A stretch of 64,000 bases of DNA from Candidatus Methanoperedens nitratireducens (GTDB taxonomy: Archaea > Halobacteriota > Methanosarcinia > Methanosarcinales > Methanoperedenaceae). This document shows, in pieces, positions 1 through 64,000 of the stretch (position 1 is its first letter; the number at the start of each line of letters is the position of its first letter). The stretch lies in NCBI RefSeq assembly GCF_000685155.1, contig NZ_JMIY01000007.1, positions 72,745 through 136,744 of the forward strand. Direction: 5' to 3'. A program made the position numbers and the translations under genes. The notes under the pieces are model-generated. The model was not told the origin of the DNA and made no database searches. It was given only the letters and a program-made list of their open reading frames with translations.

Positions 1-117
1 TAGTCCATTTTCTAAATACTGATTCGGGAGGGAGTTGTATTAAAATGTGCGGAAAATGGGTTTATGTATACTTTATGGTTTACAATCCGCAAGTACAATC
101 AGTACTTGAGGCTTCTA

Positions 118-135
118 CCGAAACTTTTATACATA
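118..135 (+). promoter_or_regulatory. Probable archaeal promoter (BRE/TATA) for the protease-inhibitor pair
   Basis: The stretch reads as a purine-rich BRE (CGAAAC) directly followed by a TATA box (TTTTATAC). Transcription would start about 25 nt downstream, near 155-160, leaving a leader of about 140 nt before the protease start at 297. The rest of 1-296 shows no convincing gene; the visible ATGs run into stops within a few codons. Inference from sequence pattern only. Confidence 0.4.
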
Positions 136-296
136 ATAAAAGATGATGAAAGAGTAACGTGTATATCCATTAATGATGGTGGTGGATAAGCTTTGAACTG
201 GTGGAAAATCTATGGCTTAAAAAAGGCTATTGTAGCACAGATACAAACATGCCACTGCATTACTTGGAGCTTCGTTTCTGAAAAAGGAGGATAAAT

Positions 297-1412
297 ATGT
301 GCAGGAATATATTAAGAAATGTACGTTCTTCTAAAGAAGAAAGAGCAGCAGGAAGAAAGCAGGAACAAATGACTGACAGGATACCTATTCAGTGCATAAT
401 CCCCCCGCATATGCTGAAGGAGCTTGCACAGAAAGGTAGCCCAAAACAGCGAGATCTGGCCTTAAAAACATTAATGGTATCCGAGAGAATACGTGGACGG
501 CGCGAGGCATTTGCAGAAGTCTATGTTGCACCGGCAGTGGGTGTTAAGTGTATCAAGGTCTACGATGCAAAACACGGACAGGGACTTCCAGGAGATGAAG
601 TGCAGGAACCCGGGAACAGTAATGACCAGGCAGTAAAAGAGGCTTATGATGGTGCGAATGCTACCTACGACATGTACCTTGATGTGTTTGAGCGCAACTC
701 TATTGATGATAGGGGTATGTGCATACTCTCCTCGGTTCATTTTGGTGAGAATTACGACAACGCTTTCTGGGATGGACGGCAGATGGTCTATGGCGATGGT
801 GATGGAGAACTCTTTAATCGATTCACCATATCAATGGATATTATAGGACATGAATTGACGCACGGCGTTACAGAGTACGAAGCAGGACTTGTTTATTATA
901 ATCAACCAGGTGCGCTGAATGAGCATATGTCTGATGTCTTTGGTTCTCTTGTGAAGCAGCGCATACTCAACCAGACTGCAGATGAGGCAGACTGGCTGAT
1001 CGGTGAAGGGATTTTCACATCAAAAGTGAACGGCAAAGCCCTCAGATCGATGAAAGAGCCAGGAACTGCCTATAATGATCCTGTGCTGGGCAAGGATCCG
1101 CAGCCAGGGCATATGAAAGATTACGTGCGCTTGTCTCCCTGGGAAGATAATGGAGGAGTGCATATAAACTCAGGCATCCCGAACCGTGCATTCTGCATTA
1201 CAGCAATGGAAATCGGTGGGTATGCATGGGAGAAGGCTGGTAGAATCTGGTATATCGCATTAAGAGACAGGCTCAGATATAACTCCAGTTTCCAGGATGC
1301 TGCGAATAAGACATACCAGATAGCCGGAGCAATGTTCGGTGAAGGAAGCAAGGAGCATGAAGCTGTGAAAAAAGGATGGGCAGATGTAGGAATCACAATT
1401 AAGAAGAAATAA
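297..1412 (+). CDS. Cytoplasmic thermolysin-family (M4) metalloprotease, protealysin-like
   Basis: Zinc endopeptidase of MEROPS family M4. The zinc-binding HELTH lies at residues 185-189, the third zinc ligand in the NEHMSD motif is Glu209, and the transition-state histidine is in GGVHINSG at His289. There is no signal peptide. The N-terminus (about residues 28-60) carries the short propeptide with a PPHML motif seen in protealysin-like enzymes, rather than the long FTP/PepSY propeptide of secreted thermolysins, so an intracellular or leaderless-exported protease is likely. At 371 aa it is close to protealysin size. A strong ribosome site (GGAGG at 286-290) supports the start at 297; ATG 369 is an alternative. 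The next gene encodes its probable inhibitor, so the pair is likely co-transcribed. M4 enzymes of this type are mainly bacterial, so acquisition by transfer is likely. Confidence 0.93.
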   Translation: MCRNILRNVRSSKEERAAGRKQEQMTDRIPIQCIIPPHMLKELAQKGSPKQRDLALKTLMVSERIRGRREAFAEVYVAPAVGVKCIKVYDAKHGQGLPGDEVQEPGNSNDQAVKEAYDGANATYDMYLDVFERNSIDDRGMCILSSVHFGENYDNAFWDGRQMVYGDGDGELFNRFTISMDIIGHELTHGVTEYEAGLVYYNQPGALNEHMSDVFGSLVKQRILNQTADEADWLIGEGIFTSKVNGKALRSMKEPGTAYNDPVLGKDPQPGHMKDYVRLSPWEDNGGVHINSGIPNRAFCITAMEIGGYAWEKAGRIWYIALRDRLRYNSSFQDAANKTYQIAGAMFGEGSKEHEAVKKGWADVGITIKKK

Positions 1413-1451
1413 CAATATGATTATGATGCATGGAGTACATAGATAATCAAT

Positions 1452-1748
1452 ATGTTGATTCAGTTTGTTCGTACAGGTGGCTTTGCAGGGCTGCGTACGG
1501 CGGTCACACTGGATACGGATACGCTTCCTCCTGAAGAGGCGCGTAAGCTGCTTGAGATGGTAGATGCATCTGGTTTTTTCAACCTGCCAGAGAAGTTCCC
1601 GGTGCCAACACGAGGTGCTGATTACTTTGTGTACAGACTGACAGTTGAAAAAGAAGGAAGAAAGCATACTGTTGAGGTGAGCGATCCAGTCGCTCCTGCA
1701 GCACTGCGACCACTGCTTCAGTCTCTGGTTGCGTATGCAAGGAAGTAA
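1452..1748 (+). CDS. Emfourin-like inhibitor of the neighbouring M4 protease
   Basis: 98-aa protein matching the pattern of emfourin, the proteinaceous inhibitor encoded beside protealysin in Serratia: an N-terminal RTGGFAGL segment, then a Leu-Pro-rich helix (LPPEEARKL), FFNLPEKF, an acidic-aromatic ADYFVYRLTV strand, and a C-terminal LRPLLQSL helix. It follows the protease by 39 nt on the same strand, the bicistronic arrangement known for protealysin/emfourin. It probably binds the active-site cleft of the protease in the cytoplasm and keeps it silent until needed. The family assignment is by recalled pattern plus gene context. Confidence 0.8.
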   Translation: MLIQFVRTGGFAGLRTAVTLDTDTLPPEEARKLLEMVDASGFFNLPEKFPVPTRGADYFVYRLTVEKEGRKHTVEVSDPVAPAALRPLLQSLVAYARK

Positions 1749-1809
1749 GAGACCATATATATAGAAGATCGGGCGCTTTTAAACCAGCCCTCAATATCCC
1801 ATCACGACT

Positions 1810-3138
1810 TCAGACCAGCTTCCTCATCATCGCGCCTGATATCTCAAGCGCCCTTCTTGCAATCTCAACAGCATCCTTCTCCAGAAGCCTGATCATAGGC
1901 TCCTTCCCGATATCGCCTGTATCATAGATCACATCAGGAACCCTGCCAGCTTTTGTAATGGCTTCAGCCACACCCCACTCCATAGTTGAGACACCCTCTG
2001 GCTCAAACTCTCTTGAGAACGATTCCGCTCTTAGCCCGAGCTCCTTGCAGGCAGAAAGCGCCTCCTCTGAATAACGTATATTCATCGCAGCCTTCATCGA
2101 GCTATCAGCCTTCATCGCGGTCAGCACTATCCTTGCCACATGGCTGCTTGCTCCTAACAGGACGCATCCCACTGCACGGGGTGAGCCTTTCAGCCTGATA
2201 ATCCTGCCTGAAACAGCAGCCACGTCCGAAATCGAAGATGCATTCGGTATTCCCATAGCTATATTGCATCCCACCTCCGGGATGAGCTCTGAGAATCCCT
2301 TATTATTCTCAATTAGCTCAACTGCTTCCTCCACACTCTTGATGGCGCGGTATCTCTCGGCCTCTGCCAGCGTGTGTCCGAGCTGGTTCACGGGCGCAGC
2401 TCCTCCACCTATCTGTACGCTTGTAAGTATCGCCTGTTCCACAAACCTCTTGGCGCTTCTGGCAGCCTCTATAAGAGGCGCTCCTTTTGCAAGCTCTGCC
2501 GTGAGCGCGGCTGAGTGCGTGCATCCTGAGCCGTGTGTGCCTCCTTTTACCAGTTCTCCCAGGATGTACGTGAACTCCCCGTTCGCATAGAGCACATCTG
2601 TTCCTTCAAGATGCCCTCCTGTCACTATAACTGCGCCTGCCCCAAGGTCGTGGATCTTCTCAGCAGCTCTCTTGACATCGTTTATATCCTTTATCTTAAA
2701 ACCAGATAATCGCTCAGCCTCTGGTATATTTGGTGTCACCACCGCTGCAAGGGGCAGGAGTTCATCAATCAAAACCCCGACCGCCTCATCCATAAGAAGT
2801 GCTCCGCCAGCCTCTGCTGCCATAACAGGGTCTATAACAAGAGGAAGCCTGTACTCACGTATCAGCCCTGCTGTTGCCCTGACAATATCAGGTGATGAGA
2901 GCATACCTGTCTTGGCATAATCTATCCTGATATCGCTGATCACTGCATTGAACTGCTCCTCAATGAATCCGGCTGGAATATCAAAGGAATTCAGGACACC
3001 CTTTGTATTCTGCGCTGTAACCGATGTTACTACGCATGTGCCGTGAACCCCGAGCGCTGCAAATGTCTTTATGTCCGCGGCTATACCAGCTCCCCCGCCC
3101 GAGTCCACACCTGCTATGGTCAGTACTGTCGGCATCAT
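1810..3138 (-). CDS. thiDN: Bifunctional ThiD-ThiN: hydroxymethylpyrimidine (phosphate) kinase / thiamine-phosphate synthase
   Basis: The N-terminal half (about residues 1-255) is a ribokinase-fold HMP/HMP-P kinase: AGVDSGGGAGIAADIKT near the start, DPVM mid-domain and GTHGSGCTHSAALTA as the anion-hole/ATP motif. The C-terminal half (about 260-440) is the archaeal ThiN domain, which joins HMP-PP to thiazole phosphate and replaces ThiE. The fusion is usual in archaea. An upstream ATG at 3156 exists, but a TATA-like element (ACTATTATAACG, about 3158-3169) lies only a few bases before it, so the ATG pair at 3138/3135, directly before the conserved PTVLTIAG, is the better start and would be nearly leaderless. 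It converges on the inhibitor gene with a 61-nt gap. Confidence 0.93.
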   Translation of the reverse strand: MMPTVLTIAGVDSGGGAGIAADIKTFAALGVHGTCVVTSVTAQNTKGVLNSFDIPAGFIEEQFNAVISDIRIDYAKTGMLSSPDIVRATAGLIREYRLPLVIDPVMAAEAGGALLMDEAVGVLIDELLPLAAVVTPNIPEAERLSGFKIKDINDVKRAAEKIHDLGAGAVIVTGGHLEGTDVLYANGEFTYILGELVKGGTHGSGCTHSAALTAELAKGAPLIEAARSAKRFVEQAILTSVQIGGGAAPVNQLGHTLAEAERYRAIKSVEEAVELIENNKGFSELIPEVGCNIAMGIPNASSISDVAAVSGRIIRLKGSPRAVGCVLLGASSHVARIVLTAMKADSSMKAAMNIRYSEEALSACKELGLRAESFSREFEPEGVSTMEWGVAEAITKAGRVPDVIYDTGDIGKEPMIRLLEKDAVEIARRALEISGAMMRKLV

Positions 3139-3157
3139 ATAAAGAATGGTCTGCATA

Positions 3158-3169
3158 CGTTATAATAGT
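3158..3169 (-). promoter_or_regulatory. TATA-like element for thiDN
   Basis: On the minus strand this reads ACTATTATAACG. Placing the transcription start about 25 nt downstream puts it within a few bases of ATG 3138, consistent with a leaderless archaeal transcript. Pattern only. Confidence 0.3.
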
Positions 3170-3276
3170 TACAGTTAAAGTGAAGAAAGTCTTCCTGTAG
3201 CATCATGAACCCGTTATCTTAGTCGTCAAAAAACAAGATAAGCCCATGAAATAATTTAAAATTACAGAAGTCTTCT

Positions 3277-3894
3277 ATGATAGCTCATATCAAAGCATGG
3301 AACAGTGAATATAAAAGCTGGAGGGGAGGGCATTATTCCCTTGGACTGCTGGATCCCTCCTGTAAAAAAGGGCGTTTACTGGACGCTGGATGTGGGGGTG
3401 GAAGATACACGCTTCCCCTGCGGATGCGCGGGTTTGATGTAGTTGCCCTTGATGTATCACTCAATGCTCTCAGGATGGCAGGTAAAAGAAGTGCAGATCG
3501 TGGACTTGATACTGAGTTTTTAGCAGCCAATATCTATGAGATGCCTTTTCAGGATGCGTCCTTTGATATCATATGGTGCTACGGCGTGCTCCAGCATCTC
3601 ATGTTAAAAGAAAGGGAACTTGCAATCAGGGAATGCCGCAGGATACTTAAGAAAGAAGGACTGCTGTTCATTGAGGTTCTTGGAGAGGATGATATGAGGT
3701 ATGGCGGGATCGAGGTTGAGCATAATACCTTCTCCAGAAAAAGCGGTGTCATTTACCACTATTTCAATAAGAACGAATTGAATGAACTATTGAAAGGTTT
3801 TTCATTCAATACTGCTGAATCCCGCGCAGAGAAGCGGTTTAATGGGGAATACTATATACGGCATATGATCTCTGCTGTTGCAAAAAAACTCTAA
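3277..3894 (+). CDS. Class I SAM-dependent methyltransferase, substrate unknown
   Basis: 205 aa. The Rossmann methyltransferase motif I is [15 protein letters not shown] (about residues 34-48), followed by an acidic post-I strand (VVALDVS), motif [14 protein letters not shown] and motif [19 protein letters not shown]. This is the Methyltransf_11/25 layout of small-molecule methyltransferases. No substrate-specific domain is visible. It overlaps the 3' end of the convergent pdaD by 4 nt. A 7-bp inverted repeat (TTATCTT at 3214-3220, AAGATAA at 3235-3241) lies in the upstream gap. It may serve quinone, lipid or tRNA modification; nothing here decides. Confidence 0.85.
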
Positions 3895-4436
3895 TCTAAG
3901 AAGACGGCAGCAGCAAATACTGTCGTCCATAATCCCTCTTCATTGCCCTCTGTAGACTGGCTGATATTGGTTGTTGTGATTATGAGTCCGCTTGCCTGGT
4001 ATATCTGCTTTCTTTCATCCCATGCCTTATTAATATCGAATTCAATACCCAGGGTTGTTGCAAGCATGGTAGCTGCAAGATCTTCTGCGTAATCGCCAGC
4101 TTTTTTAGCTACTTCACCAAAAGAATGGTGCTCTGATAAATACCCGTAGATACCGGGATCTTTAGGTACAGCAACCCCGATTGCAGCAGAGACCAGGCGG
4201 TTTGGCTCGTTGGTTGAATTTCTTGCAAATACACAGAAGGTTATCTGCCCGGGGCTCAGGAGCTTCAGTCCCTCCTCTTTTGGTATCATTTTACAACTGG
4301 GCGGCAGGATACTTGATACAGAGACGAGATTGGACTTCTCTATACCTGCATCTCTTAGCGCAAGCTCAAAGGATGCAAGTCTATCTCTGTGGATACCCAC
4401 CCCTTTTGTTAAGAATACTCTTCTGGGAACAAACAT
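3891..4436 (-). CDS. pdaD: Pyruvoyl-dependent arginine decarboxylase
   Basis: 181 aa, matching the archaeal PvlArgDC family that makes agmatine from arginine for polyamine synthesis (and for agmatidine at the tRNA-Ile2 wobble base). The self-cleavage site is in [11 protein letters not shown]: the chain is expected to break between Ser41 and Ser42, the second serine becoming the pyruvoyl cofactor. Other family features are the N-terminal PRRVFLTKG segment and the [15 protein letters not shown]-terminus. The enzyme is a cytoplasmic trimer of alpha/beta pairs. Full length for the family. Confidence 0.95.
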
Positions 4437-4576
4437 GAACTGCGGCTGACCCCCTATATGAAACTATAATGTCGTGTACACATTTATTTGTTTTTATGCA
4501 CTTGTCTGTTCACTATCAATAAGAATAGTGAAAGAATAGCGAAAGATATATTTACATAACGTATATTATTTTGATC

Positions 4577-5296
4577 ATGAGAAATCTGGTCTTTGTAATC
4601 TTCACAGTACTTGTACTTATATTCTTAGTCCTTCCTTTTACAGAAGGGAAAAACCAGAAGAACTCACTTGATATCACTTCACTCACGATTAATTTTGATA
4701 AGACCGGGGCAATATTCACTGTTAATTACGATCTTAGCAAGCTACCAAGATTGTATATCCTCTTTCTTGGTAGCAGGGGTCTTGAGCCAAAAGTAAAAGC
4801 CGTATTCTCAAACTTCGATTATGAGATAATTAAAATGGATCAGGATAAAGCAGTCCTGAGGGTAGAGAACATTACAAGATATGATAAGGGTTATTATTTG
4901 CATGATTCACGTATTAAATTTGGAGAGGGTATAAGCGTAATAGATATCTATACGCCTGACTCACCATATCCAAAGAGATACTCAAACCCGTATTTGTTTA
5001 ACTGGGATAATGTCCCGGGTAACGAAAGCTTTAGACTTAACATATTCTTGAAAGATGATCTCGGTATCGATTGGGCGGTTAATGCACAGATCCTCAAATC
5101 AGATGATAACAGAACCATCAGTGTTTTTACTGAGGAGAGATACATCGAGATTGCGCTTGATAAAAATAATGGAAAAGCACTCCTTAGAACTAGTGATAGC
5201 GAAACCTACGAGCTGCAGGTTAAAAAGGATAAAGACGGACTTGGTATATACTCACCATATATATACTCTACACCCAATATATACTACCGGTCTTGA
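4577..5296 (+). CDS. Membrane-anchored extracytoplasmic protein of unknown function
   Basis: About 239 aa with one N-terminal hydrophobic segment (residues about 3-22) ending near PFTEG, which can be a signal anchor or signal peptide. The rest is a beta-strand-rich soluble region with no motif I recognise. A TTG at 4571 is in frame, but ATG 4577 lies about 25 nt after a TATA-like stretch (GATATATTT, about 4544-4552), suggesting a leaderless transcript. The 3' end overlaps the convergent zinc-ribbon gene by 13 nt. Confidence 0.6.
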   Translation: MRNLVFVIFTVLVLIFLVLPFTEGKNQKNSLDITSLTINFDKTGAIFTVNYDLSKLPRLYILFLGSRGLEPKVKAVFSNFDYEIIKMDQDKAVLRVENITRYDKGYYLHDSRIKFGEGISVIDIYTPDSPYPKRYSNPYLFNWDNVPGNESFRLNIFLKDDLGIDWAVNAQILKSDDNRTISVFTEERYIEIALDKNNGKALLRTSDSETYELQVKKDKDGLGIYSPYIYSTPNIYYRS

Positions 5297-5742
5297 TGTT
5301 TCTTTTTATGGAAAATAGATGGCAGATGAACGATATACGTGCCATCTTCTTTAAGTGCCATGACGATCTCTTCTCTTTCAAGAAGTGATCCAAGATTCAG
5401 CTCATACGAGCCCGGAGATAGTATCCTCACAGACTCCACCCTATCGCTCTCTGACTTTGTTTCCTCTTTTATCTTTTTTAATTCTGACTGTTCTGGAGTG
5501 TTATTCCCGAGCAGTTCATCAACTTCTTTAATAAACTTAGAAGCAGCGGGTGGAATTGGTTGTGTTGATTGTGTTGATTGTGTTGATTGTGTTGCTATCC
5601 CTGCTTTTTCTACTGAATCTGGTGCGGTTCCCCTGTCCCTGACATAGAGGAACTTATTCCAGCCACATTTCGGGCAGCCATTTAATATTATAGCTGCTCC
5701 ATCCCTGAATATGCTCTCGCATCTGGTACATCTATGTGGCAT
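5284..5742 (-). CDS. oapC: OapC-type zinc-ribbon protein
   Basis: 152 aa. The N-terminus is a zinc ribbon (CTRC at about residues 4-7 and CPKC at 23-26), the rest largely charged and disordered, with a short C-terminal beta region. It is the last gene of the conserved archaeal trio zinc ribbon, DUF2073 protein and Era-like GTPase (OapC/OapB/OapA, origin-associated in haloarchaea). A 9-nt tandem repeat near 5560-5590 encodes a Thr-Gln-Ser run and is probably a variable linker. Cellular role is not established; a link to replication is by association in other archaea, and no cdc6 gene is visible here. Confidence 0.8.
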   Translation of the reverse strand: MPHRCTRCESIFRDGAAIILNGCPKCGWNKFLYVRDRGTAPDSVEKAGIATQSTQSTQSTQPIPPAASKFIKEVDELLGNNTPEQSELKKIKEETKSESDRVESVRILSPGSYELNLGSLLEREEIVMALKEDGTYIVHLPSIFHKKKHQDR

Positions 5743-5745
5743 AAT

Positions 5746-6114
5746 CTATGGTGTTGAGACAAGTGCGCTTATCAGATCCCTGTCCTTTTTTATCGTCTTT
5801 AGCTGTGTGGCCGGACCTATAACCGTAAGCCTGGTCTTGAGTGAGTTTTTCCCGAGCAATTTATTAAGAAAATTATCACTCTGTTTTACAGGATAACTCT
5901 CAATCTCGATCCCCGAGAAATCATCCTGTGCTATCTCTGTCATGGTAAGCTCTATCAGTTTTGTCTGCTCGCTCGGGGTGAGACCTCTCTCAAGCACAAG
6001 GATTCTCCCATTTCTGACACTGTCCAGGATTAATCTCACCTTTTCCATAGAAGTCATACCATCAAGTTTATCTTCAGATATTAAGTCCAATTGAATTCCA
6101 TTCATTTTGATCAC
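5746..6114 (-). CDS. oapB: OapB (DUF2073) protein
   Basis: 122 aa, DUF2073 family. Recognisable elements are the MNGIQLDLISEDKLDGM start, an ILVLERGLTPSEQTKLIE segment and a C-terminal RLTVIGPATQLKTIK stretch. It sits between the Era-like GTPase (4-nt ATGA overlap at 6111-6114) and the zinc-ribbon gene (3-nt gap), so the three are almost surely one operon and probably one complex. A KOW-like RNA-binding role has been suggested for OapB; nothing in this sequence proves it. Confidence 0.85.
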   Translation of the reverse strand: MIKMNGIQLDLISEDKLDGMTSMEKVRLILDSVRNGRILVLERGLTPSEQTKLIELTMTEIAQDDFSGIEIESYPVKQSDNFLNKLLGKNSLKTRLTVIGPATQLKTIKKDRDLISALVSTP

Positions 6115-6746
6115 CCGAAGTGTTCTGCAATTTCTTTATATAGCAGATCTATATTCTGTCCCTCAAGAGCGGATATAGGTACAATAGGATGCTGGGGGAA
6201 AGCGCTGTGTATCCTCGATGGAGATGAGTTTGGAAGATCGACCTTATTGGCAGCTATCAAAAGCGGAAGCTTTCGCGCCTCCATGTTGCCTATGACCGTC
6301 ACATTCACCTGTGTATACGGGTCTTCTGTAGCGTCCATTACGAGCAATACCCCATCAAGTTCATCCAGCCATTTTACAGCCTCAATCACCCCTTCGGTCG
6401 CCTCTTTAGCACGTCTCTTCGATTCCTCCTCTGAGAGGCCAAAAGCCATAAAATCATGAAAATCGATTTTAGTAGCAAGCCCGGGTGTATCTATTATGTC
6501 CAGCACCACCGATGAACCGTTCGACAGGATTGTCACGTCCTCACGCCGCCTTGCCCTGCGGGTCTCATGAGGAATATTTGATACTGAGCCCATGGCATCA
6601 CCGGTCCAGTCCCTCAGGATTCGATTAGCCAGTGTGGTCTTACCTGCATTGGGAGGACCATATATTCCTATTCTTGCTGTTTTTTTCTTGAATAATATCT
6701 TTTTTAACCAGGTAAAATTTATCCCCAGCCGTTTTATTATGCCCAT
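6111..6746 (-). CDS. oapA: OapA: Era-like GTPase
   Basis: 211-aa TRAFAC-class GTPase. G1 is GPPNAGKTT (about residues 29-37), switch I lies near PHETRRARR, G3 is DTPG (about 88-91), G4 is NKVD (about 167-170) and G5 is PISALEG. It is first in the oapA-oapB-oapC operon. It lacks the KH domain of true Era, as is normal for the archaeal family, whose members are tied to replication origins or RNA only by neighbourhood. Confidence 0.88.
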   Translation of the reverse strand: MGIIKRLGINFTWLKKILFKKKTARIGIYGPPNAGKTTLANRILRDWTGDAMGSVSNIPHETRRARRREDVTILSNGSSVVLDIIDTPGLATKIDFHDFMAFGLSEEESKRRAKEATEGVIEAVKWLDELDGVLLVMDATEDPYTQVNVTVIGNMEARKLPLLIAANKVDLPNSSPSRIHSAFPQHPIVPISALEGQNIDLLYKEIAEHFG

Positions 6747-6776
6747 AGTTATGCCTCAATATTTTTAATATTGTTT

Positions 6777-8267
6777 CTATCTTTTTAAGTTTTCTATTTT
6801 GATAGGCTCATTAAACTTTGATGAACCTAAAGATCTCAATTCTTTTTTGACAGGCTCATCAAACTCAGATAGTTTTAGCTGTCTTTTAGCACAACGCTCA
6901 CCCGGAATTTCAACCGGGTAAACCCCGGTCAAACATCCGACGCACAGATCATCATAGGGGATACCGATCGATCTCACCAGTCCTTCAATGCTCAGGTAAC
7001 CCAGTGAATCGGCATTGATCACTGCCTCTACCCCTTTTACAGCTTTATGCGCTGCAACAAGTTCCTCCCTTGTGGCCATATCGATACCCAGATAACATGG
7101 TGAAATAATAGGCGGGCTTGCAACCCTCATGTGTACTTCCTTTGTTCCTGATTTGCGCATCAGGTCTATTATACGCCTTGACGTGGTTCCGCGCACAATG
7201 CTGTCATCCACCAGTACGATACTCTTGCCTTCTATATTGGGTTTTATGGTATTGAGTTTCAGCCGGACTGCAGTCTCTCTCATATCCTGCCCCGGCATGA
7301 TGAAGGTCCTGCCGATGTACCGGTTTTTCATCAGCCCCTCCATATAGTCTATACCTGATTTCTTTGAGAATCCGATTGCATATGTGATTCCTGAATCCGG
7401 TACAGGAGAAACGATATCTGCTTTTACAGGGTGCTCTTCAGAAAGCGTCTGGCCTATGCGCATCCTCACATTGTAGACAAGCTCACCATCTATGATCGAG
7501 TCCGGGCGTGCAAAATATATATATTCAAAAACACAGTGGGCATAGTTCTTTGATTTAACTAACTGGCGACTCTCATACGTTCCATTGCTGAAAATAAGCA
7601 CCTCACCAGGAGCTATATCACGAATAAGCTCTCCATTTAATATATCGATAGCTACGCTTTCAGATGCCACAACAAAACCATTCTCTATCCTGCCAAGGCA
7701 CATGGGCTTGATGCCCAGGGGATCACGAATGACGATAAGCTTATCATCAACCAGAACAACGAGCGAATAGGAACCGATAAGCCTCCTTATCAATTCCTGG
7801 ATAGCATCCTCCAGATCGTAGTGCATCAGCTCCTTTACCAGGAGATGCGCTATGACCTCAGTATCTGATTCAGACAGGAATATCCTTCCCTCTCTCTCAA
7901 GCTCACATCTTAGTTCTTTTGAATTGACAAGGTTGCCGTTATGTGCAATTGCTATTGTCCCGCTCTTAGAACTGACATGAAGCGGCTGGCAGTTTTCTAT
8001 TTTAGATCCGCCTGTAGTCGAATAACGGACATGCCCTATACCTGTATGACCTTTTAATCTCTGGATATCCCGCCTGTTAAAAACATCAGGCACCATGCCC
8101 ATGTCTTTTAAAGTCCAGAGTTGCATACCGTCATGAACGGTTATGCCAGCAGATTCCTGTCCCCGGTGCTGAAGAGCGTAAAGAGCATAATAAAGAGTGA
8201 GCGCAGCCTGCGATTCTTCTTTAAAAGAGACTCCAACCACACCACATTCTTCATGCAACAGGGTCAC
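6777..8267 (-). CDS. purF: Amidophosphoribosyltransferase (first step of purine synthesis)
   Basis: 496 aa; makes phosphoribosylamine from PRPP and glutamine. The chain starts with a 7-residue propeptide, after which Cys8 (CGVVG) becomes the N-terminal nucleophile of the glutaminase domain (about 8-230). The PRPP loop is VLVDDSIVRGTTSR (about 350-363). Four cysteines match the 4Fe-4S ligands of the Bacillus-type enzyme: one in YAHCVFEY, one in SPCYLGID and two in DLCVGCLTG, so it should be oxygen-sensitive. Located downstream of LSm and L37e on the same strand, a common archaeal arrangement. Confidence 0.97.
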   Translation of the reverse strand: MTLLHEECGVVGVSFKEESQAALTLYYALYALQHRGQESAGITVHDGMQLWTLKDMGMVPDVFNRRDIQRLKGHTGIGHVRYSTTGGSKIENCQPLHVSSKSGTIAIAHNGNLVNSKELRCELEREGRIFLSESDTEVIAHLLVKELMHYDLEDAIQELIRRLIGSYSLVVLVDDKLIVIRDPLGIKPMCLGRIENGFVVASESVAIDILNGELIRDIAPGEVLIFSNGTYESRQLVKSKNYAHCVFEYIYFARPDSIIDGELVYNVRMRIGQTLSEEHPVKADIVSPVPDSGITYAIGFSKKSGIDYMEGLMKNRYIGRTFIMPGQDMRETAVRLKLNTIKPNIEGKSIVLVDDSIVRGTTSRRIIDLMRKSGTKEVHMRVASPPIISPCYLGIDMATREELVAAHKAVKGVEAVINADSLGYLSIEGLVRSIGIPYDDLCVGCLTGVYPVEIPGERCAKRQLKLSEFDEPVKKELRSLGSSKFNEPIKIENLKR

Positions 8268-8286
8268 CTTAAGCCTTAAACCTAAT

Positions 8287-8457
8287 TTAATATCCTGACT
8301 TCTCTTGCCACTTATAAGATCTCATGCGTGCGGTCCTGCCGAATCCACACGATGCGCACATCTTTGTATGGTTATTTAATGAAACACTGCCACACCTTCT
8401 GCATTTAACATGCGTCTTATGCTGGCGTTTGCCCATTGAGGGCGTACCTTTTGACAT
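8287..8457 (-). CDS. rpl37e: Large ribosomal subunit protein eL37 (L37e)
   Basis: 56-aa protein (start [11 protein letters not shown]). The zinc finger is formed by CRRC (about residues 19-22) and CASC (about 34-37), followed by the conserved [13 protein letters not shown]. This is the archaeal/eukaryotic ribosomal protein that contacts 23S rRNA. It lies 16 nt after the LSm gene and 19 nt before purF, same strand, so it is part of that operon. Confidence 0.95.
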
Positions 8458-8473
8458 CTATTATCACCTCTTA

Positions 8474-8689
8474 TTATGGGGAGATAAACACGATATTATC
8501 TCCGCGGACTACTACTGTTCCAAGTTTTTTTGTCTCATTCTCTTTTATTTCCTCTGCATTTGCCAGTACGAGATTCATATGCATATCGTATCCCTGTAGC
8601 TCGCCTCTGAATTCTCTGGCACCTTTTAACCGTATTAATACCGATTTATTTAACGCATTGTTTAAAATGTCAAGGGGTCTATTTCCCAT
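8474..8689 (-). CDS. LSm (Sm-like archaeal protein, SmAP) RNA-binding protein
   Basis: 72 aa from ATG 8689, chosen because AAGGAG at 8696-8701 precedes it by 6 nt; the longer frame to 8740 lacks such a site. Sm1 motif is [20 protein letters not shown] followed by [12 protein letters not shown]; Sm2 motif is [13 protein letters not shown] with the RG-D signature. It should form a ring (hexa- or heptamer) binding U-rich RNA. It is the first gene of the LSm-L37e-purF cluster and is transcribed divergently from the PUA-domain gene. Confidence 0.95.
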
Positions 8690-8776
8690 AAAACGCTCCT
8701 TAATAAAGTTTATTAAATCATTGACACAATAATGCACCAAAGTTGTCAGTTGAATATTTAAAACTATTGGTGGACA

Positions 8777-9259
8777 ATGAGAGTAAAATCACGGAATATA
8801 TTGAGAAAAACCGATGAAAAAGCCCTTATCAATGATATTATAGAAGCTTTCGGGGACGCAAGCACTTTTGCAAACAAGAAACTTGAGTATGTTATGACCG
8901 ATAAATGGGATCTCATCCTCGTGAATGGCGAGCCTCTGTTGTTTAAATTTAATGGTAAGATATTTCCCACTGTCAGGGGCGCGCTCAAATTGAATCCTGT
9001 GCAGAGAAGGGTGATGGTAGATCCAGGGGCTGTAAGGTTCATTATAAACGGTGCAGATGTTATGGGCCGAGGAATAGTAGAGGCTGATCCATCTATAAAG
9101 GAAGGTGACCTTGTTATAGTTGTTGAGCAGACACATGGAAAAGCACTGTCCATCGGAAAGGCGCTTGTGCCTGGAAAAGATATGGCGGGAAGGACAGGTA
9201 AAGCAGTTAAGTCCATCCACTATGTCGGAGATGAACTCTGGAAATTTGAACAGAAATAG
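8777..9259 (+). CDS. PUA-domain RNA-binding protein (archaeal MCT-1-like)
   Basis: 160 aa. The N-terminal pre-PUA region (about residues 1-75) is followed by a C-terminal PUA domain (about 78-155) with [21 protein letters not shown] and [21 protein letters not shown]. The layout resembles MCTS1/DENR-type translation factors and archaeal DUF1947 proteins; it may bind tRNA or 16S/23S rRNA. A TATA-like ATTTAAAAC element at about 8755-8764 is so close to the ATG that the transcript is probably leaderless. Confidence 0.9.
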
Positions 9260-9300
9260 ATAAATATAAATACACATTAAGAAGAACATGTGATGAATTT

Positions 9301-9672
9301 ATGGCAGTAAAATTTCTAGATAAGCTCATTGGAAGCGGGAAGAAGGTAAAATCTGAGATCGAGGAGTATCAGGAACTTGATCTTTCTGAATTCGAAGAAG
9401 GTTTTAAGGATGAACCTACCAGTATGTTTATACGCGTAGCTGAGCTCACAGGGCTTGAGATACTGCCTGAATTAAAGAAGCAGATCTATGAAGGAAATGT
9501 TGTTTTTATTGATGTATCACCGGCAAAACATGACAAACTCCTCTTTGACAGGGCGATTAAAGACCTGAAACAGGTAGTTAACGATGTCCATGGTGATATT
9601 GCACTGATAAAAGAAGATCAGGTTATTGTAACACCGCGCAGTATCCGCATAGATAGACAGAAACTAAAGTGA
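9301..9672 (+). CDS. sepF: Archaeal SepF cell-division protein
   Basis: 123 aa (DUF552/SepF family). A short N-terminal amphipathic, basic stretch (KFLDKLIGSGKK) that can bind the membrane is followed by an acidic linker and the SepF core (about residues 40-120, with MFIRVAEL, GNVVFIDVSP and DIALIKEDQVIVTP). In archaea SepF anchors FtsZ to the membrane at the division site. The TGA overlaps the GTG start of the ZPR1 gene, indicating coupling. Confidence 0.93.
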   Translation: MAVKFLDKLIGSGKKVKSEIEEYQELDLSEFEEGFKDEPTSMFIRVAELTGLEILPELKKQIYEGNVVFIDVSPAKHDKLLFDRAIKDLKQVVNDVHGDIALIKEDQVIVTPRSIRIDRQKLK

Positions 9673-10253
9673 ACGCAGAGTACCCTTTGTTAATTACCAG
9701 AAATGCCTGCCCACTATGCAGCAGAGAACTTGTGACAAACTGGGTTCCTCACAATATTCCTTTTTTTGGTGATGTGATGCATATTACATCGATATGTGAA
9801 TGCGGATTTCGATACTCGGATACGTTGATCCTGACCCAGCGCGAGCCTGTACATTATGAGTTAAATGTAAAAAGCCAGGATGACCTTAATGCGCGGGTTG
9901 TGAGATCCACGTCAGGAACGATACGGATACCTGAACTCGGTATAGATATAGAACCAGGGTCAGCCTCTGAATCGTTTATATCGAATATAGAAGGTGTGCT
10001 TGATAGGGTAAAGGATATACTTGAGATGGTGACACGGTGGGGGGAAAAAGAAAAAACTGAGTGCGCAGAGCAACTTCTATCTTTAATTGAGAAAACAGGG
10101 GCTGGAGAGTATGAGATTACTGTTATAATCGAAGACCCGATGGGCAACAGTGCTATTATCGCAAAAAATGCAATCAGAAGGAAGCTCACAGATGAAGAAG
10201 CAGAACATCTGAGAACCGGAACTGTAATATTTGAAAAGGAGGCTTTGCCATAG
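9669..10253 (+). CDS. Archaeal ZPR1-type zinc-finger protein
   Basis: 194 aa, starting with GTG overlapping the sepF stop. A C4 zinc finger is built from CPLC (about residues 15-18) and CEC (about 43-45) with the diagnostic PFFGDV between them; the remainder is the ZPR1 beta-barrel (GIDIEPGSASESFISN). Eukaryotic ZPR1 is a chaperone of elongation factor 1A; the archaeal single-copy version may do the same. The 3' end carries AAAGGAGG (about 10235-10242), which serves as ribosome site for the next gene. Confidence 0.88.
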   Translation: MNAEYPLLITRNACPLCSRELVTNWVPHNIPFFGDVMHITSICECGFRYSDTLILTQREPVHYELNVKSQDDLNARVVRSTSGTIRIPELGIDIEPGSASESFISNIEGVLDRVKDILEMVTRWGEKEKTECAEQLLSLIEKTGAGEYEITVIIEDPMGNSAIIAKNAIRRKLTDEEAEHLRTGTVIFEKEALP

Positions 10254-11713
10254 AGGAAGGATCATACGATTTAAAGCCAATCACGGCGACATACGCAATT
10301 CTGGGAAGCGGAGGTATAGGCCTTGCCCTGGCAAATGAGCTTGGAACAAGGAATAAGAACATCATCCTCATAGATAATGATTCAGCAAAAATCGAAACAT
10401 TAAAAGAGCAAAACCTGAATGCTATACTGGGGGATATAGAAGATGCTGACATACTCGGTAAATTTGATTTCAGGCAGCTTAGATCTGTATTCATAATGAG
10501 TTCAGATATTGAGGCAAATAAGCATGCGCTAGCCTTTATAAGAAAAACAGCACCTGATGTTCAAATCGTTGCCAGGGCCAACGACTATCAGCAAAAAGAA
10601 GAGATGGAAACTACTGGCGCTGATCTTGTTGTCCTTCCTTCAAAACTTCCCCACAGGGCTATAGCTCTGGCCATAGTCCAGTACATCGAGAAGATCACTT
10701 CAGTTAAATTAGCCCAGGATTTAAAAAAATTAATAAGTAATGTGGGAGAAGGAAAATTTGCAATTATTGTTCACAATAACCCGGACCCTGATGCAATATC
10801 GAGTGCAATGGGCTTAAAAGAGATAGCCAGCAGTGTGGGAGTCAGGGCCGAGATACTCTATAATGGAAAGATAGGGCACCATGAGAATAAGGCTTTTATA
10901 AATCTGCTTGATATAGAATTAGATCAATCCAGAGATTTTAATGCTAAGGATTATAAAAAAATAGCCCTTATAGAATGTTCAATGCCAGGGGTGAATAACC
11001 TGCTCCCTCCTGATACGCAGGTCAGCATAGTAATAGACCACCACCAGGCAGATATAGGTGAAGTAAAGGCAGAGTATGTTGATATAAGACCCAATATAGG
11101 TGCAGCAGCCACTATAATGACAAAATATCTGCAGGATCTTGAGATACCTATCAAGACAGAGCTTGCCACCGCCCTTTTATACGGTATAAAGGTCGATACC
11201 AATGATTTCCAGAGGAACACAGACCCTGCAGATCTAACCGCAGCCGCGTACCTCTACCCCCTTGCAAACCATGATATATTAAGCAGGATCAAGACCCCTT
11301 CCAGATCAACCGAGGAGATTAATGTTCTCGGTGAGGCCATTAAGAACCGGGATATCAGAGGCAGTTATCTTATATCAAACGTTGGAACTATTCACGACAG
11401 GGATACACTTGCCCAGGCTGCTGATTATCTACTCAATCTTGAGGGAATAACCACGACCATTATATTCGGACTTGGTGAAGACCAAATCTATATATCAGGC
11501 AGAAGCCGGGATGTGCGAGTCAACATAGGCAAGGTAATGCAGGATGCTTTTGGGTCAGATAAAGCAGGAGGCCATGCTATGCTTGCAGGCGCACAGATCC
11601 CGCTTGGGGTGTTCGGAGGTACAAAGGATAAACAGACACTGATGAAACTCACTGAGGAGGTCGTGGTTAAACGACTACTCTCTGCCATAGGGATACAGAA
11701 AGAGTCAAGCTGA
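10250..11713 (+). CDS. TrkA-N Rossmann domain fused to DHH-DHHA1 phosphoesterase; apparent ATA start
   Basis: 487 aa if read from 10250. The N-terminus is a TrkA/KTN NAD-binding Rossmann fold (YAILGSGGIGLALANEL, then IILIDND), so translation must begin well upstream of the first ATG at 10496. No ATG, GTG or TTG lies between the stop at 10232-10234 and the Rossmann fold. The only position at correct distance from GGAGG (10238-10242) is ATA at 10250, overlapping the ZPR1 TAG as ATAG. Residues from about 165 form a DHH phosphoesterase (NPDPDAISSAMG, then IDHHQA) and a C-terminal DHHA1 domain (DKAGGHAMLAGAQIP). Related archaeal proteins probably hydrolyse cyclic dinucleotides or nanoRNA under ligand control. 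Assembly error at 10252 cannot be excluded. Confidence 0.88.
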   Translation: MEEGSYDLKPITATYAILGSGGIGLALANELGTRNKNIILIDNDSAKIETLKEQNLNAILGDIEDADILGKFDFRQLRSVFIMSSDIEANKHALAFIRKTAPDVQIVARANDYQQKEEMETTGADLVVLPSKLPHRAIALAIVQYIEKITSVKLAQDLKKLISNVGEGKFAIIVHNNPDPDAISSAMGLKEIASSVGVRAEILYNGKIGHHENKAFINLLDIELDQSRDFNAKDYKKIALIECSMPGVNNLLPPDTQVSIVIDHHQADIGEVKAEYVDIRPNIGAAATIMTKYLQDLEIPIKTELATALLYGIKVDTNDFQRNTDPADLTAAAYLYPLANHDILSRIKTPSRSTEEINVLGEAIKNRDIRGSYLISNVGTIHDRDTLAQAADYLLNLEGITTTIIFGLGEDQIYISGRSRDVRVNIGKVMQDAFGSDKAGGHAMLAGAQIPLGVFGGTKDKQTLMKLTEEVVVKRLLSAIGIQKESS

Positions 11714-11731
11714 TATAAACACCGAACTCAA

Positions 11732-11788
11732 AACGAACTGGTACGAACTCATCAGCCCGAGTTCGTATCGAGTTCGTACCAGTTCGTT
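11732..11788. repeat. Perfect 19-bp inverted repeat between the DHH gene and alaS
   Basis: AACGAACTGGTACGAACTC at 11732-11750 pairs exactly with its reverse complement at 11770-11788 across a 19-nt loop that itself repeats part of the arm (GAGTTCGTATC). It starts 19 nt after the DHH stop codon and about 100 nt before alaS. It could be an RNA terminator or processing hairpin, or a DNA site for a dimeric protein. No U-run follows directly. Confidence 0.9.
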
Positions 11789-11892
11789 GTTAATACTGCT
11801 AAAATATCCAATTATATTAACCAACGTAAATTGAAACGGTCTCGATTTTTAAAAACTATTATGTATTACAATTACAATTAATATTCCATAAT

Positions 11893-14640
11893 ATGCTAGA
11901 GGACGAGTACCAACTGGATTATTTTAAAGAGAACGGCTTTGTGCGAAAACAGTGTCCCGGATGCGGCAAGAACTTCTGGACGCGGGATCACGAGCGTGAG
12001 CTCTGCGGGGACCCGCCGTGTGTATCATACTCATTTATTGGCAACCCTGTGTTCAAGAAAGAATACGATATACCCTCCATGCGTGAGACGTATCTATCTT
12101 TTTTTGAAAGGCACGGGCACACGCGGGTGAAGCGTTACCCTGTTATCGCACGCTGGCGTGATGATATCTACCTAACAATAGCATCGATTGCGGATTTCCA
12201 GCCCTTTGTTACATCAGGGCTTGTCCCGCCTCCTGCAAATCCCCTGACCGTTTCCCAGCCGTGTATCCGTCTTGATGACCTCGATGCAGTGGGGCGAAGC
12301 GGACGCCATCTTACAAACTTTGAGATGATGGCCCATCATGTCTTCAATTCAAGAGGAAATGAGATCTACTGGAAGGACAGAACAGTGGAGTTATGCGATA
12401 CCCTCTTATCAGAACTCGGTCTTGACCTGAACGCAGTGACGTATAAAGAATCGCCGTGGGCAGGAGGGGGGAATGCAGGTCCGAGCGTAGAAGTACTTGT
12501 CGGCGGGCTTGAGCTTGCCACGCTTGTCTTCATGAACCTGAAACAGACAAAAGGCGGCCCGATAGATATCAAAGGTGAGAGTTATGAGAAGATGGATACC
12601 TATATTGTGGATACAGGCTACGGGCTTGAGAGGTTTGTCTGGGCCTCCAAAGGCTCACCTACCATATACGATGCTGTATTTCCAAATATCGTTGCCGGAC
12701 TTATGGAGCTTGCAGGGCTGGAGCACTCAATAGAGAATCCAGAGTATGCGCGCATATTCTCACAGAATGCAAGATTTGCAGGTGTAATGGATATCAGCGG
12801 GCAGGCAAATCTCCTCCAGTTGAGAAGGAAAGTTGCAGAAAGCATCGGCACTACTGTTGAAAAGCTTCAGGAGATTATGGAGCCTGTAGAAACGGTCTAT
12901 GCTATTACAGATCACTCAAGATGCCTTGCATTCATGCTGGGTGACGGCATCATCCCATCCAATGTAAAGGCAGGTTACCTTGCGCGGCTTGTGCTTCGAA
13001 GGACGCTTCGCATGATGAGGGATCTTGGAATAAAAGTGCCGCTCTCCGATATTGTAGAGATGCAGATAAGGAACCTCCCGGAGTATCCTGAGTTCAGGGA
13101 GAGGATTGATACGATCAGGGAGATCCTCATGCTTGAGGAAGAGAAGTTCGCTGATACGATACAGCGCGGCTCAAGACTGGTCAGGAAGACAGCCCTTCAC
13201 TTCAAAGAAAAAAAGCAGAGTATGCCACTTGGAGAATTGATCCTGCTGTACGACACGCACGGTATCCCGCCTGAGATAACACGCGAAGTGGCAAAAGAAG
13301 AAGGAGTTGATGTTGAATTACCTGATACCTTCTATTCGCTTGTGGCGAAGAAACACTGCAAGGCAGAGGAAGAGGAGAAACAGGCTCTGCCGCTGGATAT
13401 TCCGCCCACGAGGAAACTGTACTATGAACATCCTGCTCAATCAGAGTTTGAGGCTACTGTTATTGAGGTCATCGGGAATAAGATAATCCTTGACCAGACA
13501 TTATTCTATCCTGAGGGAGGAGGGCAGCCTGCTGACCACGGCACGTTATCTCTTGATGATATCGCTGTGAACGTGGTGGATGCCCAGATCACCAATGGCA
13601 TCATCCTCCATGAGACCGACTCAAGTTTCGGGTTTAAGAAAGGGGATACCGTAAAAGGAAAAATTGATATGGAGCGAAGGCTTGCACATATGCGCCACCA
13701 CACAGCCACGCATATCGTTAATGAGGCTGCTAAATCCGTCCTCGGAAGACATGTATGGCAGACAGGTGCACAGAAATCCACAGACAGGGCAAGGCTTGAC
13801 CTTACCCATTATAAACGTATCTCTGATTCTGAGTTCAGAGAAATAGAACTGCTTGCAAATAGAGTAGTAATGCAGGATCTGCCTGTGATCATTAAATGGA
13901 TGGACAGGGTTGAGGCGGAGAAGCGATACGGTTTTGTGCTGTACCAGGGCGGCGTCCCTCCAGGAAAGGAGATACGCATCCTGAAGGTCGGGAACGATGT
14001 GGAGGCATGCGGCGGGTTGCATGTCCCAAATACAGGAATAATCGGCCCTATCAAGCTCATCAAGACTGAGAGGATACAGGATGGCGTAGAACGCATCGAG
14101 TTCTCAGCAGGAGAGGCCGCTGTAAAACATATACAGGAGAGGGATGAGTTGCTGAACAGATCAGCAGAAACACTTCGGGTCACGCCTGAGCAGTTGCCAG
14201 ATACAGTCAACCGCTTCTTCGAGGAATGGAAGGACCTGAAGAAAGAGAGCGAGCGCCTCAAGGCTGAATTGGCAGAAGTGCGGGTAAAGGCCATAATGAG
14301 CGAGGCAGTGGGAATAAACGGCTTAAGAGTGATCTCAAAGAAGATCCCGCAGGCAGATGTGGATGAGCTGATAAAGGCAGCCACAGAGTTCAGTAAGGAT
14401 GATGATATGGTGGCAATCCTGGCAAGCGATCTTGGCGGTGTTAAGCTTGTTGTCTCAGCAGGCGGGCACGCCCAGAAGTTAGGTATCAATTCAGGTGCAA
14501 TAGTGCGCGAGATATCAAAACTTGTCGGCGGTGGAGGGGGAGGCAGGCCAGGTATAGCGCAGGGAGGAGGGACTGATGCAGGGAAGATTGATGAGGCGCT
14601 GAGGAGGGGAGTGGAACTGGTGAGGGAGAGGGTGGAATAA
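11893..14640 (+). CDS. alaS: Alanyl-tRNA synthetase, archaeal type
   Basis: 915 aa. An N-terminal zinc-binding extension (CPGCGKNFW and CGDPPC, typical of archaeal AlaRS) precedes the class II catalytic domain (about 60-470), the tRNA-recognition region, the editing domain with the HMRHHTATH motif (about residues 596-604) and its partner CGGLH, and a C-Ala domain ending in a glycine-rich GGGGGGRPGIAQGG. It charges tRNA-Ala and clears Ser/Gly mischarging. A TATA-like TTTTTAAAAA at about 11846-11855 suggests a leader of about 20 nt. Confidence 0.97.
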   Translation: MLEDEYQLDYFKENGFVRKQCPGCGKNFWTRDHERELCGDPPCVSYSFIGNPVFKKEYDIPSMRETYLSFFERHGHTRVKRYPVIARWRDDIYLTIASIADFQPFVTSGLVPPPANPLTVSQPCIRLDDLDAVGRSGRHLTNFEMMAHHVFNSRGNEIYWKDRTVELCDTLLSELGLDLNAVTYKESPWAGGGNAGPSVEVLVGGLELATLVFMNLKQTKGGPIDIKGESYEKMDTYIVDTGYGLERFVWASKGSPTIYDAVFPNIVAGLMELAGLEHSIENPEYARIFSQNARFAGVMDISGQANLLQLRRKVAESIGTTVEKLQEIMEPVETVYAITDHSRCLAFMLGDGIIPSNVKAGYLARLVLRRTLRMMRDLGIKVPLSDIVEMQIRNLPEYPEFRERIDTIREILMLEEEKFADTIQRGSRLVRKTALHFKEKKQSMPLGELILLYDTHGIPPEITREVAKEEGVDVELPDTFYSLVAKKHCKAEEEEKQALPLDIPPTRKLYYEHPAQSEFEATVIEVIGNKIILDQTLFYPEGGGQPADHGTLSLDDIAVNVVDAQITNGIILHETDSSFGFKKGDTVKGKIDMERRLAHMRHHTATHIVNEAAKSVLGRHVWQTGAQKSTDRARLDLTHYKRISDSEFREIELLANRVVMQDLPVIIKWMDRVEAEKRYGFVLYQGGVPPGKEIRILKVGNDVEACGGLHVPNTGIIGPIKLIKTERIQDGVERIEFSAGEAAVKHIQERDELLNRSAETLRVTPEQLPDTVNRFFEEWKDLKKESERLKAELAEVRVKAIMSEAVGINGLRVISKKIPQADVDELIKAATEFSKDDDMVAILASDLGGVKLVVSAGGHAQKLGINSGAIVREISKLVGGGGGGRPGIAQGGGTDAGKIDEALRRGVELVRERVE

Positions 14641-14647
14641 GTATCCT

Positions 14648-15544
14648 ATGAGAATAATGGTTGCCGAATACGCAGTAGGCGAAGGCATTCACGAGTTCAC
14701 GCCAGAGGGCAGGGCTATGCTCCGTACTCTTGTCAGGAGTTTTGCTTCATGCGGTCATGAGGTGTTCTATCCAACAGCAGGTACGCAGCTTGATGAAGGA
14801 GCCGGCATAAGGGCAGAGGATTTTGAGGAATCAATCACAAGAATATCAAAACAATGTGATGCAGGACTCATAATTGCCCCGGATGAGATTCTGGGCGATC
14901 TTACTGAATTAGTGGAGGAGAACACGGTAAACCTCGGATGTCCTGCTGACTCGGTACGTCTGTGTGCTGATAAGCTTAAATGTACCAGCATACTCTCACA
15001 GGAGAAAATCCCTGTGCCTGAAACAATCGAAAGCGGGGAATATAAGGGGGACTACGTGATAAAACCCAGGTCTGGATGCGCATCTGATGGAATTCATAGA
15101 AGCGTTTCTGGCAGATTAAAAGAAGGCTTCATAGCTACGCAGTTTATTGAAGGTGAACACTTAAGCGTAAGTATAATAACAGGACGAACACAGCTTCCCC
15201 TCACGGTTAACAGACAATTGATTGATATCAACAACACAATTTCATATAAAGGCGGGACAGTGCCGTACTACTGCGCCAGGAATAGTGAGATTGTTGAGAT
15301 AGCAAAAAAGGCGTTAGAACTCCTTGGATGCAGGGGATATGCAGGTGTGGATATAGTGCTTGGCGATAGGCCATACGTGGTTGATGTTAACCCGAGACCG
15401 ACCACATCTATAATCGGGATAAGCAGGGTGATCGGGACTGAAATAGCTGACTTGATCTTAAAATCAAGATTCGGGGAGCTTCCTCACAAAGTTGATGTAA
15501 ATGGCAGTTTCACTTTTAAAAAAGACGAATTATTCAGGCTTTAA
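14648..15544 (+). CDS. mfnD: ATP-grasp enzyme, probable tyramine-L-glutamate ligase (methanofuran synthesis)
   Basis: 298 aa, starting 7 nt after alaS. The ATP-grasp core shows YVIKPRSGCASDG (about residues 136-148), the acidic segment QFIEGEHLSVS and the metal-binding VDVNPRPTTS near 263-272. The N-terminal region (AEYAVGEGIHEFTPEGRAML) resembles MfnD of methanogens, which joins tyramine to glutamate in the methanofuran side chain. Another ATP-grasp amide ligase is possible; assignment rests on overall similarity and archaeal context. It overlaps the convergent flippase-like gene by 15 nt. Confidence 0.7.
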   Translation: MRIMVAEYAVGEGIHEFTPEGRAMLRTLVRSFASCGHEVFYPTAGTQLDEGAGIRAEDFEESITRISKQCDAGLIIAPDEILGDLTELVEENTVNLGCPADSVRLCADKLKCTSILSQEKIPVPETIESGEYKGDYVIKPRSGCASDGIHRSVSGRLKEGFIATQFIEGEHLSVSIITGRTQLPLTVNRQLIDINNTISYKGGTVPYYCARNSEIVEIAKKALELLGCRGYAGVDIVLGDRPYVVDVNPRPTTSIIGISRVIGTEIADLILKSRFGELPHKVDVNGSFTFKKDELFRL

Positions 15545-16552
15545 TGATGCTCTCAAATAAAATGCTCCGACTACTGTGTTAAGCACATAGGATACGAGCC
15601 TGTAGAGCCATGTTGCAACCACTGCAACCTCAATTGGTACTCCGCTGAATATAAAAAGATATGCCATAGTCCCATCCACTACACCCAGTCCGCCTGGAAG
15701 GAAAAGAGGAAGCCACCCGCTTATCATTGAGATCGTATAGGTGATGACCATTATACTGATATGGATATCTGTCTCTCCTAAGGAGAGAAACACTGCATAT
15801 ATTGCCAGGATATCAAAAACCCAGCCAAGAAAAGAGAATAATGTGGCTTTAATAATACCGCTTCTATTATTGTGTATGTTCCTCAGACCCCCGTGAAAAG
15901 AATTAATCGACTCCTCGACAGCATCGGCATAGGCTCTGTGATCAAAACCTTTTTTCACAAATCCGATGAAGGGAGCAAAGAATCGGATCAATGAATGAAC
16001 AAATGAAGAGAGCTTGTCTTTCCTGATATAGAAATAGATGACCAGACCGAAAGTGCTAAAAGCAAGTCCAATAGAGAACATCAAAGCTATTACCTGCCAC
16101 GTTCCAAAACTTACTCCTGGTCTGGAGAACAGTAGTCCTACACCCAGACCGCCAATAACCAGAAAAGGGAACATATTCAGCATCCTCTGAGAGACAACCC
16201 CGGCAAAGCATTCTGCCTTGCTGGTGCATGTATCTCTTCCGAGTAGCATCGCCTTTACAGGTTCACCGCCTGTCCCGAATGTCGGAGTGATGTTGTTGAT
16301 GAAGGTCCCTGCCATATAGAATTTAAATAATTTGTAAATACTGATATCCGCAGAGATCAGGAATTTCCAGGTTATTGTGAAAGCTATGATGTTTAGAAAA
16401 TTGAACAAAATCACCAGAAGAAAAAGTGGCTTGCTGACATTACTTATTCGAGAAATAAACGTCTCAAGCCCTACTTCGTTCGTGAAAGCTGCCAGGATTA
16501 CCCCGCCTATAATTACCACAAACCAGATGTTCTTTGTTCTGAATCGTTCCAT
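15530..16552 (-). CDS. Multi-span membrane protein, lysylphosphatidylglycerol-synthase/flippase-like (UPF0104)
   Basis: 340 aa with about eight hydrophobic segments. It shows the LPG_synthase_TM signature: GTFINNITPTFGTGGEPVKA (about residues 86-105), GWLPLFLPGGLGVVDG and a final YRLVSYVLNTVVGA. The soluble aminoacyl-transferase half of MprF is absent, as in most archaeal members, which are thought to move or modify membrane lipids. It is transcribed divergently from the small gene at 16678. Confidence 0.85.
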   Translation of the reverse strand: MERFRTKNIWFVVIIGGVILAAFTNEVGLETFISRISNVSKPLFLLVILFNFLNIIAFTITWKFLISADISIYKLFKFYMAGTFINNITPTFGTGGEPVKAMLLGRDTCTSKAECFAGVVSQRMLNMFPFLVIGGLGVGLLFSRPGVSFGTWQVIALMFSIGLAFSTFGLVIYFYIRKDKLSSFVHSLIRFFAPFIGFVKKGFDHRAYADAVEESINSFHGGLRNIHNNRSGIIKATLFSFLGWVFDILAIYAVFLSLGETDIHISIMVITYTISMISGWLPLFLPGGLGVVDGTMAYLFIFSGVPIEVAVVATWLYRLVSYVLNTVVGAFYLRASLKPE

Positions 16553-16677
16553 GAGATCTTCTCGATACTTGTACTAACAGTAAATAAAATTGCTGGTGCA
16601 TTAAAGTCAAATAATTTAAATATATAAAAGTAATAGCGTCTTGTGCCAATTTAATTCTAAAGGCAGAGGGTACATAT

Positions 16678-17031
16678 ATGGATGAAGATGCGATGTTTAA
16701 GGCGTTATTAAAGAATAAACCTCAACAGCAAAAAAAACAGGCTCTTGTAAAAGAGGATATTAAAGAAACTGTTCCTGCTACTAATCCTGTAGATATTCAC
16801 AAAAACGGTGAGAAAATGCAGGATATACATGCAGTACAGGCCGCAGGTACTTACGAGAATAAGGAATTGATAATGCAGGCTGAACTTATAGAAGGATCAA
16901 TAAAAAACCTGATTATAAGTGTTGACAGGGTGCATAATCTGTTAAGAACATTAATCGCTCCAGTGCTGGTATTGATTCTTATTGTCGGGATAGCAGTTCT
17001 AATTCTACTGGGCAGCCAGATTATGTTTTAG
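16678..17031 (+). CDS. Small tail-anchored membrane protein, function unknown
   Basis: 117 aa: a lysine/glutamine-rich, probably disordered N-terminal half (residues 1-60), a helical stretch (70-95) and a single C-terminal membrane segment (about 95-114, LIAPVLVLILIVGIAVLILL). A TATA-like TTAAATATATAAAAG (about 16614-16628) and a GAGGGTA site upstream support expression. I do not recognise a family. Confidence 0.6.
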   Translation: MDEDAMFKALLKNKPQQQKKQALVKEDIKETVPATNPVDIHKNGEKMQDIHAVQAAGTYENKELIMQAELIEGSIKNLIISVDRVHNLLRTLIAPVLVLILIVGIAVLILLGSQIMF

Positions 17032-17042
17032 TTAAGTAGTAA

Positions 17043-17110
17043 AGTGGGCAGATTGTGGTAGGATAGGAAGGAGATGAAATCTGTTAAAAAAGATTTTTTA
17101 TCTGCCCACT
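17043..17110. repeat. Nested inverted repeat (11-bp outer, 6-bp inner stem)
   Basis: AGTGGGCAGAT at 17043-17053 pairs perfectly with ATCTGCCCACT at 17100-17110; inside, AAATCT (17077-17082) pairs with AGATTT (17091-17096). It lies just after the stop of the small membrane-protein gene and may be its terminator or mark the edge of the accessory island that begins here. A 23-codon frame starting inside it (17075) has a poorly spaced ribosome site and is probably not a gene. Confidence 0.75.
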
Positions 17111-17112
17111 AC

Positions 17113-17134
17113 TTGTTCGTATATAAACGAACAA
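17113..17134. promoter_or_regulatory. Palindrome TTGTTCGT-N6-ACGAACAA
   Basis: Eight-base arms with a 6-nt AT spacer, immediately after the nested repeat and before a TATA-like CTATTTATAG (about 17136-17145). The symmetry suits a dimeric repressor controlling the small genes that follow. Inference only. Confidence 0.45.
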
Positions 17135-17184
17135 ACTATTTATAGGTTACGGACGTATATATCAAACAATTATTATATTCTGGT

Positions 17185-17238
17185 TAAAAACCACAGGGTC
17201 TGCTATGAATGATGTTCATAGATGAAAATGAAAAAAGC
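17185..17238 (+). repeat. Copy A of a hairpin-plus-ORF-start repeat (second copy at 27.1 kb)
   Basis: From AACCACAG (17189) to about 17238 the sequence matches 27143-27191 closely, with scattered single-base differences. Both copies contain TGGT-N5/6-ACCA around a TATA-like core and the stem TATGAAY-N3-GTTCATA. In both, the frame after the stem encodes F-I-[DN]-E-[NH]-E-K-[SA]-V. This looks like the 5' end of a repeated gene family with its promoter. Confidence 0.7.
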
Positions 17239-17340
17239 GTAGATAACGGACTTTTTCAGAAAAGTATAGAAAGGTTAATGAAATTAAAAGAAGTAAGGTA
17301 TATTACTGGACTTTCGCTGGAGGAGATTAAAAACGCTTAG
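17209..17340 (+). CDS. Small ORF or gene remnant following repeat copy A
   Basis: 43 codons from the ATG pair at 17209/17212, ending TAG at 17338-17340. The product contains FIDENEKSVDNG and a C-terminal MKLKEVRYITGLSLEEIKN; the last part resembles the C-terminal tail of Rpn/PD-(D/E)XK recombination nucleases, so it may be a head-to-tail remnant of a larger gene. The start codon sits inside the palindrome of the repeat, which would hide it in RNA. Function unknown. Confidence 0.4.
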   Translation: MMFIDENEKSVDNGLFQKSIERLMKLKEVRYITGLSLEEIKNA

Positions 17341-17428
17341 TAAAATTTATTAAGAATATGAGGAAATAGGAATGGATAGAATAGAGGGATTGTATTAAAA
17401 CTGAGCAATAAAGAAGGAGAATAAAAAT

Positions 17429-17608
17429 ATGAAAAATGTTGAAATGTCGGTAGATGGAAATATCTTAACAATCAGGGTGGATTTAACTAAAGAATTCGGC
17501 CCTTCATCATCAGGGAAAACGATTATTATCGCCTCGTCTGAAGGTAATCAATCCGTTCCTGGGAAGGAAGCGGTCAAGGTCGGGCTGAATGTGTATAAGA
17601 AGAAATGA
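17429..17608 (+). CDS. Conserved 59-aa protein of unknown function
   Basis: Ribosome site AAGGAGA lies 8 nt upstream. The sequence (start MKNVEMSVDGN, then ILTIRVDLTKEFGPSSSGKT, SEGNQSVPGKE, ending GLNVYKKK) matches a small all-beta protein I recall in both bacteria and archaea, usually annotated as hypothetical. No catalytic motif or membrane segment. It lies 60 nt before the hsdR fragment and may be an independent gene of the accessory island. Confidence 0.75.
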   Translation: MKNVEMSVDGNILTIRVDLTKEFGPSSSGKTIIIASSEGNQSVPGKEAVKVGLNVYKKK

Positions 17609-17646
17609 CCTGTATTTGAAGTAATAATGAACAATGTACAGAGCAA

Positions 17647-17670
17647 TTTAAAAGGGAACGTTCTTTTAAA
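17647..17670. promoter_or_regulatory. Dyad directly before the hsdR start
   Basis: TTTAAAA (17647-17653) and TTTTAAA (17664-17670) flank the palindrome GAACGTTC (17656-17663), ending at the base before ATG 17671. A dimeric regulator bound here would block translation or a leaderless transcript. The TTTAAAA arm could also serve as a TATA element. Confidence 0.4.
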
Positions 17671-18765
17671 ATGGGACTGAATGAAGCAGACACAAGAGCG
17701 AAATTAATTGATCCAGCATTGCATAAAATTGGCTGGACTGATGACCTGATTAGAAGAGAGACTACCGCAGGCACTATTGAAATAATTAATGGAAAAACAA
17801 AGCGAAAGAAAGGTAGAACGGACTATCTTTTGTGCCTTCCTGTAAAAGAAAGGGATAATCCGCTATCTATAGGTGTATTGGAAGCTAAGAAAGAAGGAGA
17901 GCATGCAACTCTCGGATTAGGACAGGCTAAAGAATATGCAAAGAGTCTTAACGTTCCGTTTGTGTTCTCAACGAATGGTTATCTTTTTGTTGCATATGAC
18001 TCTTTTAGCGAGAAAGTCACGGAAGAGCTTCCTATAGAAAGCTTCCCTGAACCAGAATTATTAAAAAAGTTATATGAAGAGAGTAGAGGTTTTTCACTTG
18101 CAGATGATAATGCTAAACCACTATTTGTTCCGTACAGGGGAGGGCAATCTGAAAGAAGATATTACCAGGATGCAGCGATAAGGGCTGTGCTTGAGAAAAT
18201 TGCAGGAAAGAAAGAAGGCTGGAACAGAGTTTTGCTCTCTCTGGCGACGGGTTCGGGAAAGACACGAATAGCTGTCCAGCTTTTGCATAAACTGGCTGAG
18301 GCGGGACATTTGAGACGGGCCTTATTTGTTTGCGATCGAAACGAACTCAGGAAGCAGGGGTTCGGGCAAATGTTCTCTGTTTTCGGCGATAATGCGGCGT
18401 TTGTTGAGAATAAGGACCCTAAAAAGAATGCCAGGATTATTGTGTCAACATACCAGGCGCTGGGTATTGATGAAGATGGAGACCAATCGTTCTTTTTGCA
18501 AAATTATCCTGAGAATTATTTCAGTCATATCATTATTGATGAATGCCACAGGAGCGCATGGGATAAGTGGAGTGTCGTCCTCACAAATAATCCCAATGCG
18601 GTTCAGATTGGATTGACTGCGACGCCAAGGAAGATAACTGGCGAGAAATCTCCTGAAAAAGATAAGGATGAGAAAATCAGCAGGAACAATATCATGTATT
18701 TCGGAGAGCCTGTGTATGAATATCCGTATGCTAAGGGATGGGAGGACGGTTATCTGGCGGCATGA
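17671..18765 (+). pseudogene. hsdR: Type I restriction endonuclease subunit HsdR, C-terminally truncated
   Basis: 364 aa against a family norm of about 750-1000. The nuclease domain is present (Asp51, Glu71, Lys73 as PD...ExK), as are helicase Walker A GSGKT (194-198), the DECHRS motif II and GLTATPR motif III. The chain stops after KGWEDGYLAA, where intact homologs continue into the second RecA domain, so motor function must be lost. The TGA overlaps the hsdS start as ATGA, meaning a deletion joined the middle of hsdR precisely to hsdS. The retained nuclease domain alone is unlikely to cleave. Confidence 0.88.
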
Positions 18766-19976
18766 AACAAGAGTTAATCGTCAAACAAAAGAACAAATTG
18801 CCTGAAGGATGGCACGTTTATAAAATGGAAAACGTTTGCGATTTAAAAACCGGAGGGACGCCCTCTAAAAGCCATCCAGAGTATTTTGGAGGGAATATCA
18901 AATGGATTGTATCAGGCGATGTTAACAAGGAATTCATTTATGATGTTGATGGACGCATTACTGAATTAGGTCTCAAAAATTCGAATGCAAGAATACTAAC
19001 TAAAGATTCAGTATTGATTGCATTGAATGGTCAAGGCAAAACAAGAGGTACAGTTGCAGTTTTAAAAACGGAAGCTGCCTGTAATCAATCAATTGTTGCA
19101 TTTATACCAAAAAAAAGAGACCAATTGGATTATACATTTTTATTTTATTATTTAAAGAGTGGATATCAAAAATTAAGAAATCTCACTGGGGATAATGAAC
19201 GAAGTGGTTTAAGCATGAGGATTTTAAGACCACTTCCAGTTGTAGTTCCCCCAATAGATACGCAAAAGAAAATAGTTGATAAAATCGAGAAGCAAATGGC
19301 TCAAATCGAGATGATTAAAAAAGAAGCGGAAAGGCAAAAAGTAGTCATAGAAAGCATCTTTCAAAGTTTTTTAAAAAACATTTTTGAAAAAAAAGAGATT
19401 TCTGCTAAGTGGAAAAGATTTAAACTCGGTGATAATAACATCTCAGAAATCATAATGGGGCAATCTCCCTCCAGTTCGTCATATAATAAACTACAAAAAG
19501 GATTACCGTTTTATCAAGGGAAGAAAGATTTTGGTTTAATCTCTCCTGCGCCCACAGTCTGGTGTTCTAAACCTAAAAAGATAGCTAAAAAAGGAGATAT
19601 TTTGATTTCGATTCGAGCTCCAGTCGGCCCTACAAACATTGCTGATGCTGATTGTTGTATTGGTAGAGGTTTAGCATCAATTAGACCTAAAACTAATAGA
19701 GAGTTTATATTATTTCAATTAAAATATAATGTTCAAAAATTACAAGAGAAATCAAATGGTAGTACTTTTGAAGCGATAAATAAAAATGAATTATTTGATT
19801 TTGAGGTTATTCTGCCCGATAGATTAGAACAAGAAAAGGTAATAGCCATTTTAAATCAAAAAGAAAAAGAAATTGAAAATATGAAATATCAAATAAATAA
19901 TCAACTCAACGCCATCAATCAGCTCCCCAACTCAATCCTCAATGAAGTCTTCGGGCAATATCAAATCATTAGCTGA
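18762..19976 (+). CDS. hsdS: Type I R-M specificity subunit HsdS
   Basis: 404 aa from ATG 18762 (a GGAGG site lies at about 18740-18744, inside hsdR'). It has two target-recognition domains (about residues 8-165 and 215-370), each followed by a coiled-coil conserved region (IDTQKKIVDKIEKQMAQIEMIKKE and LEQEKVIAILNQKEKEIENMK, quoted in part). Full length. With hsdR truncated and no intact hsdM in this island, it can act only if another HsdM pairs with it, for example that of the second locus; this is untested. Confidence 0.92.
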   Translation: MKQELIVKQKNKLPEGWHVYKMENVCDLKTGGTPSKSHPEYFGGNIKWIVSGDVNKEFIYDVDGRITELGLKNSNARILTKDSVLIALNGQGKTRGTVAVLKTEAACNQSIVAFIPKKRDQLDYTFLFYYLKSGYQKLRNLTGDNERSGLSMRILRPLPVVVPPIDTQKKIVDKIEKQMAQIEMIKKEAERQKVVIESIFQSFLKNIFEKKEISAKWKRFKLGDNNISEIIMGQSPSSSSYNKLQKGLPFYQGKKDFGLISPAPTVWCSKPKKIAKKGDILISIRAPVGPTNIADADCCIGRGLASIRPKTNREFILFQLKYNVQKLQEKSNGSTFEAINKNELFDFEVILPDRLEQEKVIAILNQKEKEIENMKYQINNQLNAINQLPNSILNEVFGQYQIIS

Positions 19977-20061
19977 TGATATTATGAAAGAAATGACAGC
20001 GCAACTTGAAAAAGAAATAAAAATCCTATTGACCTCAATTGAACACGGATACAATACAGTA

Positions 20062-20094
20062 AATCTGCGTTCATCTGCGTTCATCTGCGGTTCG
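20062..20094. repeat. Tandem 10-nt repeat in the hsdS/Bro-N gap
   Basis: TCTGCGTTCA occurs at 20064-20073 and 20074-20083, with a degenerate third unit to 20093. The 242-nt gap 19977-20218 otherwise holds no convincing gene; a frame running out of the hsdS end to 20208 loses protein-like composition and is probably chance. Such TCTGCG runs are common intergenic junk in many prokaryotes. Confidence 0.6.
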
Positions 20095-20218
20095 TTTTTA
20101 ATATATATCCAAGAATCTAATTACTGCCTCCGTTTAATGAAAAAAAGGCCTCATCTGAATATTACTTTCGCCCTGCTATCCCAACCATTTTTTAACACGA
20201 TAATATAGAGATATCAAT

Positions 20219-21070
20219 ATGGATTCAAATGACGCGCTTGTTGTTTTCGAGGGAGCCAAAATAAGACGAACATGGCATGATGAACAGTGGTATTTTTCAG
20301 TGGTTGATGTTGTACAGGTTTTAACAGATAGTCCAAAACCAAGGCAGTATTGGGGCAAAATTAAAGACAGGGAATTTCAACAACTTGAGTTGTCCCCAAT
20401 TTGGGTACAACTGAAATTGCCTTCAGCCGATGGTAAGAGTTACAAAACGGACTGTGCCAACACAGAATCCATGTTCAGAATAATCCAGTCAATCCCATCC
20501 CCAAAAGCCGAACCCTTCAAAAGATGGCTTGCAAAAGTCGGCTATGAACGGGTGCAGGAGATAGAAGACCCGGAACTTGCGCAAAAAAGGATGAAAGAGA
20601 TCTATAAATTGAAAGGTTACTCTGATGAGTGGATAGAGAAAAGAGCAAGGGGAATTGCGATAAGAAACGAACTGACTGACGAGTGGGATAAAAGAGGTGC
20701 AAAGTCCAAACAGGATTATTCTATTCTGACCTCCGATATATCCAGAGCTACTTTCGGATTGACGCCCACCGAATACAAGCGATTGAAAGGATTGAAAAAT
20801 GAAAATTTAAGAGATCATATGGATGATATTGAATTGATACTGACCATGCTTGGCGAAGCTACAACTACAAGATTTACCCGCGCTAGGGATTCCCGGAAAT
20901 TCCCGGACTTTCGAAAAGATGCAAAAGACGGGGGAGATGTGGCTGGAGCGACACGAAAAGATATTGAAGGGAAACTTGGGAAAAGTGTAGTTTCAGGAGA
21001 TAATTATCTTAAAGCGCCGGAGAGAACTAAAAGAATAGAAAATAAAAAAAAGCCAATTGAAAAAAGATAA
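20219..21070 (+). CDS. Bro-N domain (phage antirepressor-type) protein
   Basis: 283 aa. The N-terminal Bro-N domain (about residues 8-105) shows [30 protein letters not shown] and the C-terminal [21 protein letters not shown]. The remainder is a helical, basic domain ([20 protein letters not shown]) as in antirepressor-like proteins found inside type I R-M loci. Probably binds DNA and may regulate the island. Its stop is just before the SEC-C gene start. Confidence 0.85.
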
Positions 21071-21071
21071 C

Positions 21072-22007
21072 ATGAAAATCGAAACATATAGAGGAATTGT
21101 CCGTATCCAGCGTAAATCTGGCAGGTCTGCAAAATTCCATGATGCAAAAAATATGCCATTAGTGAGATTTGAATCTCATAAAAATCCCTTTTTAATGTTA
21201 GAACAGTATTGCAATAGTCCCGAATGCAATTGCCGCGAAGTGGGTCTTGAATTTTCGGAAATAGACGAAAGCGGCGCTCCGCTGGCGAACCGGATACAGT
21301 TCTATTTCCATTTAAATCTTGAAACATGGAAGGAAAATAGAAAAGTAAAAAGGTCGGAAATTTGCCAGCGCCTTGTTGATGAATTCATCAATAATCTCAC
21401 CGATGAAATAAAAAACAAATTCAAGGGAGATTATGAACATATAAAGAAAAAAGCATCAAGAGCGGCAAAATTTGACATGCCTTTACATGAAATAAAAAAG
21501 GGAATACTGATACCTTATTCTGAAGTTTTCGGCGATTACGGCAGTGTGCTGTCAGGAGGCAGTGGATATAGCTTTGACTTTGAATATCAAAAAGAAAAAT
21601 ATTATGTAGATGACATGTATTGTCTTGACCCTGCATGTAAATGCAATACCGCTCACCTTGTATTTCTAAAATATGATAAAGAAACCGATGTTACCTCAGA
21701 TTTATTCACTGCAAAATTTGATTTCGAAAAAGGGCTCGAAGTTGAAGAAAATCCCTCCATTAAAAAAGTAGATGCAATTAAAATATTCAATAAATGGATG
21801 GAAAGTGACAATGAAGTACCTGATATATTGAAAAGCAGATACAGAGAACTCAAAGACATCAGCAAAGGTCTGGTTGAAAAACATGGTGGACACAAAAAAC
21901 TACCTGAAGATTCACTTCTACTCGTCAGTAACGAAAAAATTGGTCGCAACTCGCCATGTCCCTGTGGTAGCGGGAAAAAATTCAAAAAATGTTGCGGTAT
22001 GCCATGA
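21072..22007 (+). CDS. SEC-C metal-binding-motif protein of unknown function
   Basis: 311 aa from ATG 21072; an in-frame TTG at 21057 would overlap the previous gene. The C-terminus is a SEC-C zinc motif ([15 protein letters not shown]), as in SecA and many accessory proteins. The middle contains two related cysteine patterns ([15 protein letters not shown] and [15 protein letters not shown], about 130 residues apart), suggesting an internal duplication with CxC metal sites. Function unknown; a companion of the decayed R-M genes. Confidence 0.8.
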
Positions 22008-22026
22008 ATGAGAGATAGGTTAAATC

Positions 22027-23076
22027 ATGCCAAAAAACAATAACGGTAGAACAGTAACAGACCAGTCCAGCATGAACGCCTACATAAAATCGGTCTGCGA
22101 CATCATGCGCCGCGACCGGACAAAAGGCGCCCTGGAGTACATCCCAGAACTTACCTGGATGATGTTCCTTCGAATACTTGACGAAAAAGAGCAAGAAGAG
22201 GAACTAAAGTGCCAGGCGGTCGGAAAGTCATTCACTCCCTCGCTCAAAGAACCATACAGATGGCGAGATTGGGGCAATCCTCATGGTAAAAAGAGAGTGG
22301 AACTTCAAAACGGCAAAATGGGAGACTTCCTGGATTTTGTAATAATGTTCTCTGACAGGATTGAAATTTCAAGTCCTGGTTCCTTCATTGGTGGAGTTAC
22401 TCCACACAATATTTTAACTCATCCACCAGTAAGACGCAACCCGCTCTTAGCGGAAATACTCCAGTATATTGGTGCGGTAAATCGTGGAGGGCTGGGAGTT
22501 GACAGGATGTATCGAAGACTGCTTTCTTATGGGAAATTGCCCCCTGAGTATCCAGAATTAGCAGGTGCGGTTCAGGTTATTATCAGAAATGGCGCTTTTG
22601 ATGAAGCAATCGCGAAATTTGTAGGAAGAAAAGCCAGAGAAGGTCATGGTTGGAGGCTTGAAGAATTAATAGTGTTGCATCATTTAAGAAGGAATGACAA
22701 AATCTCAACAAGCGAAGCCTCTGAAATACTACAGCGGACCCAAAGAGAGACCTCTGAATTATTAAGTTCAATGGAAGGTATCTTCATTGAACGTATAGGT
22801 ACGGGAAGAGGAACATATTATCAGCTTACTAATGAGATACTCTCTTCTATTGGAGAAAAAGAGAAATACACACGGATTAAAGGGCTTTCAGAGGAACAAA
22901 AGCTTCAGCTACTAAAAAATTACCTTGAAAATAATGGAAAAATTACAAATGAAGAAGCAAGGAATATCTGTGGTGTTAATAGAAATCAATCCTTAAGGTT
23001 AATTCGAAAACTCGTCCATAAAGGATTCCTTAGGAAGATAGGAAAAGGTCGTGGTGCATATTATGAGAAATGCTAA
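22027..23076 (+). pseudogene. Chimera: HsdM N-terminal domain joined in frame to the C-terminal part of a RecG-like ATP-binding regulator
   Basis: One open frame of 349 aa. Residues 1-100 are the helical N-terminal domain of a type I methyltransferase (MNAYIKSVCDIMRRDRTKG, then HGKKRVELQNGKMGD). From about residue 104 it becomes the C-terminal HATPase_c_4-type region of an AlbA/RecG-like regulator (FSDRIEISSPGSFIGG, NPLLAEILQYIG, GLGVDRMYR), followed by two winged-helix modules (about 215-275 and 285-349, the latter with ICGVNRNQSLRLIRKL). The junction falls at about 22327-22345. The SAM-binding and NPPF motifs of HsdM and the AlbA_2 head of the regulator are both missing. These two genes are often neighbours in type I loci, so one deletion could have fused them. 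Confidence 0.85.
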
Positions 23077-23079
23077 CTT

Positions 23080-23093
23080 CGCATTTAAATGCG
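23080..23093. terminator. Palindromic hairpin after the chimera gene
   Basis: CGCATTTAAATGCG is a perfect 14-bp palindrome 3 nt after the stop codon at 23076, followed by an alternating GC run. It lies between convergent genes and may end transcription of the island; there is no clear U-tract. Confidence 0.4.
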
Positions 23094-23132
23094 CGCGCGC
23101 AATTTAATGAGCATAATTCCAATTAATAGATA

Positions 23133-23759
23133 TCACTGGTGTATCATGGCAATGAGTCTTCGCGCCCACCTGAGCTTTTTCTTCTTTATGTCTCCCACGT
23201 TCTCGTCCTCGAAATAAAAACCAGCAAGTCTTATACTTCTTGCGCCGGATGCACGGGCAAGGAAAACGCACCTGTCGCCGTCGCTGAAGCCTCCGAAATT
23301 GTGAACATTGGATAGCGGCGCAGACTGGGTTGTACCAATAACATTACTGAGCGTTTTCACTATGCCAAGCTTATCCATGTTATGTCCGTGGGCATGCACG
23401 ACCATTATCGCGCCTCTCCTGTTTGCCTCGATCTCATCAGGTATATAGCCATCAAGGTCTGTGACGATTACATCGGGGATGATGCCTCTCCTTAGTAGTA
23501 CGCTTGTTGCGCCGTCGGCAGCGATAATCACATACCTGTTTGTATCGATCTTATCAAGGTCATCAGAGAGCACGGGCGCGTTTCCGCAGACAAGGACATC
23601 TTTTCCATGAAGCTTCTCTTTCAGGATCGATGGATCAGCGGCTTTTCCAGAGAGCAGGTTTGATAATAATCGTGCGGCTTCCTCGTCTTTTGTGCGACTC
23701 CAGCCGAAATCGCGAAGTATTTCCTCGTATATGGGTTCCCATTGTTTAAAATTCATCAA
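23133..23759 (-). CDS. mptE: 6-hydroxymethyl-7,8-dihydropterin pyrophosphokinase, archaeal MptE
   Basis: 208 aa of the DUF115/MptE family, which activates the pterin for tetrahydromethanopterin (or folate). Key motifs: VLVCGNAPVLSDDLDKI (about 55-71), IAADGATSVLLRRGIIPDVIVTDLDGY (split here by function: nucleotide-sugar-like fold with DLDG metal ligands), HAHGHNMD and the C-terminal FGGFSDGDRCVFLA. Full length. Single gene facing the R-M relic, supporting an H4MPT-using archaeon. Confidence 0.93.
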   Translation of the reverse strand: MMNFKQWEPIYEEILRDFGWSRTKDEEAARLLSNLLSGKAADPSILKEKLHGKDVLVCGNAPVLSDDLDKIDTNRYVIIAADGATSVLLRRGIIPDVIVTDLDGYIPDEIEANRRGAIMVVHAHGHNMDKLGIVKTLSNVIGTTQSAPLSNVHNFGGFSDGDRCVFLARASGARSIRLAGFYFEDENVGDIKKKKLRWARRLIAMIHQ

Positions 23760-23785
23760 TGTATCATATATCTTCAGGCACGCTC

Positions 23786-24079
23786 TTAAATACAGCAGTA
23801 GATCGTCACCATTGCCGGGTCTTTGGGATTGTAGCCGGGTCTTGTACTCTCAAAGTGCTCATCAGTGAGTGTCAGGTCCGATATTTCAGATACCCGAAAG
23901 AGCTTCCATCCAGAAGGACTGCCGGATTCACTGTAGCCGCCGGTCTGGTATGCCCTCAGTAACTCACTGCCAGCAGTACTGGCTCCATAGCAAAACGGTT
24001 CTATCATGCGAAAACCGCCTCTGTAATATAAGCGGATGACCTGCTTTGAGCGTATTGCAGAGCAAATAATTGGGTTCAT
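23786..24079 (-). CDS. Short WYL-like domain protein
   Basis: 97 aa from ATG 24079, chosen because GGAGG lies 8 nt upstream; GTG 24088 is the longer option. The pattern I-RLYYRGGFRMIEPFCYG, then LRAYQTGGYSESG, GWKLFRVSEIS is that of stand-alone WYL-like proteins, a fold that senses ligands or nucleic acid in transcription and CRISPR regulators. No DNA-binding domain is present, so it probably works with a partner. It is divergent from the DUF1059 gene. Confidence 0.7.
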   Translation of the reverse strand: MNPIICSAIRSKQVIRLYYRGGFRMIEPFCYGASTAGSELLRAYQTGGYSESGSPSGWKLFRVSEISDLTLTDEHFESTRPGYNPKDPAMVTIYCCI

Positions 24080-24152
24080 GTCCTCCACCTCCAGTTGATA
24101 ACAATATTTATTAGTCGCTGAGACAGATTAATATTTGGGGAGGTGAACAACA

Positions 24153-24317
24153 ATGACCAAGGAGTTTGACTGCAGGTCAGCGGGTGTAGACTGTCCCTTC
24201 ATGATCAGAGATGAGAATGAAGATGAAATGGCCTCACTGGTCCAGCAGCATGCCAGAACCACACATCAAAAGAGTATGTCAAAGGAAGATATACTTAGAA
24301 ATACAAGGGAGATGTAG
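24153..24317 (+). CDS. DUF1059 small zinc-finger-like protein
   Basis: 54 aa. It starts MTKEFDCRSAGVDCPFMIR and contains HARTTHQ: the C-x6-C...H-x4-H arrangement typical of DUF1059, a C2H2-like fold. The family is widespread in bacteria and archaea with no fixed function. A GGGAGGTG ribosome site precedes the ATG. Confidence 0.8.
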   Translation: MTKEFDCRSAGVDCPFMIRDENEDEMASLVQQHARTTHQKSMSKEDILRNTREM

Positions 24318-24401
24318 GCCAGTATAGCCTACTCCAATTTTTTAGGACTTAGTTCTCTCTCTAAAAGATGATGGGATAATCGTAATTAGGAGGTGATCGA
24401 A

Positions 24402-24836
24402 GTGAGCGTGGAGGAAAACCTGCAACTGATGAAAACACTGGATGATGCATGGAATACCCAGGACTGGGATACGTTCAGCAAACGTCATGCTGAGAATGTC
24501 GCCGTGTACTGGCCAGGTCAGACGGAGCCCACGAGAGGACGAGCCGCGCATCAAAAGGAAGCTGTGGAATTTTTCAAGACATTTCCTGACAACCATGTCG
24601 AGAACAATCCGTATAAGATTTATTTCGGTCAGGGCGACTACACCTGCTCAGTGGCTGAATTTACAGGCACCATGAAGGGGCCAATGAAGGGTCCTGATGG
24701 CAAAACAATTCCGCCCACGAACAAAAATTTTCGACTTGAGTTTTGCACAGTCGCCCACTGGAAGAATGGGGAGATTGTCGAAGAGAGGCTCTTCTACGAC
24801 CTGGTGGGAATGATGAGGCAGCTTGGCCTGATGTGA
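24402..24836 (+). CDS. SnoaL-like (ester cyclase / NTF2-fold) protein
   Basis: About 144 aa starting at GTG 24402. The start was chosen because AGGAGGTGATC (24388-24398), nearly the full anti-16S sequence, gives ideal spacing; GTG 24393 lies inside it. The NTF2-like fold is suggested by MKTLDDAWNTQDWDTFSKRH, VAVYWPGQTEPTRGR and the closing FCTVAHWKNGEIVEERLFYD. Members include polyketide cyclases and many enzymes of unknown substrate. Possibly acquired from bacteria. Confidence 0.8.
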   Translation: MSVEENLQLMKTLDDAWNTQDWDTFSKRHAENVAVYWPGQTEPTRGRAAHQKEAVEFFKTFPDNHVENNPYKIYFGQGDYTCSVAEFTGTMKGPMKGPDGKTIPPTNKNFRLEFCTVAHWKNGEIVEERLFYDLVGMMRQLGLM

Positions 24837-25029
24837 GGAAAGCCGTAGGAGTTATTGAAATTCAAGGATCTCTATTATTTGCGTGACTGTTAGATCTATC
24901 AGATTAACTATAAATAAAGCCCGTAAAAAAATTTATAAAGAATAATGCTTCATACGAATAATTTTTAAAATCAGAAACCAATGGGTATGAAATTATAAAG
25001 AACCAGGCTAAAGAATTGAAAGGGTTTTG

Positions 25030-27096
25030 ATGATAGAGCACCTGAGGGATATCCCGCGAATTGGAGAAAAAACCGCACAGCGCTTCATTGAGCACTTCGG
25101 CTCAGAAAAGAAGGCAATCGAATCTATAATCAATGGAGATATTGCCGGTATAAGTGAAATAGAAGGAATGACAGAGAAATCGGCAATATCCCTTGTACTT
25201 GAGGCATCGACATTAAATGAAGGCGTGGGTGTAAGGGATTTTCTAAAGACCGATGTGGCATACGGGATATACGAGCACATCAGAGCCCTGATATCAGATT
25301 TTGCGCATACTGATTATGCAAAGAGCAAGATTCACCTGTATTTTCCTTATCCATCATGTAAAAAAGACAGGATAATCAAATCACAAAAAGAGATTGGCAG
25401 CATTATCGAGCTAACAGACAAGCTGGATGATAACGAACTTTCTGGTTTTTTATCAAGGATAAAACCAGTAAAAGTAAATTTTACGATTCCTGTGATCAGG
25501 GACAGGGTTATTATCGCTGCTACCCAGGAAGAGTTTGAAGCAGCTAAAAATTTTCCGGTCTCTGTTCAGCTTGTTGCAAACCAGAGGGAGGTCGTGGATA
25601 TAGCCCGTGGTTATTCTCATGCCATTATCAGTACAGGTTTTGCCGGGATCGACCTTCCAGAAGATATTGATGCTGATTTCATGGACATAAGAAGAGCACA
25701 GGCATGGGAGGTGGTTCCTGAGAAGGAGTTAGGCTTCTTTGCCAGGAACCTTGAATCCATCAGCTCTGCTATCTCAGTTCTTCGAATTATCAGGAGATAT
25801 AACACGGATTTCTGCATTAAAATAACACATGAAGAGGTTGAGCGCCTGGCACTGGGACTGGCAAAGGTATCAGGGGATTCGGACATAAAAAGCGGAGTGG
25901 ACAGTGATATAGACAGGCTCAGATCGATCTATGATCACTCAAGCAATGTGATTGCAGATGTTGAAAAACAGGCGAATGTTGAATTTGGCTCTCTCATTGA
26001 GAAAAGCTCGATCACTGTAAAGGGTTTTGATCTATTGACGGCAATGGATGGGAGCATCAACCGCCTTCTGGAAAAGGAAATAAAAGAAAAATATAACACG
26101 GTTACAGGCAATGCAATCAGAGCAATATCTTCCAGGCTTGAATTGAACCCAAAGGAAGCGCAGTATATTAACAATTTCTTTGGCGATGATGTATCGTATC
26201 CTGTCAGGGTAAATTCCAGGGGTGTGGATGATTTTAAAAACCACCTGCTGCGGAGCATCACCTCCCGTAAACTTGTTATTTTAAGAGATAATGCGCGCGA
26301 ACTTTCTAAATTAAAGGAAAGCGCGTCGGTCATGGTTCGTGAGGTTCTTGATTTTGATGTAGGCTACACTATCGGATGTTTTGCGCGTGCATTCAATCTC
26401 AATATGCCCATCATACAGAGTAAAAACGGCATCGGATTTACAGGAGGCACTAACCTTTTTCTTAACAATCCTGTCCCGATAGACTACGCGGTTGGGGCTT
26501 CACGCTTTAATGCAGGGGCGGAGAGCAAAGGTGCCCGCATTATCCTGTTAAGCGGTGTGAATTCAGGTGGAAAGACATCAGCAATCGATCTGCTGGCCCA
26601 GATCATCATACTCGCCCATATGGGCTTTCCTGTACCTGCAAAGCAGTGTGAGTTAGGTCTGGTCGAGGAATTTTTCTATTTTGGCAAATCCAGGGGCACA
26701 ATGGATGCCGGTGCTTTTGAGAGCACGATTAAGGATTTCTCTGCTGTGGCAGGTAAGAAGAGCAAGATCGTACTTGCCGATGAACTTGAATCAATCACAG
26801 AGCCTGGAGCGTCTGCAAGGATCATCTCCGGCATCCTTGAGGAGCTTGATGAAAACAATGGACTGGGTGTGTTCGTGAGCCACCTATCAGAAGCGATACT
26901 CAAGAGTACGGCCTGCAGGGTACGCGTCGACGGGATTGAGGCAAAGGGACTGGATGAGCACCTGAACCTGATCGTTGACCGTAATCCCCGCTATAATTAC
27001 CTGGCACGCAGCACACCTGAGCTGATTGTTGAGCGGCTGGCGCGGAAGGACAGGGAGAATGAGTTCTATAAGAGGCTTCTGGGGAAGTTCAGGTAG
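25030..27096 (+). CDS. MutS-family ATPase with N-terminal helix-hairpin-helix
   Basis: 688 aa. Residues 1-60 form two helix-hairpin-helix DNA-binding units (IPRIGEKTAQRFIEHFG, SEIEGMTEKSAISLV). The middle is a helical lever/clamp region. The C-terminal MutS domain V has Walker A SGVNSGGKTSAIDLL (about 507-521), a Walker B with LADELES and the trans-acting GASAR motif, ending FVSHLSEAIL with the switch histidine. It lacks the mismatch-binding domain I and the MutS2 Smr domain, so it belongs to the archaeal MutS-related group of unknown role (recombination or mismatch control). The start is ATG 25030; TTG 25027 precedes it. Confidence 0.88.
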   Translation: MIEHLRDIPRIGEKTAQRFIEHFGSEKKAIESIINGDIAGISEIEGMTEKSAISLVLEASTLNEGVGVRDFLKTDVAYGIYEHIRALISDFAHTDYAKSKIHLYFPYPSCKKDRIIKSQKEIGSIIELTDKLDDNELSGFLSRIKPVKVNFTIPVIRDRVIIAATQEEFEAAKNFPVSVQLVANQREVVDIARGYSHAIISTGFAGIDLPEDIDADFMDIRRAQAWEVVPEKELGFFARNLESISSAISVLRIIRRYNTDFCIKITHEEVERLALGLAKVSGDSDIKSGVDSDIDRLRSIYDHSSNVIADVEKQANVEFGSLIEKSSITVKGFDLLTAMDGSINRLLEKEIKEKYNTVTGNAIRAISSRLELNPKEAQYINNFFGDDVSYPVRVNSRGVDDFKNHLLRSITSRKLVILRDNARELSKLKESASVMVREVLDFDVGYTIGCFARAFNLNMPIIQSKNGIGFTGGTNLFLNNPVPIDYAVGASRFNAGAESKGARIILLSGVNSGGKTSAIDLLAQIIILAHMGFPVPAKQCELGLVEEFFYFGKSRGTMDAGAFESTIKDFSAVAGKKSKIVLADELESITEPGASARIISGILEELDENNGLGVFVSHLSEAILKSTACRVRVDGIEAKGLDEHLNLIVDRNPRYNYLARSTPELIVERLARKDRENEFYKRLLGKFR

Positions 27097-27134
27097 TACA
27101 AACTCAAATAGTCTTCTGCATAACATCTGATAAT

Positions 27135-27191
27135 GGTATATAAACCACAGAGTCGGCTATGAACGCTGTTCATAAATGAACATGAAAAAGC
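27135..27191 (+). repeat. Copy B of the hairpin-plus-ORF-start repeat
   Basis: It matches 17185-17238. The stem is perfect here (TATGAAC-GCT-GTTCATA, about 27158-27174), while copy A has T in place of C, which still pairs as U-G in RNA. TGGTATATAAACCA upstream embeds a TATA box. The frame after the stem keeps FINEHEKAVN but has no ATG and ends at a TGA about 20 codons on, so it is a dead copy. The stretch 27192-27340 shows nothing else I can name. Confidence 0.7.
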
Positions 27192-27340
27192 TGTGAATTG
27201 GAACCATAAGTTGAAAGAGGAGGATGCTCGATGATTTGATAATTCTATTTTCTCCGGGATTCAGCATTGCGATTCAGGCGCAGGATTTTTATTAAAAAAG
27301 ATAATGAGGATGTATAGAAACCTTTGTTGCTTTAGAAAAA

Positions 27341-27715
27341 TTATAACATAATAGCATCATCGAAATTTTTAAAATGATGATCTCCTGTCAATACCTTTAT
27401 CTTTCTGCTCCTAGCGGATGCAAGTATTATTGCATCTGCAAGACCAAAATCAGTGGTCTTAACTTTACTTTCAGCATGTATTTTCGCAGCATCAACTGCA
27501 ATATTTTCATCAAGCAAGACCACAGCACATCTTTTCAATATGAAATCCTTTCTTTCTTCCGCTTTTCCATCGGTTCTAAGAGATTTGGAATATATTTCTG
27601 CGATTACAATCGGAGATGTATATAATTGTAAGTCATCGTCGACGAATCTCCTGACTTTTTCACCCTTAAGAGTTCCCATAAAATATTCCATCCATGCGAA
27701 CGAATCCAGAAACAT
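27341..27715 (-). CDS. vapC: VapC-type PIN-domain toxin ribonuclease
   Basis: 124 aa PIN domain. Acidic residues expected at the metal site are Asp4 (FLDSFAW), Glu40 (VIAEIYSKS), Asp95 (ADAIILASA) and Asp112 or so (LTGDHHFKNF). It starts with the TAATG overlap of the antitoxin stop, a classic translationally coupled toxin-antitoxin pair. VapC toxins cleave tRNA or rRNA when freed from VapB. Confidence 0.9.
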   Translation of the reverse strand: MFLDSFAWMEYFMGTLKGEKVRRFVDDDLQLYTSPIVIAEIYSKSLRTDGKAEERKDFILKRCAVVLLDENIAVDAAKIHAESKVKTTDFGLADAIILASARSRKIKVLTGDHHFKNFDDAIML

Positions 27716-27918
27716 TATAATCTATCCTCATGGTCTCTGAGGTCGGATAAATCAGTCTCAGACATTGTCCCAAAAAGGCTTTTTTTCTCTTTGAAAAGCA
27801 TTTTTATTAAAATTTCATTTATTCTTTCTGATATATTTTTTGCTCCAGCTTCTTTTTTAAGGGTCTGGTAAACGTCTTCTCTTAATTTTATTGTAGTTCG
27901 GACGTATTCTGTCATCAT
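27715..27918 (-). CDS. vapB: VapB-type antitoxin
   Basis: About 67 aa from ATG 27918 (an AGGTG site lies just upstream). The N-terminus (EYVRTTIKLREDVYQTLKKE) is a short DNA-binding domain with one strand and helices, as in archaeal DUF217-type VapB; the acidic C-terminus (SETDLSDLRDHEDRL) would fill the toxin active site. It likely represses its own promoter near 27930-27950, where the palindromic TATGATATCAT occurs. Confidence 0.82.
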   Translation of the reverse strand: MMTEYVRTTIKLREDVYQTLKKEAGAKNISERINEILIKMLFKEKKSLFGTMSETDLSDLRDHEDRL

Positions 27919-28063
27919 TAACACCTAGATATATGATATCATCTACATCAACATAATACTTGTGGTGGGCATCTATAATGCGCGCCTAATTTTCAAGTTT
28001 GAAGAAGTTTTTCCGAGTCTATCATCTTTCTCAAGCATGATGTTAACCGCATGGGAGTCACTA

Positions 28064-28090
28064 CCCCGGATTGCTTCGCAAAATCCGGGG
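28064..28090. repeat. Strong GC hairpin in the VapB / R-M gap
   Basis: CCCCGGATT (28064-28072) pairs with AATCCGGGG (28082-28090), and the loop adds a TTGC/GCAA pair. It lies in an otherwise gene-free 530-nt stretch (27925-28451). The hairpin could be a terminator, or part of the recombination debris at the R-M island edge. Confidence 0.7.
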
Positions 28091-28254
28091 CATCCTGGCT
28101 CGGGTGCATAAGGCCTCTTATCGTTTTTTGTTTTTTAGGCTTTTATTGGCAAAAATGGGCACAAAAATAGTGAGGGTAAAAATTTTCAGTATTTACAATC
28201 CCTAATAACGTGTTGGATATAATATTCCATATTCCTGGTTTTGATTATGAATTC

Positions 28255-28363
28255 ATATAACGGTTGCGTGTATGTGACGTTTTCACCGTAGCGTACTCGC
28301 TGAGGTGAAAATGAGGCGTAGCCCAAGCCGGTATTCCGGCGCAGCATATACACGCTGTTATGT
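28255..28363 (+). repeat. Folded palindromic element resembling an integron attC site
   Basis: Outer arms: ATATAAC (28255-28261) and GTTATGT (28357-28363) are near-complementary and close to the attC core consensus RYYYAAC/GTTRRRY. Inside them GCGTGTAT (28266-28273) pairs exactly with ATACACGC (28348-28355). Inside that are two further stems: TTTTCACC (28280-28287) with GGTGAAAA (28304-28311), extended by AGCG/CGCT, and GCCGG (28327-28331) with CCGGC (28336-28340). The R''-L''...L'-R' order and about 109-nt length fit attC. It follows hsdM in that gene's direction. A structured RNA or a bacterial intergenic repeat are alternatives. Confidence 0.55.
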
Positions 28364-28376
28364 TCAGTGTCCGGCT
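28357..28376 (+). repeat. Left boundary repeat of the second R-M locus (20-nt imperfect inverted repeat)
   Basis: GTTATGTTCAGTGTCCGGCT; its reverse complement matches 35521-35540 at 17 of 20 positions. The two copies sit in inverted orientation 7.1 kb apart, just outside hsdM and hsdR, so they bracket the whole R-M operon. Confidence 0.65.
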
Positions 28377-28385
28377 TTTCTTCCA

Positions 28386-28413
28386 AGTCAAAATACATCT
28401 GTGTATTTTGACT
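28386..28413 (-). terminator. Perfect 12-bp hairpin downstream of hsdM
   Basis: AGTCAAAATACA (28386-28397) pairs with TGTATTTTGACT (28402-28413) around a 4-nt loop, 39 nt beyond the hsdM stop. It is well placed to end the R-M transcript or protect its 3' end, although no U-run follows on the minus strand. Confidence 0.55.
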
Positions 28414-28451
28414 TTCTTCACTTATTCTAAAAATGTGAATGGGATATAGAT

Positions 28452-30059
28452 TCAAGGCAATTTCGACAATCCGAGTTCCACAAGAAATTTATTATGGGCA
28501 TCTTTTGCCTTCGTTATTTTTTCCTCAATTCCAACCAGATCTTTGTTGACTTGATTAATATCAATTAATTTCTCTGCCTCCGCTGTACTCACATACCGCG
28601 AAATGTTCAGATTGTATTCGTTTTTTTCTATTTCTTGCATTGAGACATATCGTGAGTACCGCTTTTCTTCTTTTCGATACTGATATGTATCTATGATTTT
28701 ATCAATGTGCTCATCTGAAAGAAAATTCTGCCGTTTGCCTTTTTCAAAGTATTCGCTGGCGTTGATAAATAAAACATCATCAAACTTTTTACATTTTTTC
28801 AGGACAAGAATGCAAACCGGAATACCTGTAGAAAAGAAAAGATTTGCCGGTAAACCTATAACTGTATCGATATTGCCATCTTTCAATAATTTTGTTCGTA
28901 TTCGTTCTTCGACTCCGCCACGGAAAAGAACGCCATGGGGCAGGATAATTGCCATGGTGCCTTCATCGCTTAAAAAATGAAAGCCGTGCAACAAAAAGGC
29001 AAAGTCGGCAGCAGACTTAGGCGCGAGACCGTAGCTTTTAAAACGGAAATCTTCTCCCAAAGCATCATTTGGTTCCCAGCGATAACTAAAGGGAGGATTG
29101 GCAACAACGGCATCACACTCAAGTTTTTTAGCCGGATTCATTTCATTGAGAATATCCCAGTCATTGAGCAGTGAATCCCCATGGTGTATTTGAAACTCGG
29201 AATCTTTCAATCCATGGAGCAGCATGTTCATTCGTGCAAGGTTGTAAGTAGTAATATTTTTTTCCTGACCGTAAATCTGCCCGATACTGTTGGGTCCAAG
29301 CTGTTTCCTTACATTTAAAAGTAGTGAACCTGAACCACAGGCGAAATCGAGAAGGTTTTTCAGCTTTTTCTTTTTACCAGAACTTGGATTTTGACTATCC
29401 AGGGTGACAATTTTCGACAAAATGGTTGAAATCTGCTGTGGTGTGTAAAACTCTCCGGCTTTTTTACCTGAACCAGCAGCAAACTGTCCAATCAGATATT
29501 CATAGGCATAGCCTAAAATATCACTCTCGGTAGAAAACTTAGAAAGCCCTTCGGCAATTTTGCTTACAATCGTACAAAGTTTTGTGTTACGGGCAGAGTA
29601 ATTTTTCCCGAGTTTTTCAGAGTCCAGATTGATTTCCGAAAATAGACCCTGAAAAGTACTTTCAAAAGAGTCATTTTCAACATGTTTAAATCCGGCTTGC
29701 AAGGTTTTTAAGAGGTCATCGCTTTGGGTTCTTGCCAGCTCGTATATACTACTCCAGAGATATTCAGGTTTGATAATATAATGAACTTTACGTCTCATCT
29801 GTTTTTCAAATACCATCGTATCTTCTTTGTTTGCTTCATACCAGACAGAAAGGGGTGTCCTTCTGTCGTCTTCGTTCAGCTTCGGGTAATCCTTTCCAAG
29901 CTCTTTTTCAGCTGCAACTTCATAGTTGTCTGAAAGGTAGCGTAGAAAAAGAAAAGAGAGCATATAATCCCGGAAGTCATCGGCGTTCATAGCACCGCGT
30001 AGTTGGTCGGCGATATTCCAGAGAGTAACGCCCAGTTGTTTTTGCATTGCATCATTCAT
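28452..30059 (-). CDS. hsdM: Type I R-M DNA methyltransferase HsdM
   Basis: 535 aa, full length. An N-terminal helical domain (residues 1-160, NIADQLRGAMNADDFRDYML) precedes the SAM-binding motif I (LLDFACGSGSLL, about 238-249) and the catalytic NPPF motif IV (about 320-323), so N6-adenine methylation is expected. FYTPQQIS is the family hallmark upstream of motif I. It follows the anticodon-nuclease gene by 3 nt and is last in the operon. Methylation also protects against its own HsdR and, in Prr-type systems, the complex keeps the nuclease silent. Confidence 0.96.
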   Translation of the reverse strand: MNDAMQKQLGVTLWNIADQLRGAMNADDFRDYMLSFLFLRYLSDNYEVAAEKELGKDYPKLNEDDRRTPLSVWYEANKEDTMVFEKQMRRKVHYIIKPEYLWSSIYELARTQSDDLLKTLQAGFKHVENDSFESTFQGLFSEINLDSEKLGKNYSARNTKLCTIVSKIAEGLSKFSTESDILGYAYEYLIGQFAAGSGKKAGEFYTPQQISTILSKIVTLDSQNPSSGKKKKLKNLLDFACGSGSLLLNVRKQLGPNSIGQIYGQEKNITTYNLARMNMLLHGLKDSEFQIHHGDSLLNDWDILNEMNPAKKLECDAVVANPPFSYRWEPNDALGEDFRFKSYGLAPKSAADFAFLLHGFHFLSDEGTMAIILPHGVLFRGGVEERIRTKLLKDGNIDTVIGLPANLFFSTGIPVCILVLKKCKKFDDVLFINASEYFEKGKRQNFLSDEHIDKIIDTYQYRKEEKRYSRYVSMQEIEKNEYNLNISRYVSTAEAEKLIDINQVNKDLVGIEEKITKAKDAHNKFLVELGLSKLP

Positions 30060-30062
30060 TGT

Positions 30063-31199
30063 TTAAGTCCTCTTTTGGGGAAATAATTCAGGATTAAATC
30101 GGTAATTTGCCATGAAATCATTCAGTATTTTTTTGAAATACTCCTTGTTGTCATCAAGCATCTCTTTTGGTTCAAACAAAGAGTAATTTCCATGGCTTAA
30201 AAGATTTACCAGCCTTGTATGTATGGTTCCGTCCAGATCATCGCTATCTTGCTTAATACATGAGGAAAAATTGTTAAAACCGTGAAATGTAGCGGTTTTT
30301 TCAAGGACATTTCTCAGAATATTAAAATGATAAGTATATAACTTCCCTGATTCGGCTACTTCGCTTAGTTCTTTTAAAAGAGCCACGTGGTGAAAGAATG
30401 GGGTATCACCAGTATTGCGGATTGAATACTCACTGCTTTTATTTGTGCTCAGAAAATATTTTTCTGCATTTTTTAGTTCATTGTACATGACATTAAAGAA
30501 AAGCGCATGGTGCGTTGAGATGACCGTTTTTATATCACTTTGTTTCTTGAGTAGTTGGGCAAGGTGGCTGGCGACAGCAATAGCGTTATTGTCGTCCAGA
30601 GATGAGATAGGGTCATCAATGTAGATGTATTTGACCCAAGTATAAGCCTCCTGCTTATCAATTGCAAGCTGGGCAACAGCGAGGAAAAAACACCAGACAA
30701 AGATATTCTCTTCTCCACGAGATATTTTTATATGCTCTATTTTTTTCGTTACATCATCTTTTCTTATATCTCGGGAAAAGCTGACACTCCAGGCGTCATA
30801 GTCAATAGAAAAATCGAAATCGGCATATCTGCTTAAAAATGGACGAATGCGGCTTTCCATTTCCAGTTCTCGCAGTCCCTTGAAAAAGCTGGAATCTCTA
30901 TTCAGTTGCAAAACTCTTTGTGTATCATTTTCTAAATCATTATCCCAGGTAAACAGGTCTTCGGTAAAGGCATTGTAGTACAGTGTATCTGAGGTAGTTT
31001 CTTCGGCACTCAAAGAATTTCCGCCTTCATCTGTCAAATTTGCCGTTCTTTTGCCTAAATCCTTGAATGCACTTGAAAGCCGGGTTTTACCGGTTCCATT
31101 ATAGGCAAAAACAAGAATGTACTTCTTGTTTGCAAGCGTATCTCTTAAATGCGTTGCCAGTGATTTTAAACTTTCAAAGCTGGTCAAATCCGTACTCAT
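30063..31199 (-). CDS. PrrC-like tRNA anticodon nuclease (ABC-ATPase plus HEPN-type RNase region)
   Basis: 378 aa. ABC-type ATPase: Walker A AYNGTGKTRLS (about 32-42), signature ISRGEEN (159-165), Walker B YIYIDDPISSLDD (191-203), switch H230. The C-terminal third has Arg296-x3-Glu300 and His336 (in NLLSHGNYS), the same order and near-same spacing as the Arg-Glu-His triad of E. coli PrrC, and total length is close to PrrC's. It is embedded between hsdS (4-nt overlap) and hsdM, as prrC is embedded in its R-M locus. Expected role: held inactive by the R-M complex and released when a phage inhibitor disables it, then cutting a tRNA anticodon loop. Activity and target tRNA are inferred. RloC is less likely because no long coiled coil is present. 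Confidence 0.8.
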   Translation of the reverse strand: MSTDLTSFESLKSLATHLRDTLANKKYILVFAYNGTGKTRLSSAFKDLGKRTANLTDEGGNSLSAEETTSDTLYYNAFTEDLFTWDNDLENDTQRVLQLNRDSSFFKGLRELEMESRIRPFLSRYADFDFSIDYDAWSVSFSRDIRKDDVTKKIEHIKISRGEENIFVWCFFLAVAQLAIDKQEAYTWVKYIYIDDPISSLDDNNAIAVASHLAQLLKKQSDIKTVISTHHALFFNVMYNELKNAEKYFLSTNKSSEYSIRNTGDTPFFHHVALLKELSEVAESGKLYTYHFNILRNVLEKTATFHGFNNFSSCIKQDSDDLDGTIHTRLVNLLSHGNYSLFEPKEMLDDNKEYFKKILNDFMANYRFNPELFPQKRT

Positions 31200-32458
31200 A
31201 CGCTCACCTCATCGGTAGACGGAAAAAGCCCCTGCATCAGCCCTTTTTTATGAGTTTTGTAGGCTTCCAGCTTTTGGATTTCGGCGGTGATGAGCTCATC
31301 GAGAGAAGAGAGACAATCAGCGATTTTTTGTTGTTCTTCTGGTTTAGGTACCACCATTGGTAAATTTTTTAAATCATCAATGCCGATCCGTTTTCTAGTA
31401 GAACCTGTTGCTGTCTTTTCTACTAACGCTCGAAATTGAATGGAGTTAATTAGCGTATATATGAAATATTTGCTATAGGCTTTTTCGTCAACGACTAACC
31501 GTATTCCATCTGAACACATTACGTATCGCGCATGTTTATACGGTATCAAGCAAGCCCTACCTACGGGATCACCCATTTTGGATAATATAATTTCACCGGG
31601 GTAAATGTTATTGGCCAGGAGTTCATCCGCCTTCTCTTCTGATGTGAATATCTTATAATCATCAAAAAATTCAGCATCACCGATATTTTGTAGTTGAATT
31701 ATTCTAATACCATCTGCGACGTAGTCGGAAGATTTTAGGTTTGATCCAAATGGCCCACCAATAAAACTCCATTTAGTTTTTTTATCGGCCACATCAATGA
31801 GCTTCTTCACCTCCCACTCTCCCGCATCCCGAAACTCTGGAAAGCGCAGCCCGGGCACGGTTTCCCCTTCGGCGGGGAAGAGCTGCTGCATCAGCCATTT
31901 CTTATGGTCTTTGTAAGCTTCCAGCTTTTGGGTTTCGGCGGTGATGAGTTCATCGAGGGAAGAGAGGCAATCGGCGATTTTTTGTTGTTCGTGGAGGCTA
32001 GGTAGTGGTATAGGAATAATATCCAGCTTGGCTCTATTGAGCTTTGGTTGAGCCATACCTGTCAGGTAATCTTCCAAATTTATTGCATTTAAATAATTTT
32101 CAACAATAACCTGCGTGAAAGCATATTCAAATTTTAGTACATGGACGTGATTGTTTACCCAGGCTTTACCAGCAATAGAAAAAGCAATAGGATAGGTTCG
32201 CACAACTAGGTTTGCACCATCTTCGGATATACAAAGCAATTCCTCGTCAAAAATAAAGTCTTTTACATAATCTATTACTCCAGAAGCACCATAGTAAGGT
32301 ATATCACCTTTAATTCTGTCTTTCTCGGTTATAGGCACTCTTTTGGAATCCAAGTTTTTGCCTGCTTCACCCAATGGTTTCACCTCCCACTCCCCCGTAT
32401 CCCTAAACTCAGAAAACCTCAGCTTGGGCACCAATGATTTTTCATTCTTCTTATTCAT
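31196..32458 (-). CDS. hsdS: Type I R-M specificity subunit HsdS
   Basis: About 420 aa from ATG 32458, which overlaps the hsdR stop by 8 nt; the longer frame to 32494 is inside hsdR. Two target-recognition domains are each followed by near-identical conserved helices (QQKIADCLSSLDELITAETQ, residues about 165-184, and its copy near 385), the usual twofold repeat. PKLRFSEFRD and LRFPEFRD mark the domain starts. The near-identity of the two halves at DNA level (about 31820-31990 versus 31200-31330) makes half-exchange by recombination possible. Confidence 0.94.
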   Translation of the reverse strand: MNKKNEKSLVPKLRFSEFRDTGEWEVKPLGEAGKNLDSKRVPITEKDRIKGDIPYYGASGVIDYVKDFIFDEELLCISEDGANLVVRTYPIAFSIAGKAWVNNHVHVLKFEYAFTQVIVENYLNAINLEDYLTGMAQPKLNRAKLDIIPIPLPSLHEQQKIADCLSSLDELITAETQKLEAYKDHKKWLMQQLFPAEGETVPGLRFPEFRDAGEWEVKKLIDVADKKTKWSFIGGPFGSNLKSSDYVADGIRIIQLQNIGDAEFFDDYKIFTSEEKADELLANNIYPGEIILSKMGDPVGRACLIPYKHARYVMCSDGIRLVVDEKAYSKYFIYTLINSIQFRALVEKTATGSTRKRIGIDDLKNLPMVVPKPEEQQKIADCLSSLDELITAEIQKLEAYKTHKKGLMQGLFPSTDEVSV

Positions 32459-35447
32459 ACGCACCCAACCCCGCAATCTCACGGCTGCCGGCAAGTTTTT
32501 TCAAGAGTGGAGTCAAATCTTCCATAAGTTCCAGTTCCTTCTTTGTCCGCTCTTTCCAACTCAAATCCAGAGGTGCCATCAAATCACTGAGCTTCTCCCC
32601 ATCAAAGATCATGCGGTCCATGACTTCATCCACAAAAGCCTGTAATGATTCAGGCTCCAGTCCGTGCTTCCCGGCTGCCTCTGCCATTTCTTTAGCGGCT
32701 TTTTCTGCCTTGAATTGCCGGTAGCCCTCTTTTATCTCTTTTTCGTTCAACCCTTCGCCGGCTTTCAGTGTGTTGATATAAGCGATAATATCTTCCCGAT
32801 CCTCCATTAAATTGGTGTTGGAGGCGAGCAGGTTGATCAGCTGTTCCCTGCTCATCTTCTGTTTTTTTGGCCCGCTTTGTGTGTACTTCGATATAAGTTT
32901 TATGATGTAGTCATAGTCAATGAGAGCAGAAGAAAACAGGACAAACTCAAAATCCAGCTGGTCAATATCCGGGTTTGCGCCGATACTTTCCTTGCCCTGC
33001 CGGGACTTTAAACGTTGGGCTGTTTCGATATATGCGCCACGGAAAGCGCGCAGGATATCTTCGGGTATCCTTTCTTCAATTTTAGTGCTGTCTTCTTCAC
33101 TCAGGTCGGTATACTGGTCAAGCTGGGTTTTAAGCCGCTGCACTTCTTTAAACTTATTGATAAACTCGCCCCGTGCCTGATCGCCTTTCAGGTTGTTCAC
33201 CTCTTCAGGTGTACAGAGCAGCCCCTGAGATTCCATGAATTTTTCCAGTTCGCTTACTGCCGTATCAAACTTTTTAACAACCACGGGCGCCGGTTCAACC
33301 AGCCATATTTCTTTTGCCCTTTTGCTATCCTGACCGGAAAAGAGAGCAATGGCATCGTCAACTTCTCTGGTCTGCTGTCTAAAATCGAGTATGTTGCCGT
33401 AAGGTTTTGTGTCATTCAAAATCCGGTTTGTTCTGGAAAAAGCCTGTATCAAACTATGATGCTTCAAGTTTTTATCCACATACAGGGTGTTCAGATATTT
33501 TGAGTCAAAACCAGTTAGCAGCATATCTACAACGATGACCACATCGATTTTATTTTCATGCGGATAGTCGGCATTGGAATACTTTTGATCTTTGATTCTA
33601 TTCTGGACATCCTGATAATACAAATCAAACTGGTTTATGTGGTGGTTTGTGCCGTACTGCTGGTTATAGTCAGCAATAATTGCTTTCAGAGCTTCCTTCT
33701 TTTTATCGGGTTCCTGTTCATTGTCTAACTTTTCCTGAGGAAGGTCTTCCTGAATCTGCTGGACATCTTTATTTCCTTCAGCCGGGGGAGAGAATACGCA
33801 GGTCACATTTAATGGTTTGTATTCTTCATCATTATTCCGACGCTCTGCCTGTATAGCTTTAAAGAGTTCATAATACTCGATAGCGTCATTTATTGAAGCA
33901 GTTGCCAGAATAGCGTTGAATCGCCGTGAGTTTGTAGCATCATTGTGCTTATCCAGTATCGCATCTACAACAGCTTTTTTACTGGTGGCATCGGCAGTTT
34001 TTACTGGTTTTTTACCATCCAGCTTGAAATAATCAATATGAAAACGCAGAACATTGCGGTCATCAATCGCGTGGGTAATGGTGTAGGCGTGCAGTTGTTT
34101 TTCAAAAATATCTTTTGTTGTCTTGTAAGAAGACAGAGTACCGTCAATTTGCTTATAGATCGCATTTTCTTCAAAAATGGGTGTTCCGGTAAATCCAAAA
34201 AGCTGCGCTTTTGGAAAAAACTCTTTGATATATTTATGGTTATCACCAAACTGTGAGCGGTGACATTCATCAAAAATGATGACAATCCTTTTATCACGAA
34301 GAGGCTCTAATCGTTCTTTATAGGTCAGTTTGCCTTTTTGCTTGCTGTTTTTGTTTCTTTTACTGTTTTCATCAAGGGCAAGCCCCAATTTCTGGATGGT
34401 GCTCACAATAACTTTATCGCTATAATCTTCTGATAACAGCCGTTGAACCAGAGTTTCCGTATTGGTATTTTCTTCAACGCATCCCTCCTGAAACTTGTTG
34501 AACTCCTCCCGGGTTTGCTTGTCCAGGTCTTTTCGGTCAACAACAAATAAACACTTTTCAATGTCGGGATTGTCTTTTAAAAGTGTCGAAGTTTTAAAAG
34601 AAGTAAGGGTTTTTCCGCTGCCCGTGGTGTGCCAGATATAACCATTACCGCGGTTTTGATGGATACAGTCCATAATTGCTTTAACCGCATAGATTTGATA
34701 TGGACGCATGATCATTAATTTTTGCTCGCTAACCACAAGTACCATATACTTGCTGATCATTTGCCCCAGAGTGCATTTTGCGAGAAATTTTTCGGCGAAC
34801 TCATGTAAATGGGTGATTTTCTTGTTTGCTTCATCGGCTAACTGATAAATAGGAAGAAATCTTTCATCCGCATTAAAGCTGAAATGGTCTTTATGATTGT
34901 TAGAGAAGTAGTAGGTATTGCTTTCGTTGCTGACAATAAAAAGCTGCATAAAACAAAGCAGTGAGTTAGTAAAGCCGTTGCCCGGATCGTTTTTATATTC
35001 AACAATCTGCTCCATCGCCCGCTTTGGTGTTACTTGCAGGGTTTTAAGTTCAATTTGAACAACCGGCACGCCATTAATGAGTATGATGACATCGTAACGA
35101 TGATGACTATTATCAGTATTTATTCGTAGTTGGTTAATGACTTCAAATTCGTTTTTGCACCAGTCCTTGATATTGACCAGGGTGTATTGCAGTGGCGTAT
35201 CATCATCCCGGCGAAAGGTATTTATTTCCCGTAAGGTTTTTGCTGCCGTGAATACATCGGCAGTAATAATTTCATCCCTAAGCCGTGCAAATTCTGAATC
35301 ATTCAGATTTACTTTATTGAGTCTTTGAAAGTGCTCTCTGAAATTCGCTTCAAGCGAGGCTTTCTCCCGAATATCATCCCGGTAAGTGTATTTGAGGTCT
35401 TTAAGCTTATTGATTAAAGATTCTTCTATTTGCTTTTCAAATGTCAT
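32451..35447 (-). CDS. hsdR: Type I R-M restriction/translocase subunit HsdR
   Basis: 998 aa, full length. Nuclease residues Asp119, Glu133 and Lys135 (YDVII...QIELKT) are intact. SF2 motor: Walker A GSGKT (276-280), DECHRS (393-398), motif III FTGTPIF, a DMLLTGFDS motif V and an QAFSRTNR motif VI. The C-terminal helical domain (about 780-998) docks on the methyltransferase. First gene of the operon. Unlike the 17.7 kb copy, every catalytic feature is present, so this locus looks functional. Confidence 0.96.
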   Translation of the reverse strand: MTFEKQIEESLINKLKDLKYTYRDDIREKASLEANFREHFQRLNKVNLNDSEFARLRDEIITADVFTAAKTLREINTFRRDDDTPLQYTLVNIKDWCKNEFEVINQLRINTDNSHHRYDVIILINGVPVVQIELKTLQVTPKRAMEQIVEYKNDPGNGFTNSLLCFMQLFIVSNESNTYYFSNNHKDHFSFNADERFLPIYQLADEANKKITHLHEFAEKFLAKCTLGQMISKYMVLVVSEQKLMIMRPYQIYAVKAIMDCIHQNRGNGYIWHTTGSGKTLTSFKTSTLLKDNPDIEKCLFVVDRKDLDKQTREEFNKFQEGCVEENTNTETLVQRLLSEDYSDKVIVSTIQKLGLALDENSKRNKNSKQKGKLTYKERLEPLRDKRIVIIFDECHRSQFGDNHKYIKEFFPKAQLFGFTGTPIFEENAIYKQIDGTLSSYKTTKDIFEKQLHAYTITHAIDDRNVLRFHIDYFKLDGKKPVKTADATSKKAVVDAILDKHNDATNSRRFNAILATASINDAIEYYELFKAIQAERRNNDEEYKPLNVTCVFSPPAEGNKDVQQIQEDLPQEKLDNEQEPDKKKEALKAIIADYNQQYGTNHHINQFDLYYQDVQNRIKDQKYSNADYPHENKIDVVIVVDMLLTGFDSKYLNTLYVDKNLKHHSLIQAFSRTNRILNDTKPYGNILDFRQQTREVDDAIALFSGQDSKRAKEIWLVEPAPVVVKKFDTAVSELEKFMESQGLLCTPEEVNNLKGDQARGEFINKFKEVQRLKTQLDQYTDLSEEDSTKIEERIPEDILRAFRGAYIETAQRLKSRQGKESIGANPDIDQLDFEFVLFSSALIDYDYIIKLISKYTQSGPKKQKMSREQLINLLASNTNLMEDREDIIAYINTLKAGEGLNEKEIKEGYRQFKAEKAAKEMAEAAGKHGLEPESLQAFVDEVMDRMIFDGEKLSDLMAPLDLSWKERTKKELELMEDLTPLLKKLAGSREIAGLGAYE

Positions 35448-35520
35448 TCACATTCACCGTTCAATCCTTCATTCATGTCTTCTTATTCCTCGGGCACGGA
35501 TGGCCGAGATTTATATTTAT

Positions 35521-35540
35521 AGCCGGGCATTGAACATAAT
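35521..35540 (-). repeat. Right boundary repeat of the second R-M locus
   Basis: AGCCGGGCATTGAACATAAT, inverted partner (17/20) of 28357-28376, 74 nt upstream of hsdR. The gap 35448-35625 has no gene. Confidence 0.65.
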
Positions 35541-35543
35541 AAT

Positions 35544-35570
35544 GTATATCCGAACTTACTTCGCATATAC
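35544..35570. repeat. 27-nt near-palindrome GTATATCCGAA-N5-TTCGCATATAC
   Basis: One mismatch in an 11-base arm. It directly follows the boundary repeat. The first 13 bases (GTATATCCGAACT) and the closing ATATAC recur at 46376-46400, also beside an integrase relic. Confidence 0.6.
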
Positions 35571-35625
35571 ATCCCTCTGGTCAACTCCATAATCGTCAAT
35601 CATTTTCATCTCCTACTTTTAACTG

Positions 35626-35790
35626 TTAGCTATCCAGCGGACTTTTTATCTTCACAATATCCCTGTTACTTACATACGTATATATTTCTGTTGTCTTTGA
35701 ACTCTTGTGCCCCAACACCTCCTGGATATACAGCAGGTCAATACCGCATTCAAGTGGATGTGTAGCGAAGCTATGCCTGAGAGCCTGTTT
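35626..35790 (-). pseudogene. C-terminal fragment of a tyrosine recombinase (XerC/D-like integrase)
   Basis: On the minus strand the frame ending at TAA 35626-35628 encodes [19 protein letters not shown], then [20 protein letters not shown] and [16 protein letters not shown]. This holds the catalytic R of LRHSFATH, its H, the LGH histidine and the nucleophile tyrosine (in EIYTYVS). The frame runs into a stop about 11 codons upstream of LRHS, so the rest of the gene is lost, probably by the insertion next door. Confidence 0.85.
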
Positions 35791-35881
35791 TAAAATTCGA
35801 TACACATATCGATTTTACAAAACCAGTTTAAGTGATTTTAAGCCTAATAATCTAACAGTAGCGACATATTTGATATCCATG

Positions 35882-36694
35882 TCACAAAAAATATTCAAAC
35901 AAGCTCTGAGAGAAAGCACAGTGACGTCTTAACAGTTTAACATCTTCTTTCCCTGAAGGTGCTTTTCGCTTCCTCTTCATTTTATAGTCCACTGCAATTA
36001 TCTTTTTATCTTTATTCTTCTCTATAACCTTCATTATCCCTGTACTCTTCTTTGCCTGGATTACAAAATGCACGCCCAATCGCTTGAGCATTCTAACAAT
36101 TGGAACTTCATAGAATCCACGATCAAGGTAAATCCTTCTAATCTTCACTTTTTGCATAGCGTATTTGATAAGCTCCTCCACTACATTGCAAATCTCTGAG
36201 TAATCACTGATTGGAAGTGCTTTCAGTGTAAACCTGATCCCTCTCTCAACAATGTTTATTGTTGCAAATTTGTATGCGTAGGAGGTGCCGTTTTTTGCTT
36301 GTGTGCCAAGAACCATCTCATCATCTGTATTGCCGTAGTACATCCAGTCATGTGTATCAATTGAGACGTCCACCTTATTCACAAACCATCTTTGTTTCTC
36401 TACCATTCGATACATCTCTTCAGAAATTTTACTATCTTGCCTGAGAATTTCATCAATTTCAAGCTTTTCTAAGTGATATCTGATTGTTCTCGGAGCAGGT
36501 ACATCCTTTTTTCTCGATTTTAGGATTTGCGTACTGTTCTCTATAAAATCATCAGTTATGGCTGCATGAGCAATGCAGTCTAAAAGATTATCTTGTCTGC
36601 CTGTAGTGACATTATGTCTCTGCTTGAATTCAAACATCGGATAGAACTTCTTCTTGAGGGTTTGATATAACCTCGTCTCAGTGAACGATAACAT
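35882..36694 (-). mobile_element. ISH3-like DDE transposase, C-terminally truncated
   Basis: 270 aa against about 390 in intact family members. First catalytic Asp lies in VDVSIDTHDW (about 113-122), second in IRRIYLDRGFY (about 195-205). The third acidic residue, expected further on, is missing because the frame ends after LLRRHCAFSQSLFEYFL, which does not look like transposase. No terminal inverted repeats could be paired with confidence. The element is inactive in cis. Confidence 0.8.
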
Positions 36695-36745
36695 ATAGAA
36701 ATGACAAGTATAGTGTGATGATAAATTTTACCTTGCCAACTACTG

Positions 36746-36949
36746 TTAAGGACGAGGCCTGTATATAGCGTTTTTTGCATGGTGCACATCCTGTGTCTCA
36801 ATATATCTCTCGACCACCTCCCAACCCTGCCCGACACTACCATGGAAACAGCTCGGCGCCCAGAGATGGTCTCCGCACCATTCTTTGAGATGCGGGAACT
36901 CCTCTCTCAAGATTCTGCTCGATCTTCCTTTTAATTTCTTCGCGATGAA
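36746..36949 (-). pseudogene. C-terminal fragment of an IS200/IS605-type Y1 transposase (TnpA)
   Basis: 68 codons in frame on the minus strand: LKGRSSRILREEFPHLKEWC, then GDHLWAPSCFHGSVGQGWEV and VERYIETQ, where the tyrosine is the HUH-transposase nucleophile. The HxH half is absent. The sequence before 36949 no longer matches. No TnpB is present. Confidence 0.85.
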
Positions 36950-37026
36950 GCTTAAAGAATACTTTCATACGAAGTATTCACATCTTTAAACATACCTTAA
37001 AACCATTAAAGCTACAAGCCAGTTCA

Positions 37027-37077
37027 CAGAGGACACAGAGTAAAAACCGCAACTCTCTGTGCTCTCCGTGTCCTCTG
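37027..37077. repeat. Imperfect inverted repeat of CAGAGGACACAGAG type
   Basis: CAGAGGACACAGAG (37027-37040) pairs with CTCCGTGTCCTCTG (37064-37077) with one mismatch. Similar 'CTCTGTGTCCTCTG' stretches are common in intergenic DNA of many prokaryotes. Gap 36950-37144 holds nothing else. Confidence 0.7.
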
Positions 37078-37144
37078 TTGTTGATTTTGACTGATATACC
37101 ATAGTCAAAAGACCATTCCTTTACTCTACTGACAGGGCCTGCGG

Positions 37145-38398
37145 TCAATGGTCATCCATGTAGTCCGGATGCTGCCTCAGGACTGGCATCCTGTTCACGA
37201 TCCAGCGGTAGACGAGTATCTCAATCGTAACAACAGCCACAACTACCACAGCCTCTTTCCAGAAGAAAAGCTCCCTGTGCGGGAGCTGCCAGTTGAATGC
37301 TATGAGCGATATATTGAAGCGGTTCATAATGATGCCCACCATGGTCAGCGCCGCAGTGTACTGGATAAGGCGCACGTTCTTCTTCTGCACTCCGTGATAG
37401 AAGAGGAAAGGCACAGTGGCCAGGAGCGTGATCTCAACCAGGAACCAGTAGCCAAAAGGCGTATTCAGGTACATCCATGCGCCCTCGTGCGTTACGCTGA
37501 TCAGCCGCAGTCCCAGGTATGTGAAAAGCACAAGCGAGGCTGCCTTCCCGAGTCCCAGGGTGATGTCGTTTATGCTTGAGAGGTAGTTTGAATCAGCCCT
37601 GTTCTTTAAGAAGACCTGCGTGAGCCTGCTTACCACGATCACCAGAGCAATTGCACCTCCGATGGACGAGATAAAGGCAAGCCACGGCAGATACGACGTG
37701 TACCAGAGTGGATGAAGCTTCCCGGGCGCAAGAAGGAACATCGCACTCAGGGCGGACTGGTGAAGCGTGGAGAGCATAACACCGAATATGGTAAGCCCGA
37801 GGGTCATGCTCACAGCCAGTTTTCGAAGGTTTTTCAGGCCAAGCCACTCAAGCGTGGACGGGGAAAATTCAAAGAACTGGACAGAGAGGTATAAAGCTAC
37901 GTGCCATGCCACAAGGAACATGACAGAGGCTGTGCCGAATGAGACGAACATGGGGTAGTATATCCTCCACGGGCGCCCAAGATCGATCATAAGAAAGACC
38001 ACTGCGAACAGATAGCCCAGGAAACCCAGCAGGATGGCATTCTTGACTACAGGCTGGTATCTTTTAAGCCCGAAGATGTACACAGCAGTCCCGATCACGA
38101 AACCAGATGCTGAGAAGGGCACACCACTGAAGAGCCCCCAGCTCAGGAAAAGTCCCCATGGCTGCTCGTTCGAGGCCTCGGTCACGGCTTCAAGACCGAA
38201 GATGAAGCGCAGTAATATAAAGTAAAGTCCGCCGAGGACTATAAGCCCTGCGACCATATTTAAAGGCGTGATAAGCGTCTTTACATATTCCTTCATGGTA
38301 AGCCCAAGGAAGAGCTTATCACTGAGCCAGGTACTGACTATCTCAGCACCTGTCAGTTCCCGATCTGTATGCATCTTTTTTTCCATGTATCCGCTCAT
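37145..38398 (-). CDS. NrfD/HybB-like membrane quinone-interacting subunit
   Basis: 417 aa with about ten hydrophobic segments. Typical NrfD-family features include WGLFLSWGLFSGVPFSASG (about 82-100) and DLGRPWRIYYPMF (about 138-150). These proteins exchange electrons and protons with quinones inside the membrane and belong to complex-iron-sulfur-molybdoenzyme-like assemblies. It overlaps the FeS gene by 4 nt (ATGA), so it is the third gene of a cytochrome-FeS-NrfD operon. No molybdopterin or hydrogenase subunit follows. Confidence 0.92.
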   Translation of the reverse strand: MSGYMEKKMHTDRELTGAEIVSTWLSDKLFLGLTMKEYVKTLITPLNMVAGLIVLGGLYFILLRFIFGLEAVTEASNEQPWGLFLSWGLFSGVPFSASGFVIGTAVYIFGLKRYQPVVKNAILLGFLGYLFAVVFLMIDLGRPWRIYYPMFVSFGTASVMFLVAWHVALYLSVQFFEFSPSTLEWLGLKNLRKLAVSMTLGLTIFGVMLSTLHQSALSAMFLLAPGKLHPLWYTSYLPWLAFISSIGGAIALVIVVSRLTQVFLKNRADSNYLSSINDITLGLGKAASLVLFTYLGLRLISVTHEGAWMYLNTPFGYWFLVEITLLATVPFLFYHGVQKKNVRLIQYTAALTMVGIIMNRFNISLIAFNWQLPHRELFFWKEAVVVVAVVTIEILVYRWIVNRMPVLRQHPDYMDDH

Positions 38399-39309
38399 TG
38401 TTTATCATCCTCCTTATCTGATATCTCATCATGTGCCGTATGCTGCTTGCGCTTTGATGCAAGGTAGAAGCCTCCCAACAGGGCAGGCCAGGAAACAAGG
38501 GTGAGGTTGACCATCGACAGGAAATCCTTGGTCAGTTTCGGATACGAGGTTATCCCGACATCCATCTGGAAATCAAGCTCTGAGAAAGGAACACCTGAGA
38601 TATACAGCCAGCCTGTACCCCCTGCCTCCTGCTCACCATAGATATGGTCGATATATTTATCAGGCTCACCCCAGATACGAAGCTTTGCCTGTTTGATCAG
38701 ATCGCTCCTCCTGCCGAACGTGATAGCCTCGACAGGACATGCCTCCGTGCATGCAGGTATGACCCCCTCTGAGATCCTGTGATAGCACATAAAGCATTTC
38801 TGAACATTGGGACTGAAGGCACTGGAATACTCATAGGCAGGAACATAGAAAGGACATGCTATAATGCAGTACCTGCAGCCGATGCACACCTTCTCGTTCC
38901 AGGTAACAGGTCCTTCCTTGCTCTTCTTAAGTGCAGCCACCGGACAGGCAGAGACGCATGCAGGCTCATCACAGTGCATGCACTGTACTTTTCTGTAGAC
39001 TGTTTTCCCGTTTACCTCGTAGCGGTTGACCGCAGTATAGGACTGTACATCAGCAACGTATGGTTTTCTTTTTTCCTCAAAAACTGATGTATCCTCAAAG
39101 GATGTTTTTGGAGCGGGCAGGTTATTTGCCTTATTGCAGGCAGCTTCACAGCGCCGGCAGCCGATGCATCTTGTCATATCTGAGAGCATACCAAAGCGAT
39201 CTGGATTGCCCTCAAAATCAAGAGAGGCAAGTGCCCTTCCCCCAAGAACGCTCCAGGCAATGACCGATCCTCCGATCTTAAGAAAATTTCTTCTGGTTAC
39301 CATGGTCAT
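38395..39309 (-). CDS. HybA-like four-cluster ferredoxin subunit with Tat signal and membrane tail
   Basis: 304 aa. A Tat motif (TRRNFLKIGG, residues 5-14) directs the folded protein outside. Four cysteine sets bind FeS clusters: CIGCRRCEAAC, CMHCDEPACVSAC, CIGCRYCIIACP and CFMC...CTEACP (about residues 48-220). A C-terminal membrane helix (about 266-286), as in HybA, anchors it next to the NrfD subunit. It should pass electrons between the cytochrome and NrfD. Confidence 0.94.
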   Translation of the reverse strand: MTMVTRRNFLKIGGSVIAWSVLGGRALASLDFEGNPDRFGMLSDMTRCIGCRRCEAACNKANNLPAPKTSFEDTSVFEEKRKPYVADVQSYTAVNRYEVNGKTVYRKVQCMHCDEPACVSACPVAALKKSKEGPVTWNEKVCIGCRYCIIACPFYVPAYEYSSAFSPNVQKCFMCYHRISEGVIPACTEACPVEAITFGRRSDLIKQAKLRIWGEPDKYIDHIYGEQEAGGTGWLYISGVPFSELDFQMDVGITSYPKLTKDFLSMVNLTLVSWPALLGGFYLASKRKQHTAHDEISDKEDDKQ

Positions 39310-40139
39310 CCTCCTCCTGGCTTATGGCAGCCCTGGCATGTATTGCTATCCCGCCCCGCATGATCTGCAGGTACCTTTGCCGCTCCTGCAATCTCTTTTG
39401 TATGGCATTTGAGGCAGTTATCGTGGTAAACTATTTTTGTCTCCTGCCCGCCCGGGATGCCGTCCTTGTGACAATTACTGCAGTTCTCCCATGTCAGTTG
39501 ATGTGGACGTGCTGAGGCCTGTATATTGGTTGAGGCGTCTTTTGTGTGGCAGAAGGTGCAGCTCTCCGGGCCGTCAAAAACATCACTGTGGCAGGACATG
39601 CACTGCTGATGATATGCAGCCTTGAGACCCGGCTTGCTCGAATTCTGCGGATCAAAGGGACGCTCATGGCAGTCGCTGCAGGCACGGATTTCATCTTTGC
39701 TGTTGTGATGGCATTCCTGGCAACTGAGCTTGCCGCTCATCTCCTGGTGGAATTTTGTTGCCGATCCGTAGTTGATCTCAAGATACTCAGAGTTATTTAC
39801 ATTCAGCCATCCATCCTGGCCGTATGTGGCAGCAGGGCTGCCATTACTGTAATTACTGTAATTACTGTAATTGTTATAATTGCTGTAATGTTCGGGTAAT
39901 ACCGACCCCGGAACAGCAGAGGTATCTGTAGCTTCTGGGTTAAAGTATGTGGCGAGCACGATAGCAGCACCACCGAAGATCAGCGACATCGGAATGACCA
40001 CAGAGACAACTCTCCTCATTGCCTCCTTCTCTTTGGTGTGCACCAGCAGCCATAGAGCAATGAATCCGAAACAGAATGCAACAATTATAAGGTATTCTAC
40101 CCCTTTAATGAAAGTAATATTCTCTAATAATGTTCTCAT
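39306..40139 (-). CDS. Membrane-anchored seven-heme c-type cytochrome
   Basis: 277 aa. Two N-terminal membrane segments (about 14-34 and 43-64), a repetitive Asn-Tyr-Ser linker (about 85-98), then seven CxxCH motifs (CQEC, CSDC, CMSC, CTFC, CSNC, CLKC and CQGC followed by H, residues about 140-272). It is the first gene of the redox operon; overlaps by ATGA with the FeS gene. Likely extracytoplasmic partner giving electrons to or taking them from the FeS protein, linking the quinone pool to other cytochromes. Confidence 0.95.
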   Translation of the reverse strand: MRTLLENITFIKGVEYLIIVAFCFGFIALWLLVHTKEKEAMRRVVSVVIPMSLIFGGAAIVLATYFNPEATDTSAVPGSVLPEHYSNYNNYSNYSNYSNGSPAATYGQDGWLNVNNSEYLEINYGSATKFHQEMSGKLSCQECHHNSKDEIRACSDCHERPFDPQNSSKPGLKAAYHQQCMSCHSDVFDGPESCTFCHTKDASTNIQASARPHQLTWENCSNCHKDGIPGGQETKIVYHDNCLKCHTKEIAGAAKVPADHAGRDSNTCQGCHKPGGG

Positions 40140-40207
40140 CTTATCCTCCCATATATTTTATCTAGTTAATTCAATTTTTATACTCCTCTCATTCTGGTCT
40201 TCTACTC

Positions 40208-41650
40208 TTATGGTACCCGTATAACCACCTCACAAAAATTATCCCCGTGTGATAATAATTTCTTGACCTCTAATTCAGCTTTGTTCCCGAATGCATAACC
40301 CATCGCCCCTTTAAATGTCTCCCGGATCGTATGGCAAACATAGGTATCAAACGTGCTCCCTTCTGCAACGATATTGCATTTCCTGACTGTATATATCAGA
40401 TTTCTTCCATCCAGTCTCCATTCACTTTCCCTGTGAAGTCTTGAATCGATTATCTCCAGTGCTTTCTGAAAGTCCTGCAGCTCCCAGTTCTTGATATTGT
40501 TTTCTCTCTCATACTCCTGCATCAGGGACTTGCCGATCCTTCTTCCCAGCAGTGTCAGGGATAAGGGTATATCCGGGATGTTCTTAAGCCCTTTAAGAAA
40601 AGCCATGAACATTATTAGATCCTGATCCACCCGGCTGTTGCTTATCTTCAGATTGCTCACTATTTCGTTGATCTTTATACCCACATCAGGCCTGTGCGTC
40701 AGCACGATCATATTCGCTGTTGATTTTGCGTCATATAAATGGCCATTAGCCTCAAGAAGCGTGACAAGGCTCTTTTTTAATTTTTCTACTACATCCTTAT
40801 TTCTATAGTTATGGAATAATATCATGCTCTCCCTGTCGATCTCCACCCTGTCAGCGACCCTTGAGGTCTCATAGACCTCTTTTATCAGAGAGAGCATCTC
40901 CTTCAGCGGTATATCCTGGATTGGTTTTTTTGCAAGCGTCTCTATCGTTATTTCTCCAAGGGGTATCTTATTGGCGAGCAGATCCTCAAAGTAGTTCCTG
41001 TGAACCGTGACCATGCTGTAATTACTTAACAGGTGTCCGTTGATCACAGCTCTCCAGAAATCAGGACGGCTCTTTATGGCTTTTATTACATCATCCATAC
41101 CTCCAAAAAAGGTAATCAGGCTTCTGTGCGCCTCATTTCTAGTTGACCTGGATAGTTCAACCTTCATACAATCGCTGAAATTATTAACAGACCGTATCTC
41201 AAGCGATGCATGCTCTGGTGAATTCTTGACCAGATACTGGGACAGTATGCAGGCAACGAATTTTATTTTTTGAGCGTTTCCTTTGATCTCTACCAGTACA
41301 TCAGAGGGAAGCGTATCATTATCAGACTTTAGTGCAAATTCAATATCCCACTCAAGTTCGCTGAACCTGCGCCTCAGATATTCCTCAAGCCTTCTCATTG
41401 AACCTATCAGCGCAGGATCGATCAGTTCATCCAGTACACTGTCAGGAACAAGTATTCCATCGACCTCGGTCAGTACCCATTTGAATAAGGAACTGTCTAT
41501 TGCCGATGAGTTCATGCGAGAACTGCAGCTTCCTGCCCTGTCGATTATCTCCCTGATTGCAGCGCTAAAATTACCTTTATGTTTCTCAACATACGGTTCC
41601 ATCTTATCGATGCAGTCATTATCAAGGGAAATATGTCTTGTAACGATCAT
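40208..41650 (-). CDS. Ribbon-helix-helix DNA-binding protein with long unknown C-terminal region
   Basis: 480 aa from ATG 41650; the longer frame to 41743 lies inside the previous gene. Residues 1-40 (MIVTRHISLDNDCIDKMEPY and following helices) look like a CopG/RHH domain. The middle 380 residues are helical without known motif. The last 65 (with DTYVCHTIRETFKGAMGYAF and GDNFCEVVIRV) recall the cysteine/histidine-containing output or V4R-like domains of methanogen regulators. It is probably a ligand-responsive regulator; the ligand is unknown. It follows a small membrane protein by 13 nt. Confidence 0.65.
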   Translation of the reverse strand: MIVTRHISLDNDCIDKMEPYVEKHKGNFSAAIREIIDRAGSCSSRMNSSAIDSSLFKWVLTEVDGILVPDSVLDELIDPALIGSMRRLEEYLRRRFSELEWDIEFALKSDNDTLPSDVLVEIKGNAQKIKFVACILSQYLVKNSPEHASLEIRSVNNFSDCMKVELSRSTRNEAHRSLITFFGGMDDVIKAIKSRPDFWRAVINGHLLSNYSMVTVHRNYFEDLLANKIPLGEITIETLAKKPIQDIPLKEMLSLIKEVYETSRVADRVEIDRESMILFHNYRNKDVVEKLKKSLVTLLEANGHLYDAKSTANMIVLTHRPDVGIKINEIVSNLKISNSRVDQDLIMFMAFLKGLKNIPDIPLSLTLLGRRIGKSLMQEYERENNIKNWELQDFQKALEIIDSRLHRESEWRLDGRNLIYTVRKCNIVAEGSTFDTYVCHTIRETFKGAMGYAFGNKAELEVKKLLSHGDNFCEVVIRVP

Positions 41651-41663
41651 ATGTCCTGACTCC

Positions 41664-41963
41664 CTACCTCCTCCTTTCCTCGTTCCTGAGTTCTTTATAC
41701 AGGATCTCCTTCTCTTTCCTGAGCAGAGCTTCACGGCGTGCAAGCGCCATCATAGCTTCGCCCGGCTTTATAGAGACCATGATCCTGTTCCTTCTGTTCT
41801 TTATATATTCCCGCAGTCCACAGGCCAGGTACACAATGGCTGCCGCTGGAATAAGTAACAGCCACACTGTCAAAAAAGCCAGAAAGGTACTGGCTGGCAG
41901 ATAGTAGGCTGTTCCCATCACAGCTCCACCCGCAACTATAGCATATTTAAGCCAAGATCTCAT
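41664..41963 (-). CDS. Small two-helix membrane protein
   Basis: 99 aa: two hydrophobic segments (about 7-24 and 27-49) and a basic, coiled C-terminal tail (ALARREALLRKEKEILYKEL). First gene of the two-gene operon with the RHH protein. Function unknown. Confidence 0.65.
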   Translation of the reverse strand: MRSWLKYAIVAGGAVMGTAYYLPASTFLAFLTVWLLLIPAAAIVYLACGLREYIKNRRNRIMVSIKPGEAMMALARREALLRKEKEILYKELRNEERRR

Positions 41964-42022
41964 CTTTGATCACCAATTAGCCCTATCTAATGCCAACGCT
42001 AAAAGAATATTTGACAGTGATT

Positions 42023-42088
42023 TGGCATGAAAAGACAATGGATGGCATATTATAGCAAAAAAAGGTATATTATGCCAGTGAATGGCAT
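42023..42088. promoter_or_regulatory. Cluster of TGGCAT half-sites upstream of the RHH operon
   Basis: TGGCAT occurs at 42023, 42043 and 42083 on the plus strand and inverted (ATGCCA) at 42072-42077. Two of them form a 12-bp inverted repeat with one mismatch (42043-42054 and 42066-42077). Short repeated half-sites are the usual target of RHH proteins, so autoregulation by the protein at 40208-41650 is plausible. Confidence 0.55.
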
Positions 42089-42157
42089 ATAATCATAAGG
42101 CTCTCACACTTCAGGGAGCCTCACTGAGCGAGGTGAAAGACTATCCAGTATAATAAT

Positions 42158-45100
42158 CTACGCGCCTGCGTGGTATTCGCCTATGGACTTGATGGTGATA
42201 TTGCCTTTCTTCATTGCCACAATCGCATCAGCAGCAGCAAGTGCAGCCTGTATTGTTGTAATATACGGTATACTGAAATCAACAGCAGCCCGCCTTATCT
42301 GAAACCCATCCTTTACAGTCTGCTTACTTCTGGGAGTATTTATGATCAGATCCACCTCCTTCCTGTGGATCAGGTCAACGATATTGGGATTGCCTTCACT
42401 TACCTTGTTAACGACATCCATCTTTATCCCGTTCTTTTCCAGGAAACCGGCAGTACCGCGCGTACCTATCAGGCGCAGTCCTGCATCCTGCATTTTCTTT
42501 GCCACCCCGACAATAAGCGGTTTATCATCATCGCGTATCGACATGAACACAGTCCCGGAGAGCGGCAGGATATTATCTGCTGCCCACTCGGCTTTAAAAA
42601 AAGCTCTCCCGAAATCGTAATCTATTCCCATAACCTCGCCGGTGCTTTTCATCTCAGGCCCGAGGACTGGATCTGCGCCTGGCAGTTTATCGAACGGCAG
42701 CAGTACCTCCTTAACAGAGACATGGCTTGTGACGGGATCACCCGCATAACCAAGCTCCTTCAATGTGTGCCCGGCCATAACCTTTGCTGCGATCTTTGCA
42801 AGCGGAAGCCCTACAGCTTTGCTTACAAACGGTATTGTACGGCTTGATCTGGGGTTGGCCTCAAGCACGTAAACCACTCCGTTCTTTGTGGCCATCTGAA
42901 TATTGATTATACCAACCACATGAAGGGAAATGGCTATCTTCTGTACATAATCGCGCACCGTGGCAAGTATTTCTGGTTTTAAAGACTGCGGGGGTATTAC
43001 GCAAGCTGAATCACCTGAATGAATGCCTGCCTCTTCAATATGTTCCATTATGGCACCGATCAGGACATCCGATCCGTCGCATATGGCATCGACATCGATC
43101 TCAACCGCATTATCAAGGAAATCATCGATAAGCACAGGATGCTCATTCGATACCCTGACAGCCTCCCTCAAGTACCGCTCAAGGTCGCGCTCGTCATAGA
43201 CGATTTCCATAGCCCGTCCTCCAAGCACGTATGAAGGGCGGACAAGCACAGGGTACCCTATTCTTTTTGCCTCACTGAACGCTTCACTGTAATTGGTCGC
43301 ACATCCTGCCTCTGGCTGTGGAATACCCAGTTTTTTCATCATGCTGTTAAAGCGTCCCCTGTCCTCGGCAATATCCATGTCATCAGGAGTTGTCCCCAGG
43401 ATAACGGTATTCAGATCCACCCGTCGATCAAGTTCTTTTCTAAGCGGAATAGCGAGGTTAACAGAGGTCTGTCCCCCGAACTGCACCATCACCCCGAAAT
43501 GACGTTCCCTGTCGATCACGTTCATGACATCCTCAAGTGTCAGAGGCTCAAAGAAGAGCTTATCAGAGGTATCGTAATCGGTCGATACGGTCTCTGGGTT
43601 ATTGTTTATTATATGCGTTTCTATACCTTCCTCCCGCAGAGCTGTGACCGCATGAACTGTGCAATAATCAAACTCTATGCCCTGCCCGATGCGGATCGGT
43701 CCTGAACCTATGATAAGTACTTTCTTCTTATCGCTGGGAGCGGCCTCGCAGTGATCCTCGTATGTTGAGTAATAATAAGGCGTGGCAGCCGCAAACTCAG
43801 CAGCGCAGGTATCTACCATCTTATAGGTAGGAATTATCCCGTGCTGTCTTCGCATATCGTTAATCTCTTCACGTGTTCTTCCACACAGGAACGCTATCCT
43901 CTCATCGCTTAATCCCATGTGTTTTGCCTCAAGCAGGTTATCCACACAGAGGTCTTCTTTTATTGAGTCCTCGGTATCTATGATGTTCTGTATCTTCTGG
44001 CAAAAGAAAGGATCAATATCCGTGATCCTGGAGATTTCATCAATGGACATGCCTTTTCGCAGTGCATGGTATATCACAAATAAGCGCTCATGTGTGGGAT
44101 GGCGCATGATCTGCATGATCTCATCATCGCTCCACTCCTTGTACCCGAAATACATATCTGCTTCAAGTGAGCGGACAGCTTTCTGCAGTGCCTCCTCGAT
44201 AGTGCGCCCGATAGCCATCACTTCGCCTGTACTCTTCATTGCAGTGGTAAGATGCTTATCAGCAGTTACGAATTTATCAAAAGGCCAGCGTGGGATCTTT
44301 ACAACCGTGTAATCGATCGTGGGTTCAAAAGAGGCAGGGGTTTTCTTGGTGATATCATTCGTGATCTCATCAAGCGTCATACCGATCGCGATCTTTGCAC
44401 TGACGCGCGCTATAGGATAACCTGTGGCCTTTGAGGCAAGGGCGGATGAGCGCGATACCCTTGGGTTCACCTCGACGATCCTGACCTCATCACCCCGCAC
44501 CGCGAACTGGATGTTGCATCCCCCCTCTATCCCGAGTGCCCTTATTATCTTTATAGAAGCGCTTCGCAGTCTCTGGTGATCTGCATCTGACAGCGTCTGT
44601 GAAGGTGTTACAACAATGGACTCACCTGTGTGTATGCCCATTGGATCGATGTTCTCCATATTGCATATAACGATGCAGGTATCGTTCCTGTCACGCATGA
44701 CCTCGTACTCGAATTCCTTCCATCCGATTATGCTCTCCTCTATCAGTACCTGATGGATCCTTGAGCGCTCAAGCCCGCGCTGTGTGATCTCAAGGAGTTC
44801 TTCCCGTGTACGGGCAATCCCCCCGCCTGCACCGCCCAGGGTATATGCAGGACGGATGATGAGCGGAAGTCCAAGCTCTTCAATCAGTGCCTCGGCCTCC
44901 TCAAGCGTATTCACAGCCTTTGAGCGCGGGACTTTCTCACCGATGCTCAGCATCTTTTTCTTGAATAAGTCCCTGTCCTCTGAGTCTTTGATCGCCGCAA
45001 GCGGTGTGCCCAGAAGCTCTACCCCGAACTTTTCCAGTATCCCCATCTCTGCCAGTTCTGCTGTTATATTAAGGCCTGTCTGGCCTCCGAGGCCTGCAAT

Positions 45101-45358
45101 GACGCCGTCAGGCCGCTCCCGCTCTATGATCTTAGCCACAATCTCAGGCTCAAGAGGCTCTATATAGATAGCATCAGCCATGTCGGTGTCTGTCATTATG
45201 GTTGCAGGATTGCTGTTGACTAATACCACCTTTATACCCTCTTCCCGCAGGGAACGGCATGCCTGACTGCCTGAAAAATCAAACTCTGCTGCCTGCCCTA
45301 TCATGATCGGGCCTGAGCCTATCAGCAGGATTTTCTTGATGTCTGGTCTTTTTGGCAT
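42158..45358 (-). CDS. carB: Carbamoyl-phosphate synthase large subunit
   Basis: 1066 aa, full length. Two homologous ATP-grasp halves: carboxyphosphate domain (about 1-400; GSGPIMIGQAAEFDFSG at 13-29) and carbamoyl-phosphate domain (about 545-930; GSGPIRIGQGIEFDYC), joined by an oligomerisation domain and followed by the MGS-like allosteric domain (about 930-1066; TRGTAGFLEKNGI). It makes carbamoyl phosphate for arginine and pyrimidines. carA is not adjacent. A TATA box (GATATAAAAA on the minus strand) lies at 45451-45460. Confidence 0.98.
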   Translation of the reverse strand: MPKRPDIKKILLIGSGPIMIGQAAEFDFSGSQACRSLREEGIKVVLVNSNPATIMTDTDMADAIYIEPLEPEIVAKIIERERPDGVIAGLGGQTGLNITAELAEMGILEKFGVELLGTPLAAIKDSEDRDLFKKKMLSIGEKVPRSKAVNTLEEAEALIEELGLPLIIRPAYTLGGAGGGIARTREELLEITQRGLERSRIHQVLIEESIIGWKEFEYEVMRDRNDTCIVICNMENIDPMGIHTGESIVVTPSQTLSDADHQRLRSASIKIIRALGIEGGCNIQFAVRGDEVRIVEVNPRVSRSSALASKATGYPIARVSAKIAIGMTLDEITNDITKKTPASFEPTIDYTVVKIPRWPFDKFVTADKHLTTAMKSTGEVMAIGRTIEEALQKAVRSLEADMYFGYKEWSDDEIMQIMRHPTHERLFVIYHALRKGMSIDEISRITDIDPFFCQKIQNIIDTEDSIKEDLCVDNLLEAKHMGLSDERIAFLCGRTREEINDMRRQHGIIPTYKMVDTCAAEFAAATPYYYSTYEDHCEAAPSDKKKVLIIGSGPIRIGQGIEFDYCTVHAVTALREEGIETHIINNNPETVSTDYDTSDKLFFEPLTLEDVMNVIDRERHFGVMVQFGGQTSVNLAIPLRKELDRRVDLNTVILGTTPDDMDIAEDRGRFNSMMKKLGIPQPEAGCATNYSEAFSEAKRIGYPVLVRPSYVLGGRAMEIVYDERDLERYLREAVRVSNEHPVLIDDFLDNAVEIDVDAICDGSDVLIGAIMEHIEEAGIHSGDSACVIPPQSLKPEILATVRDYVQKIAISLHVVGIINIQMATKNGVVYVLEANPRSSRTIPFVSKAVGLPLAKIAAKVMAGHTLKELGYAGDPVTSHVSVKEVLLPFDKLPGADPVLGPEMKSTGEVMGIDYDFGRAFFKAEWAADNILPLSGTVFMSIRDDDKPLIVGVAKKMQDAGLRLIGTRGTAGFLEKNGIKMDVVNKVSEGNPNIVDLIHRKEVDLIINTPRSKQTVKDGFQIRRAAVDFSIPYITTIQAALAAADAIVAMKKGNITIKSIGEYHAGA

Positions 45359-45450
45359 ATTTCAAGCCTAAATGTCATGACCTGTTATTAATTCTATCCA
45401 TCAGAAGCAAAGCATCGGAACTCCAGAAGGTGACGGCTGAAGTTTCCAAG

Positions 45451-45460
45451 TTTTTATATC
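45451..45460 (-). promoter_or_regulatory. TATA box for carB
   Basis: Reads GATATAAAAA on the minus strand, about 95 nt before the carB ATG. Gap 45359-45483 contains no gene. Confidence 0.4.
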
Positions 45461-45483
45461 TCCATAAAACACCAACAATGTTC

Positions 45484-46194
45484 CTATCCTGTATATCCAC
45501 ACATTCCAACCCGTGGAGAATTAACCACCGGCAAGAGCATATCTTCGCCGCACTCATGTTTACGACAACACTTATCACAAAGCCATCCCTGGCCCTCATA
45601 GATACATTGTGTGCAAACTTGGGTGGCGATTTTCCCACATACATTACAAAGTATCTGTGGAGGTTCATTTCTTGCAAGAATTCGAATAGGTTTGCGATCG
45701 AGTGCCCCCTCAACCTCAGACACCACTTTCAATATGAGCTCCGTAGTAGTGCCAAAATCGTACTCGTGATAGAATTTCAGTTTCGGAGCGAGCACTTTGC
45801 CCAAAGTGATATTCATCTCCTTCTCCCCACCCGGCTTAAAACCTATACCTACCCACATTGAATCTATACCAGCGCCAGCTGTGTATCTTGTTTTCTGGAT
45901 TGTAAACGCGCTCATGTGTCCGCAGCATTCTAGCCATGTATCTCTAAGAAAAGAGTCGAGGTCTTCAAGTGTTGCATCCGCGTTAGCCTCGAGATGCATC
46001 CAGTACTCAGGGTGATGAGCTCCTTCTACTACGATATGGAATGTATTTTTTTTCCGTGCGCTGTTGCTGCCCGATGATTTCTTTGTCCTCATGCACGACT
46101 CCAAGTGTTTCCTCATCGCAGCCTTATTATAGGTGCCGCCGCAAAGACTGCATTTTCCATTCAATAGCTCTTCATTTATCTTATGTTTTCCCAT
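45484..46194 (-). CDS. pRiA4b ORF-3-like protein with two zinc-binding regions
   Basis: 236 aa. N-terminal C2H2-like finger (CSLCGG ... HLESC, residues about 15-34), central pRiA4b ORF-3 domain (TFHIVVEGA, LEDLDSFLRDTWLECCGHMS, about 50-170) and a C-terminal cysteine cluster (CNVCGKIATQVCTQC ... CDKCCRKHECG, about 185-220). The domain is often carried on plasmids and transposons as a passenger; function is unknown. Flanked by recombination relics on its 5' side. Confidence 0.8.
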   Translation of the reverse strand: MGKHKINEELLNGKCSLCGGTYNKAAMRKHLESCMRTKKSSGSNSARKKNTFHIVVEGAHHPEYWMHLEANADATLEDLDSFLRDTWLECCGHMSAFTIQKTRYTAGAGIDSMWVGIGFKPGGEKEMNITLGKVLAPKLKFYHEYDFGTTTELILKVVSEVEGALDRKPIRILARNEPPQILCNVCGKIATQVCTQCIYEGQGWLCDKCCRKHECGEDMLLPVVNSPRVGMCGYTG

Positions 46195-46195
46195 T

Positions 46196-46430
46196 TCAAT
46201 CCATCCTTGATTGAATAAACTTGATTGTCTCCATTATTTCATTTATTTCCTTTACCGCTTTAATTTCAACTATAACCTTATTTTCAACTATTACATCAGC
46301 TATATAATCTCCTACTATATTGGTTATGATATTTTACTTGAATTGGAAATTGTTTGTATTCTTTCATCTTTGAGCGTATATCCGAACTCGATTCATATAC
46401 ACTTCCTTTTGCTTGAATGCCAATTCCTGC
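46196..46430 (-). pseudogene. Frameshifted GxxExxY-family (PD-(D/E)XK-like) fragment
   Basis: Minus-strand frame from about 46430 gives GSVYESSSDI and QFPIQVKYHNQY; after a shift near 46320 a second frame continues GDYIADVIVENKVIVEIKAV to TGA 46196-46198. Together these match the GxxExxY protein (DliVe-k-iiElKa nuclease-like motif). A frameshift and missing N-terminus make it nonfunctional. Confidence 0.7.
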
Positions 46431-46520
46431 CACATCAGAAAGTATCGTGTATCTGTCCTTTTTCCCCTTTGCGCCACGGATAAGGATTAATTTTCTTTCA
46501 CTTATTCCCAAAAGGTTATT
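46428..46520 (-). pseudogene. Internal fragment of a tyrosine recombinase
   Basis: Encodes GISERKLILIRGAKGKKDRY followed by TILSDVA, the beta-hairpin with the second catalytic lysine (GKGKKDR motif) of XerC/D-type integrases. It is fused in frame to the GxxExxY fragment. The catalytic R, H and Y regions are absent. Confidence 0.75.
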
Positions 46521-46537
46521 AACCCCAAGGATAATGC

Positions 46538-47602
46538 GTGATTCTGTTGATAGACAATAAAATAAAACCTCCAAGACTAGTTGCGTGGGAGCTTACAAAC
46601 GCATGCAATCTTGCATGTATCCACTGCAGGGCATCTGCAATTAAAGATCCGGCCCCTGATGAATTATCCACAGCACAGGCAATGCATTTTGTGGATGAAC
46701 TGTTAGAGTACAGACCGATTATAATCCTCACAGGAGGCGAGCCCCTTCTCAGACCTGATGTGTACGATATCGCAAGATACGCCTCAGGGCAGGGTATAAG
46801 GGTTGTACTTGCAACCAACGGGACGCTTCTGACACCTGATATTGTCCGAAGGTTAAAAGATGCAGGCATACAGAGAACCAGCATAAGTATCGACGGCGCA
46901 ACTGTTAAGACCCATGATACCTTCAGGGGAGAGCCAGGTGCGTTTGATGCTGCGCTGCGCGGGATCGATATTCTCAAGAAAGAGGGGATGAGCTTCCAGA
47001 TCAATACCACGATTACAAAAAGAAACCTTGATGAAATCCCCGGGATATATGACCTTGCCCTTGATTTAGGAGCCTCTGCGCTTCATATATTCCTGCTTGT
47101 CCCGACAGGCAGGGGAGAGGATATCGAACACGAAGAGATACCTCCTGATGAGTATGAACGCGTGCTTAACTGGTTCTATGATAAGAGCAAGGATCCAGGG
47201 ATTCAATTAAAAGCAACATGCGCACCGCATTACTTCAGGATCATGCGCCAGCGTGCAAAGGCCGAGGGGATCAGGATAACAAAAGAGACGCACGGACTTG
47301 AGGCCATGACAAAAGGATGCCTTGGAGGCTCAGGATTCTGTTTTGTTTCAAGCAGGGGAGATGTTTATCCCTGCGGGTACCTGCCTGCACTTGCGGGCAA
47401 TATAAGGCAGCATCCGTTCAAGATGATATGGGAAGAATCGGCGGTGTTCAATGACCTGCGTGATCCTGCAAAGCTCAAAGGCAAGTGCGGTATCTGTGAG
47501 TACCGCATGGTATGCGGGGGATGCAGGGCGCGCGCCTATGCGGCGACAGGGGACTATCTGGATGAAGAGCCATACTGTGTCTATGTGCCGGTGAGAACAT
47601 GA
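46538..47602 (+). CDS. ahbD: Radical SAM heme synthase AhbD-like (siroheme-dependent heme pathway)
   Basis: 354 aa, starting with GTG 46538 (AAGG 7 nt upstream). Radical SAM cluster CNLACIHC (about residues 23-30), GGEP SAM motif, and a C-terminal auxiliary cluster region: KGCLGGSGFCFVS, DVYPCGYLP and KCGICEYRMVCGGC. The CxxGxxFCF pattern fits AhbD/NirJ2, which converts iron-coproporphyrin III to heme b, rather than AhbC. It supplies heme for the c-type cytochrome at 39.3 kb. Overlaps the next gene by ATGA. Confidence 0.87.
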   Translation: MILLIDNKIKPPRLVAWELTNACNLACIHCRASAIKDPAPDELSTAQAMHFVDELLEYRPIIILTGGEPLLRPDVYDIARYASGQGIRVVLATNGTLLTPDIVRRLKDAGIQRTSISIDGATVKTHDTFRGEPGAFDAALRGIDILKKEGMSFQINTTITKRNLDEIPGIYDLALDLGASALHIFLLVPTGRGEDIEHEEIPPDEYERVLNWFYDKSKDPGIQLKATCAPHYFRIMRQRAKAEGIRITKETHGLEAMTKGCLGGSGFCFVSSRGDVYPCGYLPALAGNIRQHPFKMIWEESAVFNDLRDPAKLKGKCGICEYRMVCGGCRARAYAATGDYLDEEPYCVYVPVRT

Positions 47603-48054
47603 TATTTCTGGATGATATTGATAAGAAGATATTAAATGCGATCCAGCTTGATTTTCCGCTCATGCACAGGCCGTTTGAGCATCTGGGTGAGGTGCTTGGC
47701 ATAGAGGAAGATGAGATGATCAGGCGCATCAAAAGACTGTGCAAGGATGGGGCTATCAGGCGCATCGGTCCTATAATCAGCACCAAGAAAACAGGAGGCA
47801 CAAGTACGCTTGTGGCGATGAAGGTGACGGATGAGCGGGTGGATGAGGTTGCAGATATCATAAATCAATATGATGAGGTATCACATAACTATCTTCGCCC
47901 TGCGAATTATAATATCTGGTTCACGCTATCTGCTGAGAGTGAAGAGCGGCTGCATGATATACTGAGGGAAATCACGGAGAAAACAGGGTTTGAAGTTATC
48001 AATCTTCCCACGAAAAGACTGTTTAAGATCGGTGTGAAGTTCAATATTAAATAG
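47599..48054 (+). CDS. Siroheme decarboxylase subunit (AhbA/AhbB, Lrp/AsnC-like)
   Basis: 151 aa: N-terminal winged helix (DDIDKKILNAIQLDFPL) and C-terminal RAM-like domain (GTSTLVAMKVTDERVD, NYNIWFTLSA). Close to AhbA/AhbB, which together decarboxylate siroheme to didecarboxysiroheme. Only one of the pair is here; which one cannot be told. Co-transcribed with ahbD. Confidence 0.87.
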   Translation: MIFLDDIDKKILNAIQLDFPLMHRPFEHLGEVLGIEEDEMIRRIKRLCKDGAIRRIGPIISTKKTGGTSTLVAMKVTDERVDEVADIINQYDEVSHNYLRPANYNIWFTLSAESEERLHDILREITEKTGFEVINLPTKRLFKIGVKFNIK

Positions 48055-48071
48055 AAAAAAAATTAAAAAAT

Positions 48072-48124
48072 TTCAAATTTATTTGAACTCAAGGTCTAAT
48101 AGTGGAATGGCAATAGCCATTCCA
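48072..48124. terminator. Two hairpins between convergent genes
   Basis: TTCAAAT/ATTTGAA (48072-48087) and a perfect 9-bp stem TGGAATGGC-AATA-GCCATTCCA (48103-48124), followed by T-rich sequence. Probably a two-way terminator for ahb genes and the secreted-protein gene. Confidence 0.6.
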
Positions 48125-48138
48125 TTTGACCGTTTTAT

Positions 48139-48990
48139 TTAACATCCTGTGGTTACGATGCTGTTCGTTCCTATTATATCCTGCCCATCATATGTCTTTC
48201 CGGTTATGGTCACCTGTGTATCGCCGCATTGGATTCCAGTATCTTCAGTCCTGAAGTTAAGCACGAGTTTATCAGCTTTATTGTCGCTTTTAACTACCTC
48301 GGCTCCGTCAGGTCCAAATCTTATACTTGAAATGTCTATACTGCTGACATCAAAGCCTGCAGGAGTGTTGTTAAAGATGGTTACTTTAGTTGTCCCTTTT
48401 CTCTTTGGGTTGATGCGATCCGGCTTAATTTCAATGCTCACTGGAATAGCAGATTGAATCAACGTGAAGCTTGATTCTCCCTGAGATATAATTCCCTGAT
48501 CTGTGCTGGCCTTCGCAGTCACAGTATATGTTCCAGGTGTAGCACCAGTTGTATCCATTGTTACTTTGTACTTTAGCTCAGTATGAGTACCTGGGCCTCC
48601 GTACCCATAACCATAGCCGTATCCATAGCCGTATCCATAACCACCGGTCCAATTACGTCGATCTATTAATGATATATTGTAGTTACCTTTTACTATATAG
48701 TCTCCGACTGAATTGAAATCACTTACATTGAATACAAGTGTTCCACCTGGTGATCCTGGGATCACAGGAAGATCTTCAACAGAGATGCTAGCAATGGAAA
48801 TTGTCTCATCGTCACCGATTGTAATATTGACGTAAAAAGATCCGGTCTCTCCAACAGGACGGTTATTTAAGTCGTCTGTATTTATTGCTACCTGAACCGC
48901 TTGAGCAGATCCTGAAATAATCAACATCGCTACAATGGAAAGCGTAGTCAATATACTAACAGACTTATTTCGTGTTCTTTGACTTTTCAA
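48139..48990 (-). CDS. Secreted protein with glycine-tyrosine repeat, function unknown
   Basis: 283 aa starting with TTG 48990, chosen because AGGAGG stands 8-9 nt upstream. Signal peptide about residues 1-32 (hydrophobic SILTTLSIVAMLIISGSAQA). Beta-rich domains flank a Gly-Tyr alternating stretch (about 118-132). The C-terminal half (IEIKPDRINPKRKGTTKVTI) resembles archaeal surface or cohesin-like beta domains. Probably cell surface. The first 30 nt of the gene are repeated twice upstream. Confidence 0.7.
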   Translation of the reverse strand: MKSQRTRNKSVSILTTLSIVAMLIISGSAQAVQVAINTDDLNNRPVGETGSFYVNITIGDDETISIASISVEDLPVIPGSPGGTLVFNVSDFNSVGDYIVKGNYNISLIDRRNWTGGYGYGYGYGYGYGYGGPGTHTELKYKVTMDTTGATPGTYTVTAKASTDQGIISQGESSFTLIQSAIPVSIEIKPDRINPKRKGTTKVTIFNNTPAGFDVSSIDISSIRFGPDGAEVVKSDNKADKLVLNFRTEDTGIQCGDTQVTITGKTYDGQDIIGTNSIVTTGC

Positions 48991-49105
48991 TTTTAATCCT
49001 CCTAAAGAAGACGTTAACGGATTTATTTTGTGTTCTTCTACTTTTCAATTTTCTAACAGATTTATTTTGTGTTCTTCAACTTTTCAATTCTCATCCTCCT
49101 AAAGA
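48958..49105 (-). repeat. Triplicated translation-start region of the secreted-protein gene
   Basis: The first bases of the gene (TTGAAAAGTCAAAGAACACG...) recur at about 49021-49048 and 49057-49085 with few changes; the outermost copy again has its own AGGAGGAT ribosome site. The outer copy reads TTG-AAA-AGT-TGA (three codons, stop); the middle copy reads 28 codons. Could act as leader peptides or be simple tandem duplication. Confidence 0.8.
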
Positions 49106-49129
49106 AGATAATTTAATCATAATGATCAT

Positions 49130-49143
49130 AATTATTTAAACCT
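49130..49143 (-). promoter_or_regulatory. TATA box of the secreted-protein gene
   Basis: GTTTAAATAATT on the minus strand with palindromic ATGATCAT next to it. A similar TAATGATAATAATTATGAT stretch lies at about 49195-49215 for the divergent glycan operon, so the two may share a regulator. Confidence 0.35.
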
Positions 49144-49269
49144 GGCGACAATTTGTGTAAGTTTCGGATAGTTTCTGACAGTTTTTACAGTTTATAATGA
49201 TAATAATTATGATAACTGTCGACAGGAATATATCCTCATTATACTATTTTTGTCTGGAAAGGTGCACAA

Positions 49270-49371
49270 ATGATGGTAAGTATCTACCCCAACAGATCGC
49301 TCAGCCATCAGTTCCACTACAGGGTGGAGCACCGAACTATGGATGATATAAGGAGGTTTTATGAATTATAG
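49270..49371 (+). CDS. Possible 33-codon leader ORF before the glycosyltransferase operon
   Basis: ATG 49270 to TAG 49369-49371, beginning MMVSIYPNRSLSHQF and ending inside the first codons of the glycosyltransferase gene, whose AAGGAGG lies within it. This geometry suits translational coupling, but there is no similarity to support it. Confidence 0.25.
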   Translation: MMVSIYPNRSLSHQFHYRVEHRTMDDIRRFYEL

Positions 49372-50428
49372 CCGCAACCGAACACAATTCCTGCATAAGC
49401 CATTAACCCTACCACAAAAAAGCGAGACACTGGTTATGGTAAAGGGCGAGGCTAAGGTTAACGAGATAGATTTGAGAAAAAAACCAGTCAAACTGGCAAT
49501 TACTATCCCCGCCTATAATGAGGAGAGCAGCATTGCCCAGGTAATACGCGAGATACCCAGAGAGATCGAAGGTATAGATGAGGTTGAAGTAATAGTCATC
49601 AACGATGGATCAAAAGACAGGACATCTGATGTAGCTAAAGAGGCAGGTGCGGATAAGATCATCCAGTTCCCTTCGAACAAAGGGCTTGCAATAGCCTTTA
49701 AGGAGGGAATGAATGCTGCCATAGACAGTGGCGCTGATATTATTGTGAATATAGATGCAGACGGACAGTACAACACCCTCGAAATACCAAAGCTGATCAA
49801 ACCCATACAGGATGGAAAGGCTGAGTTCGTGCTTGGCTCAAGATTCGCAGGTACTATCGAGCACATGGTTCCGCAGAAGTGGTACGGAAATAAACTTGCG
49901 ACTTTTGTCGTGGGCCTGGTATCAGGAATAAAGGTCTCTGATGCCCAGACCGGGTTCAGGGCTATCTCAAGAGAGGCAGCTCTCAAGCTTGTGATCCATT
50001 CAGGTTATACCTATACCCAGGAGACGATCGTTCAGGCAGCCCACAAAAGGATAGGTATAGTTGAGGTTCCTGTTGAGTTCAGGAAGAGAGATGGTGATGG
50101 GAACTCCAGGCTTATATCAAGCGTGATAACATATGCAAAGCGCTCAGTAATAACCCTTGTAAGGACTTATACCTCCTACAATCCTCTCAAGACATTCACT
50201 TATCTGGGCGGCGGAGTTTTTCTTCTTGGGGGTATCCTTGCCCTCAGAGTTTTGATTCATTTCATCAGTACCGGGATGGTCACTCCTTATCTTCCGACTG
50301 CATTACTTTCGTCGGTGCTTGCTATAATCGGATTTCAAATAATTGTGATAGGGTTGATCGCGGATATAGAGCACCAGAACAGGCATGTTATGGAGGAGGC
50401 TCTGTACAGGATGAGGAATATGGGATGA
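49361..50428 (+). CDS. Glycosyltransferase family 2 (dolichol-phosphate sugar synthase-like)
   Basis: 355 aa. GT-A fold: PAYNEESSIAQVIREIP (about 50-66), VIVINDGSKDRTSDVA, DADGQY (DxD metal site, about 130) and QTGFRAISREA. C-terminal two membrane helices (about 280-345). Resembles Dpm1/archaeal AglD-type enzymes moving sugars to polyprenyl phosphate. It opens the cell-surface glycan operon with a strong ribosome site and overlaps the next gene by ATGA. Confidence 0.9.
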   Translation: MNYSRNRTQFLHKPLTLPQKSETLVMVKGEAKVNEIDLRKKPVKLAITIPAYNEESSIAQVIREIPREIEGIDEVEVIVINDGSKDRTSDVAKEAGADKIIQFPSNKGLAIAFKEGMNAAIDSGADIIVNIDADGQYNTLEIPKLIKPIQDGKAEFVLGSRFAGTIEHMVPQKWYGNKLATFVVGLVSGIKVSDAQTGFRAISREAALKLVIHSGYTYTQETIVQAAHKRIGIVEVPVEFRKRDGDGNSRLISSVITYAKRSVITLVRTYTSYNPLKTFTYLGGGVFLLGGILALRVLIHFISTGMVTPYLPTALLSSVLAIIGFQIIVIGLIADIEHQNRHVMEEALYRMRNMG

Positions 50429-51573
50429 AGGTAACGATAATCGGCACACTTCCGCCGATAAAAGGTATTTCTCCTTACTGTACTGAACTTTTAATGGCTT
50501 TATCAAAACGTGTTGAAGTTGAGTTCATAGGATTCAAATCCATCTATCCAGATTTTTTGTATCCCGGGGGAACTACTTTTCGGGATGAAAAATATGAAAT
50601 GCCAGAGATAGGGAATACAAGCATAAGGAACATATTGGCATGGTATAATCCGCTCTCATGGCTATGGGCCGGACTTACAGTTAGAGGAGATATCGTGCAT
50701 GCGCAATGGTGGGCACATCCTTTGGCTCCAGTCTTTTTTGTGACATTGTTCATAGCCAAACTGGGCGGAAAAAAAATTATTATTACAGTACATAATGTGC
50801 AGCCTCACGAGAAAAACAGAATTAATACTTTTCTAAATAATATAGTACTTAGACTTGGAGATTCGTTTATAGCTCACGGTGGAAAAAATAGAGAGAGTTT
50901 ATCACAAATCTACAATATCAATCAAGATGAAATTGCAGTTATACATCATGGAATTTTAACGCCTGTAACGGTAAGAGGTATAACAAAGGAGGATGCTAGA
51001 AAGTTTCTAAATATATCTTCAATTAAAAAAGTACTACTTTTTTTTGGGAATTTAAGAGATTACAAAGGGCTTGATATCTTACTAAAAGCAGTGATGCAAA
51101 TTGTTAAAGAAAGTGAGAATGTGATTTTATTAATTGCTGGGCAATCATGGGAGGACTGGTCAAAGTATCAAAAAATAATTGATGAAAATAAATTAGAGCA
51201 GTATATTATCAAAAAACTCGATTTTATTCCTCCTTCTGAAGTGGAATATTATTTTTCAGCATCGGATCTGGTAATTTTACCTTATAAATATTTTGATTCA
51301 CAAAGTGGTGTAGGTGCACTCGCATTGCCATTTAAGAAACCGATGGTAGTTACCAATGTTGGAGGTTTATCTGATTTTGTTAAGGATAAGAGGGCAATAG
51401 CAGAGCCAAATGATCCACAAGATTTAGCTGAAGTGGTTATTGAAGTATTTAGAGATGAAACTTTGCTTTTAAAGCTGGCAAAGGATTCAGAAGAGCTTTT
51501 AGAGGAGCTAAATTGGGATAAGATTGGCGAAGAGACGATTAAGATGTATGATAAATTCTGTTTGAGAAGATAG
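50425..51573 (+). CDS. Glycosyltransferase family 4
   Basis: 382 aa, GT-B fold. N-terminal domain begins with IGTLPPIKGISPY; the C-terminal nucleotide-sugar domain has LLFFGNLRDYKGLDILLKA (about 207-225) and an E-x7-E-like region near SQSGVGALALPFKKPMVVTN. Adds a sugar to a membrane-bound glycan. From here the DNA becomes visibly AT-richer up to about 54.8 kb. Confidence 0.88.
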   Translation: MKVTIIGTLPPIKGISPYCTELLMALSKRVEVEFIGFKSIYPDFLYPGGTTFRDEKYEMPEIGNTSIRNILAWYNPLSWLWAGLTVRGDIVHAQWWAHPLAPVFFVTLFIAKLGGKKIIITVHNVQPHEKNRINTFLNNIVLRLGDSFIAHGGKNRESLSQIYNINQDEIAVIHHGILTPVTVRGITKEDARKFLNISSIKKVLLFFGNLRDYKGLDILLKAVMQIVKESENVILLIAGQSWEDWSKYQKIIDENKLEQYIIKKLDFIPPSEVEYYFSASDLVILPYKYFDSQSGVGALALPFKKPMVVTNVGGLSDFVKDKRAIAEPNDPQDLAEVVIEVFRDETLLLKLAKDSEELLEELNWDKIGEETIKMYDKFCLRR

Positions 51574-51577
51574 ATTT

Positions 51578-53185
51578 ATGGATATAAAAGGTATGGAAGG
51601 AAGGGACAAAATAGTTCTTGCAATAGCGATATTTTTTTTCATAGTCTACTTGTTATCTCACCCCAGATATTTGGATGATTATCCTGTTTTTATATCACCT
51701 GGTGAAAATTCTGATTATTTTTTCTCAAAATTATATCAGAACACAGGCGATTTGAGAATAGAAGTTCCGTTATATAACCTTCTTCCACAGAATATAACAG
51801 TTGCATTTACCCCCAGAGACTCCGCTCAATTTCAGGGTTATATAGTACCCAAACGTTTCTTAGGTGTTGTATTGACATTTGGAGTAATGTCCGTAATTCA
51901 TGAGAATAGTATTCTCCTATTCATGCCCATATTCGGAGTATTTACAGCCATTGTATTATATTTAATTGCAAGAGATATCTTTTCTAAACAGGTTGCATTA
52001 ATTGTCTATATTTTAACGTTACTTTTTCCCCCTTTTTGGATACTTAGCACTTCACCTATAAAGGGGGATCTACCTTTTTTATTTAGTCTTCTTTTGGGCA
52101 TATTCTATATAGCAAAGTTCTTATTGGATAACCAGAAGAAGAATCTTTTTTTAAGTTGCCTATTCTTTTTTATAAGTATTTATTTTAGATTAACTGCTAC
52201 TCTACTATTTATTCCAATATTTCTTTTTCTTTTATATCGATTGCATAAAGATGTCTCTTATAAAAATGTTTCCCGAAATTTTTATATTAAATTTTTAATA
52301 ATAGGTTCTCTAATCATCATGCCTATTCTATTACTTAATAATGAATTATACGGAGACTTTTTAAAAGCAGGGTATTTTATTTCTCAAGATATTACTGAAT
52401 CAACAATTATCCCTGAACGTAATATATCAATTTTAAAATTATATAATATATATGCTACTAATTACCTATCTGCTTTTCCTATTCTACTCCTAGCTTTAGG
52501 AATTGCAGGATTGACTAATTATGACACTAAGAGGAAACGATTTATAACTTTTTATACAATATATGCCTTTATAGTACTATTCTTATACTCTGGTAGTACC
52601 ACGTTATGGGGAACTCAGGGTTTCTATATAAATAGTTCATTTTTACGATATATGCTTCCAGCGTTTCTATTATTAAACATATCCTTAGCTTTTTTAATTT
52701 CGAAATTAAATCGCAACATGAGGCTAATTATTATTATGGTTTTGATTGTATCGTACATAAATATAGTATTTCTATCTCCAGCGGGAATAATTGATACGTA
52801 TGGCAATTTACAGAACAATAAGGAATATAGGGATTTTATTTTAAATAATATTCAGCCAAGATCTTTTGTTGTTACTCAATATCATGATAAGATATTGTAT
52901 CCTCATACATACATTATAAGTAGCCCATATCTCTCAGAGAATATTTTACCAGCTGATTTAGGCCTCCTCGGGCTCGCTTCATACATTCCTGAACAAGACA
53001 TATATAATTTCAAACTGCTTAAAGTTGCAGAAACTGGAGCCAACGTGTATATAGCTGGCAATGAACCGTATCTAAAAAAAATCTCGTTAGAATCATTAAA
53101 GGAATATCTGGAAATAAATAATTATACATTAGAGACTATAAAAAAAGATTCATTTGTATTGTATAAAATCACTAAACTAAACTGA
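51578..53185 (+). CDS. Polytopic membrane protein, GT39/ArnT-like (GT-C) glycosyltransferase candidate
   Basis: 535 aa with about ten to twelve hydrophobic segments after a short N-terminus and a C-terminal soluble part (about 410-535) with TQYHDKILYP. The architecture and an acidic first loop (about 35-60) resemble GT-C enzymes that use polyprenyl-phosphate sugars. Family assignment is by architecture. Confidence 0.65.
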   Translation: MDIKGMEGRDKIVLAIAIFFFIVYLLSHPRYLDDYPVFISPGENSDYFFSKLYQNTGDLRIEVPLYNLLPQNITVAFTPRDSAQFQGYIVPKRFLGVVLTFGVMSVIHENSILLFMPIFGVFTAIVLYLIARDIFSKQVALIVYILTLLFPPFWILSTSPIKGDLPFLFSLLLGIFYIAKFLLDNQKKNLFLSCLFFFISIYFRLTATLLFIPIFLFLLYRLHKDVSYKNVSRNFYIKFLIIGSLIIMPILLLNNELYGDFLKAGYFISQDITESTIIPERNISILKLYNIYATNYLSAFPILLLALGIAGLTNYDTKRKRFITFYTIYAFIVLFLYSGSTTLWGTQGFYINSSFLRYMLPAFLLLNISLAFLISKLNRNMRLIIIMVLIVSYINIVFLSPAGIIDTYGNLQNNKEYRDFILNNIQPRSFVVTQYHDKILYPHTYIISSPYLSENILPADLGLLGLASYIPEQDIYNFKLLKVAETGANVYIAGNEPYLKKISLESLKEYLEINNYTLETIKKDSFVLYKITKLN

Positions 53186-53226
53186 TTAATTTGCATGTTA
53201 TGAAATAGATGGAGTTGAATTAGGAA

Positions 53227-54822
53227 ATGAGTAGATGTTTGATATTTGGAGTTGATGGCGCCTCATTAGATTTGATACAGTTATGGGTCAAGGAGGGCAA
53301 ACTACCATCATTTGAAGAAGTAATAAACAACGGAATAATTGGAAATCTAGAAACAACAATCCCGCCTCTAACTCCCTGCGCATGGTCTTCTTTTATGACA
53401 GGGAAAAATCCAGGAGAGCATGGTATTTACGATTTTTTTCATTTAGATGCGAACCATGATATGAAATTAAATACTTCTAAAACCAGGAGATCCCAGGATC
53501 TATGGGAATATTTAAGTCAAAATGGTTTTAAAAATTTCGTTTTTAATGTTCCATTCACTTATCCTGCTAAAAAGATAAATGGGATCATGGTTACTGATTT
53601 TACAACACCATCGATAGAAGTAAATTTTACATATCCTCTCAGCTTAAAGGATGAAATTTTAAGAGAATACCCAGATTTCAGGTTTTCAGAGAATTGTAAA
53701 TACTCAGAGCGCAAGGAAGATATACGAAAATTTGCCAGGGAGATTATGGATTTGGCTGATATGCAGTTCAAAATTTCTACGGACCTGATAAAAAAAGATA
53801 ACTTCGATTTCTCTATGATCGTCTTTATGACTACAGATCATGCACAGCACTGGTACTGGAAATATATGGATAAAAACCATCCGGAATATACAGAGGACAA
53901 TGAGTTCGAGGAGATGATTTTAAGGGCTTATCAGAAAATTGATCACTTTTTAGGTAAATTTATGAAAATGTTCCCGGAGCATAATATAATTATTATGTCA
54001 GATCATGGTGGAGGACCTTATTATAAAGATGTTTCATTAAATAAATGGTTGATGGATGAAGGCTACCTTTTCCTAAAGACGAGACGGTCCCTTATCAAGA
54101 TGACAACAGATAAAATAGGAATCAATAAAATAATCTCATTTGGATTAAATATTGGTCTTTGGGGGCTTATTAATAAAATTCCTGAACTCAAAGATTATGT
54201 ACGAAATGGACTTATTCCGACATTTCAGGACGTCGATTGGTCGAAAACTCTTGCCTACTCTTATGGATATTATGGTCCAATATACCTTAATAGCAATCGA
54301 ATTAACAGCAAGGAGGATAAAAAAAAATTGAAAGATGAAATTGTTAAAAAATTGATGGATTTGAGAGATCCCTATACAGATCAACCAATTATGAAAAATA
54401 TTTGGGGAAAAGATGAATTATACAAAGGCGATAACATAGAAACATTACCTGATATTATTATAGATATGGGAGGCCCTTATGGCTCTTCAAGTAACTTTTT
54501 GTTCAGTTCCAATAGCATTTTCTCTGAGCCTAAAACATTCAAAAGCGGAGATCATACAGTTTATGGAGTATTCATGGCTTATGGCCCGGATATTAAAGAA
54601 GGGGTAGAGATAAATGGAGCAAAGATATATGATATCGCTCCTACCATCCTCCACATGTTTGGTATTCCAGTACCCGCAGATATGGATGGCAGGGTTTTAA
54701 ATGAGATTTTTAAAAACGAGAGCCAGGCTGGAAAAGGAACACTAGAGTCTGAAGCGAGTGATAGCAAGAGAAAAATTATCAAGGCTAAGATAAAAATATT
54801 AAAAGATAAGAGAAAAATATAA
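53227..54822 (+). CDS. Alkaline-phosphatase-superfamily enzyme (type I phosphodiesterase/nucleotide pyrophosphatase-like)
   Basis: 531 aa. Metal-binding IFGVDGASLDLI at the start (Asp10), nucleophile Thr/Ser region TPCAWSSFMTGKNPG, DHAQHWYW, SDHGGG and the late GDHTVYGVFMAYGP. Signal peptide absent, so it acts in the cytoplasm or at the inner face. Such enzymes in glycan clusters can transfer or remove phosphate-linked groups; substrate unknown. A second family member lies at 62.8 kb. Confidence 0.85.
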   Translation: MSRCLIFGVDGASLDLIQLWVKEGKLPSFEEVINNGIIGNLETTIPPLTPCAWSSFMTGKNPGEHGIYDFFHLDANHDMKLNTSKTRRSQDLWEYLSQNGFKNFVFNVPFTYPAKKINGIMVTDFTTPSIEVNFTYPLSLKDEILREYPDFRFSENCKYSERKEDIRKFAREIMDLADMQFKISTDLIKKDNFDFSMIVFMTTDHAQHWYWKYMDKNHPEYTEDNEFEEMILRAYQKIDHFLGKFMKMFPEHNIIIMSDHGGGPYYKDVSLNKWLMDEGYLFLKTRRSLIKMTTDKIGINKIISFGLNIGLWGLINKIPELKDYVRNGLIPTFQDVDWSKTLAYSYGYYGPIYLNSNRINSKEDKKKLKDEIVKKLMDLRDPYTDQPIMKNIWGKDELYKGDNIETLPDIIIDMGGPYGSSSNFLFSSNSIFSEPKTFKSGDHTVYGVFMAYGPDIKEGVEINGAKIYDIAPTILHMFGIPVPADMDGRVLNEIFKNESQAGKGTLESEASDSKRKIIKAKIKILKDKRKI

Positions 54823-54845
54823 ATTAATATTATCAGGTGATTCTA

Positions 54846-56285
54846 ATGGCATCTATGGGACAGGGAGCTGTCTATTTAATGATCTCAAATATTATTTTTC
54901 TGGGCAGTGGCTATGCTATCCATGTTGGTCTAGGTCGGTTGCTCGGACCTGAAGATTATGGTATATTTGGGGTAACTATAGCCATAATTACTTTTGTTGG
55001 TCTACTATTGAGAAGCGGGATTACTCAGGCAGCTTCTAAGTTTATTGCTGAAGATACAGAGAAGAGCAAAATAATAGCTCAGAAAACTGCAAAACTACAG
55101 TTTGTTTTTGGGATAACTGTTTTTTTAATATATTTTTTTTCATCAGAATTGATCGCGGATATGTTCGGAGATAAGGAATTGATACCTTACATAAAACTAT
55201 CTTCCTTTGCAATTTTAACCTATGCTGTTTTTGCCCTGTATTTAAATATTGTAAATGGTTTAAAACATTATGGCGACCAGGCCAGAATGCTGTCAATCTA
55301 TTCGCTGGCAAAATTGGGGGGCGTATTTTTACTTGTAGCTCTGGGTTTTGGCATATACGGTGCCGTTATAGGCTTCATCCTTGCACCTGTTGCCGGGGCT
55401 ATTGCGGGTATTAAATATTTAAAAATCGATTTTATCAAGAATATTGGAGATTTTGATATTAAAAAACTGATCTATTTCGCAGCGCCACTAACAGTATTCG
55501 CAGTTAGTTATAATTTGATCGGGTCTATAGATCTATTTCTAGTAAAAAGTATTTTATCAGAGAATATTTACACAGGCTACTATACTGCATCCGGGACTAT
55601 TGCAAGGGTACCTGCATTCTTATTCCTGGGGCTTAGCATGGCTCTTTTTCCTGCGGTTTCTAAAGCAGTTATTAAAAAAGACCAGACACTCACAACCAGC
55701 TACATTCAGGATTCCCTCAGGTATATGCTAATGCTAATAATACCCGTCTCATTTCTTATAAATGCGACCGCAGATGATTTAGTTTCTTTCCTGTACTCAG
55801 CAAAATATGCCCCGGCGGCAGAGCCTTTAAAAATTCTGATTTTTGGGTGGGCTTTATTGGCGCTGTTCCAGCTTCTTGCAACTATACTGAGTGCAGGAGG
55901 CTATCCCAGGCTTCCTGCTTATATCGTTTGTCTATCTTTACTTATTTCCTTCCTGTTCAATTCGATTTTAATTCCAGTGTACGGATTACCTGGAGCAGCA
56001 CTGGCAACGACAGTAACTGGATTGTTCGCGGTCTCACTTGCGGCGTTATATGTCCATAAGATCTACAGGGCATCAGTTGGTTTATCTTCGATACTGAAAA
56101 TTTTCGGCGCATCAGTGGTGGTAAACTTCTTAGCAGGTAATATAAAGATTCATCACTATTTTCTTCCAATCGAATATATAATACTCTTTGGGATTTATAT
56201 TTTATTTCTATTTTTTTTACGAGAGATCAATAACAAGGATTTTCAAACATTTAAAAACTTAATAAAAAAAGAGGTAACTGTATAG
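54846..56285 (+). CDS. Polysaccharide flippase (Wzx/MATE-like)
   Basis: About 479 aa, starting at ATG 54846 (AGGTGAT immediately upstream; GTG 54837 lies inside that site). About 12-14 membrane segments; starts MASMGQGAVYLMISNIIFLG, with the family's GLGRLLGPEDYGIFG. It should flip lipid-linked oligosaccharides outward for assembly on the cell surface. Confidence 0.88.
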   Translation: MASMGQGAVYLMISNIIFLGSGYAIHVGLGRLLGPEDYGIFGVTIAIITFVGLLLRSGITQAASKFIAEDTEKSKIIAQKTAKLQFVFGITVFLIYFFSSELIADMFGDKELIPYIKLSSFAILTYAVFALYLNIVNGLKHYGDQARMLSIYSLAKLGGVFLLVALGFGIYGAVIGFILAPVAGAIAGIKYLKIDFIKNIGDFDIKKLIYFAAPLTVFAVSYNLIGSIDLFLVKSILSENIYTGYYTASGTIARVPAFLFLGLSMALFPAVSKAVIKKDQTLTTSYIQDSLRYMLMLIIPVSFLINATADDLVSFLYSAKYAPAAEPLKILIFGWALLALFQLLATILSAGGYPRLPAYIVCLSLLISFLFNSILIPVYGLPGAALATTVTGLFAVSLAALYVHKIYRASVGLSSILKIFGASVVVNFLAGNIKIHHYFLPIEYIILFGIYILFLFFLREINNKDFQTFKNLIKKEVTV

Positions 56286-56343
56286 ATTCGAGTACAATAT
56301 GAAAAATATAAAAAGGTTTAGAAAATAATATGAGGGATTTTAA

Positions 56344-57816
56344 ATGAAATATAAATGGATTATATTTATTCCGGCTGTTATTTTTATTTATTTGTTATAT
56401 GCAAGCCTGCTGCCTTTCGGCGGTGCGGCGATCTATAACATAGATGTTGGGGCTGATGATCTTCAGGGAATGGCAAAGCTCCAGGGTCCAGTGGAGAGAA
56501 TCTCTGAACCTGAAGAAATAGATGGCATCACATTTCGAAATCTGCAGGCGGGACGGGTGTATTTTAATTTAAAGAGCCCCAATCTGAAGGACAGGGGAGA
56601 AGTTACAGTAAAGGTAATCTTCAGGGATAATTTTCCAGAAGGACAGAAACTCATGGTAGGAGCAAAAAACAATGATAGCCCAAGTTATGCATGGAAAGAA
56701 CTCTATGTGCCATTTTATGAGGTTCTGAAGGAGTACCCATCTATAAAAATCGATAATAAACAGGTAATTACGATAAATGCCCCTGCCGAGCTATCAGGTC
56801 TGGATGATATGCCGGAAGGATCAGTCATCTCAGCGAATACAGATATCAACCTGAACCCCTATGTGGAGACCATAGAGAATACAGGCAGTAAGAACCTGAG
56901 CATCAATGTTACCCTGAGGGGAAGTCATACATTCTATACTTATGTAGATGATGGTGCATTGAATCTTAACCTCTCAAAGCAGGACCTGAACTGGAATAAC
57001 GGTACGGATGAGCTTAAAATAGAGGTATATTCCGATAAAGATAAGCTCATTGGAGATGGAGCTATTCCTGATGACGGAGAACAAAACAAGACTAATATTC
57101 TGGGCCCAGTACAAAAAGCAGCCTTTTCCTTTTCAGATCTGGATAAAGGGGTCTACAGGATTGAGCTGATAAGTGGGATAGATCTGCTCATCAGGGAAAT
57201 AGAGATAGACAAGGGCAGGTTAGTGGTAGAAGGGAGGCTATTTGTTGTCGGGAGCAATCCTGCTTATTTTAAGAGTGAAAGCGCCGTGCCTGTAGAGGTC
57301 TATTTTAAAAATCCGAGAAACAGCACTGTGAGCTTTCAAACCTATCATGCCCCAGGATTGCAGAACATAACAATGAAAAACGGCACCGCAAAAACCGTAG
57401 ATATCAATAGGACCAGTGAGTTATTTAGCTTATCCCTGGAACAAGATGAGACGATGAGCGCGTTTATCTCTGAAAAGGGTAATGTCATAATCGACTCGAT
57501 CAATTATTTCTCCTTCACTGAGGATTCATACTTCACCCCGAAGAAGTTTAGGGTTGTAAGTCTGAAGCCTGATCCAGGATGGGTCAAAGATAATGTTGAC
57601 TATGTCATCCTTGAGTACGATTTTCCTGAAGGCAATGATTGGAAAACGGGCAGAGCGGGATGGAACATGAATGACTTATACATCAAGGATAATACACTGA
57701 GCTTCAGCTTCAATGTTCCACATCTGGGAAGGGAAGAATTTCGTAATTACACTATACCTGTTGATAGGATAGAGATTGAGGTAAAAACACCCCCGATATG
57801 GGAGAGGATCAGATGA
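56344..57816 (+). CDS. Large signal-anchored surface protein, function unknown
   Basis: 490 aa. One N-terminal membrane segment (about 5-28), the rest outside and beta-rich with several Asn-X-Ser/Thr sites. No catalytic motif recognised. Followed by two small membrane proteins and a GT39-like protein with overlapping starts, suggesting a complex. Confidence 0.7.
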   Translation: MKYKWIIFIPAVIFIYLLYASLLPFGGAAIYNIDVGADDLQGMAKLQGPVERISEPEEIDGITFRNLQAGRVYFNLKSPNLKDRGEVTVKVIFRDNFPEGQKLMVGAKNNDSPSYAWKELYVPFYEVLKEYPSIKIDNKQVITINAPAELSGLDDMPEGSVISANTDINLNPYVETIENTGSKNLSINVTLRGSHTFYTYVDDGALNLNLSKQDLNWNNGTDELKIEVYSDKDKLIGDGAIPDDGEQNKTNILGPVQKAAFSFSDLDKGVYRIELISGIDLLIREIEIDKGRLVVEGRLFVVGSNPAYFKSESAVPVEVYFKNPRNSTVSFQTYHAPGLQNITMKNGTAKTVDINRTSELFSLSLEQDETMSAFISEKGNVIIDSINYFSFTEDSYFTPKKFRVVSLKPDPGWVKDNVDYVILEYDFPEGNDWKTGRAGWNMNDLYIKDNTLSFSFNVPHLGREEFRNYTIPVDRIEIEVKTPPIWERIR

Positions 57817-58220
57817 ACATCGAAAGACTGGAAAAGAATAAAATGGTGATGCAATTCCTGGAATTGAACCATGAAATTTTCTCCATCTTGCTTGCGACCT
57901 TTCTCCTTCTACTTCTGGCTGAGATCATCTGGACCGGGAGCATCTCGGCTTATATGAATACTAACTATCTTCTAATAATCGTAACAGTATCGGGTGCAAT
58001 TTCGGTCATCACCAGAAAGGAGGAAGAAAAAGCAGAAAAGATTGAGTTGACAAAAAAAGACTACCTGTATATCGGGACACTTGGTATAGCAGGTACATTG
58101 ATAATCTGGTACAAGATTAAAGATATCGGGAATTTAGCTTACTTGATCTCCATCGTGTCTGGTGTACTTATTATAATGCTCTCATTGTTGCTTTTTGAGG
58201 AGGATGAAAAAGATGGTTGA
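57813..58220 (+). CDS. Four-helix membrane protein, function unknown
   Basis: 135 aa from ATG 57813 (ATGA overlap with the previous stop; ATG 57798 is the longer option). Four hydrophobic segments and a charged loop (RKEEEKAEKIELTKKD). Part of the glycan operon. Confidence 0.65.
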   Translation: MNIERLEKNKMVMQFLELNHEIFSILLATFLLLLLAEIIWTGSISAYMNTNYLLIIVTVSGAISVITRKEEEKAEKIELTKKDYLYIGTLGIAGTLIIWYKIKDIGNLAYLISIVSGVLIIMLSLLLFEEDEKDG

Positions 58221-58542
58221 TATTGTTGAGATAATAAGGATAATCTTCGGCTCTGTATTTGTGATGTTCCTGCCGGGTTTTGCATGGAGTTTTGTGTTCT
58301 TTGCAAAAGAAGAGATCGACTGGATAGAGCGGATCGCTCTATCTTTCGGCTTAAGCATTGCACTTGTGCCTCTGGCAGTATTCTGGCTCAACTACCTTCT
58401 GGGGGTGAAGATCGGTATTTTAAATGTATCCATCGTGGTTCTTGCCCTGACCGGCGCAGCCGCTGGAACATACAGGCTGAAAGGGAAATATACCCTCGAT
58501 GACCTGCTGGCACTGCTCAAGGGACGGCTGCAGAATGAGTAG
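58213..58542 (+). CDS. DUF1616-like membrane protein
   Basis: About 109 aa from ATG 58213, supported by AGGAGG at 58198-58203. Three hydrophobic segments with FLPGFAWSFVFF and DWIERIALSFGLSIALVPL, the pattern of the N-terminal part of archaeal DUF1616 proteins, common beside surface-glycan genes. Overlaps its neighbours on both sides. Confidence 0.75.
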   Translation: MVDIVEIIRIIFGSVFVMFLPGFAWSFVFFAKEEIDWIERIALSFGLSIALVPLAVFWLNYLLGVKIGILNVSIVVLALTGAAAGTYRLKGKYTLDDLLALLKGRLQNE

Positions 58543-60133
58543 AGAAGTAATAAGGGCTTCTTTATACCAGCTTTTAATAATATACGCAATACTTGTTTTT
58601 CTCGCTGGTCTGGGTACCATCTCAAAATACACCCTGCATTTTGAAATCTTCGCTCTTGTACTGGCTGTTTTTGGTGCTCTGTCCATCAGAAAGGAGAATA
58701 AGGACAATAATGAGATAAAGTTTCCGCCTGTATTGATAATCCTCCCTTTTATCATCATCCTTGTCTCCAGGATCATTCCTTATCTGAACAACAGCATTCC
58801 ACTGGGCTATGATCCCGGTATTTACAAATATGTAATGGAGACCTACCTGGAAAGTCTGCCAGATCTTCCAAAAGAAAATACAGACCTGTGGATGAGAAGC
58901 TGGTCTCCTCCCGGTCTATTTGTGATCACAGACCTGCTTTATTTGATCGGCTTTGATACTCATTCAATTTTAACCTGGGTCTTTATTTTTTTTGAATTGC
59001 TGCTGGGTCTGGGGATTTACGTTACAGCAAGCAGGTTTTTTGGAAAGGGAACTGGAATTTTGTCGCTTTTTATATACTCGATCTCGATAACCCAGTACAA
59101 GGTATTCTGGTACATGTATTACAAGAACGTTGTTGCTCTTTTCATCATGCTAATCGCCCTGTATTTTTTAAGATCCCGCAAATACCTTCCCTTCATCCTT
59201 ACAGCTTCATTTGTGGGCGCTGTGCACAGGCCAACCTTTATGATATTCGGTTTAATATATCTCGGCTATATCATTTCCTGTAGAAAAGAATATATTAAAA
59301 ACGTTTTAGCCGGCGCGATTATTTTAGCACTTACGCTGACCTTTTACACTCAGAACATAAGGGAAGCGATATTTGATAAAATCGAGCCAATAATTACTGC
59401 GAATATTGGTGCCGGGACCTTTATTTCACTCTCCACCTATCAGTTATTGTCGTTATCTTATCTTCCATTTGCTCTGCTTGGATTTCTTATCCTTGCACGG
59501 AGAAAAGATTTCAACCTCTTTTTCCTCTGGTTTTTGATAACTGGAGTGATAGTGTACTTCAAGCTGATATTTTTCAATAGATTTATTATTCACCTGGATG
59601 TGGCAATGATCATCCTTGCCTCCTTCGGGTTTTATGAGCTCATAAAATTTAATAAAAGGATCGGTACTGCTACACTGCTTATTTTGTTCTTATCTTCTCT
59701 GCTCGTAATGAATCAGAATATTAGTGACACAAAGCCGCTTATCAGTGAGAAAGAGCTGGATATAATAAAACAATTTAACAATATAGAGAGCGATGCCTAT
59801 GTTATGTCCACATCAAGCTACTATTCACCATGGGTCCTGGGCTACAGTGGGAGAAAAACTATTGCGCCCGGGTTGTTTGATCATAATAGGTGGAATCTTG
59901 AAGAATGGAGGAAATTCTGGGAAACAGACGATAAAGAGAGAGCTGTAGAGATGCTTGATGTTTATGAAAGACCATTGTACATTTATTTAGGGGAAATGAG
60001 CAGAATAAATGAGAGAAAGTTTGAAAACGGGTGTTTTGATAAAATACTCCAGGAGAATAAAATAAAGATATACAAGGCTATATGTAATAATACAGATATG
60101 CGACAGGATTATAATTACGTCAATCAAGAGTAA
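58535..60133 (+). CDS. GT39-like polytopic membrane glycosyltransferase candidate
   Basis: 532 aa from ATG 58535, which overlaps the previous stop. About 12 hydrophobic segments; first large loop holds GYDPGIYKYVMETYL (acidic motif as in GT-C enzymes) and WMRSWSPPGLFV. C-terminal soluble part (about 400-532). Likely transfers a sugar from polyprenyl phosphate. Overlaps the convergent gene by 14 nt. Confidence 0.7.
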   Translation: MSREVIRASLYQLLIIYAILVFLAGLGTISKYTLHFEIFALVLAVFGALSIRKENKDNNEIKFPPVLIILPFIIILVSRIIPYLNNSIPLGYDPGIYKYVMETYLESLPDLPKENTDLWMRSWSPPGLFVITDLLYLIGFDTHSILTWVFIFFELLLGLGIYVTASRFFGKGTGILSLFIYSISITQYKVFWYMYYKNVVALFIMLIALYFLRSRKYLPFILTASFVGAVHRPTFMIFGLIYLGYIISCRKEYIKNVLAGAIILALTLTFYTQNIREAIFDKIEPIITANIGAGTFISLSTYQLLSLSYLPFALLGFLILARRKDFNLFFLWFLITGVIVYFKLIFFNRFIIHLDVAMIILASFGFYELIKFNKRIGTATLLILFLSSLLVMNQNISDTKPLISEKELDIIKQFNNIESDAYVMSTSSYYSPWVLGYSGRKTIAPGLFDHNRWNLEEWRKFWETDDKERAVEMLDVYERPLYIYLGEMSRINERKFENGCFDKILQENKIKIYKAICNNTDMRQDYNYVNQE

Positions 60134-61415
60134 ACTCAAACCTTTTTCCGTTTACGTTCAGCACTAATTTTTTCGGGCTTGCACCTTCTTTAAGACGCTC
60201 AAAGAAGACTGCCCCTTCTCTCATTGACTGGGGATATAGATCAGTCTGTGCTATTCCTGCACTTCTTGATATTTTTATGTTCTCATATTGCATACCATTG
60301 TTATCTATTAGTATAGTACCTGATCCCAGTTTGAACTGTTTCTCTTCATTCTCTGTATTTTTAACAGACAACCAGATACTTGTAAATGTAATCCCTGAAG
60401 TTACACTCATTACAGTAATCTCAAGCCCACTATTAGATAAAGGTACACCGATCTCTCCGATCGTATCCTCCTCTGCTTTAACCTGGGTTGTGTTAATAGT
60501 GAAATAGACCGTCCGTGTAGAAGCATTGCCAGCAGTATTATTAGCGAATATAGTCAGTTTATGGGTTCCATCCTGAATGGGTCTGTAAACCTGGATGTAG
60601 TCGTACTCAGCATTTGAATTCACTGCACTTAAACGGGAATTTCCCTTTAGATATGGTTCGCTGTCTATATGCTCAATATACTGTGCATCATCTATGAATG
60701 TCTGGATTTTACTGCCGTTTAATACGATCTTCCATGTATGCCATCTGTCAGGGTCTATACCTGAAAGCTTTGTACTGGATAAGGTGGTAGAACTCTTGTT
60801 GTCCACTTTATTCAACTGGAAGTTGTTGTAAGCATCAGGGGTTTGTACGCGATAATATTTGCCCTGTCCATCCCATCGCAGGTCTATAGATATGGATTTC
60901 CCTGATGTAATCTTCGCCTTTGTCTCTATTATATAATTGTCCCACTCTGGCTTACCTAAAGATGAGGTCCCCCCTGTCGTGATGTAATTTCCCCCTTCCA
61001 CGCGCCATTTACCGCTTTCTTTCCATCTGCCCTCTGTTGTTTTACTGAAATCATCGATGAATAGTGGATTAAGCCTGACAAAATCTATCTTTGCAGTAGT
61101 TCCATCATTGGGGATCGTAACTTTAGGCCCCCCATCAATTGAGATAGAAACACTATCCAGGTTGCTACCTGTGACAATAAAATCCAGAGGAGGCGTACTG
61201 GTGCTGTAGGTGATGTTTTTCGGAGAGTTGATCTTTATACCGGGCGCCGGGATTGAGACCGGAGTTTCTGCTGGCGTTGGATCAGGCATTTTATTCTGCT
61301 GTTCGCCTGGCGAGGAGCTATTACCCTGCACTCCGCTCCAGTAGGAAAATACTATGAGAGTAAGGAAGATTAATATAATAAATGCTGCGCTGATAAGCTC
61401 TCTCCGATGATGCAT
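60120..61415 (-). CDS. Membrane-anchored protein with concanavalin-like and DUF4352 domains
   Basis: About 431 aa from ATG 61415, which has an AGAGGTGG site; ATG 61490 upstream lacks one. Single membrane segment near the start, a Pro/Thr-rich linker, a DUF1080/LamG-type beta-sandwich (about 125-275, with GRWKESGKWRVEGG and DPDRWHTWKIVLNG) and a C-terminal DUF4352 domain (about 310-430). Probably a sugar-binding or S-layer-associated surface protein. Confidence 0.75.
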   Translation of the reverse strand: MHHRRELISAAFIILIFLTLIVFSYWSGVQGNSSSPGEQQNKMPDPTPAETPVSIPAPGIKINSPKNITYSTSTPPLDFIVTGSNLDSVSISIDGGPKVTIPNDGTTAKIDFVRLNPLFIDDFSKTTEGRWKESGKWRVEGGNYITTGGTSSLGKPEWDNYIIETKAKITSGKSISIDLRWDGQGKYYRVQTPDAYNNFQLNKVDNKSSTTLSSTKLSGIDPDRWHTWKIVLNGSKIQTFIDDAQYIEHIDSEPYLKGNSRLSAVNSNAEYDYIQVYRPIQDGTHKLTIFANNTAGNASTRTVYFTINTTQVKAEEDTIGEIGVPLSNSGLEITVMSVTSGITFTSIWLSVKNTENEEKQFKLGSGTILIDNNGMQYENIKISRSAGIAQTDLYPQSMREGAVFFERLKEGASPKKLVLNVNGKRFEFTLD

Positions 61416-61577
61416 TTTTCCACCTCTCTCACGCCAGCTCCGAAGTGACGAGCGCTTCTCAATTATTTTGTCTCTATCTTCATTTTTCACAACTTCACAA
61501 CCTTAGTTTGTCTCCTTTTTAATCTATTATTCTTATTTTGAAAACATATAAATATATTTACCACTAATGAAAGAAAA

Positions 61578-62450
61578 ATGAGAAAATATTTCGGTAAATT
61601 TAAAACAGTAGCAGAGAAGTATCGGCAGGTGCTTATAGTAGCCGCCGGGATTGTGTTTAATCCCATTGGGTACATAAAGAATAGAAAAAAGGAAAAGGGC
61701 CAACAATTGATTGTGAGTAAAAGACCGCAGATAGAGGATGAGAGACAGCGCTTTATAGCAATATCCAGCGGTAAAGGTGGAGTGGGCAAGACCACAATAG
61801 CAGCTAACCTCGGAGCAGCACTCGCAGAACTGGGCAATAAAGTTACCCTCATCGATATGGATTTAGTCATGCCGAATCTTGAGATAATCACAGGTTTGAG
61901 AAATCCACATACTGGTTTGATAGACATGATTGAGGGAAGACTTGAGTTTGAGCACGTAGTTTATACAGGACCAATGGGCACTAAGGTGATCCCACCGGGA
62001 ATAATGCTGGATGGATACAGCGAAAAGAACGTAGAAAAGATAAAGAGACTCCTGAAAGATTTTCCTCTTAAAAGCGATTACATTATCCTTGACATGCCCC
62101 CTGGAAGAGAAGCAGTTGAGGTGCTCACAGATAAGATAGAAGCTCTGATCGTGGTGAACCCGAATAAAGCCGCTGTGCTTGATGCGCTCAACATGAAGGT
62201 ACTGCTTGAGAAAAAAGGGGTGAAGATACTGGGAACTGTGATCAATAGAGCAAATAGAGAAGATGAAGAATGGATAGACGAGACAGAAAGAGTGCTTGAG
62301 ACATCTGTAGTAGCTGTTATACCTGAGAGCAGGATAGTGAAAGAATCCCTGGATAACGAGGAATGTTTTGTGGCTACAGCTGCACAGAGCGACCCCTCAA
62401 AGGAGATAATGGATCTGGCAATAGAGTTAGCAGGAGCAAAGAAAATTTAA
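61578..62450 (+). CDS. MinD/ParA-type ATPase with N-terminal extension
   Basis: 290 aa. Deviant Walker A SSGKGGVGKTT (about 64-74), switch region DMDLVMPNLE and DMPPGREAVEV. The N-terminal 55 residues contain a hydrophobic patch (VLIVAAGIVFNPIGYI) not found in MinD, while the usual C-terminal membrane helix is weak. May position the glycan machinery or another cargo. Full ATPase core. Confidence 0.88.
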   Translation: MRKYFGKFKTVAEKYRQVLIVAAGIVFNPIGYIKNRKKEKGQQLIVSKRPQIEDERQRFIAISSGKGGVGKTTIAANLGAALAELGNKVTLIDMDLVMPNLEIITGLRNPHTGLIDMIEGRLEFEHVVYTGPMGTKVIPPGIMLDGYSEKNVEKIKRLLKDFPLKSDYIILDMPPGREAVEVLTDKIEALIVVNPNKAAVLDALNMKVLLEKKGVKILGTVINRANREDEEWIDETERVLETSVVAVIPESRIVKESLDNEECFVATAAQSDPSKEIMDLAIELAGAKKI

Positions 62451-62492
62451 TCATGGGTTCAAGGATAACATGTCATGTGTTCTCTCACCGAA

Positions 62493-62524
62493 AACCAGAG
62501 ACAGTGGCGAACATGTCTCTGGTT
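62493..62524. terminator. Perfect 11-bp hairpin between convergent genes
   Basis: AACCAGAGACA (62493-62503) pairs with TGTCTCTGGTT (62514-62524); loop 10 nt. Lies between the MinD-like gene and the minus-strand operon, so likely a shared terminator. Confidence 0.65.
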
Positions 62525-62537
62525 AAGATCAGTCCAA

Positions 62538-62759
62538 TCAGTCCAGATACCCAAGTGCCCTTAATCGCTCCTTTACCTTCTGTTCATCTTCTTCAGATAA
62601 CACTTCTTCAGGCTCTTCTCCATCCTCTTCCTTAAGAACTTCCTCTAATACAAATATTATATACTCATCCGCTGATTTAAACTCAGTTTCATCAATGCGT
62701 TCCTCTATTTTCCTGATTATCTCTTTTGGAATTTTTATTTCTCCAAATTCTTTGCTCAT
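62538..62759 (-). CDS. Small acidic protein, CopG-like, last in the cysN operon
   Basis: 73 aa. N-terminal half (GEIKIPKEIIRKIEERIDET) could be a ribbon-helix-helix fold; the acidic C-terminal half ends KVKERLRALGYLD, like the tail motif of many sulfatase/phosphatase-superfamily proteins. Its start overlaps the previous stop by one base. Might be a subunit or detached tail of the neighbouring enzyme. Confidence 0.6.
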   Translation of the reverse strand: MSKEFGEIKIPKEIIRKIEERIDETEFKSADEYIIFVLEEVLKEEDGEEPEEVLSEEDEQKVKERLRALGYLD

Positions 62760-63478
62760 TAATTCACCTCTGGAATTTCTTTGATCATATCTGCAAAATC
62801 AGTTATCTTCGGGTTGCCCAGATCCTTAAGATCAGTACTCCAGAACCCGTAATTCGAATGATCCCCGAAGATACCGACTCGCTCCATACCGTGATCCGAT
62901 AGTACAATTAAAGTATGGTTGATAGTGCCCGCAATCTCATCTAAATCCCTGTAGATCAGTTTCATCATTGATCCGTTGCCGAAATTCAGGTGCCCGATGA
63001 CATCGGCCACACTGAAATATCCGAGCACAAAATCATAATCTCCCTGCAGGGCGGTACTGAATTCCTGCTTTATTCTTCTGTGATGAAGAAATGCAAGGTT
63101 ATTATACTCTGTCCTTATGTTCTTTTTTTCTTCTTCGCTCTGTGCATCAAAATAATACTTAAGCATTCTCCGTTCCTGTTCATGCTGCTCTTTGATGTAG
63201 CTAAATCCGGGCAGGTCAATTATTTTTGGGTTTTTAAAAGATCTAAAGAACGTATCCTCCATATCCAGCTCAGTGTTCCACATCTCTTTATCGCCCCTGG
63301 CTACTATCTCTTTCTCCATGTTCTTCCCTGTCATGAAAGAGCTCCAGAGCACCATTGTCTTCGGCTCTGAAAATTCTTTGATATTGGTTTTTCCGTAGAA
63401 TCTCTGCTTTAGATTTTTGCAGTTGAATTCTTCCACCAGTGTATATTCCAGGGCATCGATAGCAAGAACAACGATCAT
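62759..63478 (-). CDS. Alkaline-phosphatase-superfamily protein, short form
   Basis: 239 aa, about half the length of the 53.2 kb relative. It keeps VVLAIDALEYT (first metal Asp), the WSSFMTGKNM nucleophile region, VADVIGHL and VLSDHGMERVGIFGDHS. Cytoplasmic. Overlaps the CysN-like gene by ATGA, so the two are coupled: a role in activated-sulfate or nucleotide metabolism is plausible, not shown. Confidence 0.82.
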   Translation of the reverse strand: MIVVLAIDALEYTLVEEFNCKNLKQRFYGKTNIKEFSEPKTMVLWSSFMTGKNMEKEIVARGDKEMWNTELDMEDTFFRSFKNPKIIDLPGFSYIKEQHEQERRMLKYYFDAQSEEEKKNIRTEYNNLAFLHHRRIKQEFSTALQGDYDFVLGYFSVADVIGHLNFGNGSMMKLIYRDLDEIAGTINHTLIVLSDHGMERVGIFGDHSNYGFWSTDLKDLGNPKITDFADMIKEIPEVN

Positions 63479-64000
63479 TGTTCCGGCTCCGTGATAATTC
63501 CGCCAGCACAGGTATCTTCTCTTCCAAGCACGAACCTGCCCAGTTCTTCAATTTTATTAAAATTCTCCACCACAACTGGTTTATCAGTTCTGATAACTAT
63601 ATTTGCCACTTCTCTATTTTTGATCTCAGTTGCATCTTCTGCAATCAGCTCAAGGGTAGAGGAGTTGATAACCCGGTTGATCTTCTCGACCTCACAGGAT
63701 ACTTCCTGAGTTGAACACCTGAACATCAGCCTTTCGCCTATCTTAAATGGAGTTCTGTCCATCCAGAAAACGTTAGCCATTATCCTGTCTGTAACCGCAG
63801 GCATATCTCCATTATGTATAACAACATTACCCCTGTCGATGAATAGTTTATCCTCTGTAGTAATACCTATACTCTTTCCTGCTTCAGCTTCCGTAACATT
63901 CTTTAAATATTCCTCTATGCTCTTTACTCGCGTCTCCTCTCCAGAGGGGAGTATCTTAATTTTGTCCCCTTTTTTTATTACTCCGCTCTCAACCCTTCCA
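63475..64000 (-). CDS. CysN-like translation-GTPase family protein, 5' end outside the window
   Basis: Partial: about 175 C-terminal residues. Beta-barrel domain II (GRVESGVIKKGDKIKILPSG, then DRGNVV) and domain III (DRIMANVFWMD, REVANIVIRTDKPVV, LGRFVLGRED) as in sulfate adenylyltransferase subunit 1 (CysN/NodQ). The GTPase G-motifs lie outside the window. With CysD it would make APS for sulfation of surface glycans; EF-1A itself is unlikely given the operon. Confidence 0.8.
   Translation of the reverse strand, partial: GRVESGVIKKGDKIKILPSGEETRVKSIEEYLKNVTEAEAGKSIGITTEDKLFIDRGNVVIHNGDMPAVTDRIMANVFWMDRTPFKIGERLMFRCSTQEVSCEVEKINRVINSSTLELIAEDATEIKNREVANIVIRTDKPVVVENFNKIEELGRFVLGREDTCAGGIITEPEQ

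Follow-up and report, generated by a model that had tools for sequence, protein, structure and literature searches.

A probable attC-like recombination site ending a restriction-modification gene cassette in an archaeon, and the Xer-type capture system to which it may belong

The closest described systems to the locus studied here are integrons and the elements that exploit Xer recombination. Archaeal integrons that carry IntI have been published (PMC9668308), and none of the archaeal genomes in the IntegronFinder 2.0 database was reported to have an integron (PMC9024848). It has been argued that IntI gained its I2 helix for single-stranded sites, with a Xer-like ancestor being imagined, and CTX-phi is the only partial analogue named in published work (PMC4792948, PMC7790495). 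In the open-licence papers, the combination of a Xer-type recombinase with hairpin-ended cassettes is proposed only as an ancestor of integrons. Here we have analysed a 64-kb stretch of DNA (the window; 72745-136744 of the 709-kb contig G000:C7, from a 3.2-Mb genome that is 99.8% complete), in which a sequence-only reading had noticed an attC-like folded site tied to an archaeal R-M operon. The window is archaeal, since the archaeal equivalog model TIGR03683 recognises its alanyl-tRNA synthetase with 1323 bits, and its gene content suggests a Methanoperedens-like member of the Methanosarcinales. That first observation is borne out by our analysis, and we consider it probable (about 0.8), judging from the sequences compared, that 28255-28363 is an attC-like recombination site of an archaeal integron-like gene-capture system with a Xer-type recombinase. 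By its apparent boundaries, the site ends a 7.3-kb mobile gene cassette that holds a whole type I R-M operon together with prrC (Table 1).

The coordinates first proposed for the site run exactly from R'' to R', and the cores named in that proposal stand, on the minus strand rather than the plus strand. As the element is a near-palindrome readable on either strand, the minus strand was assigned from the covariance model, the asymmetry of the spacers (1 and 4-5 nt), the direction of the genes and the cassette boundaries. Folded with DNA parameters, 28245-28373 reaches -30.1 kcal/mol, against -15.4 kcal/mol in shuffled sequences (z=-5.6, 0/200 as good). The stems are less regular than the four perfect ones first described: the long L stem contains one pair that is G.T on the plus strand and a mismatched A.C on the minus strand, and the folding is ambiguous as to an extrahelical base, giving either this mismatch or a bulge. 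The covariance-model search that had been proposed as a check gave no site in the window with a model of bacterial attCs (R2), whereas R3, built from 43 further archaeal sites and without that of the window, matched on the minus strand with E=4.6e-11, its sole match within the 64 kb. The element is present in a single copy, with no other such site in its own genome at E<=0.1; it is no common repeat of that genome, and it matched no Rfam family at gathering or permissive thresholds. Plasmid DNA searched with the element gave no match. The archaeal family to which the site belongs has the inverted R''/R' and L''/L' boxes with an AAC/GTT core that are expected of integron sites, and in the window the crossover would fall at G(28261)^T. 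Elsewhere in the window, a strong intergenic inverted repeat at 11732-11788 (AACGAACTGGTACGAACT...) is not an attC according to the models.

The site was first seen as a lone element at the end of a defence operon; it is not that, for the operon itself appears to be the cassette. Of 19 bases at the cassette start, TTATGTTCAATGCCCGGCT, 17 agree with the reverse complement of the R''-ending end, AGCCGGACACTGAACATAA; the local score is 28, whereas none of 60 shuffled queries exceeded 23 over 16 kb. The base before the start is A where G is expected. A start complementary to the R'' end of the attC is a hallmark of integron cassettes, and is found both in the window and in 21 cassettes from arrays. 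On the minus strand, the order is the C-terminus of a recombinase, an attI-like palindrome, the cassette start at 35539, hsdR, hsdS, prrC, hsdM, the attC-like site and the conserved right end.

Table 1. Features of the putative cassette and its flanks, in window coordinates.
Feature	Coordinates	Strand	Evidence or description
DDE transposase remnant, in place of the recombinase N-terminus	35882..36694	minus	Pfam DDE_Tnp_1; related flank in L057
Xer-type tyrosine recombinase, C-terminal 55 residues, rest lost (pseudogene)	35629..35793	minus	TIGR02249 partial match, 62 bits
attI-like site, imperfect palindrome TATATGCGAAGTAAGTTCGGATATA adjoining the cassette start	about 35540..35584	minus	layout recurs in relatives
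Putative complete cassette, 7,279 bp, two core sites as ends	28261..35539	minus	start-end complementarity
hsdR, type I restriction subunit	32451..35447	minus	TIGR00348, 384 bits over cut-off; PADLOC REase_I
hsdS, specificity subunit	31196..32494	minus	Pfam Methylase_S 2.8e-37; PADLOC Specificity_I
PrrC-like anticodon nuclease (AAA_13 ATPase)	30063..31199	minus	PADLOC PrrC 1.1e-141; Pfam AAA_13
hsdM, methyltransferase	28452..30059	minus	TIGR00497, 384 bits over cut-off
attC-like site	28255..28363	minus	R'' ACATAAC, 1-nt spacer, L'' 11 nt, variable terminal hairpins, L', 4-nt spacer, R' GTTATAT
Conserved right end, ~185 bp, downstream of the cassette	28075..28260	minus	conserved in other genomes of the genus

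Both flanks of the cassette recur in relatives with other contents between them. The recombinase fragment shares 72-74% with other cassette-linked fragments and 62% with host XerA, and within the genus the same C-terminal fragment is followed by other cargo. A palindrome after the recombinase C-terminus is also seen at L279, L057, L062, L213, L216 and others; these sites are called attI-like for their palindrome and GAGTTAT-like core 3' of recombinase C-termini, and both their position and the exchange of cassettes there agree with that role. The right end is joined in each relative to a different cassette end or attC-like hairpin. It holds further core sites, for example G(28209)^TTATTAGGG, and the junctions between cassette and right end in the genus use three different GTT cores. 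A dif-like pattern search of the window's own genome returned a few matches. After the right end, in the same orientation, lie a gene for a PIN-domain toxin-like protein and, upstream of it, a small ORF (27341-27920), a vapBC-like pair that PADLOC does not recognise. The same genome contains a second, degenerate recombinase C-terminal fragment (L199; G000:C7:223241-223330, minus) with a different gene and no detectable attC downstream. Short C-terminal remnants also precede different, often defence-like genes at L215, L216, L204, L091, L211 and others, several with attI-like palindromes; the N-terminus is very often the part that is lost.

The exchange of cassettes can be followed at one orthologous locus in three sister species of another family (L213, L217 and L218). 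The flanks are 90-96% identical over more than 1 kb on the left, and on the right too in two of them (L218 ends after 208 bp), and three different cassettes lie between, with SIR2 genes, unlike each other, in two and a gene judged TIR-like by eye in the third. On the left, all three break at attI, CCTGAG^TTAT; on the right, the two whose attC is intact break at G^TTATCTGC, that of L217 being damaged.

At the level of the family, 12 seed sites picked by flank or boundary consist of two stems, R of 7 bp and L of 11 bp, set apart by 1 nt on one side and 4-5 nt on the other, an architecture that was derived in part from the sequences on which it was tested; 81% of their cells are paired, against 18-50% when the arms are slid, and covariation is 0.324 against at most 0.155, with L218, L060 and L058 pairing poorly. 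A covariance model of these sites (R1), which presupposes that architecture, found 43 sites in 195 kb of relatives' DNA, with 84% of cells paired and a covariation of 0.421 against at most 0.115 slid, in an alignment fitted to the model. R1 sites occur in 30/60 relatives at E<=0.1, and 76/295 genomes of the phylum have sites at E<=0.001; the one-contig genome G036 has 31, and arrays reach four sites, one such array being within the window's genus (G006:C92). For the 21 array cassettes, start and end match at a mean of 12.6/22 positions compared with 9.1 for mismatched pairs (0/20,000 permutations), and complementarity was also found for the cassettes at L090, L062, L217 and L218. The boundary test failed or gave no clear result at L057, L098, L201, L204, L208, L211, L212, L215 and L216, where the site is damaged, unrecognised or beyond the stretch. 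The cassettes looked at often carry defence-type genes (R-M with PrrC, SIR2, TIR/ThsB-like, HEPN-nucleotidyltransferase, STAND ATPase). On the Chryseobacterium plasmid NZ_CP041688.1 (L295), R1 matches weakly at 12381-12512 (E=0.06) and 19974-20105 (E=0.0012), downstream of a Xer-type recombinase without the IntI insert; around them lie co-oriented small genes, a group II intron and an IS110 transposase, and from its sequence this looks like a similar cassette array in Bacteroidota.

An intact form of the recombinase was found in G036, where P0005 (379 residues; HTH_17, a weak HARP match, SAM_4 and phage integrase in Pfam) is followed 3' by a palindrome GCATATCCGAACAGTTCGGATATG, a core GAGTTATACG, a cassette and an attC. 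It passes the archaeal XerA model NF040815 (XerA_Arch; 242 bits, cut-off 220) and reaches 215 of the 265 bits set for IntI by TIGR02249, which it matches in two stretches flanking the missing insert; the corresponding motif spacing is 59 residues in the cassette-linked recombinase vs 100 in IntI. In the tree, the cassette recombinases fall together (83/85), with host XerA (100/100) and IntI (100/99) as separate groups. Close relatives of the intact protein occur in 15/295 genomes, all 15 among the 76 with sites (hypergeometric p=4.8e-10, a value that ignores shared descent), and in G310, G171, G172 and G322 a site lies within about 1-2 kb after the recombinase, on the same strand. It is on this linkage, phylogeny and co-occurrence that we assign the recombinase to the sites. 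Another Xer-type recombinase, L089 (G040:C41:4981-5832), is placed close to the cassette group by the tree, at the end of a long branch, and its gene is directly followed by an IS91-like HUH transposase gene. A search with the model PRK15417 was uninformative, because it matched in all controls, and an SSV-type split integrase was dropped by reasoning, as the fragments are short C-termini with a palindromic attI-like site rather than gene halves at the two ends of an element.

Could the site instead be a canonical attC of an IntI-dependent bacterial integron, transferred into an archaeon? Canonical R boxes (GCCTAAC/GTTAGGC) do occur in relatives, archaeal IntI integrons have been published (PMC9668308), and two low-quality genomes of the window's genus contain true IntI genes above the TIGR02249 cut-off (G027:C5 and G029:C157); these lie on contigs of 3-4 kb, possibly contamination, and were not used as evidence on the host. 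The window's own genome, for which an IntI gene had been suggested as something to look for, has no canonical IntI, its best TIGR02249 matches being below the cut-off and without the IntI insert. R2, which we built from 20 attCs of IntI integrons and which is not IntegronFinder's model, used trimmed ends (A4) after MAFFT had misaligned the right arms of full sites (A2). With it, 25 bacterial IntI loci yielded 25 sites, all on the expected strand and many outside its training set, but the window (E<=10) and 16 archaeal loci yielded none; conversely, canonical bacterial IntI loci gave no site with the archaeal models. An extrahelical base, seen as a bulge in the left arm, occurs in 18/20 bacterial sites against only 4/12 archaeal seeds (Fisher p=0.0015), so that it is absent from most archaeal sites; a cruder count of ungapped arms (9/12 archaeal, 8/20 bacterial) separates the two less well. 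With a linked recombinase that also lacks the IntI insert, a transferred bacterial attC seems distinctly improbable.

That host XerA, the chromosome-dimer resolvase, moves the cassettes as it does Xer-exploiting elements, without any dedicated recombinase, is a reading we regard as unlikely. XerA-type genes are in nearly every genome of the genus while intact cassette-linked recombinases are rare, the recombinase fragments share 62% with XerA as noted above, and the attI-like sites appear to resemble a Xer site (GGATATA-6-TTAT). Against this, attI and the sites directly follow an intact dedicated recombinase, which has a clade to itself and co-occurs with the sites, and family f5, rich in complete genomes, is almost without sites (none by R1 in six genomes). 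It would be extremely improbable for the hairpin to be a MITE, a terminator or a structured RNA standing beside the operon by chance: although it is strong and lies in an intergenic gap, and the missing Rfam match rules out known families only, its single copy, the complementarity of cassette ends across 7 kb and the same flanks joining different cassettes and hairpins in relatives do not fit, and the boundary test contradicts it.

Under the reading that we prefer, an archaeal capture system with its own enzyme, it is most likely the Xer-type tyrosine recombinase, a sister of XerA that lacks the IntI-specific insert, that joins attC-like hairpins to the attI-like palindromic site, which, just downstream of the recombinase's own gene, would be the insertion point. 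The substrate would be the single-stranded folded hairpin, and circular cassettes would be inserted at G^TT, which would leave cassette genes and the recombinase gene co-oriented. In the window only a fragment of the local recombinase is left, and no close relative that is intact occurs in the genome; for these reasons the cassette is probably stranded, and it is probably frozen unless a recombinase arrives from outside or host XerA acts.

These results suggest that archaea have their own exchange of gene cassettes, invisible to IntI- and attC-based surveys, and that a whole type I R-M and PrrC operon can travel as a single cassette. We tentatively propose, at somewhat less than even odds, that this is a complete IntI-independent capture system, with a dedicated Xer-type recombinase without I2 and hairpins without extrahelical bases, and that a state proposed as ancestral to integrons is alive and widespread in archaea, perhaps also on Bacteroidota plasmids, with defence genes among its cargo. 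A system without I2 and mostly without extrahelical bases makes it directly testable how Xer recombinases became integron integrases.

Compared with known systems, the cargo has the hsdM, hsdS, prrC and hsdR content of the prr locus, but is borne as one cassette in the order hsdR-hsdS-prrC-hsdM. With archaeal XerA/dif (NF040815), the system shares the protein family and an attI-like core resembling the Xer site, whereas the cassette-linked recombinase is a separate clade, its G036 copy bearing an N-terminal extension with HTH and a HARP-like part. CTX-phi type Xer-exploiting elements (IMEX; PMC4792948, PMC7790495) likewise combine, in CTX-phi as those papers describe it, a hairpin without extrahelical bases and a Xer-type recombinase without I2, but they are phages or elements that rely on host XerCD, unlike the archaeal genes in cassettes and arrays with a dedicated recombinase. 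With the integron (IntI, attI and attC), the archaeal system has in common the order recombinase-attI-cassette-attC, RYYYAAC/GTTRRRY-like cores, complementarity of cassette end and start, arrays and recombinase-less clusters. It differs in its recombinase without the IntI-specific insert, in sites that mostly lack extrahelical bases and have spacers of 1/4-5 (typically 5/6 or 2-3/3-5 in attC), in the co-orientation of recombinase and cassettes, and in being missed by the bacterial attC model. By these sequence features, it works like an integron while falling outside the IntI/attC family.
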